In this document: piece by piece, positions 1 through 64,000 of the stretch
Layout: each line of letters starts with the position of its first letter
Position numbering within the stretch: position 1 is the first letter of the stretch
Source: an uncultured Nostoc sp.
GTDB lineage: Bacteria; Cyanobacteriota; Cyanobacteriia; Cyanobacteriales; Nostocaceae
NCBI RefSeq assembly: GCF_937863485.1
Contig: NZ_CALMFY010000103.1
Location: 83,037-147,036 of the forward strand
DNA length: 64,000 bases
Direction of reading: 5' to 3'
The notes under the pieces: model-generated
The model's input: the letters and a program-made list of their open reading frames with translations, nothing else
Databases searched by the model: none
Told to the model about the DNA's origin: nothing
Program-made: the position numbers and the translations under genes

Positions 1-479
1 GGATTAGCCTCAAAGGGAAACCCCGCTGCATATATTGGTTCATTAACTGTGATCGTTGATAAATTTCCGAGGGGGGCTAAAGTATAGTTAGCATTAGCAC
101 GGAACTCCAACAGAGCCAGATCATTGCCCTGAAAGTTGACTCCCTTAACCAAGCTAGCTGGGTGTTTTTTCCCGTCTTCTGTTTGGATTTGAACAGGTTT
201 ACCTGATTCTAAAACGTGTCGATTAGTCATAACCGTATAAACTCGACCATCTTTCCTAAGTAAAATACCTGAGCCACTATTCTCGCCAGATAAAATCTTT
301 ACGGTTATTGATCGAGCCAGCTGTTTGAGTTGTTCTGGCGATCGCTGGGAAGTTGGCTGTTGAGCAGAAACTTTTGGGGAAAAGATGCTCAAATAAACAG
401 CTTGTATAGGCAACATCAACAGTATGCCCATCCAGGCAATCAGAGCCAGTGAGCGATGGTACATTAGTTTTTGTCTCAT
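1..479 (-). CDS. Trypsin-like serine protease (HtrA/S1-like), C-terminus cut off by window edge
   Basis: Reverse-strand reading from ATG at 479: N-terminal membrane/signal segment, then GSGILLRKDGRVYTVMTNRHVLESG...NDLALLEF, typical of S1 protease His and Asp motifs; frame open to the window edge. Confidence 0.8.
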   Translation of the reverse strand, partial: MRQKLMYHRSLALIAWMGILLMLPIQAVYLSIFSPKVSAQQPTSQRSPEQLKQLARSITVKILSGENSGSGILLRKDGRVYTVMTNRHVLESGKPVQIQTEDGKKHPASLVKGVNFQGNDLALLEFRANANYTLAPLGNLSTITVNEPIYAAGFPFEAN

Positions 480-552
480 GTTGCTTTTACCACTTGCAAA
501 TTTCTATACAAAATATGTTTAATGAGCATCCCACTACCTACCAAGATTAGTA

Positions 553-1071
553 TTAATTTTTTACCTGTGCTGCTTTTCCGTTTAGTAATATACTCATATC
601 AATGTATATTTGAGAAGAAGCATCTTCAGATTGAAGAATGGGTCCGCGAGCACGATAACCTATATCTACAAGGTTTTGAAGTACTGAACTAGCGTTCCGA
701 TCCGACTTAAGTGTGAATAGTAATTGACTACAAGGCCCACCGTATTGACTAGCCGCACATATCACTGCTTGACCACTAGAAATACCAGATGTCATGTAGT
801 TCAAAATACCTTTTTCATAGGCATTTTGAAATCTGGAAGATACCTCTTGACACCGTACTTGTGGAGTATAATTTCCTAAATTTTTAACCCAGCGAATCAC
901 CGGAATCTTCTTATTGTTGTAGTTTTTGGCATATGTAGTCCATACACCATTATCACTTCTTTCACAAAAGTAAGTTTGAGCTTGAGCTAAACTGGGTGGA
1001 CTGATAGTAGCAAAACTACTTAGAGCAATTGTACCTGCCGTCAGTACCTGCATAAATAAGTGGGGTTTCAT
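553..1071 (-). CDS. COP23 domain-containing secreted protein
   Basis: 172 aa with signal peptide (MKPHLFMQVLTAGTIALSSFATISPPSLAQA) and YFCERSDNGVWTTYA...VIRWVKNLGNYTPQVRCQEVSSRFQNAYEKGILNYMTSG, COP23 family pattern. Confidence 0.85.
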   Translation of the reverse strand: MKPHLFMQVLTAGTIALSSFATISPPSLAQAQTYFCERSDNGVWTTYAKNYNNKKIPVIRWVKNLGNYTPQVRCQEVSSRFQNAYEKGILNYMTSGISSGQAVICAASQYGGPCSQLLFTLKSDRNASSVLQNLVDIGYRARGPILQSEDASSQIYIDMSILLNGKAAQVKN

Positions 1072-1397
1072 CGTTGGTAGTTCTCATTAAAGATGATGAA
1101 AGTCATAGATACTATGTATTTACCACAAAATGACAACCATATTACATTTTAAAGTAATGTAAAGATTTATTCAGGTATAACCCACTAAAATAACTTAATC
1201 CCTTATCAAACATCCTCTGAGAAAGAAACTCAGTTTCTGTATGCAGTTGGGTTTCTCAAATATCAGTTAGCTGTAAATGATCACTATGTTACTGTCACTA
1301 ATAGCTGATTGAGGAATTTTTGGTAACAAATAACGGCTTTTAAGCAATAGAAAAATCTGTATATTTGCTGATTTATCTTGTTAAAATCCTGTACTTA

Positions 1398-2792
1398 CTA
1401 ATTAATTTCCAAGGAATTAATCATTGTTTGTGCTGTTGGGAAATATTCAGCATATTTAGCCACATCTGCCGTATAAGTTATTATATATGCTTGATTATTT
1501 TTGACCATCCAAACTTGCAAGCGTTTAATGTTCATTCCATCTTCTTTAAAAGTGTAAATAACTTGATATGCAGGTCTATTTGCTAGTTGACTTTTGCCCT
1601 CTGCAATAATTTTAATATTTGGATCAGACTGTTTGACTTCATCCAAATAATACTTAGTAAATTGTTCTAATTCTTTATGAGTATATGGGGAATCTTGAAC
1701 AATTAAATTGAGATTCTCTGAATAGGTATCTGCATTACCTTCTTGTGGCGAAATAAATTGAACTAGATTGCCAGTTATGCGGTCTGGAGTTATAGTTTTT
1801 TTCCAAGTTGGGGGATATTTGATGCTGATGCCATAAACGGTATTATTATAAATCTCCAGGCTATTATTACGTAGTATAATGATAAACAAGAAAGCAATAA
1901 CAGTGGCAACAGTAACAATTCCTAAACCAATAATAGCCTTCCGCCAAATTAATTTTACAGGACGATTAGCTGGTGTCAAGTGTCGTAGGGATTGCAAAAC
2001 TTCTGTTGCCGATTGATATCTCTGTCGAAAGTCATACTTGACCATTTTGTCTATAATTTTCGCGAACTGTTGGCTAACCTGTGCTTGATCACGCCAGATA
2101 ATTTCACCTGTAAGATTATCTTTTGGTAATTGGATAGGGTTTAAACTAGTAAGGGCTTGGATACCAATCATTCCGACTGCATAAATATCACTGGATAACC
2201 GGGGCTGACCTTGACTTTGTTCGCTGGGTATATAGCCAGGTGTGCCAATTACAACTGTTGCTGTCATTTGTCCCTGAGCATTCACTACTTGAGAACTGAT
2301 TTGTTTGACTGCTCCAAAATCAATCAGGACGATTTTCCCATCCTGTTGACGCCGCATCAAATTCGAGGGCTTAATATCCCGGTGGATGACATGATGCTGA
2401 TGGACGAACTCTAATGCCTCTAAAATATCCTGCAACAGGGCAATAACCTTTTCCTGACTCCACTGCTTCTTCGGATTGATTTCATGACTCAAGTCATACC
2501 CTGCAATAAATTCTTGAACTAAATAAAACTTTTGGTCTTCTTCAAAATGCGCCAACAAGCGCGGAACCAGGTCGTGGCTCCCTAAGCGGTTGAGTACTTG
2601 AGCTTCAGTCGCAAATAGCCGTCGGGCGTGGGACAAAGTATTTAAATCTGTGGCTTTAGGCGAGAAGTGTTTCACAACACACTGGTCTTTATCAGGCAAT
2701 TTCCTATCAATAGCTAGGTAAGTAGTACCAAAACCACCTTCTCCCAGTTTGCTGATAATTTCGTAACGCCCATCCAGGATTTTGCCTATCAT
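1398..2792 (-). CDS. Serine/threonine protein kinase with C-terminal transmembrane helix and PsbP-like extracytoplasmic domain
   Basis: Kinase motifs GEGGFGTTYLA, HRDIKPSNLM, DFGAVKQ; TM helix IIGLGIVTVATVIAFLFIIIL; then YGISIKYPPTWKK... PsbP/DUF1795-like tail. Confidence 0.88.
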   Translation of the reverse strand: MIGKILDGRYEIISKLGEGGFGTTYLAIDRKLPDKDQCVVKHFSPKATDLNTLSHARRLFATEAQVLNRLGSHDLVPRLLAHFEEDQKFYLVQEFIAGYDLSHEINPKKQWSQEKVIALLQDILEALEFVHQHHVIHRDIKPSNLMRRQQDGKIVLIDFGAVKQISSQVVNAQGQMTATVVIGTPGYIPSEQSQGQPRLSSDIYAVGMIGIQALTSLNPIQLPKDNLTGEIIWRDQAQVSQQFAKIIDKMVKYDFRQRYQSATEVLQSLRHLTPANRPVKLIWRKAIIGLGIVTVATVIAFLFIIILRNNSLEIYNNTVYGISIKYPPTWKKTITPDRITGNLVQFISPQEGNADTYSENLNLIVQDSPYTHKELEQFTKYYLDEVKQSDPNIKIIAEGKSQLANRPAYQVIYTFKEDGMNIKRLQVWMVKNNQAYIITYTADVAKYAEYFPTAQTMINSLEIN

Positions 2793-3103
2793 TGTATTTA
2801 CAAGTATGTTTGATTAATCTAAATTTTGACACGGAATATTATTTGTCGATAGTACAAAGAATTGTAACTATTTATATATTTAATATACGTAAATTTGACT
2901 CTCTACATCGTTGGTAGTGCCAAATTTTACTAAATGCTCACCATTGACTAAGAAAATGGGGTAAATGAAAGTGAGTTTAATCAAAAGCACAAAATTAAAA
3001 ATTCATTAACAAAATCTCTGGAAATATTCTTTAATCTCAGCCAACAAAGTCTCTTAAACGCCTATGCTAGCGATTGGGTTAGGCAACTGGACTGTATGCG
3101 TAA

Positions 3104-4420
<1,317 letters not shown>

Positions 4421-4470
4421 AGTTAGAAGTTAGGAGTTTTTAATTCATAACTAATCACTTCTAACCGGAG

Positions 4471-4495
4471 GCGGAGCGTCTTTGGCTCCGCTTTT
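4471..4495. terminator. Hairpin terminator between convergent eno and argC
   Basis: GCGGAGC-gtctttg-GCTCCGC followed by TTTT, in the 83-nt gap between convergent genes. Confidence 0.75.
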
Positions 4496-4503
4496 AACTG
4501 AAT

Positions 4504-5562
4504 TTAGGGATAAAACCCCAACTTGGGCAACCCCAAGGTTTCATCCCAGCCCATCATCAGGTTTAGACACTGAATCGCTTGCCCCGCCTGTCCTTTAATT
4601 AGATTGTCAATTGCTGACATGACAATCACGCGACCTGTACGCGGGTCAACTTCTACACCGATGTAACAAAGATTGCTGCCGTTAGCCCACTTGGTTTGGG
4701 GGTAAACACCGCTACCGCAGATTCTCACCCAAGGAGAGTTGCGGTAGAAGGCTGAGAAAATTGTAATTAAGTCATCTCGCACTAGACCAGGATCGCGCAG
4801 TGTGGCATATACCGTTGCCAAAATACCGCGCACCATTGGGATAAGGTGGGGTGTAAATTGGATCATGAGTTCGTGACCAGCTAAATCACTGCAAATTTGC
4901 TCAATTTCTGGGGTATGACGGTGACGGCCGACATTAAAAGCTGCTATGGAGTTGTCCGCCTCAGCTAGTAATAAGTTGGTTTGAGCTTGGCGTCCACTGC
5001 TAGATGTGCCGGACTTGGCATCGATAATAGCTGTTTCTGGTACGATTAAACCTTGCTTTAAGAGTGGCGAAAGTGCAAGGAGACTAGCAGTGGGATAGGA
5101 ACCAGGACAACCAACGAGTTGAGCTTCGGCAATGCGATCGCGATACAGTTCTGGTAATCCATAAACCGCCATAGCAGCAGTTGAGCGATCGTTTCTCTGT
5201 GTCCCATACCAACTTGTATAAGTTGCCAAATCACTGAACCGATAGTCTGCACTCAAATCCAGTACTTTACATCCTTTGTCTAATAGTTTGGGCGCGATTT
5301 GGCAAGCCAGACCATTTGGTAAAGACAGGAAAACTACTTCACAGCGGTGAGCAATTATTTCTGGTTCTACCGCCTCTATTGGCAGGTTAGCTGCATGAGC
5401 CAGATGCGGGTAGATATCTCCAAAGCATTTCCCGATACTGCTCTCACCACCTAAATAAACCAGTTCGACTTCTGGATGATCCATCAGTAGTCGTACTAAC
5501 TGTACTCCGCCATAGTCCGACGCGCCAACAATCCCAACGGGTACGCGTCTAAATTTGCCCAT
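4504..5562 (-). CDS. argC: N-acetyl-gamma-glutamyl-phosphate reductase
   Basis: 352 aa; [47 protein letters not shown]. Confidence 0.95.
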
Positions 5563-5824
5563 GATCTGAAATCCTTATCCCATGAATGGTTAATTCGTTC
5601 TCAGCTATCAACAATATCAGCGACTAGACTCACAGCGTACAAAACAGCTGAAACCCCTCTACTTTTTTTGGAAGCAAACAGGGAAGAGTACATGGCGAAG
5701 GGGTGAGGCGGTGAGCGAGTCGGAGTTTTTTGTACAAGACGCTGTGAGAAGGGGGTTCCCGTCGAGTCCCTTAGTGCTAGCGGTAGCGTTAGCGTTCGCG
5801 ATAGCGCAGCGTTAGCGATAGCGA

Positions 5825-5860
5825 GGAACGAGCGTCGGAACGAGCGTCGGAACGAGCGTC
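5825..5860. repeat. Three perfect tandem copies of the 12-mer GGAACGAGCGTC
   Basis: Read directly: 5825-5836, 5837-5848, 5849-5860, next to GCGTTAGCGATAGCG-type repeats. Confidence 0.95.
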
Positions 5861-6550
5861 ACTTCCCAACCCGAAGGGTGAGGCGGCGAAATTATCAAAT
5901 ATTCTATTTGTCCCCCTTGTCCCCCTTGTCCTGTTCATCCTTGACTGTCGCTGCACTCTATTATTAAACGCCAATTTTAAAGGCAGAAATTTTTGCCACG
6001 TTATCAAATCATAAAATAACTCGGTAAGTGGGAAACTCAGTCACTTTAGGGCTGAGAGGGAAGTGACACTAAGGGCAAGCCCAGTCACCACTCGTGCAGT
6101 AAAAAATGCAGTCAGTCTATGTTAAAATTAAATTGTGAGTAGAAATAACTATTTACGTTTTGAAGCATCTTAGCACGGAGAAATCCCGGCTCCCATCAAA
6201 CAACGGTTAGCAATAAGAGCTAACGGCACTATGACTTGAAAGAGCAAATAATGGTGAGTCCAGTCCTGTTCGCGTAGCATCTCCCTTAGGAGAAGGGTTT
6301 TCCGTTGAGCAGATTGTGTATATTACCACGTTTTGGCAAAGGGAATGGACTCTGAAAGCTTTAAGAAAAACAATAATTAAGCGCAATTGCAATACCTTTA
6401 GTAATAGTAGTTTTTTTGACCATCTAGGGGTATACTTGACTATCCCTTCCATGCTTGGCTTGGAGAAAGGAGCGTATCTTTAGACCTGAGAGTGTCAATG
6501 CTAGTCTACTTCTCTAGTCTTATAGAGAAGCTACAATCTAAAAGAATAAA

Positions 6551-8263
6551 TTGTTAAAAAAATTTACGTTGGGAACTGGAAATCTTTCTGTGTCACAGCC
6601 TAATACTAGTCAAGCTTTTAAATTTGATTCGATTGATGCCGCCTTAGCAGACCTAAAAGGTGGTCGCGTGATTGTAGTGGTAGATGATGAAAATAGAGAA
6701 AATGAAGGCGACTTAATCTGTGCTGCCCAATTTGCCACACCTGACATGATTAATTTCATGGCCGTGGAAGCTAGAGGGCTGATTTGTTTGGCAATGACAG
6801 GCGATCGCTTAGACGAACTAGACTTACCCTTGATGGTAAGCAACATTACAGATACTAACCAAACTGCCTTCACTGTTAGTATTGATGCTAGCCCAGAATT
6901 GGGTGTAACCACTGGCATCTCAGCGGAAGACCGCGCCCGCACTATCCAGGTTACTCTCAACCCAGCCACAAAACCTACTGATTTACGTCGTCCTGGTCAT
7001 ATTTTTCCGATTCGGGCTAAAGCTGGAGGCGTACTCAAACGCGCAGGACATACAGAAGCTGCTGTGGACTTAGCTAGGCTAGCAGGGCTATACCCAGCCG
7101 GGGTAATTTGTGAAATTCAAAACTCCGATGGTTCAATGGCGCGGTTACAACAATTAGTTGAATACGCTAGACGTCACAATTTAAAAATTATTAGTATTGC
7201 GGATTTAATCAGTTATCGCCTACAGCACGATCGCCTCGTGTATCGTGAGGTGATAACCAAGCTGCCTAGTCAGTTCGGTCAGTTTGAAATTTACGCCTAC
7301 CGCCATACTCTGGATAATACAGAACACGTTGCAATTGTCAAGGGAGATCCAGCTAACTTCAAAGATGAGCCTGTGATGGTGCGGATGCACTCAGAATGCT
7401 TAACTGGCGACGCTTTGGGTTCTCTGCGCTGCGACTGTCGGATGCAGTTAGAAGCTGCACTGAAAATGATTCAGGCTGCTGGTCAAGGTGTAGTTGTATA
7501 CTTGCGGCAAGAAGGACGGGGAATAGGCTTGATTAATAAGTTGAAAGCCTACTCGTTGCAGGATATGGGGCTGGATACAGTAGAGGCCAATGAGCGTTTG
7601 GGATTTCCAGCTGACTTGCGAGACTACGGGATGGGGGCACAAATGCTCATGGACTTGGGCATCAAAAAGATTCGCCTGATTACCAATAATCCCCGTAAAA
7701 TTGCTGGAGTCAAGGGCTATGGGTTGGAAGTAGTCGATCGCTTGCCATTATTAATTGAGGCAACCGACTACAATTCTTATTACCTGGCGACAAAGGCGAA
7801 AAAGCTGGGTCATATGCTGTTACAGACTTATCTGGTAACAGTAGCAATCCACTGGCAAGATGACCCGGAAGCTGTGACAGAACGTTATGAACGCTTAGAG
7901 AAACTGCGACATTTAGCGAGAACTAATGATTTATTGTTGCAGGAAGAGGCGCGTCCGTTAGCGATCGCTATATTTGACGAGCCATCCTTAACAGTACACT
8001 TGGGTTTGGATCAAGCGAAAGTTGCTAGTTGCGATTGGTATCAGCAAAGTGGTCATCCTTATATCCAGGCTATCTTCCAAATTCTGGACAACCTAGCAAC
8101 TTTGCCTTACATCCAGAAATTAGAATTTCTGATTTCCTCTGGTTGCGATCCTTTGAGTAATTTACAAGTCCAACTGGATCGAGAGACATTCTCGGATGGT
8201 ACACTGCCTTCATCAATTAGCGATCGCCTGGAGACGCAGCAAATTTATAGCTTTAGCAAATAG
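6551..8263 (+). CDS. ribBA: Bifunctional 3,4-dihydroxy-2-butanone-4-phosphate synthase / GTP cyclohydrolase II
   Basis: 570 aa; [18 protein letters not shown] (RibB) and [37 protein letters not shown] (RibA); TTG start in the track. Confidence 0.95.
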
Positions 8264-8411
8264 GTTAGCTGATTTTCTTTTCAATAAATTTTGTCGGGGA
8301 GCCAGTGCGTTACTCTGGTCAAGAGAGTTGTAGCAACTGGTGAACCAGCGCACCCAAGTTGGTTTCTAACTGTCACGGCGACTGGTCTTAGCGCAGTGTT
8401 AGCGAGTCTTC

Positions 8412-8453
8412 TCCCTACAGCCCTTTGGGCATCCTACGGCAGGCGTTAGCCTC
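8412..8453. repeat. Dispersed repeat module (short form) TCCCTACAGCCCTT..GGGCATCCTACGGCAGGCGTTAGCCTCT
   Basis: Near-identical to modules at 32141 and 37152. Confidence 0.85.
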
Positions 8454-8563
8454 TCCCTTTGGGAGAAGGGGAAACGCTTTGGCGCAAGGAGCCTCACCCG
8501 TTCGCGCAGCGCCTCCGTCAGGAGAAGGGCGTTGTGTGATCGCCGAAAGTACCGCACCACTTT

Positions 8564-9442
8564 TTATTTACTTACTCTATAGATTGGTCTGACCTGACGA
8601 TAAGTATTAAGTAAGTCCAGAAATTTATTCCCATCAAAATTTATTGGGTCAACTTTTTTACCAGAACGGTCTACCAGATGATGGGTAGTAATGCGATCGT
8701 CTGGGACTTGACTTTGAGCAATTAACCAAGCAAGAGAATCATATTGAGTTTCCGTATAGCCGCTATGGGTTTCTTGGCTGCTACTGTCATAACTATCTGG
8801 CGGTGTTTCCAAAGAAACGTGATAAGCAAAATTATTTACAGACGCTGGCAAATTCGGATTAGTCTGCACAGTTTCCACTACCCCTGGACTCTCAAATACT
8901 GAGTTAGCTGCACCAAAAGCTCGCTTTTCTGGCGGTACTAGATAAATCACGGTTCCGTCTAACTTGATTAAGGCGTGGTAACTTGCTTGCACGCTTTCAT
9001 CAGTATGGGCTACTTGAAAGAAATTAATGGCGCTGGAAGCAGAATAACCAGTTTCATGGAGGACGATAATCGGTTGGTTGTTGAGAGTTACACCGTTAAC
9101 ATCTTGGGCATACCGTTCTCCATAGTTAGTTGGGTCAACCGAAGCGACTTGATAATTAGGTCTGTACTGTGCAAAAGCTTGAGTGGTTACGTACCTTGCT
9201 AAAGGCTTGCTAATCTTGACTGGGGACTTGATAACACGTTGAAATTTCTTTTCTGGCTCTTTCGCTGATTGAAATTGCGCCTGGGGATATTGACTCCAGG
9301 CTGTAACCTGGGGATTGGATGTATGGTATGTTATCGGATTATTGTGTAATTGTGTCGCTCGTCCAATTAGCAGAACTGCAATTAGAGTGGCGAACATCAG
9401 CCAGATTAGTAGCACCCTAGTCGCCCAGTCTGTAAACTTCAT
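8564..9442 (-). CDS. N-acetylmuramoyl-L-alanine amidase (amidase_2/PGRP-like), membrane-anchored
   Basis: 292 aa; VLHETGYSASSAINFFQ, YHALIKLDGTVIYLVPPEKRAFGAANS, ITTHHLVDRSGKKVDP. Confidence 0.85.
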   Translation of the reverse strand: MKFTDWATRVLLIWLMFATLIAVLLIGRATQLHNNPITYHTSNPQVTAWSQYPQAQFQSAKEPEKKFQRVIKSPVKISKPLARYVTTQAFAQYRPNYQVASVDPTNYGERYAQDVNGVTLNNQPIIVLHETGYSASSAINFFQVAHTDESVQASYHALIKLDGTVIYLVPPEKRAFGAANSVFESPGVVETVQTNPNLPASVNNFAYHVSLETPPDSYDSSSQETHSGYTETQYDSLAWLIAQSQVPDDRITTHHLVDRSGKKVDPINFDGNKFLDLLNTYRQVRPIYRVSK

Positions 9443-9574
9443 TTTTCTAATAGCCGTAAAACGGTAGATATTAATTTATAGCTAAACTGGCGTGTTAGTT
9501 GTAGAGGCGCACTTCTGTAAACCCCTACCGCTTATGGTATCCAAATAATAATCGCTATAATACCTTAATTCTAG

Positions 9575-10054
9575 TTAAATATACTTTGATAATCCCTGCA
9601 ATAGTGCTGTTACGAGCCATTTAATTTTAATGCCGTGGGTAGTGGATTCGTGGGTATCAAAGTCTTCATCGCGTAGCGCTTTTAATAAAGATGTTTTACC
9701 CACATCCTGTTCACCAACTACTAGCAGCTTAGAAAGATATTATCCTTTAGCTTCTAACCTGGCTCGAAGATAGGTCAAAATTGCCTCCGTTCCCTGCTCA
9801 ACAATTTCAGGCGGTGGTGAGCTTAATTGTGGATTGTTCTTGAGGTATATGCCTCTCAAGTTGGAGAGTTGGCTGATTTCTGGCGTCAGGCTGTTGAGTT
9901 GATTGTTAGAGAGGTCTAGCCATTCCAAGTTTGAGAGTTGGCTGATTTCTGGCGGCAGGCTGCTGAGTTGATTGTTATTGAGGGATAGCTTCGTTGTCTT
10001 TTTCTTCGCAGCTTTTTCTATAATTTGCAACAGTTCTTCGTTTGTCACCTGCAA
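9575..10054 (-). pseudogene. Truncated ROCO-type gene: LRR segment plus Roc GTPase P-loop with in-frame stop
   Basis: LRRs LSLNNNQLSSLPPEISQLSNLEWLDLSNNQL; after the TAA at 9740 the same frame reads YLSKLLVVGEQDVGKTSLLKALRDEDFDTHESTTHGIKIKWL (Walker A GEQDVGKTS), then stops at 9575. Confidence 0.85.
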
Positions 10055-10178
10055 ACCTCACCAACTTTGTAGCGATATTTACCAGATTAGTGTATCGCAG
10101 GTTATGGGGAGTGGGGCTAGATTAATGTGTTCTATCTGCGTAGAAAGGGCTGTAATATTTAAATTAGCAGGATGCATA

Positions 10179-10352
10179 AGCCCGTCGTAGACATCGCATC
10201 CCTTGCAATAACATTCACTCATCCACGAGTATCAAAGACTCATTCACGAGTATCAAAGACTCGTCCACAAGTATTAAAGGGTGCGTTACGCTTTCGCGCT
10301 AACACACCCTACGACTACGATCGCTTTATAATTGCGATGTCTACGACGGGCT
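10179..10352. mobile_element. 174-bp element with 20-bp perfect terminal inverted repeats
   Basis: AGCCCGTCGTAGACATCGCA at 10179-10198; its reverse complement TGCGATGTCTACGACGGGCT at 10333-10352. Confidence 0.7.
10224..10278. repeat. 21-bp tandem repeat CACGAGTATCAAAGACTCATT (2 full plus 1 degenerate copy)
   Basis: Starts at 10224, 10245 and 10266; core GAGTATCAAAGACTC is a hyphenated palindrome. Confidence 0.85.
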
Positions 10353-10388
10353 ACTCGGTGTCGCAGCTATGAAAAAATCCATAAGTAC

Positions 10389-11075
10389 TTATCCCAATTC
10401 TCTTGATGGAGAGACGGTTTCGTTAGTTTGAGAAGATGGTTTATTGAAGAAACTCCAGATTCTTTGAATAGCTATTATTAGAAAACCAATTACAATCACT
10501 CCTGCTACCACTGGTAAAGCTAGCGCCAGCACAGACAGTGCGATTGCCATAACCAACTCAATAGTTGACACAACAGGATTGGTTAATCCACCTGAAACGC
10601 CTGTAGAACTTATCCGCAATGTATTCATTAATCCCTTAGTTAATCCTGCGGTTCCACCACCTGCAATTAAAGCTAACGTCCATTGCACCAGTGGATTCAT
10701 CTCTGGAGCAACAGAAGCTGTTACGATTGTCCCGGCGATAAATGCCGCAGGTGTAGCAACAATATCCAGCAGATGATCCAACCAAGGAATGTAATAACCA
10801 GTAATTTCCAGCGAACAAGCGACTGCAAAGACAATTACAGCTTGAGGTGTTTCCAGCCAATCAAAGTCAGTCGGTAAATCAAAATGTCCAAAAACTGAAG
10901 CCACACTCAATGCTAGCAGTGGTACAAATACTCGAAAGCCAGCCGCCGCACTCAAACTAATCCCCAGTAATAATTCAATAAATGTATTTAGGTTAAACAA
11001 AGAAATTAAATCCATAGTGGGACTCAAGTTATACTCCTGATGTTTTTTCCATCTTTGAGCTGAACGGAGTGACAA
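10389..11075 (-). CDS. DUF4126 domain-containing membrane protein
   Basis: 228 aa; LLGISLSAAAGFRVFVPLLALSVAS...LLDIVATPAAFIAGTIVTAS, DUF4126-like. Confidence 0.8.
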   Translation of the reverse strand: MSLRSAQRWKKHQEYNLSPTMDLISLFNLNTFIELLLGISLSAAAGFRVFVPLLALSVASVFGHFDLPTDFDWLETPQAVIVFAVACSLEITGYYIPWLDHLLDIVATPAAFIAGTIVTASVAPEMNPLVQWTLALIAGGGTAGLTKGLMNTLRISSTGVSGGLTNPVVSTIELVMAIALSVLALALPVVAGVIVIGFLIIAIQRIWSFFNKPSSQTNETVSPSRELG

Positions 11076-11277
11076 CTCTCAGCTGTGATCCTAAGATAAT
11101 AAACTTGGCGAAAATATTTCATCTGACTATATGTAGAATCAGTCAAACCCCACTTGTATCAATACTGCGTAGGTTTTGTCTAAAAAATAACTCTAATGTA
11201 GGTTGCGTTGAAGAACAAAACCCAACCTTGTATCTTAGAAATAGTAGTAGACCGCCCCCAACCCCTCGCTTGCGGGG

Positions 11278-11434
11278 CTACGGTATTTTACACACAAGTC
11301 GAATTACCCCCCTTAATCCCCCCTTATAAAGGGGGGAAATAGGAAATTTGGTTCCCTCCCCTTTATAAGGGGAGGGTTAGGGTGGGGTAAAATCTTGGTT
11401 AATCAGCTATTTCAGACTTGTGTGTAAACCGTAG
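11278..11434. mobile_element. 157-bp MITE-like element with TIRs, flanked by a 10-bp direct repeat
   Basis: TIRs CTACGGTATTTTACACACAAGTC (11278-11300) and GACTTGTGTGTAAACCGTAG (11415-11434); GCTTGCGGGG at 11268-11277 and 11435-11444. Confidence 0.75.
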
Positions 11435-11699
11435 GCTTGCGGGGATCAAAGACAAAGCGTAGCTTTGGCGGGGTGGGGTTCTTTGAGTTTAATAAGCAAT
11501 CAAGCGACATAATATGACCGCGCTTTTGCATAATTCTGTCGTCGCCAACCTTGATAAATCAGGTCAAAATGAGCGAATAGTGAGTTTTAGCAAAACTGAT
11601 TTTATTAAATAGTGCCCAAAATATCACAATTTGAGAAAATAATAAAGTAAGTGGAGTATCACAAGACTCACTTTATTTCCTCATTTATTCTAGGAAAAT

Positions 11700-14600
11700 A
11701 TGACTCATCCTTTCCTTGAACGCCTGCGTAGTCCTGATAGCCCAGTCCTCGTCTTCGACGGGGCGATGGGAACCAACCTCCAAACTCAAAATCTCACTGC
11801 TGAAGACTTCGGCGGTCCACAGTATGAGGGTTGTAACGAATACTTAGTCCACACTAAACCCGAAGCTGTCGCTAAGGTTCACCGTGACTTTCTCGCCGCT
11901 GGTGCAGATGTCATTGAAACCGATACCTTTGGCAGTACGTCCCTGGTGCTAGCAGAATATGACTTGGCAGACCAAGCCTACTACCTCAGCAAGACAGCCG
12001 CCGAATTGGCGAAGCGTGTCGCGGCGGAATTTTCCACGCCAGAAAAACCCCGGTTCGTGGCAGGTTCCATCGGCCCCACAACTAAACTCCCTACCTTGGG
12101 ACATATTGACTTTGACACCATGAAAGCTACTTTTGCTGAACAAGCAGAAGCGCTGTGGGATGGTGGTGTCGATTTATTTCTGGTGGAGACTTGCCAAGAT
12201 GTGCTGCAAATTAAGGCGGCGCTGAATGGGATTGAAGAAGTGTTTGCCAAAAAAGGCGATCGCCGGCCGTTGATGGTGTCTGTGACAATGGAAAGCATGG
12301 GCACAATGTTGGTTGGTTCCGAAATCAGCGCTGTGCTGACAATTCTGGAACATTACCCAATTGACATTCTCGGTCTAAACTGTGCCACTGGTCCAGACTT
12401 GATGAAACCACATATCAAGTATCTGGCAGAACATTCACCTTTTATCGTTTCCTGTATTCCCAACGCGGGTTTACCTGAAAACGTCGGCGGTCAAGCGCAC
12501 TACCGCCTAACACCGTTGGAATTACGGATGTCGCTGATGCATTTTGTTGAAGATTTGGGTGTCCAAGTGATTGGGGGTTGCTGTGGGACGCGTCCAGAAC
12601 ACATTCAACAATTGGCAGAAGTTGCTAAAGACCTGAAGCCAAAAGTTAGACATCCTAGCTTAGAACCAGCAGCTGCATCAATTTACACCACTCAGCCCTA
12701 CGACCAAGATAATTCCTTCTTGATTGTTGGCGAACGTCTCAACGCCAGTGGTTCCAAGAAGTGCCGCGATTTGTTAAATGCGGAAGATTGGGATGGACTC
12801 GTTTCAATGGCGAGGGCGCAAGTAAAAGAAGGCGCACACATCCTTGATGTCAACGTCGATTATGTGGGACGTGACGGTGTACGGGATATGCACGAACTAG
12901 TTTCGCGCATTGTCAATAATGTGACATTACCTTTAATGCTTGACTCCACCGAATGGGAAAAGATGGAGGCGGGTTTAAAGGTTGCTGGTGGGAAGTGTTT
13001 GCTGAACTCCACCAACTACGAAGACGGGGAACCGCGCTTTTTGAAGGTGCTGGAGTTAGCGAAGAAGTACGGTGCTGGTGTAGTCATTGGTACTATCGAT
13101 GAAGATGGGATGGCGCGGACAGCAGATAAAAAGTTTGCGATCGCAGAGCGTGCATACCGTCAAGCTGTAGAATATGGCATACCTCCCACCGAAATCTTCT
13201 TTGATACCCTAGCTTTACCCATTTCCACCGGGATTGAAGAAGACCGAGAAAACGGTAAGGCGACAATTGAATCTATCCGGCGAATTCGTGAAGGATTGCC
13301 TGGATGTCATGTGATTTTGGGTGTTTCTAATATTTCCTTTGGTTTGAATCCAGCGTCGCGGATGGTGCTGAACTCAGTGTTTTTGCACGAGGCGACGACG
13401 GCGGGAATGGATGCAGCCATTGTCAGTGCTAACAAGATTTTACCGTTGTCTAAGATTGAAGAACGCCATCAAGAAATCTGCCGCCAGTTGATTTATGACG
13501 AACGGAAGTTTGAGGGTAACGTCTGCGTTTACGATCCCTTAGGAGAGCTTACCACAGTATTTGCCGGGGTGACGACAAAACGCGATCGCTCCTTAGATGA
13601 AAGTCTCCCCATCCCCGAACGTCTCAAGCGTCACATCATTGACGGCGAACGCATTGGTTTAGAAGAACATCTGACAAAAGCCTTAGAAGAATATCCCCCC
13701 TTAGAAATTATCAACACCTTCCTGCTAGATGGCATGAAAGTTGTCGGGGAATTATTCGGTTCAGGACAAATACAGTTACCCTTCGTTTTGCAATCTGCGG
13801 AAACCATGAAGGCGGCGGTAGCGTATCTAGAACCGTTCATGGAAAAGTCAGAATCTGGCAACAATGGCAAGGGAAGCTTTATTATTGCCACGGTGAAAGG
13901 TGATGTCCACGATATTGGTAAAAACTTAGTAGATATTATCTTGTCCAACAATGGCTACAAGGTAATTAACCTGGGAATTAAGCAGCCAGTGGAAAACATC
14001 ATCAACGCTTACGAACAGCACAAAGCTGATTGTATTGCCATGAGTGGTTTGCTGGTAAAATCCACCGCCTTCATGAAAGAGAATTTGGAGATATTCAACG
14101 AAAAAGGAATTACCGTCCCCGTGATTTTAGGTGGTGCGGCGCTGACTCCCAAATTTGTGCATGAAGATTGCCAACAAACCTACAAAGGTAAGGTTGTTTA
14201 TGGCAAAGATGCCTTTTCTGACTTGCACTTCATGGATAAATTAATGCCAGCTAAAGCTGCTGGTAATTGGGAAGATTTGCAGGGATTTTTGAACGAAGTT
14301 GAAATTACTGAAGTTTCGACAAATGGTCACAAAGAATCAGTAACTACGACTGCTAAGGAAATAGCATCTGCTGAACCAAAAGATGTGGATACGCGGCATT
14401 CAGAAGCAGTAGCGATAGATATTGAACGCCCGACACCGCCTTTCTGGGGAACGCAGTTATTGCAGCCTAATGATATTCCCATTGAGGAAATATTCTGGCA
14501 TTTAGATTTACAAGCTTTGATTGCTGGACAGTGGCAATTCCGCAAACCAAAGGAGCAATCTAAGGAAGAATATCAGGCTTTCTTAGCTGAGAAAGTGTAC

Positions 14601-15230
14601 CCAGTTTTAGAAAATTGGAAACAGCGGATTCTTGAGGAAAATCTGTTGCATCCGCAGGTGATTTTTGGGTATTTCCCTTGTCAAGCTGAGGGGAATTCTC
14701 TACATATATATGACTCAGAAAACCAATCACAACAGGTTGCAACTTTCGAGTTTCCCAGACAAAGGTCGTTAAGGCGGCTGTGCATAGCAGATTTCTTTGC
14801 ACCAAAGGAGTCGGGAATTATTGATGTCTTCCCAATGCAGGCGGTAACTGTGGGGGAGATTGCAACAGAGTTCGCCCAAAAGCTGTTTTCCGCCAATCAA
14901 TACACAGATTACCTGTATTTCCACGGGATGGCGGTGCAGGTGGCGGAGGCTGTAGCTGAGTGGACACACGCAAGAATTCGCCGGGAGTTAGGCTTTACTG
15001 CTGAAGAACCCGACAATATTCGTGATATATTAGCACAACGTTATCGTGGTTCACGATATAGCTTTGGGTATCCAGCTTGCCCAAATATTCAAGATCAGTA
15101 CAAGCAGCTGGAGTTATTGAAGACTGACAGGATTAACTTGTATATGGATGAAAGTGAACAACTTTATCCAGAACAGTCTACCACTGCGATTATTGCTTAC
15201 CACCCAGTAGCAAAATACTTTAGCGCTTAA
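11700..15230 (+). CDS. metH: Cobalamin-dependent methionine synthase
   Basis: 1176 aa; [39 protein letters not shown]12 motif [24 protein letters not shown]-terminal activation domain. Confidence 0.97.
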
Positions 15231-15477
15231 TCTATATCCCCTCTCCTTAACAAAGAGGGGGGTGCCTGAAGGGCGGGGTGAGGTTATTATATTGTGAGCA
15301 ATTCAAGGCTGGATAAACATTTACAGTTATCGCTTCACCTTACCCTAGCCCTCTGCTTATCAAGGAAAAGGAACCGGAATCAGAAATAAATCAGTTTTTT
15401 TGTACCAGTTTAAAGATATAAAAGTTAAAAGAATGTTTGGAAAGTATTTTTGGTAGCCTCCTAAACCTAACCCCCCT

Positions 15478-15508
15478 AGCCCCCCTTCCCTTATAGGGAA
15501 GGGGGGCT
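15478..15508. repeat. Perfect 14-bp inverted repeat with 3-nt loop (CCCCCTTCCCT-TAT-AGGGAAGGGGG core)
   Basis: AGCCCCCCTTCCCT-TAT-AGGGAAGGGGGGCT read directly downstream of metH. Confidence 0.9.
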
Positions 15509-16008
15509 TCAAAGCCTTTCGACCTTTCGGGGAAAAGTTTGGAAAGGGATTTTTAGTAGTATACTTTAAGACTTTTCAAACATCCTCTTAGAAAAGTCAA
15601 TAATTTGAGCCGAACCTCTGATTATTTTGTACTCAACTGATATCTTTTCTTTAATAGGTGGGTATTATAAGCTTACTCTGCTAACAATATCTTCATAAAT
15701 TTGCCTTAAAATAAAATACATTTACCGCAATTCTACTGTGAAATTACGCTCTTATTCTTTATATAATTGGATTAAATAATTATCAAAAAATCAGTGTTTA
15801 GTGGAGAAAATGAATAAGTCATAAATGATATAACTTTCATAAATTATCTTTTGTTGTAGTTACTTAATTTGGCAATTAGTAAAACCAGATGAAGTATTTA
15901 CATAAATATAGTTTCATATTTTGCCTGAAAAATTAATTTCTAGGCAAAATTACCAATTTTAATAAAAAATCAAAAATCCACTAGAAACCACTTGACAGGG
16001 AAGCAGCT

Positions 16009-19000
16009 ATGTCTCGAAAACGTCAGCGAGTCAAGGCAATTAAAAAAACCTTCAGACAAATTAGCAAGCAGTTTTTATCTGCAATTAACAAGCAAATCAT
16101 TTGGCTAGTGCGGAATATTTCTGGCACTCAAAGAAGACGCAGTTCGGTGAATGCTGGCTTTATTTTACCAACAGTGGCGATGGTAATTTTGGTCGTCGTG
16201 CTGTTAACAACTGCAATTTTGTTTCGGTCTTTTGAGCGCTCTAAAAACGCTAGTAATGTCCGTGTGAATGAGGCTGTGCTTAACGCTGCTACCCCAGCAA
16301 TTGATCGTGCTAGAGCAAAATTAGACAAGCTATTTGATGACCGCCGACTGCCACGAGCCACACCTTCAGATACAGTTTTAGAGAGTACCTTAAGTAGTAC
16401 TGCTAATTTGCCTGAATATACTTTTGGAGACGAAACTCCACTAAATATCAATTATGGCACTGAAACACCACTACCAACTGCATGGATGTTCCCTGTTGAT
16501 ACAAATAATAATGGGAAATTTGACACCTATACTCTTTATGGAATTTACTTCCGAACTCCGCCCATAACTGCTGGCATATACAGCCGCGCTAGAAATCCTC
16601 TAGAGGCCAGAACACCGCCCATGACCTCTGGTAGTGTAAGCAACGGTTGTGAAGATACTCTAGGAACAAGTGCTAGTTTGGTGGGGAATACGGGCTGGGT
16701 TAATATTGCTAGTAAGCTGAAAAAAAGCTTTTTTGTTTACACTGCTAATGTTCCCATTACTAACCCACCAGCGACTGGAAGTGATGCAGGTAAATACGAA
16801 GCTTTCCAAGGGAATAAAGGCTTTTCAAGTTTAGAATATCAACAAGACCGTGTACAACTAGCGCTAGTTAACAATGCGGTGGTTTATGACGATGATATAG
16901 AACTTACCCCTGGTCCCACATTTAACCTAAATGGAAGGATTTTAACTAATAGTAACTTCCTGACCGGTAGTAATTCTCAAATTGTTACACTTTATCAGGT
17001 TAGTAGTAAAAATTCCTGTTTTTATGATGATGACAATGCCAAAATTGTTGTTGGTGGCAATTTATCAGGAGGTGCTTTCACGGCTGAAGGTGATTACAAC
17101 AACACTACTGGAGTGCATTTATTCCAAGGGCAAGGAGTTGATCCTAATCAAAGTCTTGGTGTTAAAGAGAACAAATCAGTAACGGAAGCACCGAAGAATA
17201 TTGCCTACAATAGTCTAGCTTATGAAAAGCGCATTAATCTCTTGAAAGATGGGCAGATTGATAACGCTGCATCTACTGACCCACAAGAAGTCAAAGATGG
17301 CATTGCAAAGCAATTAACAGTATTAAATCTAACTACGTCCACTGCCTCCACAGAGCAACAAGCTAGTATCCGTGATAACCAGCTAAGACTTTATTTTAAA
17401 AAACGTACACGGCGTGTACCTTATGGTGAAATTCCCTTTGGTGGAAATGCAGAAGGGACTTATCTTAAAACTACGGTGCTACAAGGAAGTGGTGATTCAC
17501 TGCGTCCACCAGACACTTGGGTTTATCCCTTTGATGCTACTGATGGTCAAACTAAAACTAATTATTCCAATTTAACACTTAACGTTAGTAATTCTAAGCT
17601 GTTACCTAGTGCTACAGAAACAACTAAGCAGCAAAAACTAGGTAAAGAACAATACGTTGGCGATCGCATTTTGCTTGGTAATAACCTACCTGCATTGTGG
17701 TGGAACGGAACGACATTTATTGGTTCAGATAGCACAGATACCCAAAATATTACAACTATTAACTGGGATGACGGAACTGGAACTCGCAATCGTCGCAGTC
17801 GTGTACAGCAACTAGCTGATTTAGGAACTGTTGACCGAGATGGAGATTGGGAATCAACAGCTTCTAAAGTACCAACTACTCCTCAAGATCCTGTAGGCGG
17901 CTTACGGGTAGTGACTGGTGCAGGGATTTATTTGCCCAGTAATTTGATTGTTAGTAGTCCCAGCTTCACCGCAGCTACAACCCGAATTTGGTCAGATATG
18001 ATGCCAGTTCCTTCGGGAACAGCTACCGTTGGAGCAAGCGCTGATCTTAGAGGTATAATAGGCGGTTTTGACTACAACGCAACAATCCAAGTATCAACTC
18101 AACCATATTTACGGATGCGGGCTACAGCAGTGTATCACTACCAAGCTAGTGGCTACAGTGCGACAAATCCTGCACCCATTGCTTGTATAAGTAGTTACTA
18201 TGACCCCACTAATAGCACTACAGCTAAGAACCTTGTAGGTCTTCCATACAATGTGGGTGGCAACTCCCACAATGGTATTGTCTATGCAGCTCCAACAAAG
18301 GCTGTTTCTGACTATTCAGCTTTACTAGATTACCAAGCTAGTTTAAAGTATCCCAATGGGCGGTTGGTAAATAAAGTACTGAGCAAGGCTCTGTCAAAAA
18401 TAGCTTCTTCTAAGACACTGTTACTCTCAGAGCAGTCTGCCATTGATACTGCTATTTGTGCCATCCAAATATTAGACGGTACTATCGGCAGTCCAGATAT
18501 TAGCGTTATCCCTCACGGTGCAATTTACGAAACTGCTTTTTTAGATGCAAGGCAGATTAAGGCAATTCATAAAGATGTAGATGCAAGTGGTAACATCACC
18601 CCAGGTGTACAAACATTCACCAACGCTGATGGTGTAGGAGATGGCACTGGAACTGTAGCAAACCCGTCTACAGACTATGAACTCGCCAAAGAAACCCGCC
18701 AACCTCTGGAAATTCGCGCCACTGTATTAGACATTAGTAAGTTACGGACAACAACTTATCGCACTACAACACCACAAGAATACTTAATTCCCAATAGCGG
18801 TATTATTTACGCTACTCGTGATGATGCACTTTTGGATTTGAGTGCTGCTTCTGGCATTACAGGAGCAGACACGGATACACAAAAACAGAACAAAGAAGAT
18901 ACTCAAAAATCAAGTAGCCCGGTAGACTTCAAACTTGACCCAACTCGCCGTCCCAACGCCATCATGTTAATCAATGGCAACCCAATCTGGCGTGTTCAGA

Positions 19001-20562
19001 GTTTCAGAGATGCAGAAAAAGGCTTGATTTTAGCTTCTAACTTGCCTGTATATATTAAAGGCGACTTTAATAAACATACCCAAGAAGAGTTTAATACAGC
19101 TCTAACTAGTGATTTGAGCAATTTTTACTCTCGCACGGCATCAGACCGTAATAAAAACTTTGCTTGTCGTACTGGTGATGCTAGACTACCAAACTGTACC
19201 ACTGGAGACGAATGGCGACCTGCCAGCGTGTTGTCAGATGCGATCACACTTCTTTCTAATAACTTCACGTGGGGCTACCGCAATGATGGAGACTATGACC
19301 TGAATAATAACTTGGGGGATACTAGTTCCATTATCGGTGATACTGTTGCTACTCCCGTTATTCACGGATTTAAGAAAAATGGGTTTGATACCAACAATAC
19401 TAATGTCATCAATGCTGCTTGGTATGGTACTGACGGCTTGCCCAAAGACCTTGATACTACAGCTAGTGGTACTCAAGGTAGTTCTTACTTAAATAACTTT
19501 GTTACACCCATCCAGCGAAGGAGAAATGCCCCAGAGTATTTAATGGAGGTTTGCCCGAAACTACCTGTTTCAGCTTGCAATCCGGGTACTGATTGGTACG
19601 TAACAGTACCCGCTGATGGTGGTCTAAGAGCCTCTGATGCTACTGGAAATTTTCTTATTGCTACCCATAAAGCAGGTACAACAGCAATATTACCGACTGA
19701 TTCTAAATATCTTGCCTATCCTCGACGTGTTGCCTTTCTCCGTAATGCAGCTGGAGTACTCACAGTTGATAGTAATAAACCAACCATTATAGGTATCAAG
19801 GACGGCGCAATAACTCAATTCCCATTGAGTAGTTTTGATTCTACCAATAGGCCAGATTCCAAAGATAATGCTCTATGGTTCCAAACAACTACTCCTAATG
19901 ACGATACTAAACCGCCAAAGGTTACTCTAGGCTCAGGTACAAGCGATCAACCAATTTTATCGCCAGTTTTACAAATTCAAGTGGCTTTCGGCACTGATGA
20001 AAGTGCATCACCAACATCAACTAGCAGAATAGGTCCTAGCAATACACAGGATAGTAACTGGATGCAACAAGCAACATCTACTACCTTCAACCTAGCAGCA
20101 GCAGGCGGAGACACCCCAGCTCGTCCTACAGAAGATAATGGTGGTTTACACAACTTTGTCCGTTTCCTGGAAAATTGGAACCCAACTAGTGACTTAAACG
20201 CAGCTATTCCAGCTATAATTAACGGTTCTTTTATCCAAAGAACTCGTAGTGTCTATGCTACTGCACCATTTGTAGCATACTTAAATGGCTCATCTCTGGC
20301 AGCATATCCGATCGCTAATTCTAATGGTCAAGTACCTTTTTACCTGGCTCCCAAACGGAAGTGGGGTTATGATGTCGGTTTGCTGTCGCAATCACCAGAC
20401 GCATTTTCACAAAAATTAGCGATAACGCCAGATGACAGACCCAATGAGTATTTCCGGGAAGTTGGTCGAGATGACGCATGGGTGCAAACGTTGTTGTGTG
20501 CCAAAAAAGCCTCAGATAACACTACTTATGCCGTCGATGCCGATCAACGTAGCTGTAGTTAA
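16009..20562 (+). CDS. hpsA: Hormogonium polysaccharide biosynthesis protein HpsA
   Basis: 1517 aa; prepilin-like N-terminus NAGFILPTVAMVILVVVLLTTAILFRSFERSKNASNVRVNEAVLNAATPAIDRARAKLD; first gene of an hps-ordered cluster. Confidence 0.88.
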   Translation: MSRKRQRVKAIKKTFRQISKQFLSAINKQIIWLVRNISGTQRRRSSVNAGFILPTVAMVILVVVLLTTAILFRSFERSKNASNVRVNEAVLNAATPAIDRARAKLDKLFDDRRLPRATPSDTVLESTLSSTANLPEYTFGDETPLNINYGTETPLPTAWMFPVDTNNNGKFDTYTLYGIYFRTPPITAGIYSRARNPLEARTPPMTSGSVSNGCEDTLGTSASLVGNTGWVNIASKLKKSFFVYTANVPITNPPATGSDAGKYEAFQGNKGFSSLEYQQDRVQLALVNNAVVYDDDIELTPGPTFNLNGRILTNSNFLTGSNSQIVTLYQVSSKNSCFYDDDNAKIVVGGNLSGGAFTAEGDYNNTTGVHLFQGQGVDPNQSLGVKENKSVTEAPKNIAYNSLAYEKRINLLKDGQIDNAASTDPQEVKDGIAKQLTVLNLTTSTASTEQQASIRDNQLRLYFKKRTRRVPYGEIPFGGNAEGTYLKTTVLQGSGDSLRPPDTWVYPFDATDGQTKTNYSNLTLNVSNSKLLPSATETTKQQKLGKEQYVGDRILLGNNLPALWWNGTTFIGSDSTDTQNITTINWDDGTGTRNRRSRVQQLADLGTVDRDGDWESTASKVPTTPQDPVGGLRVVTGAGIYLPSNLIVSSPSFTAATTRIWSDMMPVPSGTATVGASADLRGIIGGFDYNATIQVSTQPYLRMRATAVYHYQASGYSATNPAPIACISSYYDPTNSTTAKNLVGLPYNVGGNSHNGIVYAAPTKAVSDYSALLDYQASLKYPNGRLVNKVLSKALSKIASSKTLLLSEQSAIDTAICAIQILDGTIGSPDISVIPHGAIYETAFLDARQIKAIHKDVDASGNITPGVQTFTNADGVGDGTGTVANPSTDYELAKETRQPLEIRATVLDISKLRTTTYRTTTPQEYLIPNSGIIYATRDDALLDLSAASGITGADTDTQKQNKEDTQKSSSPVDFKLDPTRRPNAIMLINGNPIWRVQSFRDAEKGLILASNLPVYIKGDFNKHTQEEFNTALTSDLSNFYSRTASDRNKNFACRTGDARLPNCTTGDEWRPASVLSDAITLLSNNFTWGYRNDGDYDLNNNLGDTSSIIGDTVATPVIHGFKKNGFDTNNTNVINAAWYGTDGLPKDLDTTASGTQGSSYLNNFVTPIQRRRNAPEYLMEVCPKLPVSACNPGTDWYVTVPADGGLRASDATGNFLIATHKAGTTAILPTDSKYLAYPRRVAFLRNAAGVLTVDSNKPTIIGIKDGAITQFPLSSFDSTNRPDSKDNALWFQTTTPNDDTKPPKVTLGSGTSDQPILSPVLQIQVAFGTDESASPTSTSRIGPSNTQDSNWMQQATSTTFNLAAAGGDTPARPTEDNGGLHNFVRFLENWNPTSDLNAAIPAIINGSFIQRTRSVYATAPFVAYLNGSSLAAYPIANSNGQVPFYLAPKRKWGYDVGLLSQSPDAFSQKLAITPDDRPNEYFREVGRDDAWVQTLLCAKKASDNTTYAVDADQRSCS

Positions 20563-20591
20563 TCTTTAATTTCTAGAAACGGTGAGTAACT

Positions 20592-21314
20592 ATGATTAAG
20601 CCCAAACCACAGCAAGTAACTCAACCATCAGGTGAGTCTGGTTTTACGATCATTGAGTCACTGATAGCACTACTCGTAGTTGCTATTTTACTAACAGCGA
20701 TCGCACCTGTAATCGTCTTGGCAACAGCAACGCGAGTTCAGTCTCGACGGGTGGAGCTTTCAACCCAAGCGGCAAAAACATTCATTGATGGTATCAGAAC
20801 TGGAGCTATTACAGCGCCAAGTACAGTTATTACACTTGCTGCTCCTACATCAGCTGCGCCCAGACGCATTTCAGATGTAGCTGCTGTAGCAGCTACAGCA
20901 GCTACACCAGCTACACCAGCCGTAACAGGTAGACCACAAGACTATTTAATTAACACTACAAATATGGCTGCTCCCACATCAGCAACTGGTCTGTATTGTT
21001 TTAACAAAAATGGTCAGCTAAATCCGCCCGATTGTACTAGCGATTTATTTTATATTCAGGCTGGTCGAATTGTCCAAAGTACTGGGGTAAACGATGGCTA
21101 TCGTCTGGGAATTAGGGTTTATCGAGCAGATGCTGACTTTCCCTTAACAGCCAGCACTGTTGATACTAAAAACACACAAACACCTTTCACTGGTGGATTA
21201 GGTAGCCGCAAAGCACCATTAATTGAAATGACAACCGACATCGGCAACAGTACCACTACATTTCAGGCTTTATGTCAACGACTGGGTACTGCAACAAATC
21301 AAACTTGCCAATAA
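20592..21314 (+). CDS. hpsB: Hormogonium polysaccharide secretion pseudopilin HpsB
   Basis: Type IV pilin-like N-methylation segment GESGFTIIESLIALLVVAILLTAIAPVIVLA; position after hpsA. Confidence 0.83.
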   Translation: MIKPKPQQVTQPSGESGFTIIESLIALLVVAILLTAIAPVIVLATATRVQSRRVELSTQAAKTFIDGIRTGAITAPSTVITLAAPTSAAPRRISDVAAVAATAATPATPAVTGRPQDYLINTTNMAAPTSATGLYCFNKNGQLNPPDCTSDLFYIQAGRIVQSTGVNDGYRLGIRVYRADADFPLTASTVDTKNTQTPFTGGLGSRKAPLIEMTTDIGNSTTTFQALCQRLGTATNQTCQ

Positions 21315-21381
21315 AAAACTGGGCAAGTTCATATTATGCGAGCGATCGCTGTGCATCTATTAGCAAAGAGAATACCGCAGT

Positions 21382-22401
21382 ATGATAAGGGCACTAAAAT
21401 TTCTGCTCACTAAACAGCTGAACCGCTCCAAGCGCATTAAGCAAGTTGATGGTTTTACCCTAATTGAATTGTTGGTAGGCATGATCATGGCGTTCCTGAT
21501 CATCACGCCGTTGCTAGGATTCATGATCAATATTCTGGACACTGATCGAAAGGAACAAGCCAAGGCAAATTCTGAGCAAGAAATTCAAGCTGCACTAGAT
21601 TACATTGCCCGTGATTTACAACAGGCAATCTATATTTATGATGCTACTGGAATTGGTTGTCTAACCGGTACTGCTGATACTAATACTTGCCCAAACGCAA
21701 GTACGAATCAACTACCTAGCCCAACTGCAACAGATAGAGTTCCTGTGCTTGTCTTTTGGAAACGAGAATTAGTTAGTAAAGCAATTACAATTACAGGCAC
21801 TCAAAAAGATGATACTTTTGTTTACTCATTAGTTGCCTACTATTTAATTAAAGACACTAGTACTACTTGGTCTAACGCTGCTCGTATCGCCCGATGGCAA
21901 ATTAGGGATGGTGTAGCAGATCCCAGCAGTACAGCAACTTGTGGGAAGTATATAACCGGTCACTGTCCTGATCCAGGTTTTGCTTTATTTAAACTCGATG
22001 GAGCAGGCACGATAACACAAAAGATGAATGCTTGGACAAAAGCTACAGCAAGTTACACTGCCGATACTACAGTACTTGTTGACTTTATTGATCAAACCAA
22101 AAATGACGATGTGCCAGCAGCGCTACCAGTAACATGCCCCCCTAACCCCCCTAGTCCTGTCCTCCCTATATGGGCACAAGTACCACAAGAAATAACCAGC
22201 TTTAATACTCGCGCTACGGGTAAAATGACCAGTTTTTCTGCCTGTATTGATAAAGCTAATACAACAGCACAAGTATTTTTACGAGGTAATGCACTCGCAC
22301 GCTTACAAAACGATAACCTTAATTATAAAGATAGCAGCAAAACTTATTTTCCAAATGCAAATATACGAGTACAGGGACGTGGATACTTATTTACTAAATA
22401 G
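21382..22401 (+). CDS. hpsC: Hormogonium polysaccharide secretion pseudopilin HpsC
   Basis: DGFTLIELLVGMIMAFLIITPLLGFMINILDTDRKEQAKANSEQEIQAALDYIARDLQQAIYIYD; position. Confidence 0.83.
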   Translation: MIRALKFLLTKQLNRSKRIKQVDGFTLIELLVGMIMAFLIITPLLGFMINILDTDRKEQAKANSEQEIQAALDYIARDLQQAIYIYDATGIGCLTGTADTNTCPNASTNQLPSPTATDRVPVLVFWKRELVSKAITITGTQKDDTFVYSLVAYYLIKDTSTTWSNAARIARWQIRDGVADPSSTATCGKYITGHCPDPGFALFKLDGAGTITQKMNAWTKATASYTADTTVLVDFIDQTKNDDVPAALPVTCPPNPPSPVLPIWAQVPQEITSFNTRATGKMTSFSACIDKANTTAQVFLRGNALARLQNDNLNYKDSSKTYFPNANIRVQGRGYLFTK

Positions 22402-22430
22402 ATAAATGCTGAAGTTCAAAGGATTACTTA

Positions 22431-23129
22431 ATGGCAGCCATTATGGAAAAGTTAAGTTTGAAGTTATTTAACCTAAACAGTAGAAATGAAACCAGTAAAC
22501 ACCAATATCTAATTAACAGGCTGCGCTATGCTTCTGGATACAACCAACAAGATGCTGGCTTTAGCTTGCTGGAATTACTCATAGTAATTCTGATGATCGG
22601 AATTTTAGCAGCGATCGCAGCTCCTGGTTGGGTTGCCTTTGTAAATCGACAGCAGGTAAATAAGGCTAATGACGCCGTTTTAGCCGCACTGCAAGAAGCA
22701 CAACGCCAAGCTAAAAACAAAAAACTTAGCTATAGTGTCAGCTTCAAAGTTGAAGACAACCTTCCGAAGTTCCTTATTTATCAGGGTGCTGTTACACCGA
22801 CTTCAGGTGTTGTGTGGAAGTCTTTAGGCGAGGATATGGCGTCTAATCCAGGGCAAGTTCTACTGTATACTAATATTTCTGCTTCTAATACAAAAAATAC
22901 CACTGGTAACATAGTTGAGACTACACCAGGAATCGGCATTATTACTTTTGACTACATGGGTGTTTTGGCACATAAGTCTGACGGTAGTGATGCTAATACA
23001 CCTTTAAAAGTGATGGTAGCTGCACCCAAAACAGGAACTACTGAAGCTGGTGCATTTAAACGCTGTGTCATTGTGGAAACTCTCCTTGGGGGAATGCGAA
23101 CAGCGAAAGACACTGCGTGCAGCAATTAA
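22431..23129 (+). CDS. hpsD: Hormogonium polysaccharide secretion pseudopilin HpsD
   Basis: DAGFSLLELLIVILMIGILAAIAAPGWVAFVNRQQ; position. Confidence 0.78.
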   Translation: MAAIMEKLSLKLFNLNSRNETSKHQYLINRLRYASGYNQQDAGFSLLELLIVILMIGILAAIAAPGWVAFVNRQQVNKANDAVLAALQEAQRQAKNKKLSYSVSFKVEDNLPKFLIYQGAVTPTSGVVWKSLGEDMASNPGQVLLYTNISASNTKNTTGNIVETTPGIGIITFDYMGVLAHKSDGSDANTPLKVMVAAPKTGTTEAGAFKRCVIVETLLGGMRTAKDTACSN

Positions 23130-23277
23130 ATAATTTTTTTGGTAGCAAAACCTATAAAAAATTCCATATAAATACGGTACGGAAAACTGCACTTTGAGAG
23201 CAAAATTGTAATATCTAGTGCAGTTTTCTGATTTTAATACCTGAAAAATCGCCCTAATAAAATGTAACTTTTGTCAA

Positions 23278-24237
23278 ATGACTGAAAACCTTGACTTTAC
23301 TGTAGCTATCCCAACTTATAACGGTGAAAGTCGTTTGCCTGAACTACTAGAGCGACTAAAAAACCAACTTCACACCGAAAATTTATTTTGGGAAATTATA
23401 GTTGTAGACAATAACAGCACTGATAATACAGCTAAAGTTGTTCAAACCTATCAACAAAATTGGCAGTGTCCTTACCCTTTAAAGTATTGCTTTGAAGCGC
23501 GACAGGGAGCAGCTTATGCCCGAAAAAGGGCAGTGCAACAAGCTGAAGGTAGATTCATAGGTTTTCTAGATGATGACAACTACCCAGCATCAAATTGGGT
23601 ATCCCAAGCTGTTGCTTTTGGTGAAAAGTATCCCAAGGCAGGAGCTTATGGCAGTCAAATTCACCCTGACTGGGAAGTAGAACCACCAGAAAACTTTCAG
23701 CGAATTGCTCCATTCTTGGCAATTACAGAGCGAGGTAATTTACCGCTATTATATGAAGCAGCCAAAAAATTACTACCTCCCTCTGCCGGACTTGTTGTCC
23801 GTAGACAAGCTTGGGCTAAAAGTGTACCAGAGAAGTCTATTTTAACTGGGAGAGTTAAAGGCAATATGCTTACCAGTGAAGACTTAGAAATGTTGTCTTA
23901 CATCCAAAAATCAGGATGGGAGATTTGGTATAACCCAGAAATGGAAATTTCTCACAAAATCCCAACTTTTCGGTTACAAAAAGATTATTTGATTCCGTTT
24001 TTTAGAGGTATTGGACTTAGCCGTTATGTAACGAGAATGGTTAACATAAAACAGGTGTATAGACCAATTGCTCTTTTATCTTATATGATTAATGATCTGC
24101 GTAAAATAACTTTACACTTACTCAAATATCGAACTAAGCTAAAACATGATTTAGTAGTTGCTTGTGAAATGGAACTTTTTTTAAGTAGTTTCATGAGTCC
24201 TTTTTATCTTTGGAAAAATGGATATTTTAAAAAATAA
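23278..24237 (+). CDS. hpsE: Family 2 glycosyltransferase, HpsE-like
   Basis: VAIPTYNGESRLPELLERL...EIIVVDNNSTDNT...FLDDDNYP; position. Confidence 0.78.
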   Translation: MTENLDFTVAIPTYNGESRLPELLERLKNQLHTENLFWEIIVVDNNSTDNTAKVVQTYQQNWQCPYPLKYCFEARQGAAYARKRAVQQAEGRFIGFLDDDNYPASNWVSQAVAFGEKYPKAGAYGSQIHPDWEVEPPENFQRIAPFLAITERGNLPLLYEAAKKLLPPSAGLVVRRQAWAKSVPEKSILTGRVKGNMLTSEDLEMLSYIQKSGWEIWYNPEMEISHKIPTFRLQKDYLIPFFRGIGLSRYVTRMVNIKQVYRPIALLSYMINDLRKITLHLLKYRTKLKHDLVVACEMELFLSSFMSPFYLWKNGYFKK

Positions 24238-24258
24238 ATTATCAAAAAGTTAGGTATT

Positions 24259-25251
24259 ATGACTAAATTAGTAGTTGAAAGTTTAGACATTAGCGTAGCC
24301 ATTCCTACATATAATGGAGCAACCCGTTTACCTAGAATTTTGGATAAGCTATTAACCCAGACAGGAGTAGAAAAACTTAACTGGGAAATTATTATTGTGG
24401 ATAACAATAGTTCTGATAATACATCTGAAATAATCCAGAATTACCAAAAAATATATGATGGAAACTGTCATTTCAGATATTTTTTAGAAACCGAACAGGG
24501 AGCCGCTTTTGCACGACTGCGGGCAGTACGTGAAGCTAGAGGGCAGCTAATTGCATTTCTAGATGATGATAACTTACCTGCACCTGATTGGTTATCGGAA
24601 GCATATACCTTTGGATTAGGGCATCCTCAAGCAGGTGCTTGGAGTGGACAGATTCATGGAGATTTTGAAGTAAAGCCGCCAGAAAATTTTGAAAGAATTC
24701 AAGCTTTTTTAGCTATCAGAGAACATGGCTCAAATCCACATTTATTTGATGCTGATAATTTAAGACTTCCTCCTGGGGCGGCGCTTGTTGTTCGGAAAAA
24801 AGTATGGTGTGAAAATGTACCACAACGGCCTAATTTAAGCGGGAAGTTGCCTGGTATTTTGGTGCAGGGTGATGACTATGAACCATTGCTTTACATACAT
24901 TATGCAGGTTGGCAAATTTGGTATAACCCTACCATGCATACTTATCATCAAATACCACATTGGCGACTTGAGAAAGATTACCTCTTAACTCTGGCACGCG
25001 GCTGTGGCTTGTGTATTTTCCAGTTACGCTTGATAAATACTAAAAATTGGCAAAAACCAATAGTGTTTGTGAAAACTATTTTAGGAAATTTACGCCGAGC
25101 ATTACAGCACTTCATTCAGTATAGAGGGCAATTGAAAAATAATCTAATTGCACTTTTTGAGGTGGAGTTTTACTTGGCTAGTATGATAAGTCCTCTTTAC
25201 TACTTAAAATGTAATTTAGGCAGAGCATTAAAAAATAAATTAGCTCTATAA
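24259..25251 (+). CDS. Family 2 glycosyltransferase, tandem paralog of the upstream gene (HpsF position)
   Basis: VAIPTYNGATRLPRILDKL...EIIIVDNNSSDNT...FLDDDNLPAPDWLSEA; clear similarity to 23278-24237. Confidence 0.82.
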   Translation: MTKLVVESLDISVAIPTYNGATRLPRILDKLLTQTGVEKLNWEIIIVDNNSSDNTSEIIQNYQKIYDGNCHFRYFLETEQGAAFARLRAVREARGQLIAFLDDDNLPAPDWLSEAYTFGLGHPQAGAWSGQIHGDFEVKPPENFERIQAFLAIREHGSNPHLFDADNLRLPPGAALVVRKKVWCENVPQRPNLSGKLPGILVQGDDYEPLLYIHYAGWQIWYNPTMHTYHQIPHWRLEKDYLLTLARGCGLCIFQLRLINTKNWQKPIVFVKTILGNLRRALQHFIQYRGQLKNNLIALFEVEFYLASMISPLYYLKCNLGRALKNKLAL

Positions 25252-25252
25252 A

Positions 25253-26329
25253 ATGATGAGAACCAGCAAAAATTTACCAAAAATTTCTGTAATCATCCCC
25301 GCTTATAATAGTGAAAAGACTATTAAGCACACAATTCAGTCTGCTTTAAATCAAACTTTTACTAACTTTGAATTAATTATAATAAATGATGGTTCACAAG
25401 ACTCAACTTTAGAAGTTGTGACACAAATCCAAGACTCACGAATAAAAGTGTTTTCATATTCCAATGCTGGCGGAAACGTCAGCCGTAACCGAGGGCTAGA
25501 CCATGCAGTTGGAGAATTTGTTAGTTTTTTAGATGCAGATGATCTTTGGACACCTGATAAACTTCAGTGTCAGTTAAAAGCTCTGCAAGAAAATGTTACT
25601 ACGAAAGTTGCTTACAGTTGGACTGATTATATTAATGCAAATGGTAAATTCTTACTTTTAGGCAAGCGCATTAATGTTAATGGAAATGTTTATGAAAATT
25701 TGTTAATAAATAACTTTTTAGAGAATGGTTCCAATCCCTTAATTTGTAGAAAAGCTTTAATTACATTAGGTGGCTTTGACGAATCTCTAAGTGCAGCTCA
25801 AGATTGGGATATGTGGCTGCGATTAGCCTCTAAATTTGATTTTATATGTGTACCATCTGTACAAATCTTATATCGCATAAGTTATAATTCAGTTTCTTCC
25901 AATCTTGTCAGGCAGGAAAAAGCCTGCTTACAATTGCTTGAGAGAGCGTACAAGGTAAGACCATCTCTACGAGACGCTACGCGAACGACACTTAAGCATA
26001 GTTGGAATATAAGCCTAGCAAATTTATATAAATACTTGACCTGCAAAGCCCTACAAGAGCCGTTTAATCAACAAAAAGCTATAGCTGCTGCTAGATTTCT
26101 GTGGAAGTATTTTATTAACGACCCTTCAAGACTTCAGAATATAAATTTCACCTTAAAATTGTTATTGAAAATTATCATAATTTTTATCTTACCCACCTTA
26201 CTCTACAGTATTACTAATCGACGCGAAGTAAGAAGCCAAGAAACTGAAACATTGCTCAACATCTGGGTAGCTAAAAACCGACCAGAAAACAAAAATGGAT
26301 ACCTAGATGCATTTACGATCTCTAGTTAA
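25253..26329 (+). CDS. Family 2 glycosyltransferase (HpsG position)
   Basis: ISVIIPAYNSEKTIKHTIQSALNQTFTNFELIIINDGSQDST...FLDADDLWTPDKLQ. Confidence 0.85.
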   Translation: MMRTSKNLPKISVIIPAYNSEKTIKHTIQSALNQTFTNFELIIINDGSQDSTLEVVTQIQDSRIKVFSYSNAGGNVSRNRGLDHAVGEFVSFLDADDLWTPDKLQCQLKALQENVTTKVAYSWTDYINANGKFLLLGKRINVNGNVYENLLINNFLENGSNPLICRKALITLGGFDESLSAAQDWDMWLRLASKFDFICVPSVQILYRISYNSVSSNLVRQEKACLQLLERAYKVRPSLRDATRTTLKHSWNISLANLYKYLTCKALQEPFNQQKAIAAARFLWKYFINDPSRLQNINFTLKLLLKIIIIFILPTLLYSITNRREVRSQETETLLNIWVAKNRPENKNGYLDAFTISS

Positions 26330-26864
26330 CGCAAAAAATCTCTTGAATAAGCACTATAACAGTGGTTTTACCTTACCAGAGATGTTAGTAGTTATTGTAT
26401 TAATTGGTATATTAGCTACGCTGGAAATACCCAACTGGCTAGCTTTTGTGGACACTCAAAGCCTCAACACTGCCCAAAACAAAGTTCACCTTGCTATGCA
26501 CCAAGCCCAAAGGCAAGCTACCAAGGAAAAATTGACTTGGCAAGCCAGCTTTCGTGAACAAAACAGTATCGTTCAATGGGCGGTTCATCCTGCTACAGTA
26601 AACCCATCTGCTGCTAACTGGAATAACCTAGATTCCAATGTGCACTTAGATGATCAGGAAACAACCCTACCACAATCAAATGGCATCAAGCAAATCCAAT
26701 TTGATTACAGAGGTAATGTCAGTAAGCCACCGCTAGGACAGATAACATTATCCAGTAAGCATGGTGGTAAAGTTAAGCGTTGTGTGATTGTTTCTACGAT
26801 TTTAGGAGGAAAGCGAATGGGCAAAGATCATGCTACAGCTAAAGACAACAAGTATTGCTATTAA
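26307..26864 (+). CDS. hpsH: Pseudopilin, HpsH-like; overlaps upstream glycosyltransferase by 23 nt
   Basis: SGFTLPEMLVVIVLIGILATLEIPNWLAFVDTQSLNTAQNKVHLAMHQAQRQA; position. Confidence 0.75.
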   Translation: MHLRSLVNAKNLLNKHYNSGFTLPEMLVVIVLIGILATLEIPNWLAFVDTQSLNTAQNKVHLAMHQAQRQATKEKLTWQASFREQNSIVQWAVHPATVNPSAANWNNLDSNVHLDDQETTLPQSNGIKQIQFDYRGNVSKPPLGQITLSSKHGGKVKRCVIVSTILGGKRMGKDHATAKDNKYCY

Positions 26865-26907
26865 GATATTTTTAGTTTATTCAAATAAATATTGCGTGCT
26901 GAACTTT

Positions 26908-27560
26908 CCAGCAAACCCAAAAAAGCACCTGATTATTTTCACCCGTTATCCAGAATCAGGTAAGACAAAAATCTGATTGATACCTGCTTTGGCATATATT
27001 AGTGCTGCCAATCTTCAACGCCAGATGACTGAATATACAATATTTCAGGTTATAAGAATTGCAAAAAGCCATTGCCATATCTGTGGAAGTGCGATTTGCA
27101 GGTGGCGATTCGCAACTCATGCAGGACTGGCTGGAGTTAGATTTGGTTTACCAGTTTCAAGGTGAAGGGGATCGACAGTTTGCGGATGGCGCGATCGCTT
27201 AGAAATGCTTTTGTATTTGAAGCAGAAAAAGTAATTATCATCGGCACAGATTGTCCTGGAGTGAATGCCCAGATTCTAGCAACAGTGTTTGAGAAGTTAC
27301 ACACCTTTGACGTCATACTTAGTCCTGCGATTAATGATGGATATTACTTAATTGGTTTGCGCCAACCCATCCCGGAGTTATTCGTTAACATCGAGTGGGG
27401 AACTGCTCAAGTATTCCAGAAAACTGTGGACATTGCCCAGAAACTCAATTTATCACATGTGAACTTGTCGCTTTTAGCTGATGTTGACCGATCTGAGGAT
27501 CTGCCGATTTGGGAACAAGCCCTTGCAGGGGAGATGAGGGTGATGAGGAAGATAAGGTAA
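26908..27560 (+). pseudogene. Degraded TIGR04282-type (DUF2064) glycosyltransferase
   Basis: HLIIFTRYPESGKTKI*LIPAL..AANLQRQMTEYTIFQV, frameshift to ELQKAIAISVEVRFAGGDSQLMQDWLELDLVYQFQGEGDRQF, frameshift to RMARSLRNAFVFEAEKVIIIGTDCPGVNAQILATVFEKLHTFDVILSPAINDGYYLIGL. Confidence 0.85.
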
Positions 27561-27898
27561 TAAATGAGTCGAACTTTAGAACTGAATGGGACTTACTTAA
27601 GCAAAAGTTGCTGCCTAGATTCCCGACTTCTTCAAGAAGTAGGGGATCTAAATCTAGCTTCAGTGAGATTCTACTCCCCAGTCCCGCATTAACTTCGTAT
27701 CTTAAAACACCAGGGATTTCCTGAAGACACAGTACATAACAAATGTTACTCTGGCCTAGTTGAAAACCAAGAAGCAGATAGCCTTGACCAGTATTGAATC
27801 TGCTTTGTATTTCTACACAATAGTCACAGTCATGGGCACAATATTTAAGTAGCTTGAAATATGAAAATCAATCGTATTCACCACAAGTTTGAAGAATT

Positions 27899-28741
27899 AT
27901 GGTTAACCGTCTTGCTTCCGTGAGCACTGCTCTCACAGTTAAAGTAGTTGGAATAATCTGCATTTTGTCCTTTTTCGTTGACTTTTTGATTCTATTGTTA
28001 CCTTTTCAACCTACTGATCGGGTATGGCAAATCAACTTGGCAACAGCGCTAGTTGATCGCGGAATTGTTCCTTTAGTAGGTTTGGGGCTTCTGTTTGCTG
28101 CCTATTGGATTGATAGTGCTGATACCACAAGCGATCGCCCCCAAGGTATCGATTTAAGATTTCCCGCCCTGATCCTATCAAGTATTTTGGGGTTGATGTT
28201 CTTGCTGATTTTTCCCCTGCACCTCAATAACGTCAATCAAGCTAAGACTCAAACAATCAGCCGCATCGCCCAAGAAGCAGATCAGGCAGAAAATCAACTG
28301 AACAATCGGTTATCGCAATTGCAAGCACAACTGAATACTGACCAAGGAAAAGCTCAACTAGAGCAACTCCGAAACCAAACCAAAGCTCAATTTAGTGAAA
28401 TTCTCAAAGATGAGCAAAAATATAAGCAAGCACTTGAAAGCCCTCAAATTCCCGCAAATATAAAAGAGTTACTCAAGAAGGCTAAAACAGATCCCCAAGT
28501 ACTTGACAAAGCTATCGAACAACAAACAGATCTTCAGACGCTGCGAAATCAACAATTGAGCCAAGTTCGCCAGCGCAGAGACGAAACAGAGCAACAAGCT
28601 AAAGATGCTGCTTGGAAGTCTGGACTGCGGATTGGGATTAGCAGTTTGCTGTTGTCCATTGGTTACATTATCATCGGCTGGACAGGCTTAAGAGGTAGAG
28701 GTGCTTTACAAGGTGCTAAACCTAGAGCTACCGCCCGCTAA
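27899..28741 (+). CDS. HpsJ-like membrane protein
   Basis: 280 aa; TM segments, coiled-coil middle (AQEADQAENQLNNRLSQLQAQLN) and C-terminal TM; HpsJ-family-like, position in hps cluster. Confidence 0.7.
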   Translation: MVNRLASVSTALTVKVVGIICILSFFVDFLILLLPFQPTDRVWQINLATALVDRGIVPLVGLGLLFAAYWIDSADTTSDRPQGIDLRFPALILSSILGLMFLLIFPLHLNNVNQAKTQTISRIAQEADQAENQLNNRLSQLQAQLNTDQGKAQLEQLRNQTKAQFSEILKDEQKYKQALESPQIPANIKELLKKAKTDPQVLDKAIEQQTDLQTLRNQQLSQVRQRRDETEQQAKDAAWKSGLRIGISSLLLSIGYIIIGWTGLRGRGALQGAKPRATAR

Positions 28742-28867
28742 TCCACTATCAGTATGGCAGTAGGATCTATCCAATAATTGTTGACAGCCCATACTGCCAT
28801 ACGCCTAATAGTTAATAACAATAAAAAGGCAATTATCAATTAGTAAAATCGCTATAAAACCTGGGTA

Positions 28868-29776
28868 ATGTTCTCAATTTACATACTGACATATAACGAA
28901 GAGCTAGATATTGCTGCTTGTATCGAATCGGCGATGCTATCGGATGACATCATTGTTGTGGATTCATGCAGTAGCGATCGCACTGTGGAAATCGCTAGTT
29001 GCTATCCCATCCGCGTCATCCAACACGCTTTTGAAAGCCACGGACGCCAACGCACTTGGATGTTAGAGTCTATCCCCCCGAAGCACGAATGGGTTTACAT
29101 TCTCGAAGCTGATGAGCGCATGACACCAGAGCTTTTCGCGGAATGCGAAAAGGTAAGTCAGAATCCAGACTACATCGGTTACTACGTAGCTGAACGTGTC
29201 ATGTTCATGAATCGTTGGATTCGCTACAGCACACAGTATCCCCGTTACCAAATGCGCCTCTTCCGCTACGGTAAAGTGTGGTTTACAGACTATGGTCATA
29301 CTGAACGGGAAGTTTGTGAGGGTGCAACTAGCTTTTTAAAAGAAACATATCCTCATTACACTTGTAGCAAAGGCTTGAGCCGCTGGATTGAAAAACATAA
29401 CCGTTATTCTACAGATGAAGCTCAAGAAACATTGTATCAACTAGAACAAGGAAAGGTGAACTGGCAAGATTTATTTTTTGGCAAATCGGAAATCGAAAAA
29501 CGCCGTGCCCTAAAAGATTTGTCTTTGCGTTTACCCGCCAGACCGTTGCTACGCTTTGTATATATGTATTTTATCTTAGGCGGATGTTTAGATGGAGGCG
29601 CTGGACTTGCTTGGTGTACATTGCAGGCATTCTACGAATACCTGATTTTGCTCAAAGTTTGGGAAATGAAGTATTTACCAAAACCTAATTTAGACGCAAC
29701 AGCAATTCTGGCACAAGAGAGTACACAACAGGTGCAGTGCGCGGATTCTGAAACTACACAGGCTGATGCGGTGTAA
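28868..29776 (+). CDS. Family 2 glycosyltransferase (WaaE/KdtX-like), HpsK position
   Basis: FSIYILTYNEELDIAACIESAMLSDDIIVVDSCSSDRTVEIA...YILEADERMT. Confidence 0.82.
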   Translation: MFSIYILTYNEELDIAACIESAMLSDDIIVVDSCSSDRTVEIASCYPIRVIQHAFESHGRQRTWMLESIPPKHEWVYILEADERMTPELFAECEKVSQNPDYIGYYVAERVMFMNRWIRYSTQYPRYQMRLFRYGKVWFTDYGHTEREVCEGATSFLKETYPHYTCSKGLSRWIEKHNRYSTDEAQETLYQLEQGKVNWQDLFFGKSEIEKRRALKDLSLRLPARPLLRFVYMYFILGGCLDGGAGLAWCTLQAFYEYLILLKVWEMKYLPKPNLDATAILAQESTQQVQCADSETTQADAV

Positions 29777-29800
29777 AGAGGACTGGAGATTACAAGGCAG

Positions 29801-30007
29801 GACTTACGCACTAAAAACCTGAAACCTAGATCCCTCATAACCCACGCCACTTGACGCCAGTCCGCTCAAGTCGAGCCAACCGCTTGCGGCAGTTCCCCCG
29901 CTAAAGGACTGGCGTGGGTGACCCGCCCACGCAGCTGGCTCCCAAAAAAGGGAAACCTTAAGAGCTAACTTTTATAAGGGGGTTGGGGGATCTGCTCTGC
30001 GTAAGTC
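29801..30007. mobile_element. About 207-bp non-coding element with short TIRs GACTTACGCA / TGCGTAAGTC
   Basis: 10-bp perfect inverted ends at 29801-29810 and 29998-30007. Confidence 0.5.
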
Positions 30008-30090
30008 TTAGAAGGATTACGCACTGCAATTTAAAGCAGCGATCGCCTACGGTAAGCGCGGACGCGATCGCAAAATCAGAATTTACAAGT

Positions 30091-30118
30091 AGGGGCGCAC
30101 AGCTAGCTGTGCGCCCCT
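30091..30118. repeat. Perfect 28-bp palindrome AGGGGCGCACAGCT|AGCTGTGCGCCCCT
   Basis: 14-bp arms with zero spacer, read directly. Confidence 0.95.
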
Positions 30119-30533
30119 ATCGCGTGTTCCAGCTAAACGAGAACCACCATAATAAATTAATATCTTTAACAGAATATTTTCATAAAAGCCATTCCGGCTC
30201 AAATGTGAGTGACTGACCAGATACAATAATTCCTCAGTTTACCTGGTGATCCTTTCACAATCATGAGCAGCTTTTGATTGAGCGCGGTAGATTAGTAATA
30301 CTTAAGGACTTGCAACAATCATTTACAAGTCTTACAAACAAAAGTAACATTCTCTGAGAATAACCAGTCGCCATCGGATTGGTTGATGTCTATGTGTATG
30401 CTTGTAGGAAAATAGCTGATTTCCACAAGTATGTGTTTTGGCGGCAGCAGCCAAGCTGCTAGCGTTTTGGACAGTTACTTGCGGCAGAAGCTGCTTCAAG
30501 TAAAGCCTTTGCTATTTGACTAATATCCTGGTA

Positions 30534-31298
30534 TGGATACCAATAAAAAAAGTTCCTCTAGCTTAAAACAGGAGAATCGGGGCTTGGTAATCGATCGCCT
30601 AAAACAGGACTTAAAAAACGACCTGATTACTGGTTTGTTGGTAGTAATTCCGTTAGCAACCACTATCTGGCTGACAATTACCATTGCTACTTAGGTAATC
30701 AACTTCCTCACCCAAATTCCCAAACAGCTGAATCCCTTTGATGGCTTAAACTTAATTTTAGTAATTTTACTGAATTTATTAGTAGGATTAGCTGTACCCC
30801 TACTGAGTATCTTATTGATGGGCTTGATGGCTCGCAATATTGCTGGGCGGTAGGTTGCTAGATTTTGGTGAGCGGTTATTACAGGCAATTCCTTTAGCGG
30901 GACAGGTATATAAAACCCTGAAGCAGCTTTTAGAAACAATAGTCAAAGATTCCAATGGCAAGTTTCGCCGGGTAATTTTGGTAGAGTATCCCCGCCGAGG
31001 AATTTGGGCGATCGCCTTTGTTACTGGTGCAATCAGCAGTGATATCCAAGCCCAGATGTCTCGCCCCGTGCTAAGTGTTTTTATCCCCACCACCCCGAAT
31101 CCGACTACCGGATGGTACGCACTCGTTCCTGAAGACGAGGTGGTGAACCTCTCCATGTCGATTGAAGACGCCTTTAAAATAGTTGTATTAGGTGGCATTG
31201 TCGCCCCCAATACGTCCTTGGTTTTCCCCAAAGGGTCCACACTGGAAGTCAAACACAACCAAATCAAGCAGCAGGTTATTCCCGTTGAAGAAACTTAA
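30534..31298 (+). pseudogene. DUF502 family membrane protein with one nonsense and one frameshift lesion
   Basis: MDTNKKSSSSLKQENRGLVIDRLKQDLKNDLITGLLVVIPLATTIWLTITIAT*VINFLTQIPKQLNPFDGLN...LMARNIAGR, frameshift, LLDFGERLLQAIPLAGQVYKTLKQLLETIVKDSNGKFRRVILVEYPRRGIWAIAFVTG. Confidence 0.82.
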
Positions 31299-31420
31299 AA
31301 TCAATCTGGCAAAGTCACAAGCAAATGCGTAATGTTGTTGTTGGACTGTGCCAAAATTGATAGGCTTGTAAGTTTGTCCTGCCTAGTTCATCAGTTCTCG
31401 CACAATCACCTCTCATTTTT

Positions 31421-32062
31421 ATGCAACCTCGTAAACCCCAGCAAATTGCTCGTGAATTAGCGCTTTTAAGCCTTAGCCAATTGCCAGTTAACCCAAAGAA
31501 ATTAGATAAATTGGCAGACGATCAACTAGTATCCAAGTTGGTGCTAGGAGCAGTACGCACCCTGACCTCAGAAGTGCAAGATACCCTTGATAATGCCGCA
31601 GGTGAACTACAACGCAGTAACGATCGCATCTTAAGTAGCCAAACTCGGGCCTCCGACCTCAATAGTGCTAGAACAATGCTTCAAGAGGCGATCGCCTGCA
31701 CCCAGACAGCAATCAATCAGTTGGGTACAGCAGTTGATTTCCCAGAATTGATTCAGTTAGCTAATCAGGATAAGGGAGTCCGGAATTACGCTAAAGAGCT
31801 TGTGATTACCGTCAACGAAAATCGACACATTATAGATGAACTCCTTTCTAGTGCCTTAGTAGATTGGCAAGTAACTCGCCTCGCCCAAATCGACCGCGAT
31901 ATCCTACAAATCGCTGTGGCAGAAATGAAGTTCTTAGGAGTTGCAGATAGTATTGCCATCAACGAAGCTGTGGAGCTAGCCAAACGCTACAGTGGAGACG
32001 ACGGTCATCGGTTTATTAACGGTGTTTTGCGCCGAGTCACTGAGCAGAAAAAAACAGCATAG
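31421..32062 (+). CDS. nusB: Transcription antitermination factor NusB
   Basis: 213 aa; [13 protein letters not shown]...[51 protein letters not shown]. Confidence 0.93.
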
Positions 32063-32140
32063 TACCGCTACGTAATTCGTAATTCCTATACTGCCATAGA
32101 GAAAAGTCTGTAGCCGCAGAAGCGGCTTTTTCCGAGATTC

Positions 32141-32228
32141 TCCCTACAGCCCTTCTCAAGACAGGAGACGCTCTTGCGTTCGGGCATCCTAGGGCAGGCG
32201 CTAGCCTCTGGCAATGTGAGAAGGGGAG
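32141..32228. repeat. Dispersed repeat module (long form)
   Basis: TCCCTACAGCCCTTCTCAAGACAGGAGACGCTCTTGCGTTCGGGCATCCTAGGGCAGGCGCTAGCCTCTGGCAATGTGAGAAGGGG; same family as 37152 and 8412. Confidence 0.88.
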
Positions 32229-32560
32229 CCACTGCGGTCTTATCCCTTTGGGAGAAGGGGAGACGATGCCGCGCATAGCGCAGCGGTAGCGAGCCTGCGA
32301 ACGCAAGAGCGTCTCGTAGAGAGCGTCTGGGGGTTTCCCCGAGGAGGAACTGCCGTGCATGGTATCCCGACTTGAGCGGACTGGCGTCAAGTGGCGTGAG
32401 ACACTGCACGAACGGAAGGAACCCTCTGTTAGTACCGATTCTCCTCAAACTGGCGTTGAAAGGTGAGGATAACCCAGAAGTTTTCACCCCAAGAAAAAGT
32501 GCAAAGTTAAATTAAACTCATAACTTATAACTTATAACTCATATAACTAATACTGCTGCA

Positions 32561-34213
32561 ATGGTTTTTAATTGGTTCCGTCGTCAATATAACGATTCCT
32601 CTAACACTCCCTCTGATCAGAAACAGGAAGAAACTCCTGCTGTACAAGAACCCCAACCAGAGCCAGCCGAAACGTCAACACCAACTGCTGAAACTGCACC
32701 AGACACAACGGCAGATTTGTTGGCGTTTGCTAAAGCTGCCTACAAAAATATTCAGCAAAAACAACAAGCTGAGGTAGTAGAAACCTCACCTGATTCAGCA
32801 CAACCTGAAACCGCAGAAACGGCAATTGCGGAAATCACTGAACCAGAAGCAACTGAGGAACGTGTTAGTACAACTGTAGAAACTCCACAGCCAGAAGTTA
32901 TCCAAGCAGCTACTGAGGAAGAAAGTACAGAAGATTCCTCAGTAGCAGCAATTCCTGAAGAGCCAGATGTCAAAAGCCCAGAAATAAAGGCAAGTGAAGT
33001 TGAACCAACGCCCATCGAACCACTAGCTACGCCAGAGGCAACACAGCCAACAGCACCAGCCACCTTATCCTTCTTAGAACGGGCGGCGGCAGAACGGCAA
33101 GCCAAGCTGGAACAACTAATAGCCACCGCCATTGAAATACCAGAACCGGAGGTAGTACAGCCAGTAGCTGCAACCTCAGAGACAGGAGAGGAAATTCCTG
33201 GACTGGTATTTGATGATGGGTTTGTCTGGTCAGCGAAAGTCCTAGCAGCTCAAGGTAGAAGTCCAGAAGAGGTTTCTATTGAAGAAATTACCTGGCTAAA
33301 AAAGCTTCGGCAAGGCTTAGACAAAACTCGTCGTAGCATCCTCAACCAACTAAAGGCGATCGTTGGTCAAGGGCCGCTAAACCTTGCTGCTGTGACAGAA
33401 ATTGAGGCATTGCTCCTGCAAGCTGATGTGGGTGTAGAGGCGACAGACTTTATTATCAATGCCCTACAGAAAAAACTTCGAGAAGAAGTCACTGCACCTG
33501 AAGAAGCGATCGCTTACCTAAAAAAAATTCTCCGGGATATGCTGGATGCACCGAGCAAAACATCTCAGAAAACTACCTTTACCATAGAAAAAGAAACCTT
33601 AAATATTTGGTTAATCACTGGGGTGAATGGTGCCGGTAAAACCACTACCATCGGCAAAATTGCCCACCTGGGACAAAAATCTGGTTATAAATGCTTGATT
33701 GGGGCAGCAGACACCTTCCGCGCCGCCGCCGTGGAACAGGTCAAGGTTTGGGGTAGTAGAAGTGGTGTAGAAGTAATTGCTAATCCTGGGAAAAATACAG
33801 ATCCGGCAGCAGTTGTATTTGATGCGATCGCTGCCGCCCAAGCGCGTCAAACAGAATTACTTTTGGTAGATACAGCTGGGCGATTGCAAAACAAGAAAAA
33901 TTTAATGGACGAACTCAGCAAAATCCGGCGAATTATCGACAAAAAAGCCCCAAATGCCAAAGTAGAATCTCTATTGGTTTTAGATGCCACTTTAGGTCAA
34001 AATGGACTGCGGCAAGCCGAAGTTTTCTCCCAAGCTGCCCAATTAAGTGGCGTTGTCTTAACCAAACTGGACGGCACCGCCAAAGGCGGTGTTGCCCTTG
34101 CCGTTGTGCAGCAGCTAGGTTTACCCATTCGCTTTATTGGTGCTGGCGAAGGAATTGAAGACCTGCGCCCCTTTTCTAGCTATGAGTTTGTCGAAGCTCT
34201 CTTGAGTGGCTAG
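32561..34213 (+). CDS. ftsY: Signal recognition particle receptor FtsY
   Basis: Acidic/Glu-rich N-terminus then NG domain: GVNGAGKTTTIGKIAHLG, DTFRAAAVEQ, DTAGRLQNKKNLMDEL, TKLDGTAKGG. Confidence 0.97.
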   Translation: MVFNWFRRQYNDSSNTPSDQKQEETPAVQEPQPEPAETSTPTAETAPDTTADLLAFAKAAYKNIQQKQQAEVVETSPDSAQPETAETAIAEITEPEATEERVSTTVETPQPEVIQAATEEESTEDSSVAAIPEEPDVKSPEIKASEVEPTPIEPLATPEATQPTAPATLSFLERAAAERQAKLEQLIATAIEIPEPEVVQPVAATSETGEEIPGLVFDDGFVWSAKVLAAQGRSPEEVSIEEITWLKKLRQGLDKTRRSILNQLKAIVGQGPLNLAAVTEIEALLLQADVGVEATDFIINALQKKLREEVTAPEEAIAYLKKILRDMLDAPSKTSQKTTFTIEKETLNIWLITGVNGAGKTTTIGKIAHLGQKSGYKCLIGAADTFRAAAVEQVKVWGSRSGVEVIANPGKNTDPAAVVFDAIAAAQARQTELLLVDTAGRLQNKKNLMDELSKIRRIIDKKAPNAKVESLLVLDATLGQNGLRQAEVFSQAAQLSGVVLTKLDGTAKGGVALAVVQQLGLPIRFIGAGEGIEDLRPFSSYEFVEALLSG

Positions 34214-34539
34214 TTGAAAAATTTATAGTTAAAAATTTTTCTTGACAAACTGATAAATTTAGGGATGACTAATCTGGTATTATCACTCGAACTAATTAGA
34301 AACAAAATACTGGAAACAGCTCAAGTCCTAAAATCATGAGTTTGCCACAATAGATGGGTGAGTTTTGCTAAAATTTCAAGCTAATGCCCTTTTTTCACGC
34401 CCTGAATGGGCTTTTTAAAGGTAGCAGCGGGCATTTATTTGCAACACATAAAAGCCCGTAAACTCGCATCTTGCAGCAATTTAAAGGGCAGTCGAGACGC
34501 TTACCCCCCATAAATATAACTATTGTGGGATGGACAGCA

Positions 34540-34845
34540 GTCTGAGCTATGAGTAGTGCGTTGGGGAGCCAGCGCGGGTGAGTCCAGCACTGAGGGAGGG
34601 TGTTATCCTCCGCAAGTGACTGGTATTAGCTATGGCGATTTAAAGCAACCGCGTTAGCGAGTCGAAAGAGGTGCATGCTGCACGTAACTTACTTAAGAGT
34701 AGGAGTACGAGTGTCAGTTGTTTGCCCAGCGCTGACCTCAGGAAAAGGACGGCTTCCGACCATCAGAACTTCGGAGAATCGTCCACTGTGGACTCAAAAA
34801 GCAAATTGGTGTAAGTAAGCTGGTTCAACACTCCCAGGTGCATTC
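34540..34845. ncRNA. Candidate structured RNA; strand and boundaries uncertain
   Basis: Multiple hairpins: GGAGG/CCTCC (34595/34607), GTGCA/TGCAC (34671/34679), GTCAG/CTGAC (34713/34732), nested GGACG/CGTCC (34747/34780) over TCCGA/TCGGA, enclosed by CTTACTTA/TAAGTAAG (34688/34812); no ORF. Confidence 0.4.
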
Positions 34846-35697
34846 TCAGATATTATTTGCAAAAGTATCACAAATATTTTTTGTAGTAAATCGAGAGGTT
34901 TGAACTCTGATAGTTAAATGACAACACTCTTTCTGGTTTTTGACTTAAAGTTCTTGGAGGAGATTTTTCTAGATTTAGTGTCATCTCTTGTATTGATATC
35001 TTACACTTACCAAATGACTCCCACCTAAAATCAATTACAGGTTAATGCTTTAAGTCTGTTATCACTGGCTCGAAAGATTAAGTTATCTCACTTTTATTCC
35101 GTTTCATTGGGTTTAATTTTTGTATATTGAGCAAGTCAAAATTTACAAAACGAGAAATTTAAAATGAAAAAGCTCAATATTGGCGATTATTCCGGCAATT
35201 ATGGGATACAAATTAAGTATTTGAAGACTTATTTACATATTCTCAGGTTTGGGAATGAATGTAAGTCTGTTTTTTCCCAAACCAAGCTCGATTTTAGCGC
35301 TGATAGAGGTTTTCACGAAAAAGACTTCTAGTCTCCTAGTTGTCTCTGCCCAAATAGTGACTCTGAAAACGTTATAAATTATTCTTGGAATAAAGTATTT
35401 TTATTACTTTAGAGATATGCTTTGGGAATTAAGTTATGAAAAAATGAAAAACTTTCTTAATTATCACCGAAACTAGTAATTTTTACGGGTTGGGTTTTGA
35501 CTAAAAATACATGATTTTAAATTACTAATTTTCCGTCAAAAATATAATAAGCAAATAAAATACTCATAAAAGTTGCTTGTTACGTCTTTATACTCTTGCT
35601 AAAGTGACAAGTCTTGTCTAAATATGGTTTAGCAATGCCAAAGCCAAAAGATTTATAAGTAATCTAAAATCTGCCAATATAAAGTGCAATAGTACCT

Positions 35698-37089
35698 GTG
35701 CCTGTGTCTCAACTGCCCTCTCAACCCACTGACAACAATAGTAGTACCGCGACGGATGTCACACCAGTCGTGGCACTCAAAGAACTCGTGGCAAGGTTAC
35801 ACCGGGAACAGAACAAAATTCAAGATTTGCTAAGTTCTTTAGGATTTGCCCTGAGAAGTTTCAATAATTTGAATCAGTTTTTGGAACTGATCCCGCTGAT
35901 GGCAACAAGAGTGACAGATGCAGACGGTAGCGCCCTCTTCCTCTACAAACCTAATGGTCAAGTCAGGTTAGAGCAGTTACATTGGCAAGATAGTCGTCAA
36001 CGAAAAAATATCCGCAAAGCGCTAGAAATAGCCAGCAGTCAAATCACACTTATGCCCAATACTGCCCCTCTAGCTAATGCCACGGGGATAATGGAAGACC
36101 AGATGCATCGCTATTTGGGGCCAGATGTGCAAATCTTTGGTACGGCGATTCTGGTGAAGCATACAGAACGGGGATGGCTCTATGTCTTGAGCCGCGATCC
36201 AGAATATAGTTGGACAGAAACTAGGCAAAAGTTAGTTAGGTTAGTGGCAGACCAAACAGCAGTAGCGATCGAAAACGATGAACTAGCTGTAGAATTAAGA
36301 AAAAAAGAACGCCTAGACCAAGAACTAGAAATTGGCGCAGAAATTCAACGGCGACTTCTGCCACGTCAATGCCCGATAATCCCTGGTGCTGTCCTAGCGG
36401 CACGTTGTAAACCTGCCAATCGCGTTGGCGGAGACTACTACGACTTTATTGCTACGAATCACAATAAGATTCAGCCCAAGACCAAAGGCAGCACGGAAAC
36501 TAGTCGCTGGGGTTTAGTTATTGGAGATGTCATGGGCAAAGGTGTCCCCGCTGGGCTGATTATGACGATGATGCGGGGAATGCTACGGGGAGAAGTGCTA
36601 CATGGTAATTCCCCAGCAGGAATTCTGCAAAACTTAAATAGAGTTATGTATGCAGATTTGGACAATTCCCAGCGTTTTGTAACGCTATTTTACTCAGAAT
36701 ATAATCCCCATAACCGAATTTTATCTTATAGTAATGCGGCACATAATCCTCCCTTATGGTGGCACGCAGCCACGAAAACTGTCAGCCGTTTAGATACTTT
36801 AGGAATGTTAATCGGTTTGGATGCTAACAGCCAATATGAAGATGCCCAGGCACAGTTAGAGCCTGGGGATACAATTATTTACTATACAGATGGCTTGACC
36901 GATGCTGCTGCCGCTGGTGGCGATCGCTTCGATGAAGACAACTTTGTCACTAGCTTCAATACGGCTTGCAAGTACTGCAATGGCCCACAGGAGATTGTGG
37001 ATTACCTATTTGACCAAGTTCAGCAATTCATTGGTGCTGATAGGCAAAACACTGATGATATGACACTAGTTGTTCTGCAAATTTTATAG
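35698..37089 (+). CDS. SpoIIE/RsbU-type PP2C phosphatase with N-terminal GAF-like domain
   Basis: LEIGAEIQRRLLPRQCP, ANRVGGDYYDFI, WGLVIGDVMGKGVPAGLIMTMMRGMLR, GDTIIYYTDGLTDA; GTG start. Confidence 0.9.
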   Translation: MPVSQLPSQPTDNNSSTATDVTPVVALKELVARLHREQNKIQDLLSSLGFALRSFNNLNQFLELIPLMATRVTDADGSALFLYKPNGQVRLEQLHWQDSRQRKNIRKALEIASSQITLMPNTAPLANATGIMEDQMHRYLGPDVQIFGTAILVKHTERGWLYVLSRDPEYSWTETRQKLVRLVADQTAVAIENDELAVELRKKERLDQELEIGAEIQRRLLPRQCPIIPGAVLAARCKPANRVGGDYYDFIATNHNKIQPKTKGSTETSRWGLVIGDVMGKGVPAGLIMTMMRGMLRGEVLHGNSPAGILQNLNRVMYADLDNSQRFVTLFYSEYNPHNRILSYSNAAHNPPLWWHAATKTVSRLDTLGMLIGLDANSQYEDAQAQLEPGDTIIYYTDGLTDAAAAGGDRFDEDNFVTSFNTACKYCNGPQEIVDYLFDQVQQFIGADRQNTDDMTLVVLQIL

Positions 37090-37151
37090 TCATTTACCCA
37101 TAATAAAACTATCCCACCCGCACTGGGGCGCACCCTGACGCCACTTGCTTC

Positions 37152-37237
37152 TCCCTACAGCCCTTCTATCTTAAGGAGACGCTCTTGCATTCGGGCATCC
37201 TACGGCAGGCGCTAGCCTCTGGCAATGTGAAAAGGGC
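37152..37237. repeat. Dispersed repeat module (long form)
   Basis: TCCCTACAGCCCTTCTATCTTAAGGAGACGCTCTTGCATTCGGGCATCCTACGGCAGGCGCTAGCCTCTGGCAATGTGAAAAGGGC. Confidence 0.88.
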
Positions 37238-37883
37238 ATTGCCTCGCTCAACGCAGTGGCTACTCTTGCCACCCCCACCAAATCATAGATTTGGTAGCCA
37301 ACTTTCGTAGTTGCGCGTCTGAATCCCCCACTGATAGCCAGTGGTAGCGAGTCTCTTGGCGTCTTGATTCTGATTCCTAGATTTTAAATAGGTAAATTCT
37401 TCTTCAATTATTTTTTCTTTGACTTTCTGTAGCGATCGCCCAAATGGCCGCACACCAACCTTTTTTAGTGAATCGTTTGTGTTTAGCCTTTAGAATAATA
37501 CATAAAAAATGATCCTTAGAATACTTTTCTGTTCAAGTAAAAACTATATATTTTGCACATCTAGCACAGTAGGAAACGCCGAGGGGGAGACCAGGTAAAA
37601 GGTAAAATGTACAAGGTAAAAAGTAAAAGGTAAATTTACTTCTTCATTTTTGCTTTCTTTCTATCCTTGTGACGCAAGCATTTGGCCTGCTCCGTTTTGG
37701 CGTTTTTATTTTTCCTTTCTCCGCCGTAGCAAGTTCACAACAGCAACGACGGAGTTTTGCTTTGTTTATTTCTCAAGTCTAGACTTGTTTGTTTTCAAGT
37801 TCCTTGGTATTTAAGTTAATAACCTTCATTTAATGATTTGTCAAGATATTTATAAAAATATTTTAAATTCAGAATTCAGATGG

Positions 37884-39167
37884 CTATTCTTGCGCCCCAG
37901 CTTTTTGTAGACTCCGCACCACATTTTTATAACCATTAAATTCTGCAATCATCAAAGCAGTATAACCACCACGGTTTTTCAAATTCACATCTGCCCCAGC
38001 TTGGAGTAATACCTGCACGATTTCGTCATAACCTGCTGAGGCAGCCCACATCAAAGATGTTGCCCTGGCTGAGTCTTGAAAATTCACATCTGCCCCCTTT
38101 GCCAGCAGCAAATGTATAATCTCTGTGTGCTTGCGTTCGGTTGCCTTGATCAAAGCAGTTTTACCATCATCCCCCGGTGTCTTGACATCAGCACCATAGT
38201 CTAGCAACACTTTCACTGTTTGGGTGTGTCCTTGTGATGCAGCCAATGTCAAAGGTAGTTCACCAAGATTTTTACCATTAATATCTCCCCCAGAACGCAG
38301 CAGTGCCTCGACAATTTGGCTATGTCCCTGCAATGCTGCTACAAGCAGTGGCGTATCACCCAGGTGGTTCCTAATTTGGGCATCTGCACCCCTGTTAAGT
38401 AACACTTGTACGACATCAATGTAGCCTTCCACAACGGCAAGGTGTAGGGCAGTTTCACCATCTTGATCTTGGAGATTAATCTCGGCACCTCGATCTAGTA
38501 AAGCTGCTGCAATCTCACTGTGTCCCGCTGCTGCTGCTGCCGATAGGGCAATTCCACCATTAGCGTTTTTCACATTCACATCAGCCCCTGCTGCTAGCAG
38601 TGCTTCCACAATCTCCAGATGTCCCAAGTCTGCCGCTAATGTTAAGAGTGTCTCACCCTCCTCATCTCGGATATTGACATCGGCACCAGTTTGAAGAATT
38701 GCTTCTATAACTTCTATTTGTCCCTGCTTAACGGCGATTTTCAAGGCAGCATCATCATCTTTATCTTTGATATTCACCTTCGCACCAGCAGCCAATAAGA
38801 CTCGCACTATATCTACATGGCCTTTGAGTACTGCTGCCATTAAAGCTGTGCTGCCATCTTCATTAGTGGCATTTACATCAGCACCTTTGGATAGTAAAAG
38901 CTGCACAATGTCAAACTGTTTGGCACTAGCTGCCAACATCAAAGCTGTCAAACCATAGAGTTTTCTTTTCAAGTTGATATTTGCCCCAGCATCCAGCAGC
39001 GATCGCACAATTTCGGTATAGCCTAAATTGGCAGCAAACATTAACGCCGTCGTGCCTTGGCGATCGCACGTGTCCACCAAGGCACCAGCACTTAGTAGCG
39101 CACATAGCCCCTTAATATCACCACTTTTAGCAGCTTTCAGCAGCAAAGTATCGTTGTTTTCAGTCAT
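37884..39167 (-). CDS. Ankyrin repeat protein (about 12 repeats)
   Basis: Repeated GxTALMxAAxxGHxEIVxxLLxAGADVN units across 427 aa. Confidence 0.95.
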   Translation of the reverse strand: MTENNDTLLLKAAKSGDIKGLCALLSAGALVDTCDRQGTTALMFAANLGYTEIVRSLLDAGANINLKRKLYGLTALMLAASAKQFDIVQLLLSKGADVNATNEDGSTALMAAVLKGHVDIVRVLLAAGAKVNIKDKDDDAALKIAVKQGQIEVIEAILQTGADVNIRDEEGETLLTLAADLGHLEIVEALLAAGADVNVKNANGGIALSAAAAAGHSEIAAALLDRGAEINLQDQDGETALHLAVVEGYIDVVQVLLNRGADAQIRNHLGDTPLLVAALQGHSQIVEALLRSGGDINGKNLGELPLTLAASQGHTQTVKVLLDYGADVKTPGDDGKTALIKATERKHTEIIHLLLAKGADVNFQDSARATSLMWAASAGYDEIVQVLLQAGADVNLKNRGGYTALMIAEFNGYKNVVRSLQKAGAQE

Positions 39168-39377
39168 GGATAAGATCCCACACAGGGGGTTTTGTTCGTC
39201 TACCCTTAAAATTCAGTCTGAGATTGTTTATCCACTTTGGCAAGAGGGCGAAGCAAAATAGTAGGGGAGATGGGAGAACAGAATTTTCCTTATTCTCTTT
39301 TACTCTGTGCAGCTTTAACCACAGAAACTAGAGTTATGCTAATTTTTATGAAGATTTAATAATTAGGCGAGAACACA

Positions 39378-39848
39378 ATGAGTCTGCAACTTACTCCATC
39401 AATTAAATATTGGCTGAACTTCATTCATCCGGTGCTCATGTGGGCACTATTAGCACTCTCAATTTATGCTGCCTACTTGGGGCTGCAAGTACAGCATACC
39501 AGAAATGCTAAGGGGGAAGAAAAGAAAGAACTGATTAAAGGTAGATATAACGTCAGACACTACCAAATCGGGTCTATACTCCTAGCTTTGATGGTGGCAG
39601 GTGCGATCGGTGCAATGGCTGTCACTTACATCAATAATGGTAAGTTATTTTTCGGATCTCACCTACTAGCAGGGCTGGGTATGATGAGTTTGATTGCATT
39701 TTCTGCTGCTTTGTCTCCTTATATGCAGAAAGGGGCAAATTGGGCGCGTGCAACTCACATTTTGTTGAATTCTATCCTTTTGGGACTTTTTGCTTGGCAG
39801 GCTGTTACTGGCGTGCAAATTGTCCAAAGAATTCTGACTCAAGCATAG
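39378..39848 (+). CDS. DUF4079-like membrane protein
   Basis: 156 aa, four predicted TM helices; FIHPVLMWALLALSIYAAYLGLQVQHTR...RYNVRHYQIGSILLALMV. Confidence 0.75.
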   Translation: MSLQLTPSIKYWLNFIHPVLMWALLALSIYAAYLGLQVQHTRNAKGEEKKELIKGRYNVRHYQIGSILLALMVAGAIGAMAVTYINNGKLFFGSHLLAGLGMMSLIAFSAALSPYMQKGANWARATHILLNSILLGLFAWQAVTGVQIVQRILTQA

Positions 39849-39860
39849 ATTAAGTAGTAG

Positions 39861-39896
39861 TTTGTCATTTGTCACTAATTTTTGACAAATGACAAA
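39861..39896. terminator. Probable bidirectional terminator between convergent genes
   Basis: Perfect 14-bp IR TTTGTCATTTGTCA-ctaatttt-TGACAAATGACAAA followed by an A/T tract, in the 62-nt gap between convergent genes. Confidence 0.7.
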
Positions 39897-39910
39897 AAAT
39901 AACTGTTGAA

Positions 39911-40585
39911 TCACTGCTTTTGCTTAGAATTAGCAGCAAAAGGTATTTTCAAAGATTTATGAAAATCTTCCTGAACTTTGCGAGTTAAGCGGCGAGAGAC
40001 TTGGCGGACAATTTGGTTAAGTAAGCGATCGCCTGTAGATTGAATTATAGACTTGGGTAATCGCTGAATAAACCTGGGAAAGTGCAAATCAACCATTAAA
40101 TCCAATTCCCATTCAACTTTGGTAACCTCACCCATGTTAGTGGAAGCATCGTTTTCTATTAATTGTAGAGATGCCCGATAGTCTACGTCATAACCAGGCG
40201 GTTGGTAATCAGGAATGGGGATTGTACGGATGCGGTAAATACCCTCCTCTGGAGGCAACAATTCCAAACCAATTTTCGGTTCTACTTCATAACCAAAAGC
40301 ACCAAAACGACCAATTACTAAAGCATAGCCATTTTCCCCAAGTAATTGTACCTTCATGGGTTCAGCGCAACGACAAAACCATGAGGCGTGAGCATTGAGA
40401 TACTCAGCAACCTTCTGGGCTGGGGCAGGCATTTCCATAAAATCTTGATAATGACCAGAAAATTTTGTAAGCGTCGCTACATTTTCTTCTGTTAATGTGT
40501 CCTCAGCTTCTTGTTGGCTGGACGCTAGAGGTAAAACTGCTTCTGTTATTTCCCAGGATTTATATTCGCCTTTTGTTGAAAGCAT
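39911..40585 (-). CDS. DUF1997 domain-containing protein
   Basis: FSGHYQDFMEMPAPAQKVAEYLNAHASWFCRCAEPMKVQLLGENGYALVIGRFGAFGYEVEPKIGLEL. Confidence 0.78.
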   Translation of the reverse strand: MLSTKGEYKSWEITEAVLPLASSQQEAEDTLTEENVATLTKFSGHYQDFMEMPAPAQKVAEYLNAHASWFCRCAEPMKVQLLGENGYALVIGRFGAFGYEVEPKIGLELLPPEEGIYRIRTIPIPDYQPPGYDVDYRASLQLIENDASTNMGEVTKVEWELDLMVDLHFPRFIQRLPKSIIQSTGDRLLNQIVRQVSRRLTRKVQEDFHKSLKIPFAANSKQKQ

Positions 40586-40763
40586 AAATGCATTACTGTA
40601 TATTTTGGCGTTGATCTATATTAATAATTCCCCATGCGCCTGGGTGATTTCGCATTCAGATCCTATTTTGACCGAAACCTCATTAATCTGCCATTACCTC
40701 CATAGAATTACTAAAATAAAGAACTGAACAAGCACACAATAGTTTCCCAGGATAGCATTTCTC

Positions 40764-41420
40764 ATGAAAGCATTTGTAGCAGGGGCAACGGGTGAAACAG
40801 GTCGTCGGATTGTGCAAGAATTAATAGCGCGGAATATTCCCGTCCGAGCCTTGGTGCGGGATGTAGAGAAAGCCAAAGGTATTCTGTCTCCTGAAGTCGA
40901 ATTAGTGGTAGGCGACGTGTTACAACCAGAAAGTCTGACTGCTGGGTTGGGAGATAGCACAGTTCTGTTGGTTGCTACTGGGGCAAAACCTAGCTTTGAC
41001 CCCACTGGCCCCTATAAGGTAGATTTTGAAGGGAGTAAAAATTTAGTAGATGCTGCTAAGGTAAAGGGAATTGAGCATTTTGTCTTCGTTTCTTCATTGT
41101 GTACTTCCCAGCTTTTCCATCCGCTAAACTTGTTTTGGCTGATTTTGGTGTGGAAAAAACAAGCTGAAGAGTATATCCAGAAAAGTGGCCTTACCTATAC
41201 GATTGTGCGACCTGGTGGGTTGAAGAATGAAGATAACCTCGACGCGATCGTGATGCAGAGTGCTGATACACTGTTCGACGGTAGCATCCCCAGGCAAAAA
41301 GTCGCCCAAGTTGCTGTTGAAGCGCTGTTTGAAGCAGATGCACGCAATAAACTTGTCGAAATTGTTGCAAAACCTGAAGCAGCCTCAAAAAGCTTTAAGG
41401 AGCTATTTCAACAGTGCTGA
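40764..41420 (+). CDS. NAD(P)-binding atypical SDR family oxidoreductase
   Basis: FVAGATGETGRRIVQELIARNIPVRALVRD; GIEHFVFVSSL; YTIVRPGGLKNE. Confidence 0.88.
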   Translation: MKAFVAGATGETGRRIVQELIARNIPVRALVRDVEKAKGILSPEVELVVGDVLQPESLTAGLGDSTVLLVATGAKPSFDPTGPYKVDFEGSKNLVDAAKVKGIEHFVFVSSLCTSQLFHPLNLFWLILVWKKQAEEYIQKSGLTYTIVRPGGLKNEDNLDAIVMQSADTLFDGSIPRQKVAQVAVEALFEADARNKLVEIVAKPEAASKSFKELFQQC

Positions 41421-41638
41421 TATTCGATTGGATTCTATTCCCCAAAATGATCGGCTCACATCTTCATGGAAAAGCGATGTCTACGATGGTCACTGAGCGG
41501 CTGATGAGCGCAGCGATGCACTGAGCTTGTCGTTGGCGCAGCCTCTCGTAGACAAGTGTCGAACCATGTCTTACCCCTACGGGGATCTTGCTAGCAAGAG
41601 CGTCTCCAAGAGTTGTGCAGGCTATGACGCTCTCTTAC

Positions 41639-41737
41639 GAGACGCTGCGCGTAGCTTGCTTCCCCGTAAGGGTACGAATACTCGCTAACGCAACTCTTGG
41701 AGACGCTGCGCGTAACTTGCTTCCCCGTAGGGGTACG
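41639..41737. repeat. Two direct copies (38 bp, 61-bp period) of GAGACGCTGCGCGTARCTTGCTTCCCCGTARGGGTACG
   Basis: 41639-41676 and 41700-41737; 2 differences. Confidence 0.92.
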
Positions 41738-41948
41738 CTATCGGCGTCGCACTTTGTCAATTAGCTTACCTCATCTAAATTGACCGCCCCTTGATTTCAC
41801 TCCCGAAAGCGATCGCTGCATCCCACACCCAAAACGTAGGGTTAAAGCGCATTTCTGATCCGGCGGTTTACTCCTACACTTATTCATGATAGACAAGCGA
41901 TCGCTCTCTTATTACCTTCATCTTCACAAAAGTGATATAAAATCACTT

Positions 41949-42138
41949 TTATTGTGGGAAGTACTCACTGTTAAAAATATCTTCAGGAGTCAAAGGGCAT
42001 TGTTCTGGGAAAATCTCAGGCGTTAAACCTGTTTTTTGAATTGCTTGTCTTCTGGCTTTAATATAAACTGCACCTAAGCAGTTAAGAGAATAGGTGTGAA
42101 CTTTGTCAGAATGAGTTCGTCGATGATTTTTGTTAGCA
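41949..42138 (-). pseudogene. C-terminal fragment of a DUF29-like protein
   Basis: Reverse-strand reading ...LNCLGAVYIKARRQAIQKTGLTPEIFPEQCPLTPEDIFNSEYFPQ*, resembling DUF29 C-termini; no upstream start or N-terminal domain found. Confidence 0.45.
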
Positions 42139-42232
42139 AAGAGAGCGAATTTGAAGGAGTCGGACTCTGAAAGGCTTTGAATTCAAAGGTGTTGAAAAAC
42201 TTATTGGGCCAATAGCCGCGCTTCTCGGCTTT

Positions 42233-42883
42233 GTGTATTTGTTGCAATGGTATATTGGAGACTTGCGATCGCCTTCTGATCCCATCTTTGCAGTTAAACA
42301 GCCGCCTTTGGTCATGAAACAGGGCGATCCCTATATCCGCGCTTTAATGCGAACCATCTCAGCGAGTGAAGCCAGTGGCAATCGTCCCTATTCGCTGTTG
42401 TATGGTGGACAACAAGTCAACGACCTTAGCCGACATCCTGAAATATGCGTCACAATTGTCACAGGTCCCAACACAGGTAATTGTTCTACGGCTGCTGGCA
42501 GATATCAAATTATCAACATTACTTGGTATCGTTTAGCCCCCCGTTATCACCCAAAGCCGATGCAAATGATGTTTTGGACTACTTATAGTTTTGAAGCAGA
42601 ATATCAAGATATAGTAGTTTACCGTTGGTTAAGTGATTCTAAAGTTTGGGGAACTGATATTTCTCAACTGTTGCATCAGGGAAAGTTAAATGATGTTTTG
42701 CGGCGACTTTCTCCCACTTGGACAAGTCTAGGATATGGTATAGAAACCAATTTTGTTAGTAGCTCTTTGCCTAAGGTTTATCAGAAAATGTTGCAAGAGG
42801 AATTAACCGCAGCTAAACAACCAACAGCCACGAAATTGACACCATCTCCAACTCCTTTTAGCAAGGCAGTAAAGAAGCAGTGA
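42233..42883 (+). CDS. Glycoside hydrolase/endolysin-like muramidase (GH24/GH104-like)
   Basis: YIRALMRTISASEASGNRPYSLLYGGQQVNDLSRHPE...TAAGRYQIINITWY; frame stays open upstream (GFEFKGVEKLIGPIAALLGF) without an ATG, so the start is uncertain. Confidence 0.75.
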   Translation: MYLLQWYIGDLRSPSDPIFAVKQPPLVMKQGDPYIRALMRTISASEASGNRPYSLLYGGQQVNDLSRHPEICVTIVTGPNTGNCSTAAGRYQIINITWYRLAPRYHPKPMQMMFWTTYSFEAEYQDIVVYRWLSDSKVWGTDISQLLHQGKLNDVLRRLSPTWTSLGYGIETNFVSSSLPKVYQKMLQEELTAAKQPTATKLTPSPTPFSKAVKKQ

Positions 42884-42897
42884 AGTAATCCTAATCT

Positions 42898-43716
42898 TTA
42901 ACTTACAGCAGACAAAAAATATTTGATATTTTCTACAAATGCCAAGGTATTTTCAAAATGAATATTATGTCCAGCATTACTAATTATTTTTAACTGGGCA
43001 ATTTCACATATTTTAGCCATTTTTGTATTAATAGATATAAATTTTTCATCATATTCACCGACTAGTAAAAGCATAGATATTTTATTATCTTGTAGCTTTT
43101 CCCATAAAGATGGTTGGCAGCCAGTCCCCATAAAACGCAATGATTTATCTAATTCCTGGGGATTATTCTGCAACCGACTTTCTATCATGCGAGCGTATTC
43201 TAGATGATTTTTTAGATTCCCAAAAATCGTTTGATTGTACCAATTTGATAGAAAAGCAGCAAAATCAGTTCTAACAACACTTCTTGCTAATTTTCTACCT
43301 ATTTGCGTATCAAGCTTAATACGTTCTAATCGTTCTGCTTCTGCTGATAAACCTGGGGAAGCTGACTCTAGTACAACTTTTAAGAAACGTTCGGGAAAAT
43401 GTAGGGTGAGGTATAAAGCCAATCTTCCACCCATTGAATAACCAACTAAGAAACATTTGGCAATTTTTAACTCATCCAGCAAGTTGATTAAGGCATGGGC
43501 AGTATTTGTCATTGTATAGTAATCATCCCCACCCACAACTTGAGTTTTTCCGTGTCCAGGAAGGTCAATTGTTAAATAGGAAAATTCGTCTAATAGTAAT
43601 TTTATGGGTTCATCAAATTCATCAATGTTACCCATGAAGCCATGCAAAAAAAGAATTAGTGGTTTATCTAGAGTGCCAATTAAAGAATAGTAAAATTGAT
43701 AATTTTTAAGAATCAT
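42898..43716 (-). CDS. menH: 2-succinyl-6-hydroxy-2,4-cyclohexadiene-1-carboxylate synthase (alpha/beta hydrolase)
   Basis: LFLHGFMGNIDEF, LIDLPGHGKT..., LVGYSMGGRLALYL, SNAGHNIHFEN. Confidence 0.82.
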   Translation of the reverse strand: MILKNYQFYYSLIGTLDKPLILFLHGFMGNIDEFDEPIKLLLDEFSYLTIDLPGHGKTQVVGGDDYYTMTNTAHALINLLDELKIAKCFLVGYSMGGRLALYLTLHFPERFLKVVLESASPGLSAEAERLERIKLDTQIGRKLARSVVRTDFAAFLSNWYNQTIFGNLKNHLEYARMIESRLQNNPQELDKSLRFMGTGCQPSLWEKLQDNKISMLLLVGEYDEKFISINTKMAKICEIAQLKIISNAGHNIHFENTLAFVENIKYFLSAVS

Positions 43717-43953
43717 ATTTTAGGAAGTTGGCGCATAAATTATGTTAGCGCGATCGCTCGTCTACAGTAGAAATTAAGTGCGATCGCACACCGGATTATT
43801 TTATGGCTTATGCACAAGATTCCTAGTAAGCGCTTACTACAAATTTGAGGGTCTATTTACCGCCCTGTAACTGCTTTGGAACCGCCCAAACTATCATTTG
43901 AAAACGTACCTCACCAGGATGATAACCCCTATAATTTTTTATTTTTCTAATTT

Positions 43954-44355
43954 TTAAGGTAAAAATCGATCCAAAGCAGCTTTTAACTGTTTAATTTCAA
44001 CATCAATATTACCTTCTTGTGCGGCTCTACCAATACACTCAGTTAAATGTTCATCCAAAACAATTCGCGCTACCCGATCCAATGCACCGCGCACTGCGGC
44101 AATTTGGAGTAGAACATCAGGACAAGGGCTACTTTGCTGCACCATTGTCTTAATACCGCGAACATGTCCTTCTATCCGCGATAATCGATTGACAATTCGC
44201 CGTAAAGACTCTTCGCTATGGACATGAGAATGAGCCGACTCTCCAGTCCCATGAGCATGATCTGTATGTTCGTGGTCTGTATCGTGATTGTGGGAATGTT
44301 CTGCTTGCTGGGATGTTGGCAAGGATTCTTTACCTAATCGGTTTGATCCATTCAT
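43954..44355 (-). CDS. CsoR/RcnR-family metal-sensing repressor with His-rich N-terminus (InrS-like)
   Basis: HSHNHDTDHEHTDHAHGTGESAHSHVHSEESLRRIVNRLSRIEGHVRGIKTMVQQSSPCPDVLLQIAAVRGALDRVARIVLDEHLTECI. Confidence 0.88.
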   Translation of the reverse strand: MNGSNRLGKESLPTSQQAEHSHNHDTDHEHTDHAHGTGESAHSHVHSEESLRRIVNRLSRIEGHVRGIKTMVQQSSPCPDVLLQIAAVRGALDRVARIVLDEHLTECIGRAAQEGNIDVEIKQLKAALDRFLP

Positions 44356-44454
44356 GAGTTATTAAAAGACTTGTAGTACTAAGATCCTAGCCTAGTACTC
44401 GACCAACCCAAAATTTATGAGTCAGGGTGGGCCCCATTCTCCCTAACTTTACTA

Positions 44455-45660
44455 CTAACGATTGGCTCTTTCTTGGGGAATAATCTCCGTTACTACTCTA
44501 CCGCTAGAACTCCCACCTTTGACAACAATATTTTCTGTTTGCAGATTACCAACGGCTGTTTCACCCGCAAAATTTAACGGCGGGTCAACTTGCCGATAAA
44601 TCACATTTCCCTGAGCTTCAACTAACTTATTGTCTAGATACCAAGTTAGTGTATTGGATCTCAGAGACTGGCGACGCTGACCAACGGCGTTGACCTTACC
44701 TGTTAAATAAACGGTTTTTTGCGGTATTTTCATTTCACCTTGATTGGCTGTCACTGTAACATTTTCGGCACGCTGGAACATTCGCGTGGGCGAGTTTGTG
44801 GTGACAGTTTCTGCGTTCATGTTCCAGGTCATAGAGTTACTAGCTATTTGCATTGGTGGGTCTAGTAATTCTAATTGAGCATTCTGTTGAATAGTGGCAA
44901 TTTTTGTTTTTAAGTTGACTTCAGCAGAATTTCCCTTACCGCGATCGCTAATTTTATTATCTTTGTAGCGGTCAATTTGTAACGGGCGATCGCCAATCAA
45001 TTTTTCTTCTTTAATATTCCAGATCAAATGCTCGGTTCTTACTTGCATCTGGGGATCAGTGGAATTTGCCACTACCCCTCCAGAAAATTCCATGCGCTGT
45101 TCGCGGGTTTTAACTCGCGCTTCCTGCGCCACTGCTTGTAGTTGTTTATGATTACCATTAATCTGCTTGCGGACAATCAACAAATCTTCTTTGGGACGCC
45201 ATTCTAATTCATTACCTTGCAACACAATCCCATTACTAGGATCTATGGCAAATATCTTACCCTTAAGAAACAACTGCTTCCCATCTTGTTCAATATCTGC
45301 TACATCTGCCTTAATTTGGTAAACTACTTTGCCATCTTGATATAGCTCACCATAAGGACTTTCAGCCTGACCAATTTGTTTTTCTTTGGTGTATTTTGCG
45401 GTTTTAGCCCTAACTTTCCAAATCGGTCTTCCCACTTCATCTGCTTGTTCTAGGGTGACATCAAAGAAGGTCAAATTGCTATCTTGGTTAGATGAAGTCG
45501 CAGTATTTTGTTGAGAAGCTAGGGGGGATTTACCCCCGCAGGCAACTAAACCAAATACCAAGAAAAAAATCAAAGGAAAAAGCAGGAAGGAGGGAGTGAA
45601 GGAGTAATTTTGAATTTTTCTTACCCCCTCTCTCCCCCTTTTATGAAATTGATGCGCCAT
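44455..45660 (-). CDS. lptC: LPS export ABC transporter periplasmic protein LptC
   Basis: 401 aa lipoprotein-like N-terminus (VFGLVACGG); DVTLEQADEVGRPIWKVRAKTAKYTKEKQIGQAESPYGELYQDGKVVYQIKADVADIEQDG. Confidence 0.82.
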   Translation of the reverse strand: MAHQFHKRGREGVRKIQNYSFTPSFLLFPLIFFLVFGLVACGGKSPLASQQNTATSSNQDSNLTFFDVTLEQADEVGRPIWKVRAKTAKYTKEKQIGQAESPYGELYQDGKVVYQIKADVADIEQDGKQLFLKGKIFAIDPSNGIVLQGNELEWRPKEDLLIVRKQINGNHKQLQAVAQEARVKTREQRMEFSGGVVANSTDPQMQVRTEHLIWNIKEEKLIGDRPLQIDRYKDNKISDRGKGNSAEVNLKTKIATIQQNAQLELLDPPMQIASNSMTWNMNAETVTTNSPTRMFQRAENVTVTANQGEMKIPQKTVYLTGKVNAVGQRRQSLRSNTLTWYLDNKLVEAQGNVIYRQVDPPLNFAGETAVGNLQTENIVVKGGSSSGRVVTEIIPQERANR

Positions 45661-46298
45661 TATTCTTGGATTTCTAGGTGTCCATCACTAGTTCTGGGGT
45701 CTTCCAAAAAACCGATACCAGATAACGGCCGGTATGGATAGCTTTGGCGAGGGGTTTTTTGAATATCCTCTTTGATGGCTTCTAAATCAATGTAGCGATC
45801 GCTTACATTAATTAAGCTGTCGCTGGTCATCGAACGCAAACTCACCACTTCTACTCGCACGCCGCGATAGCTCACTGAATTGACCGCATATGCTAAATCC
45901 CCATCACCGCTGACTAAAACTGCGGTATCATAAGAATCTACTAACGCCATCATGTCTACTGCTATTTCTACATCCAGGTTAGCTTTTTTAGAGCCATCTG
46001 GTAGCTGGACCAAATCCTTAGCAATGACTCGATAGCCATTGCGACGCATCCACAGCAGAAACCCCTGTTGCTTCTCGTTTGTTCGGTCTACACCAGTGTA
46101 GAAAAAAGAACGCAGGAGTCTAGAACCTCCTGTTAATCGACACAATAGCTTCGTATAATCGATTTCAATCCCTAGTTGTAATGCAGCGTAAAATAGATTT
46201 GAGCCATCAATAAATATGGCGACCCTGCCCCGATTCTCTAAAACTTGTTCTGGCGTAAATATTGAATCGTTTTCCAAATTATTCAACATCGTTCTCAT
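45660..46298 (-). CDS. NYN domain protein, LabA-like
   Basis: RVAIFIDGSNLFYAALQLGIEIDYTKLL...LDVEIAVDMMALVDSYDTAVLVSGDGDLAYAVN. Confidence 0.88.
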   Translation of the reverse strand: MRTMLNNLENDSIFTPEQVLENRGRVAIFIDGSNLFYAALQLGIEIDYTKLLCRLTGGSRLLRSFFYTGVDRTNEKQQGFLLWMRRNGYRVIAKDLVQLPDGSKKANLDVEIAVDMMALVDSYDTAVLVSGDGDLAYAVNSVSYRGVRVEVVSLRSMTSDSLINVSDRYIDLEAIKEDIQKTPRQSYPYRPLSGIGFLEDPRTSDGHLEIQE

Positions 46299-46452
46299 AC
46301 CTCGATTTTTATCCTTGTTATTTTTGATACTTACGAACTTTTAGATACTAGTCACAGCGGCTTATGATAATCTTCCGGGGCTAATTTAAGTTAAGCCCCG
46401 ATAAATTTTTTGAGAGAATAAGAAATTGAACAAAATCAGAGTTTGATAAGGA

Positions 46453-48057
46453 CTAATCGTTTTTTGGGGGTTCTATTCGCTTAAAAACTGGTTGGTGTGT
46501 ACCCAACTCTTGTTTACTCGATAGTATTCCCCATGTTGCATGGGTGGCAAAAGGAGCGGTAACTGAACTTTGTATTTGATCGTTAAAGTTTATTCCAAAG
46601 CCCAGTTGCTGATAAATATCGCTACTGATGTTCGGAATAATTGGGGATAGGAGATAAGCTGATAGTCTAACTGATTCTAGAACTGCGTAGAGAACTTTTT
46701 CTACGGACTCCTGCTGTCCCTGTTTATATAATGACCAAGGAGCTTGTTCATCAATAAACTTATTACTAGCTTGCGCCAGTGAAAGGATAGCCCCGCAGGC
46801 TTGACTGAAAGCTAGCTCTTCATAGGCTTGTTTCACCTGTTCCCCTAAACGTAAACCAATTGTTTTCAAAGGATTTTCGTCAGGAATTCCTTCATTGCCG
46901 ATTGATGGGACATTATTGTCAGCGCAGTATTTCTTCACCATGCTCAAGGTGCGATTGAGCAAATTACCTAAATCATTCGCCAAATCTGCATTCAGAACAT
47001 TAATGAACCTTACTTCATTAAAATCTCCATCCTTGCCAAATTCGATTTCCTTAAGGAAGTAATAACGAACGGCATCACTACCATAGCGCTGAACTAACGC
47101 CACAGGATCAAGGGTGTTACCCAGACTTTTGCCCATTTTTTGACCATCTTTAGTCAAAAAGCCATGCCCAAATACTCGCCCCGGCAAGGGTAAGCCAGCC
47201 GACAACAACATTGCGGGCCAATAAACTGCATGGAAGCGCAGAATATCTTTACCAATTAAGTGCAAGTTAATTGGCCACCATGTTTCTAAAGCATTTGCTA
47301 AAGTCGGTTCTGCATCTGGTTCTAATAATGCTGTGACATAACCTAGCAGCGCGTCAAACCAGACATAAAGGGTGTGCTTGGGATCAACTGGTACGGGAAA
47401 ACCCCAATCTAGATTCACCCGTGAAATGGAAAAGTCTTGCAGCCCTTGATTTACAAAGCTGAGGACTTCATTCCGCCGACTTTCTGGTTGAATAAAATCC
47501 GGTCTAGATTGATAAAATTCTGTCAGCTTAGTTTGATATTTGGATAAGCGAAAAAAATAGTTTTGCTCGTCTCGCCACTCGACTTCTTTATTAGTATGAA
47601 TCGCGCAACGGTGTCCTTCTAGCAGATCCCGTTCTTCTTTGAATTCTTCGCAGGATACGCAATACCAGCCTTTTTGTTGTCCCTGGTAGATATCACCAGA
47701 TTCCCAGACTCGCTCAAAGAATTCTTTAACGATCGCTTCATGACGAGGCGCAGTAGTTCGACTAAAGCGATCATATTGAATATCTAGTAACTGCCATAAA
47801 CTAATGAAACTAGGGACAATTTCATCGCAAAACTCTTGTGGTGCTTTGCCTAAACTTTCTGCCGATCGCTGAATTTTTTGTCCATGTTCATCTGTACCTG
47901 TAATCAGTAATACCTTATACCCCAGCAGCCTCTGAAATCGCGCGATTACATCTGCTGCGATCGTTGTATAAGCACTGCCTATATGAGGAATATCGTTTAC
48001 ATAATATAGGGGTGTTGTCAGTGCAAATGTCTTTTCTGTTTTATCCACTAGATTCAT
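46453..48057 (-). CDS. metG: Methionine--tRNA ligase
   Basis: FALTTPLYYVNDIPHIGSAYTTIAADV, GTDEHGQKIQ, KMGKSLGNTLDP. Confidence 0.97.
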   Translation of the reverse strand: MNLVDKTEKTFALTTPLYYVNDIPHIGSAYTTIAADVIARFQRLLGYKVLLITGTDEHGQKIQRSAESLGKAPQEFCDEIVPSFISLWQLLDIQYDRFSRTTAPRHEAIVKEFFERVWESGDIYQGQQKGWYCVSCEEFKEERDLLEGHRCAIHTNKEVEWRDEQNYFFRLSKYQTKLTEFYQSRPDFIQPESRRNEVLSFVNQGLQDFSISRVNLDWGFPVPVDPKHTLYVWFDALLGYVTALLEPDAEPTLANALETWWPINLHLIGKDILRFHAVYWPAMLLSAGLPLPGRVFGHGFLTKDGQKMGKSLGNTLDPVALVQRYGSDAVRYYFLKEIEFGKDGDFNEVRFINVLNADLANDLGNLLNRTLSMVKKYCADNNVPSIGNEGIPDENPLKTIGLRLGEQVKQAYEELAFSQACGAILSLAQASNKFIDEQAPWSLYKQGQQESVEKVLYAVLESVRLSAYLLSPIIPNISSDIYQQLGFGINFNDQIQSSVTAPFATHATWGILSSKQELGTHQPVFKRIEPPKND

Positions 48058-48434
48058 GCAAAATAAAAATCAACTTATTAAAACGTTTTACATTTTACTT
48101 TTATCGGCAAAAAATGAAATTATACAATATTATTTCTATTTTTTCCCATACTTTTTTTATATTAGCAAATTTCTCAGGTCAATAATTGTTTTGTAATATC
48201 CATCAATTCAGCTAATTTATGCCCAAAATCTGGAAATTAACTAATCATAATTTTTTTAAATACTTTCTATTAGATATTATTGTGTTCAGGAATACAGAAT
48301 CCCAAGCGCAGAAAATCTAGCTGAGTTTGTGGATTAGACATTTCTATCTTAAGACAGTCATGGCAATAGTAAAGAAATGTAAAAATAAAATTAAGATAAA
48401 CTGCCATCTTTACCGGAAAATATATTGATTAGGT

Positions 48435-49160
48435 ATGAGTCTAAATAGCCCCCTGGAAATTTCTCGCGCTTTGATGGCAGCACTCTCAACGCAAATGTTT
48501 CGTTATTACGAGGATCGGATTCCCCAGGGTGCCAGTGTATTGGTAGTCAGCAATCACCGCAGCTTTATGGATGCACTGATTTTAATGGCAGCGTTATCGA
48601 ATCCGATTCGCTTTGCTTGCCATCACTACATGGGACAAGTGCCAGTAATGCGGGAGATTGTCATCGGACAATTCGGGTGTTTTCCTTTGGAGGAAACTCA
48701 AAACCGCCAGCATAGCTTTTTTTCGCAATCACAGATGCTGTTGCAGTCTAGACAGATGGTGGGAGTCTTTCCAGAAGGAACTGAACCAATGGTGAAATTT
48801 ACTGTGCCAAACCAAATGGGTAAATTTCAGCGGGGATTTGCCCATTTGGCATTGCGAGCTGATGTGCAGGATTTAGCTATTTTACCGATCGCGATCGCCT
48901 CCTTAGAAGAGGTGAACACTTCTGGCTTCCCCTTAAAGCTTTTGAGTGTATTTGACCCTTCAGAACCTTTATTTAACCAAGGTGGTTGGCATCCTCTGGT
49001 AATTTATCGTCGGGTTGCTGTGTTAATCGGTCACCCTTATTGGATTACGCCCCAACACAAGAAAAAATATCACGGGAAACAAGCCAGAACTGTTGTGGCT
49101 AAACTGACAGAACACTGTCACGGCGAAATTAGCAATTTACTGCGTCAAGGTTGCTATTAG
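48435..49160 (+). CDS. 1-acyl-sn-glycerol-3-phosphate acyltransferase family protein
   Basis: SVLVVSNHRSFMDALILMAAL (HX4D-type motif), GVFPEGTEPMVKF. Confidence 0.85.
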   Translation: MSLNSPLEISRALMAALSTQMFRYYEDRIPQGASVLVVSNHRSFMDALILMAALSNPIRFACHHYMGQVPVMREIVIGQFGCFPLEETQNRQHSFFSQSQMLLQSRQMVGVFPEGTEPMVKFTVPNQMGKFQRGFAHLALRADVQDLAILPIAIASLEEVNTSGFPLKLLSVFDPSEPLFNQGGWHPLVIYRRVAVLIGHPYWITPQHKKKYHGKQARTVVAKLTEHCHGEISNLLRQGCY

Positions 49161-49218
49161 AATCAAAAGCACCGAAGCTTTTATAACTAACAATTACCAG
49201 TCCAAAATTTATCTACCA

Positions 49219-50046
49219 ATGACTACAACAGAAGTTGAGCTAAACCCTTGTTTCCTGACTCCTGAACGAGTACAGCCAGAGTATCCGTTGTTGGTATACT
49301 TGCCAGGAATGGATGGAACAGGTCAATTATTGCGATCGCAAACCGCTGGATTAGAAGCTGGCTTTGATGTCCGTTGTTTGGCGCTCCCACGGAAAGACCT
49401 GAACACTTGGGATGTGCTAGCTAAAAGTGTATTGGACTTGATCGACGCTGAATTAGAAAAAAGCTCTCAGAGGCCAGTTTACTTGTGTGGTGAGTCCTTT
49501 GGTGGTTGCTTGGCAATGAAAGTGGCAATCCAAGCACCAGAGTTATTTAAGCGAATTATCCTAATTAACCCAGCTTCGTCCTTTCATCTTCGCCCTTGGT
49601 TAAGTTGGGCATCCCAACTAACTTACTTAGTGCCATCAGGATTGTATGATGTTGGGGCACTGGTGTTATTGCCGTTTTTATCATCTTTGCCACGCATTTC
49701 CCGAAGCGATCGCCATGAGCTGCTGAAAACTATGCGTTCTATCCCCTTAGAAACCGTTCTTTGGCGGTTGTCTTTACTGCGAGAGTTTCATATTGATGAT
49801 GAGCAGTTAAGTCGCTTAACTCAACCAGTTCTGTTGATTGCCGGTGGTAGCGATCGCCTTTTGCCTTCTGTAACTGAAGTGAAGCGGATCGCGAATATCT
49901 TACCAAGTACCAAGATTGTGGTGTTGCCCAATTGCGGACACGCTTGTTTGTTAGAGGAAGATATTAATCTCTATGACATTCTCAAGGCTAACAACTTTTT
50001 AGAAAGTAAAGCTGATATAGGTACGGGGCTAGAGGTGAGAGGATAG
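49219..50046 (+). CDS. Alpha/beta hydrolase
   Basis: LLVYLPGMDGTGQLLRSQ, YLCGESFGGCLAMKVA, LPNCGHACLLEED. Confidence 0.87.
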   Translation: MTTTEVELNPCFLTPERVQPEYPLLVYLPGMDGTGQLLRSQTAGLEAGFDVRCLALPRKDLNTWDVLAKSVLDLIDAELEKSSQRPVYLCGESFGGCLAMKVAIQAPELFKRIILINPASSFHLRPWLSWASQLTYLVPSGLYDVGALVLLPFLSSLPRISRSDRHELLKTMRSIPLETVLWRLSLLREFHIDDEQLSRLTQPVLLIAGGSDRLLPSVTEVKRIANILPSTKIVVLPNCGHACLLEEDINLYDILKANNFLESKADIGTGLEVRG

Positions 50047-50100
50047 AGTGAGGAGCGATCTGATCAAATAGAAATTAATAAAACAAATTCAAAACAGACT

Positions 50101-50349
50101 ATGACTAAAACAACTGTCAAACTGCAAATTCCTTTTGAATCACTTCTAGATGCTATTGCCAACCTTCCTTTAGAAGAAAAACATCAACTGTGGCAATTCT
50201 TAAATGAGGAAATTAACCAAAGCGAAGGCAATTTACTTCAAGAAGACTATTATGATTGGGGTTCCCAAGGACAGCCAAAAGACAAGCCAGTAGAATATAT
50301 TCCTGGAGTTGGGCTAACAGTTGTTGGTGGCAAGAATGCTCCAACCTGA
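50101..50349 (+). CDS. Small acidic protein, putative antitoxin partner of the downstream MazF/PemK protein
   Basis: 82 aa; stop overlaps the downstream toxin start by 14 nt. Confidence 0.6.
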   Translation: MTKTTVKLQIPFESLLDAIANLPLEEKHQLWQFLNEEINQSEGNLLQEDYYDWGSQGQPKDKPVEYIPGVGLTVVGGKNAPT

Positions 50350-50704
50350 TTTGCTTGAGTGTGGCGACGTAGTTATAGTAACTTTGCCTACTAGTACTCC
50401 TAGAGGACGTGAACAGCAAGGAACTCGACCTGCTGTAGTTGTCGGTATACCTTGGGCAGAAGTCCGCTATCCAATGCTAATGATTGCACCTTTAACTACC
50501 CAGAGTGGTTCTTGGGTGTTTAATAATCCCAGCTTATACCCGCGTTTGCCAGCTAGTGCTGGTGGTTTGCCTTTGTCTTCCATTGTCTTGCTAGATCAAA
50601 CGCGGGGATTAGATATAAATCGAGTTTTGACGTATTTGGGAACACTCACCCCTGAGCAATATGTTCCTATTGTTGATGGATTAACACAGTTATTCAGACA
50701 ATAA
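50336..50704 (+). CDS. Type II toxin-antitoxin PemK/MazF-family toxin
   Basis: CGDVVIVTLPTSTPRGREQQGTRPAVVVGIPWAEVRYPMLMIAPLTTQ...SSIVLLDQTRGLD; start set to ATG 50336 (track starts at 50321). Confidence 0.82.
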   Translation: MLQPDLLECGDVVIVTLPTSTPRGREQQGTRPAVVVGIPWAEVRYPMLMIAPLTTQSGSWVFNNPSLYPRLPASAGGLPLSSIVLLDQTRGLDINRVLTYLGTLTPEQYVPIVDGLTQLFRQ

Positions 50705-50808
50705 AATAGTTAATTTTAAACTGATATTTACGTTTAGAGAGGGATGTAAAGCCACTCACACTTCGCTACAAATTTAAAGAGAGAGGCTTTACAGGATGGT
50801 ATCAAGCA

Positions 50809-51975
50809 ATGGCAGACAAACCCCAAGAAACAGAGGTGAATAAATTAGTTAATTCACCCAGAGAAACTTCACAAGTAAAAATCCAGACTCAATCATCAGT
50901 AGAAAATGAACCGTCTATATTAGAGTCTTTTGTTAAAACTGTTGCTGAGACTGGCAAAGCAGTTTTAGATACAGCAGTAGGGGTGGGAGAAGCGACGGCG
51001 AAAGAAACACACAAGTTAATTGAGCAAACAACTCAAACCAGCGGTGAGGTTGTGAATCGCCTCAGTGAAAATTGGCTAATTAGAAAACTATCTGGAGTGT
51101 TAAATCTAAATTGGCTAATTAGTGATACTAATCTTGTTGATTTGGAAAAAGCAGAAGTTGCGGTAAACAAGCTGAAAAAACAGTATCCAAATGAATCACC
51201 CAGCCAGATTGCTCACCGAATCATGGTGGAAAAAGCAACTCAAGCAGGCACAGTTGGACTAGCCACTAGTATTTTGCCAGGAATAGCAGTGGCATTGTTG
51301 GCAATTGATTTAACAGCGACAACCAAATTGCAGTCAGAAATGCTTTATCAAATTGCATCTGTCTACGGGCTAGATTTAAAAAATCCTGCCCGTAAAGGTG
51401 AAATTTTGGCAATTTTTGGTTTAGCTTTGGGTGGAAGTCGTCTGTTGAAAGCTGCGGGATTAGGCTTGCTGCGAAATGTACCCTTGGCGGGTGCAGCGAT
51501 CGCAGCTAGTTCAAATGCGACGATGATCTATTCATTGGGCTACGCTGCTTGTCGATTTTACGAAGCCAAGCTGGATGAATCAACTTCCCTGGAATCGCCA
51601 CAGACATTGGCAACATTAAAAGCAGAGAGTGAAAAGTATCTAGAAAGTGCGATCGCTCAAGAAGCCGTCATGGATCAAATCTTAGTTCACATGATCCTGG
51701 CTAGCCATCCAGAAAAGACTTGGAAAGAAATTTTGCCAGAATTACAAGCTCTAAACCTCAGTCATAACTCGTTGGATACCATTGCCCAAAATATCAAATC
51801 ACTTAAGTCTTTTGATATACTGCTCAATCAGCTAAATCGTGATTTTGCCATACCCTTGTTGACTCAGTGTTACAAAATTGCCCAGCTTGACAATCAGATT
51901 ACACCAGTTGAGCAACATATAATCACAGCGATCGCTAAGAAATTTGACATTGACACAAATGGAATTGGGGCATAG
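50809..51975 (+). CDS. EcsC-like protein
   Basis: AEVAVNKLKKQYPNESPSQIAHRIMVEKATQAGTVGLATSILPGIAVALLAIDLTATTKLQSEMLYQIASVYG. Confidence 0.6.
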   Translation: MADKPQETEVNKLVNSPRETSQVKIQTQSSVENEPSILESFVKTVAETGKAVLDTAVGVGEATAKETHKLIEQTTQTSGEVVNRLSENWLIRKLSGVLNLNWLISDTNLVDLEKAEVAVNKLKKQYPNESPSQIAHRIMVEKATQAGTVGLATSILPGIAVALLAIDLTATTKLQSEMLYQIASVYGLDLKNPARKGEILAIFGLALGGSRLLKAAGLGLLRNVPLAGAAIAASSNATMIYSLGYAACRFYEAKLDESTSLESPQTLATLKAESEKYLESAIAQEAVMDQILVHMILASHPEKTWKEILPELQALNLSHNSLDTIAQNIKSLKSFDILLNQLNRDFAIPLLTQCYKIAQLDNQITPVEQHIITAIAKKFDIDTNGIGA

Positions 51976-52030
51976 GGCATGGGGCGAGTAGCTATAATTT
52001 AGCGAGTTGGTATAAATAGCACTCGTAAAT

Positions 52031-52265
52031 GAGTCTTTGATACTCGTCAATCCACCTTAGAACTCTGTTAACGAGTCTTTGATACTCGTCAATCCACCTC
52101 AGAACTCTGTTAACGAGTCTTTGATACTCGTTAATCCACCTCAGAACTCCGTTAACGAGTCTTTGATCCTCGTCAATCCACCTCAGAACTCCATTAACGA
52201 GTCTTTGATACTCGTTAATCCACCTCAGAACTCCATTAACGAGTCTTTGATACTCGTTAATGAAG
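52031..52265. repeat. 42-bp tandem repeat array, 5 full units plus sixth palindrome
   Basis: GAGTCTTTGATACTC at 52031, 52073, 52115, 52157 (one variant), 52199 and 52241; spacer CCACCTYAGAACTCYRTTAAC. Confidence 0.95.
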
Positions 52266-52292
52266 TTAGGAACTTTACTCTTTTACCTCCTC

Positions 52293-52350
52293 TGCCCAAT
52301 GCCCAATGCCCAATGCCCCATGTCCATTCCCCAATGCCCATTCCCCTCAC
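52293..52350. repeat. Heptanucleotide STRR-type repeat (CCCAATG units)
   Basis: tgCCCAATGCCCAATGCCCAATGCCCCATGTCCATTCCCCAATGCCCATTCCCC. Confidence 0.8.
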
Positions 52351-52415
52351 CATGAAACAAGAATTTTGAGCAATACTGGTACAAGAAGGAATATTTACAC
52401 AAAATCCCAACCAAA

Positions 52416-53897
52416 ATGACAATTCAACTTAGTGATAAGCCTTTGCTAGAGTGGGCAGGCGATAGTTTGGCAATTGGATTATTTGAAGATGCAGTAGAGT
52501 TAACCGGAGAACTAGCTACTTTAGATCAAAAGTTTTCCGGCGTCTTAAAAGAACTGATTGCTGAAGAAGAATTTAAAGGTAAAGCCAACAGTACCATCTT
52601 TAGCCGTGTAAATCCTGGTAGTCCAGTGCGGAAATTGATTTTGGTAGGTTTAGGAAAACCAGATGCACTACAACTAGATACTCTGCGCCGCGCTGCTGCT
52701 GCTGTAGCCAGGGTAGGAAAAAAGCAAAAAAGCAAAGTTCTGGGATTTAGTTTTCCATTGTGGAATAACGATCCAGCAGCCAGCGCCCAAGCGATCGCAG
52801 AAGGCATCGAATTGGCGCTTTACCAAGATATTCGCTTTAAATCAGAACCAGAAGAGAAAGGATCACAAATTGAAACCGTAGATTTACTAGGTTTCGGTGG
52901 ACAAGAAGCAGCCATCACCCGCGCCAATCAAATCGTTTCCGGGGTAAATTTGGCACGGCAGTTAGTAGCAGCGCCAGCCAATGCAGTAACACCACTTACT
53001 TTGGCAGAAACTGCTCAAGCGATCGCTAACGATTACGGTTTACAAGTGGAAATTCTGGAACGAGAAGATTGTGAAAAGTTAGGCATGGGTGCTTTTTTGG
53101 GAGTATCGCAAGGTTCCGAGTTGCCACCTAAATTCATTCACCTAACTTATAAACCAGAAGGTACACCCAAAAAGAAACTAGCAATTATTGGTAAAGGTGT
53201 AACTTTCGATTCCGGGGGACTCAACATTAAAGGTGCTGGTAGTGGGATCGAAACCATGAAAATGGATATGGGCGGTGCAGCTGCTACCTTGGGCGCGGCA
53301 AAAGCAATTGCTCAAATTAAGCCAGATGTTGAGGTTCACTTTATCTCGGCGGTAGCCGAAAACATGATTAGCGGTCACGCCATGCACCCTGGAGATATTC
53401 TCACAGCATCAAACGGCAAAACAATCGAAGTGAACAACACCGACGCTGAAGGACGTTTAACCTTAGCAGATGCCTTGGTGTATGCCGACAAATTGGGATT
53501 AAATGCGATCGTGGATTTAGCCACCCTGACTGGTGCTAACGTCATTGCCTTGGGTGACGATATTGCTGGTTTGTACACTCCCGATGATGCTGTAGCTTCC
53601 CAAATCGAGAAAGCTGCCGAAACTTCAGGTGAAAAGATTTGGCGGATGCCAATGGAAGAAAAATATTTTGAAGGGTTAAAGTCTGGTATCGCGGACATGA
53701 AGAATACAGGCCCGCGTCCGGGTGGTGCAATTACCGCTGCCCTTTTCCTCAAGCAATTCGTCAAAGAAACCCCTTGGGCGCACTTAGATATTGCCGGGCC
53801 AGTGTGGACAGATAAAGAAAATGGCTACAACGGCGCGGGGGCAACTGGCTACGGCGTTCGGACGCTAGTTGACTGGGTACTAGGGAGTGGGGAGTAA
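52416..53897 (+). CDS. pepA: Leucyl aminopeptidase (M17)
   Basis: [45 protein letters not shown]. Confidence 0.96.
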
Positions 53898-54128
53898 GAA
53901 TTTTAGATTTTAGATTTTGGACTTTAGATCAAATTTCAATCTAAAATCCAAAATCTAAAATCCAAAATTGAATTGCCCAATGCCCAGTCACAAACAATTC
54001 GTGCTATCTTGAGCTTGCCAGCAAAAATTGTTGCAATAGTAACAGAAATAATTTGGCGGTCAGAAAGTTAAGCTTTTTCGGGCATTGCCATCTGGTAAAA
54101 TTTATAAGGTTTCTAAAAGCTCTGAGCA

Positions 54129-55151
54129 ATGGGATCGACTCGTGTAAGGATCGCAATTGACGCAATGGGAGGGGATCACGCACCCGGTGAAATTGTTGCT
54201 GGCGCACTGCGAGCACGGGAAGAATTGGGTGTAGATGTATTACTGGTCGGTGATCCCCAACAAATAGAAGCTGCCTTGCCGCCAAAAACGAATTTAGGGC
54301 AGGTGGAGATCGTGACTGCTGAGGAAGCGATCGCTATGGATGAGGAGCCTTTAAACGCAGTTAGACGCAAACGCAAGGCTTCGATCAATGTGGCAATGGA
54401 TTTAGTTAAGCAGCAGCAGGCAGATGCCGTATTTTCTGCCGGTCACTCTGGGGCAGCTATGGCATCAGCTTTGCTCCGCTTAGGACGATTGCCGGGAATT
54501 GATCGCCCAGCCATAGGGACAGTTTTTCCCACGATTATTGCTGGGAAGCCAGTGTTGGTACTTGATGTCGGCGCGAATGTAGATTGCCGTCCCAAGTTTT
54601 TAGAGCAGTTTGGTGTCATGGGTTCGGCTTACAGTCAATATGTCTTAGGTACAAGCGAACCTAAAGTGGGTTTATTGAATATCGGTGAAGAAGACTCTAA
54701 GGGCAATGATGCAGCCGTCCGCGCCCACCAAATGCTCCGCGAAAATTCCCAAATTAATTTTATTGGCAATGCCGAAGGGCGTGATGTGCTTTCCGGTCGC
54801 TTTGATGTAATTGTCTGTGATGGCTTTGTCGGTAATGTATTGTTAAAATTTGCCGAAGCCGTTGGAGAAGTGATTTTGCAAATTCTGCGGGAAGAATTAC
54901 CCCAAGGATTGCACGGTCAAATCGGTTCAGCACTCTTAAAACCCAACCTGAAGCGGGTTAAGCAGCGGATGGATCACGCAGAACACGGTGGTGCCTTGCT
55001 GTTAGGTGTGGCAGGAGTCTGTTTTATCGGTCACGGTAGCTCACAAGCTCCTTCAATTTTTAATGCAATTCGGATGGCAAAAGAAGCTGTTGATAACCAG
55101 GTGCTACAACGAATTCAGTCCCAATATATTCTAGAGCGGGAGAGCGGTTAG
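54129..55151 (+). CDS. plsX: Phosphate acyltransferase PlsX
   Basis: RIAIDAMGGDHAPGEIVAGAL, FSAGHSGAAMASALLRLGRLPGIDRPAI, VLLGVAGVCFIGHGSS-type motif. Confidence 0.96.
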   Translation: MGSTRVRIAIDAMGGDHAPGEIVAGALRAREELGVDVLLVGDPQQIEAALPPKTNLGQVEIVTAEEAIAMDEEPLNAVRRKRKASINVAMDLVKQQQADAVFSAGHSGAAMASALLRLGRLPGIDRPAIGTVFPTIIAGKPVLVLDVGANVDCRPKFLEQFGVMGSAYSQYVLGTSEPKVGLLNIGEEDSKGNDAAVRAHQMLRENSQINFIGNAEGRDVLSGRFDVIVCDGFVGNVLLKFAEAVGEVILQILREELPQGLHGQIGSALLKPNLKRVKQRMDHAEHGGALLLGVAGVCFIGHGSSQAPSIFNAIRMAKEAVDNQVLQRIQSQYILERESG

Positions 55152-55264
55152 CGATTCAGTTATAAGTCATGAGCCGTTTGTCATTTGTCATTTGCCAGGA
55201 CGAAAGACATAGGACAAAAGACAAGGGAAAAAAGGCAAAAAGCTGATAGCTCGGGAGATTAGGA

Positions 55265-56257
55265 GTGCAGAATTTAGGCGTAGCAATTACCGGAAGCGGC
55301 TCGGCAGTGCCAGCAACTTCCTTACACAACCAGACATTGAGTGAAGTAGTTGAAACATCAGACGAATGGATTGCCACAAGAACGGGAATTCGTCAACGGC
55401 GATTAGCGCTGCCATCTGAGTCCTTGAGTATACTCGCTACTGCCGCCAGCAGTCAGGCGATCGCAGCTTCGGGAATTAAACCAGAAGACCTAGACCTGAT
55501 TCTGCTAGCCACTTCCACCCCTGATGATTTGTTTGGTAGTGCTTGTCAAGTACAGGCTCAATTGGGAGCCACCAACGCAGTAGCCTTTGACTTGACCGCT
55601 GCCTGTTCCGGCTTTGTGTTTGGTCTTGTTACAGCAGCTCAATATATTAGAACAGGCGTTTACCGAAATGTACTTTTGATCGGGGCAGATATCCTCTCTC
55701 GCTGGGTAGATTGGCAAGATCGGAGCACTTGTGTATTGTTCGGTGATGGTGCAGGGGCAGTAGTATTGCAGGCTGACAAAAGCGATCGCTTGTTGGGATT
55801 TGCACTTAAAAGTGATGGCACTCAAAACCATCACCTTAATCTTGCCTATGCAGGCGCTTCCCAAGAACTACTCTCAGGTGTAAATATCACTAAAGGCACT
55901 TACCAACCCATTACCATGAATGGCAAAGAAGTCTACCGCTTTGCTGTCCAAAAAGTACCAGAAATCATTGACAAAGCCTTGTTTCATGCCAACCTCAGTG
56001 TTGACCAAATAGATTGGCTGCTGTTGCATCAAGCCAATCAGCGGATTATCGATGCTGTTGCCCAACGCTTGAATGTCCCAGAACATAAAGTTATAAGTAA
56101 TCTCGCCGAGTACGGCAATACCTCTGCTGCTTCCATTCCGTTAGCTTTGGATGAAGCAGTGCGGCAAGGTAAGATTAAACCCAATGACATCGTTGCTACA
56201 TCCGGCTTTGGTGCCGGTCTTACCTGGGGTGCGGCAATTTTTCAATGGGGAAGGTGA
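55265..56257 (+). CDS. fabH: Beta-ketoacyl-ACP synthase III
   Basis: TSDEWIATRTGIRQRR, FDLTAACSGFVFGL, LLLHQANQRIIDAVAQRL, YGNTSAASIPLALDEA; GTG start. Confidence 0.96.
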   Translation: MQNLGVAITGSGSAVPATSLHNQTLSEVVETSDEWIATRTGIRQRRLALPSESLSILATAASSQAIAASGIKPEDLDLILLATSTPDDLFGSACQVQAQLGATNAVAFDLTAACSGFVFGLVTAAQYIRTGVYRNVLLIGADILSRWVDWQDRSTCVLFGDGAGAVVLQADKSDRLLGFALKSDGTQNHHLNLAYAGASQELLSGVNITKGTYQPITMNGKEVYRFAVQKVPEIIDKALFHANLSVDQIDWLLLHQANQRIIDAVAQRLNVPEHKVISNLAEYGNTSAASIPLALDEAVRQGKIKPNDIVATSGFGAGLTWGAAIFQWGR

Positions 56258-56320
56258 CTCAATTTTGGATTTTAGATTTTGGATTTTAGATTGATTCCAT
56301 GCATGAATGCTCTTTCTTCC

Positions 56321-56480
56321 CTACGGGACGCTGCGCGTAGCAAGATCCCCGTAGGGGTACGATCAATAATTTTAGATTTTAGATTTGTTCTCGCGTTTAA
56401 ATTCGCTTGCTCTCAGACCTTTTTAAATTTTGAACTTTCCTGCGGAACGCTACGCGTAGCAAGATCCCCGTAGGGGTACG
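56321..56480. repeat. Two direct copies of (GGACGCTGCGCGTAGC)AAGATCCCCGTAGGGGTACG
   Basis: 56321-56361 and 56441-56480; same family as 41639-41737. Confidence 0.88.
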
Positions 56481-56571
56481 GCGTTAGCGCTTAGTCAAAC
56501 GCTTTTGAATTATTCAATTCCATTATCCAAAATTTAAAATCTAAAATTCGGTGAATATTTTATCCTTTGTT

Positions 56572-56606
56572 AATGACCAATGACCAATGACTAGTGACCA
56601 ATGACA
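56572..56606. repeat. Heptanucleotide STRR (AATGACC) x5 overlapping the fabD start codon
   Basis: AATGACC AATGACC AATGACT AGTGACC AATGACA; fabD ATG at 56601 lies in the last unit. Confidence 0.9.
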
Positions 56607-57482
56607 AAAACTGCATGGGTGTTTCCCGGACAAGGTTCCCAAGCACTGGGAATGGGAATAGACTTATTAGATATACCCGCCGCTAAAGACAAATTTGCTC
56701 AGGCTGAGGCAATTTTGGGCTGGTCTGTAACAGAAATCTGTCAAACTCAAGAAGAGAAGTTATCACAGACGCTATATACCCAGCCAATTCTTTATGTGGT
56801 GGAAAGCATTCTTGCTGACCTTCTTAGAGAACGAGGACACCACCCAGATTTAGTTGCTGGACACAGTTTGGGAGAATATACTGCCCTTTACATAGCGGGT
56901 GTCTTTGAGTGGTCGGCTGGTTTATATCTAGTAAAGCGTCGTGCAGAACTTATGGATAATGCCGTCGGTGGTATGATGGCGGCTTTGATGAACTTTGACC
57001 GCGAACAGTTGGAAAAAGTCATTGCCCAAACGCCTGATGTGGTGCTAGCAAATGATAATAGTTCGGCTCAGGTGGTAATTTCAGGCACGACTGAGGCTGT
57101 ACAAGCGGTGATGACTCAAGTAAAAGCAAAGCGTGCTATTCCCCTAAAAGTTTCTGGAGCATTTCACTCACATTTAATAGCACCAGCAGCTGCCCAATTC
57201 CAAGACATTCTAGAATCTGTGGAATTTCAGTCGGCTACTGTGCCAGTGTTGTCTAATGTAGAACCAATTCCGTCTATTGATGCCGAGATTTTAAAGCAAC
57301 GCCTGAATAAACAAATGACTGGTTCTGTAAGATGGCGAGAAATTTCTCTGGAATTACCAGCCAACGGCATCCAGCGAGTAGTCGAAATTGGCCCTGGTAA
57401 AGTCCTAACTGGCTTGATTAAACGTAGTAGCCCTGACTTAATATTAGAAAACATCCAAAGTGCTGCTGATTTACCTGTTTAA
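56601..57482 (+). CDS. fabD: ACP S-malonyltransferase
   Basis: AWVFPGQGSQALGMG, VAGHSLGEYTALY, GAFHSHLI. Confidence 0.96.
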   Translation: MTKTAWVFPGQGSQALGMGIDLLDIPAAKDKFAQAEAILGWSVTEICQTQEEKLSQTLYTQPILYVVESILADLLRERGHHPDLVAGHSLGEYTALYIAGVFEWSAGLYLVKRRAELMDNAVGGMMAALMNFDREQLEKVIAQTPDVVLANDNSSAQVVISGTTEAVQAVMTQVKAKRAIPLKVSGAFHSHLIAPAAAQFQDILESVEFQSATVPVLSNVEPIPSIDAEILKQRLNKQMTGSVRWREISLELPANGIQRVVEIGPGKVLTGLIKRSSPDLILENIQSAADLPV

Positions 57483-57487
57483 TTTTT

Positions 57488-60400
57488 TTAGAACTTCATT
57501 TCAATTAAAAATTCTGTACCCTCACCTAAAACAGAGTTAAAACTCAATTTGCCATTGTGGGTTTCTTCAATGATTTGACGAGCGATCGCTAATCCTAATC
57601 CTGTCCCTTTGCCCACACCTTTTGTAGTAAACAAGTGGTCAAAAATCTTTTGTTTCACTGATTCATTCATCCCCTTGCCATTATCAATAATAGCAATTTT
57701 CACACTTTCATTTTCCCGAAAGGTTTTAATTATAATTCGGTTGGGATTGGTCTTAATTTCCTTAAAGCTTCGTCCCGTATTTGATTCATCCAGCGCATCA
57801 ATGGCATTTGCCAGAAGATTCATAAATACCTGATTTAATTGCCCAGGAAAACATTCAATCTGGGGTAAATCCCCATAATCAGTTATCACTTCAATTGCTG
57901 GACGTTGTTCGTTAGCTTTCAGGCGATGTTTGAGAATTAAAATCGTACTGTCGATACCTTCGTGAATATTAAACGGCACTTTGTAATCTTTATCCGCACG
58001 AGAGAAAGTGCGGAGACTGGTGCTGATATTGTTGAGGCGATCGCACGCCATCACCATTGAATCAATAATCTTGGGTAAGTCTTCTAAGCTATAATTCAAG
58101 TCGATTTCTTTGGCATGGTCGATAATTTCATCATCGGGATTGGGGAGACTTGATTGATAGAGTTTCAAGTGTTCAACAATATCCGCAAGGCTGGGTTTAG
58201 CTTGTTGAAGGCTGGCATAAATAAATCCCAAAGGATTATTCATTTCATGTGCTACCCCTGCTACTAAGTTACCCAGTGCCGACATTTTCTCACTTTGGAC
58301 GATTTGTAATTGTGCCTGTTGTAAATCTTGTAATGCTTGCCCAGCTTGTTGATAAAGTCGAGCATTCTCTAGGGATATTGCAGCTTGGGAAGAAAGTAGA
58401 TTGATAACTTGCAAACGTTCGTTAGTAAATACCTCGCTTGTGAGTTTATTTTCTAAGTAGAGAATACCTATCAAATGTCCTTGATTAATAATTGGTGTAC
58501 ATAAAATACTTTTAGGTTGATACTCTAGCATATATTCCTCAATCACCCCAGGAATATCTGTTTGGCAATTATTTATAACAATGGTTTCTTGAGTATGTTT
58601 GACATAATTGATAATTTTTATGGGAATATTTTGACAAGTATCTAGTAATTGTGGGTCAAGTATGGTTTGTATTTTCTGATGATGAATCAAGGTAATTGCT
58701 CGGACTTGCCAAGTGTTTTCTTGAGGAAGCAGCAGTACAGCTTTTTTGGCGCCAGAGTTTTCTAAGATAATCCGGGTGAGACTGGCAATAAGTGTATCTA
58801 ATTCCAGAGAACTGGAAATAGCTTGAGCGGCTTTCAGGGCAGAGGTAAAATCTAAAACGTCGGAAATATTGGTGCTGCCAGTGGTATTGGTGCAGGTAGA
58901 TGAGAAAGTCGCATGAAAGACAAGAGTTTCTTGGGGGTTGAAGTTGAGTCGTTGCTGTTGTAATATGACTTGAAGTAATTGGGGATAGCGTTGTTCTAGA
59001 TCGGTAATTTTGGCTTTTGCTCCCCACCGAGAATAAGCATAGTAGGCTTCAATCAAATAATCTTTGGCAATGCGTTCTTTGCCCCATTCGAGATAGAATT
59101 TGGTGGCGAGTTCGTTGGCGAGAGCTTCTTCGTTGAGGTATTCGTGTTCCTTGGCAAGGGCGATCGCGCGATCGTAGTTTTCTATTGCTTCGGCTCTAGC
59201 CTCCAAGACCCGACACCGTTCTGCGACAATCAAGGCGCAGCGGTGAGCCTGATTACTCGGTGCATAAGCTGCCCACCCACTGAGTTTTTCCAGGTTGGTA
59301 GCAACCCGTTCTAGAATGCTTGATTGGTCTGTTTCGCTGGCATCTGGATAAAGCGCTAATTGTTCTAGCGCATCGTAGAAGTGGAAAAGCGGAACACTCA
59401 TCAGTCCTGCCATCCCACGCAAATACTGGGCTGCTTTATTAGCGTTTTCCAACGCTTGTTCATAGTCTTGGAACAGGTAGCAAAGTATTAGCTTATTCAA
59501 ATAAACTTGGTGCAGTGCCGTTACTTCACCCGTTTTCTGGTAAAGCTGAATCATTTTATGCTCATCGCAGTATTCTCCAACCAACCGATATGGCTCTGTT
59601 GATGCCCCCAACAGATTCACGACTACCTGATGGTAAAGACTTTGCGTGTGGAGATAGGTATGCTGCCGCAGCTGCTGCATCACCTTGCGATGGTCTTCTA
59701 GCACTAGCTTGAGGGAAGACAGTTCCTGACCAGTAAAATAAGTATTATGGTCATACACGAGCAGGCTAAGTGCTGCAAGATTGAAATCACCAACTTCTAA
59801 TCCACCGGCATAGGCTTGCAGTAGTCCTGCTAGGGAGGTTTTTGCAGGTTTTTTCCAGTGTTTGAAGAAGCAGTTAAAATCAAAAAGGGCTGCGGCAGCA
59901 AGCTTGGGTGACTGAAGGTATTGCAGGAGGTTTATCTCCAGTTGTCCAAAGCAATAGCCCGCTTCAATATCACCCAATATGGCAATCAACATTAACCCAT
60001 ACAGACCGTAGCCATGAATCGATTCTGGTGCATTTCCATACTGCACCGATAGATCAAACTGGGCAAAGACGACCAGGGGCATCAGGTTTGGGGCAGCTTG
60101 ATAGGCAGGCGACATTATGGTGGATAGAATCATCATTGCGGCTTTTTTGTCCGGCGCAGTCATTTGGGGTAAATGCAGCAAAGATTCTATTGAACTGTTG
60201 CTGAGTTGGATTTGGGTGTGCTGGAGTGCCTGCCCAATATCTGCTGGGGTAGGCTGCTCTGGCAAATGCACCCCCAGAGGTTCCAGCACGAACCGTGCCA
60301 ACTGCAACGCTTCTAAAAGCTGGTTTTGAGCCATGCAAGCCCGAATCCTCGTGTCGTAAACATTAATCCGATCGAGCCAAGAGCGGGCATGAGTGAGTAC

Positions 60401-62887
60401 AACCTCAGCGAACTGCTCCATTTGTTCAAAGTTAGCGTCCAGGAAAGCAGAATTAGCTGCACCTTCATACAGAACGAGCGCAAGAGTGTAGTGGCTCTGC
60501 CAGCAATTGCCCCTCAACAAAGAAATGCCCGTGTTGAAATAGTTTAAAGCCGCTCCATAAGCCGTTGCACCCTTAGCTTTCTGTCCAGCCATCAAGTTTA
60601 ACTGCACGAGTTCCTGTTGCTCCGTCTCATCCTCAATCAGCGATATCCCCTTGTTGAGGTGGTTAACGATCGCAAAAATCTGCTTATCCTGTTCACTCGC
60701 ACTCGTTGCTTGTTGCAGCAAACGTCCAATATTCAGGTGGGTGATTTGCTTTTTCTCTTCTGGAATCAGAGAATACGCCGCTTGCTGAACGCGATCGTGC
60801 AAAAAGCGATAAGTTGGATTCGCTGCTGCATTACAAACCAACGCATTGTCAGACTGAATAAAAAACTTATAGATTTCCGTATTCGGAATAATCAAACCTT
60901 CTTGTAATGCTTTCCACAGTACAGCAGCCGTATCTTCAGGAAACTGCCGGGACACGATCGCCAATGTCGCCAAATCAAACTCTGCTCCAATACAAGCCGC
61001 CAACTTTAACATATCCTGAGTTTGTGTCGGCAACTTTTGCAATTGCAGTGCCATAAACTCGACGACATCATCGGTGATCGCTAAAGCTCTAACTTGGGCA
61101 ATATCACACTGCCAATGCCGTGCTTCCCAGTCAAAAGTAATTTGTTCCTCTTCATAGAGTGCCTTGAGAAACTGAGTCGCAAAAAAGGGATTACCCTTAG
61201 TTTTTTGGTATACCAGTTCGGTCAACGGTTGAGCCAGGGAGCGATCGCAATTCAACGTATCCGTCACCAACTGATTCATATCAACTAGACTTAACGATTG
61301 CAGCGTAATGCTATTGACCACTGCCCCAGTTTTGACGATCTCATCTACGGTTAGGATGAACGGGTGAGCCGATGATACTTCATTATCCCGATACGCACCT
61401 AAGATTAATAAATGTCCTGTCTGTTCCATCAACAATTGTAGCAATTTCAGCGATGCCGAATCTGCCCATTGCAAATCATCCAAAAACATTACTAATGGAT
61501 GTTCTTTACTAGTAAAGACTTGGGTAAACTTTTGGAATAATAAATTAAATCTATTTTGTGCCGCACTTCCTGATAATTCTGGAGCAGGTGATTGTTGACC
61601 AATAATTCTTGATAATTCGGGAATTACTTCAATAATTACTTGTCCGTTCTCACTTACCGCCTCTAAAATCTTGCTTTTCCATTGTTGAATTTCTGCATCG
61701 CTTAGAGTTAACAATTGCCCCATCAAATTCCGAAACGCTTGTACAAATGCCGAAAAGGGAATATTTTTCTGAAATTGGTCAAATTTACCTTTGATAAAAT
61801 AACCGCGTTGACGCACAATCGGTTTATGAACTTCGTTAACTACAACGGTTTTACCAATCCCGGAAAAACCCGCAACCAGCATCATTTCTGTTGCACCAAG
61901 GCTGACTCGCTCAAATGCTTGCAGTATAATTTCTACTTCTGTTTCTCGTCCATAAAGTTTATCGGGAATAAGAAAGCGATCGCATACATCTCTTTGTGCA
62001 ACTGAAAAACTTTCAATTTTACCAGTTGACTGAAGTTGAGTTAAACAATTTTCTAAATCATATTTCAGTCCTAATGCACTCTGATAGCGTTCTTCGGCAT
62101 TTTTTGCCATCAATTTCATGACAATATCTGAAATCGATTTAGGAATTTTGAATGGCTCCAAAGGAGCAGGAAGTTTGGCAATATGACAATGCACCAACTC
62201 CATCATATCCTTGGACTCAAAGGGTAACTTTCCTGTGAGTAATTCGTAGAAAGTGACACCCAGTGAATAAAAATCAGTCCGGTAGTCAATCCCCCGATTC
62301 ATTCTTCCTGTTTGTTCTGGGGAAATATAAGCAAGTGTCCCTTCTAACACATTGGGACTGATCAGCGTTTGAGTTTCTCGTGGTAGTAAAGATGCAATAC
62401 TAAAGTCAATTAATTTTACTTGTTTTGTTTCTGGATTAATTAAAATATTCGCAGGTTTAATATCTTTATGAATAATGCGATCGCGGTACAGTATATCTAA
62501 GATATTGCACAGGGCGATCGCAATCTGTAAAAACTCTGTGAGATTTTGTAGACTTGACCCTATTCCCGATTCTTTAAGAGAAATCCCCCCAAAGTCTTCC
62601 ATCACCAACACATAGCCATTTTGATAAGGTTCTAGGCTATAGGTTTGGATGATTAGGGGTGAGTTAAGATTTTTGGCAACGGTATACTGATTGCGAAACT
62701 GCACCAGTTCGCTGAAACTGGGATATGGATTTTTCAGCAGTTTAATCACTACTCTTAAGGAGTCAGTTTCTCGATAACCTCGATAAACTAGGGTTTTTGA
62801 ACCATTATAAAGTTGTTCCTTAACTTGATATCCGGGAATAGTAACTAGAGTGGTAACCATACTGCTAAATCCTGACGATTTCCACAT
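57488..62887 (-). CDS. Trifunctional Ser/Thr kinase / AAA ATPase / GAF-sensor histidine kinase
   Basis: HKDIKPANILINPE, FSIASLLPRE; AGFSGIGKTVVVNEVH; GAF region; H-box VAGVAHEMNNPLGFIY; GKGTGLGLAIARQI. Confidence 0.95.
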   Translation of the reverse strand: MWKSSGFSSMVTTLVTIPGYQVKEQLYNGSKTLVYRGYRETDSLRVVIKLLKNPYPSFSELVQFRNQYTVAKNLNSPLIIQTYSLEPYQNGYVLVMEDFGGISLKESGIGSSLQNLTEFLQIAIALCNILDILYRDRIIHKDIKPANILINPETKQVKLIDFSIASLLPRETQTLISPNVLEGTLAYISPEQTGRMNRGIDYRTDFYSLGVTFYELLTGKLPFESKDMMELVHCHIAKLPAPLEPFKIPKSISDIVMKLMAKNAEERYQSALGLKYDLENCLTQLQSTGKIESFSVAQRDVCDRFLIPDKLYGRETEVEIILQAFERVSLGATEMMLVAGFSGIGKTVVVNEVHKPIVRQRGYFIKGKFDQFQKNIPFSAFVQAFRNLMGQLLTLSDAEIQQWKSKILEAVSENGQVIIEVIPELSRIIGQQSPAPELSGSAAQNRFNLLFQKFTQVFTSKEHPLVMFLDDLQWADSASLKLLQLLMEQTGHLLILGAYRDNEVSSAHPFILTVDEIVKTGAVVNSITLQSLSLVDMNQLVTDTLNCDRSLAQPLTELVYQKTKGNPFFATQFLKALYEEEQITFDWEARHWQCDIAQVRALAITDDVVEFMALQLQKLPTQTQDMLKLAACIGAEFDLATLAIVSRQFPEDTAAVLWKALQEGLIIPNTEIYKFFIQSDNALVCNAAANPTYRFLHDRVQQAAYSLIPEEKKQITHLNIGRLLQQATSASEQDKQIFAIVNHLNKGISLIEDETEQQELVQLNLMAGQKAKGATAYGAALNYFNTGISLLRGNCWQSHYTLALVLYEGAANSAFLDANFEQMEQFAEVVLTHARSWLDRINVYDTRIRACMAQNQLLEALQLARFVLEPLGVHLPEQPTPADIGQALQHTQIQLSNSSIESLLHLPQMTAPDKKAAMMILSTIMSPAYQAAPNLMPLVVFAQFDLSVQYGNAPESIHGYGLYGLMLIAILGDIEAGYCFGQLEINLLQYLQSPKLAAAALFDFNCFFKHWKKPAKTSLAGLLQAYAGGLEVGDFNLAALSLLVYDHNTYFTGQELSSLKLVLEDHRKVMQQLRQHTYLHTQSLYHQVVVNLLGASTEPYRLVGEYCDEHKMIQLYQKTGEVTALHQVYLNKLILCYLFQDYEQALENANKAAQYLRGMAGLMSVPLFHFYDALEQLALYPDASETDQSSILERVATNLEKLSGWAAYAPSNQAHRCALIVAERCRVLEARAEAIENYDRAIALAKEHEYLNEEALANELATKFYLEWGKERIAKDYLIEAYYAYSRWGAKAKITDLEQRYPQLLQVILQQQRLNFNPQETLVFHATFSSTCTNTTGSTNISDVLDFTSALKAAQAISSSLELDTLIASLTRIILENSGAKKAVLLLPQENTWQVRAITLIHHQKIQTILDPQLLDTCQNIPIKIINYVKHTQETIVINNCQTDIPGVIEEYMLEYQPKSILCTPIINQGHLIGILYLENKLTSEVFTNERLQVINLLSSQAAISLENARLYQQAGQALQDLQQAQLQIVQSEKMSALGNLVAGVAHEMNNPLGFIYASLQQAKPSLADIVEHLKLYQSSLPNPDDEIIDHAKEIDLNYSLEDLPKIIDSMVMACDRLNNISTSLRTFSRADKDYKVPFNIHEGIDSTILILKHRLKANEQRPAIEVITDYGDLPQIECFPGQLNQVFMNLLANAIDALDESNTGRSFKEIKTNPNRIIIKTFRENESVKIAIIDNGKGMNESVKQKIFDHLFTTKGVGKGTGLGLAIARQIIEETHNGKLSFNSVLGEGTEFLIEMKF

Positions 62888-63225
62888 TTAGTATTCCCAG
62901 ATGGGTGAAGCAATTCATAATTTAAATGAATACCAAAAAATAAATTATCCGATATTCGTAGAGTCTGTTACACTTCGTTAACGCACTATATCTATCTCAT
63001 TGCTCACGATGCATTACAGCGTTTCGCCTGACGCACCCTTGTATTTTAGAAGAAATGGAAGTTTCTAAAATGATGTTTTCAAAGGTAGGGAATGTAGTAA
63101 AAAAGCTCACCAAGCATCAACTGAAATTGCCGAAATTAGTACCTTGCGTTTCTACAACTTTTTTGAGTTTGCTCTGCGCCTTGCGATCGCGTATGCTAAA
63201 TTCAGTTTGATTTGCATTATCTTCT

Positions 63226-63864
63226 GTGGACAAAAACCGCGAACCGTTTATCAGTCTGGCACTTTACCACGCCTTTAAATGGTCGGTCGTCAGCCCCATG
63301 CTTCACGCTTACTTCCGGGGCCAGATTTATGGTACGGAAAATGTCCCTCAATCAGGGCCGCTACTGGTAGTGAGTAATCACGCTAGTTACTTTGACCCGC
63401 CAATTGTCTCCAACTGTGTACGTCGTCCAGTGGCGTACATGGCTAAGGAAGAGTTATTCAATATCCCCATTTTGGCGCAAGCGATTAAATTGTACGGTGC
63501 TTACCCGGTGAGTCGGGGAAATACCGATCGCACTGCCATCCGTTCCGCCCTAGAATATCTCAATAACGGTTGGGCTATCGGTGTTTTCTTACAAGGTACT
63601 CGCACCCCAGATGGTCGAATTACAGACCCCAAAAGAGGCGCATTGCTGCTGGCGGCGAAAGCAAAAGCCCCAATATTGCCGGTGAGTGTCTGGGGTACTG
63701 AGAGGATTTTAGAAAAAGGATCGTCCCGACCTCGCGCAGTTCCCATCACTGTGAGAATTGGTAACTTGATTGATGCTCCCAGTTCTACTAATAAAGAGGA
63801 ATTGGAAGCGTTGACACAAAAGTGTGCCACGGTAATTAACCAGATGCATGACTTAGGAAGATGA
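63226..63864 (+). CDS. plsC: 1-acyl-sn-glycerol-3-phosphate acyltransferase
   Basis: LLVVSNHASYFDPPIV, GVFLQGTRTPDGRI, ILPVSVWGTERI; GTG start. Confidence 0.87.
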   Translation: MDKNREPFISLALYHAFKWSVVSPMLHAYFRGQIYGTENVPQSGPLLVVSNHASYFDPPIVSNCVRRPVAYMAKEELFNIPILAQAIKLYGAYPVSRGNTDRTAIRSALEYLNNGWAIGVFLQGTRTPDGRITDPKRGALLLAAKAKAPILPVSVWGTERILEKGSSRPRAVPITVRIGNLIDAPSSTNKEELEALTQKCATVINQMHDLGR

Positions 63865-64000
63865 GTTAGACAAGCAATAGATAAACCTCATCTATGTTGA
63901 AAACCGTAGTTTTTGCCCTCACCCTAAATCCCTCTCCCCCGACTTGGGAGAGGGACTTGTTTCCGGCTCCCCTTCTCCCAAATTTGGGAGAAGGGGCTGG

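Follow-up and report, generated by a model that had tools for sequence, protein, structure and literature searches.

Do three neighbouring Nostoc genes, encoding a Ser/Thr kinase, a COP23 protein and a trypsin-like protease, form a single signalling unit that spans the cell envelope? The question is raised by one end of the window analysed here, a stretch of 64,000 nt from an uncultured Nostoc sp. It matters because such a triad offers a direct test of how signals from the envelope are passed on to kinases in cyanobacteria, and because a triad that moves as a block, together with fusions that reveal its partners, provides a direct route to testing the role of COP23. The sequence-only reading proposed a relay of this kind, for which no described pathway was known to it. 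The openly accessible literature that we searched contained neither an account of the triad nor a mechanistic link of COP23 to trypsin or kinases. Based on the evidence presented below, we put the probability that the kinase, COP23 and the protease constitute a trans-envelope signalling module at roughly 0.55, that is, only slightly better than even.

The three genes and their products

All three genes that had been proposed were identified from reading frames and Pfam matches; they are codirectional on the minus strand, in the order kinase, COP23, protease. The reading frames on one flank resemble enolase and argC, and those on the opposite flank glyoxalase and ClpB (names read from sequence).

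The kinase (464 aa, 1398..2792) matches both the Pkinase profile, over the full length of the domain (E=1.6e-40), and PsbP_2, above the profile cut-off (E=5.7e-9). Its kinase domain (residues 10-268, about 1989-2765) has the Hanks-type catalytic motifs HRDIKPSNL and DFGAVK, with HRD and DFG intact. The sole transmembrane segment detected (residues 287-305, 1878..1934, hydropathy 2.85) lies between this domain and the C-terminal one (residues 311-460, 1413..1862), which is presumably an extracytoplasmic sensor. In an AlphaFold model (pLDDT 85) the C-terminal domain has the PsbP fold, with PsbP/CyanoP as the best PDB matches; the nearest is CyanoP (2xb3, TM 0.76, E=4.8e-10), and DcrB (6e8a) and LpqN (6e5d) match as well. 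Pfam, hydropathy and the modelled fold thus bear out the proposed architecture of a kinase with one transmembrane helix followed by a PsbP-like domain, and we infer from this topology that the PsbP domain lies outside the cytoplasmic membrane.

PASTA kinases such as PknB and Stk1 consist of a cytoplasmic Hanks-type kinase, one transmembrane helix and an extracytoplasmic C-terminal sensor, and the Nostoc kinase appears to share this layout. However, it differs from them in its PsbP-fold sensor (Pfam detected PsbP_2 in the kinase and no PASTA repeats) and in being genetically coupled to a protease and a secreted partner protein. The ectodomain likewise shares its fold with PsbP, CyanoP, DcrB and LpqN, but it is joined to a kinase through a transmembrane helix and shows no sign of a photosystem II role. 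Kinases as such are numerous, about 55 in this genome and about 50-80 of the Hanks type per genome in filamentous cyanobacteria. A further kinase domain is found near the end of the window (62081-62830; G000:C103:145117-145866) in a reading frame of ~1800 aa, which probably encodes a large multidomain sensor.

The COP23 gene (172 aa, 553..1071) begins with a signal peptide, identified by eye (residues 1-29/31), and matches the Pfam profile PF14218 with E=1e-37 over positions 1-137/138. The domain itself occupies about 583-975, and the alignment shows that the four Cys of the family are retained. The predicted signal peptide and the topology signals support the earlier suggestion that COP23 is secreted to the same side as the PsbP domain. 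In its domain, its export and its four conserved Cys the protein resembles the rest of the family. Published work on COP23, on the other hand, deals with diel or circadian expression in N2-fixing cyanobacteria (PMC6315102, PMC11131595, PMC10153697), whereas the Nostoc gene adjoins those of a trypsin-like protease and a kinase. In N2-fixing unicells COP23 is an abundant, diel-regulated protein (PMC6315102), and its gene ranks with those showing the strongest diel regulation or the highest expression. Our structure model of COP23, of moderate confidence, had no PDB match (best TM about 0.25), so that the fold gives no clue to the biochemical role. We also considered that COP23 might be a divergent PsbP domain, since this would explain why it replaces PsbP in one of the fusions described below (L186), and rejected the idea: profile comparison gave a probability of 0.1%, and the folds differ.

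The window holds only the N-terminus of the protease (159 aa, 1/3-479), comprising the signal peptide and the start of the first trypsin domain (Trypsin_2, E=1.5e-12 by Pfam); the edge truncates the gene, and the second trypsin domain, the TPRs and the PDZ domain all lie beyond it. The full gene (G000:C103:80357-83515, equivalent to L003:7321-10479) specifies a protein of 1052 aa that carries a signal peptide, two Trypsin_2 domains, an array of TPRs and a PDZ domain. As read from the sequence, the catalytic His-Asp-Ser set is complete in both trypsin domains, which carry GMSGGP motifs. Only nine genes of the trypsin-like family are present in this genome. The protease had been described as a membrane-anchored S1 enzyme; its trypsin-like nature and export hold, but a cleavable-looking signal peptide makes anchoring improbable. 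Since this export signal ends in a site, V/A-x-A|Q, that is retained across orthologues, the protease is probably soluble and secreted. HtrA/Deg enzymes are also exported trypsin-like proteases with a PDZ domain. The Nostoc enzyme differs from them in its tandem trypsin domains, its long TPR array and its COP23 partner gene, and instead of the HtrA/Deg order, in which PDZ directly follows trypsin, its PDZ domain stands near the C-terminus after the TPRs.

Transcription and inheritance of the locus

The short gap between the COP23 and protease genes had been taken as a sign of one transcript. This gap (480..552) is 73 nt rather than 74, and it is conserved: five of the six orthologous loci have 72-88 nt here, the sixth 252. 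No promoter was found within it, and co-transcription of COP23 and the protease is probable. This fits RNA-seq data from Arthrospira, in which COP23 and two serine-protease genes, consecutive in locus tag, fall together (log2FC -1.97, -2.08 and -2.10) and make up three of the 21 changed genes (PMC13114239); COP23 figures there as a table entry.

A transcript that includes the kinase is another matter. The kinase-COP23 gap is 326 nt here and varies from 224 to 524 bp among seven aligned Nostoc loci; its kinase side is unalignable, whereas about 105 bp directly 5' of the COP23 ATG is conserved (1072..1180 in the window). This contrast suggests that COP23 is probably transcribed from its own promoter and that the kinase and the COP23-protease pair probably form separate transcripts, which disfavours a single three-gene operon. 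The conserved block includes a candidate from a promoter scan, TTGTCA-16-TAGTAT (1136-1109), weak on its own, and an operator-like palindrome, TTACATT-N7-AATGTAA (1142..1162, about 70-91 nt 5' of the ATG), possibly a repressor or activator site. Matches to 11-12 of the 12 arm positions occur only upstream of this COP23 clade, apart from a single hit in a set of 1,110 other genes. We therefore discarded the palindrome as a general COP23 operator.

That the kinase is apparently not simply in an operon with COP23 counts against the three-gene module. It favours instead the alternative that the unit consists of COP23 and the protease only, COP23 serving as an inhibitor, chaperone or substrate-adaptor, with the kinase regulating other things, or controlling the expression of the pair but not sensing its state. 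The published co-expression, limited to COP23 and proteases, points the same way.

Inheritance in Nostoc, in contrast, joins the kinase to the pair. The triad is inserted between enolase and a glyoxalase-like gene, and in 39 of 51 Nostoc genomes the site is empty, the two flanking genes being direct neighbours 256-772 bp apart. In nine genomes the whole triad adjoins enolase with its gene order unchanged (split over two contigs in one of them), and the remaining three have other genes or rearrangements at the site. A partial triad, of one or two genes, was found at this site in none of the 51 genomes. In other words, the triad is inherited there as a block.

Gene neighbours and fusions across cyanobacteria

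To what extent does this association recur? The COP23 neighbourhoods that we surveyed came from about 60 genomes belonging to the genus and order, from a set spanning the class and from 37 named loci; clustering of COP23 at 60% identity gave 114 clusters, which are not fully independent by descent. Among the dereplicated clusters, 55 of 108 have a codirectional trypsin-like gene directly after COP23 (+1), and 9 of 100 have a codirectional kinase directly before it (-1), where about 1% would be expected. Kinases account for about 0.6-1.3% of genes, with gene totals estimated from genome size, and even a base rate of 1.35% gives p=9e-6 for the nine. Away from -1 and -2, codirectional kinases occupy only 3 of about 889 positions. 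Long COP23 reading frames were the reason for including seven of the 20 loci of the class-wide set (L191-L197), and three of these (L192, L193 and L195) add to the kinase count at -2, leaving the nine at -1 unaffected.

The much higher frequency of protease adjacency favours the two-gene unit, and a kinase does not adjoin 55 of the 75 COP23-protease pairs, which counts against the module. Nonetheless, the kinase link is codirectional and position-specific, and PsbP-kinases occur near COP23 far more often than by chance. PsbP_2 occurs 40 times in the 60 genomes, mostly as the ectodomain of kinases of ~480 aa. Of these occurrences 20 lie within 5 kb of COP23, against 0.35 expected, although the count repeats orthologous sites and amounts by eye to about eight or nine distinct arrangements. 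The two genes may be upstream codirectional, divergent, convergent or downstream codirectional (L144), suggesting that the link has been retained through rearrangement or formed repeatedly.

The sequence-only reading was to be abandoned if the gene order did not recur in other genomes. It does recur: Trichodesmium (L161) has the same order of kinase, COP23 and protease, and Tychonema and Microcoleus have kinase-COP23-COP23-protease-COP23-protease. All COP23-adjacent kinases examined have one transmembrane helix after the kinase domain, and their C-terminal domains vary (PsbP, GUN4, TPR-like, coiled-coil-like). In the Trichodesmium kinase (L161, 1238-2686) the domain is GUN4, which is tetrapyrrole-binding; since it follows the transmembrane helix, it would sit outside the cytoplasm.

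Of all the evidence, two natural fusions argue most strongly for COP23 as part of the outer half of a signalling path. Oscillatoria sp. PCC 10802 (L186) encodes a 958-aa protein, AAA_35-kinase-TM-COP23, and an Oscillatoria princeps MAG (L183) encodes CHAT-TM-COP23-trypsin; in both, the transmembrane segment separates COP23 from the cytoplasmic domain. The presence of kinase and COP23 in a single polypeptide counts against a unit of COP23 and protease only. Protease-COP23 fusions, present in several further genomes, speak for such a unit. A half-COP23 (profile positions 1-53) also stands beside trypsin or is fused to it in Microcoleus and relatives (L167, L169, L170, L185, L188, L189).

COP23 occurs in other settings as well. 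A near-universal branch of about 260 aa (L004 7131-7907, G000:C104:31337 and relatives) forms a separate deep clade; it is single-copy and has neither a protease nor a kinase neighbour, which counts against the module. This branch may be the ancestral housekeeping COP23. In L192-L195 a different subtype, with a long Pro-rich N-terminal extension, lies one or two genes from a kinase.

A putative signalling path and its alternatives

If the module is real, COP23 and the double-trypsin/TPR/PDZ protease would be exported and would act jointly outside the cytoplasmic membrane. COP23, stabilised by disulfides, would serve the protease as partner or adaptor, and the protease might sense or process protein of the envelope or of foreign origin. 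The state of COP23 and the protease would then be read by the PsbP-fold ectodomain of the single-pass kinase, which would respond on the cytoplasmic side with Ser/Thr phosphorylation. Domain order, topology signals, catalytic motifs, recurrence, all-or-none inheritance and fusions can all be seen in the sequences; physical contact between the three proteins, the direction of the signal, its ligand and its substrates are inferred. A broader version, which we advance tentatively and with less than even confidence, is that COP23 is a shared outside sensing or adaptor domain of modular protease-coupled signalling, its outputs (Ser/Thr kinase, AAA_35-kinase, CHAT peptidase) being interchangeable. 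An exported COP23-protease head would be joined to these inside outputs either as neighbouring genes or within one polypeptide.

Among the alternatives, the unit of COP23 and protease only fares best. Weighing the probable separate promoter of COP23, protease adjacency and protease fusions against the all-or-none triad, the position-specific kinase and L186, we regard it as unlikely, yet as the most serious competitor of the signalling module.

It is less probable still that the locus serves filamentous cyanobacteria in conflict or defence, as a module in which an outside COP23-protease detector would be coupled to inside effectors (kinase, AAA_35 or CHAT peptidase). The CHAT and AAA_35 fusions and the patchy presence of the triad among Nostoc genomes would suit such a role, as would a copy that Nostoc sphaeroides has on its mobilizable plasmid p3, where kinase, COP23 and serine protease span the start of the record (apparently the same locus as L210). 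Trypsin/caspase conflict systems (PMC7159879) resemble the related COP23 architectures in combining trypsin with CHAT and in their multicellular hosts. However, those systems are NTPase-centred, and neither COP23 nor PsbP is mentioned in that survey, the main one of conflict systems; a MoxR/VMAP/STAND-type NTPase, as expected of ternary NTPase conflict systems, was not found between the enolase and glyoxalase flanks. Moreover, the copy in the window occupies a stable housekeeping site beside enolase, and COP23 is also the diel-regulated abundant protein of N2-fixing unicells (PMC6315102). Viral contigs contained no relatives in a search that reached close relatives only, and a phage origin was set aside.

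Finally, the accidental adjacency of three common genes, conceivable given the abundance of kinases in Nostoc, is contradicted by the recurrence statistics, the PsbP-specific link, the all-or-none site and the fusions, and we give it hardly any credence.

PsbP-kinases are also found apart from COP23. Two of them (L134 and L150) adjoin trypsin-like genes instead, and a family of 474-aa kinase-PsbP proteins stands alone (L135, L137, L139, L140, L141, L142, L146). Some genes of this family have neighbours (about 420, 168 and 289 aa) in common with the COP23-protease loci L038, L039 and L044, which suggests that the family and these loci derive from a split ancestral locus. A 101-aa PsbP fragment is located close to COP23 in L152.
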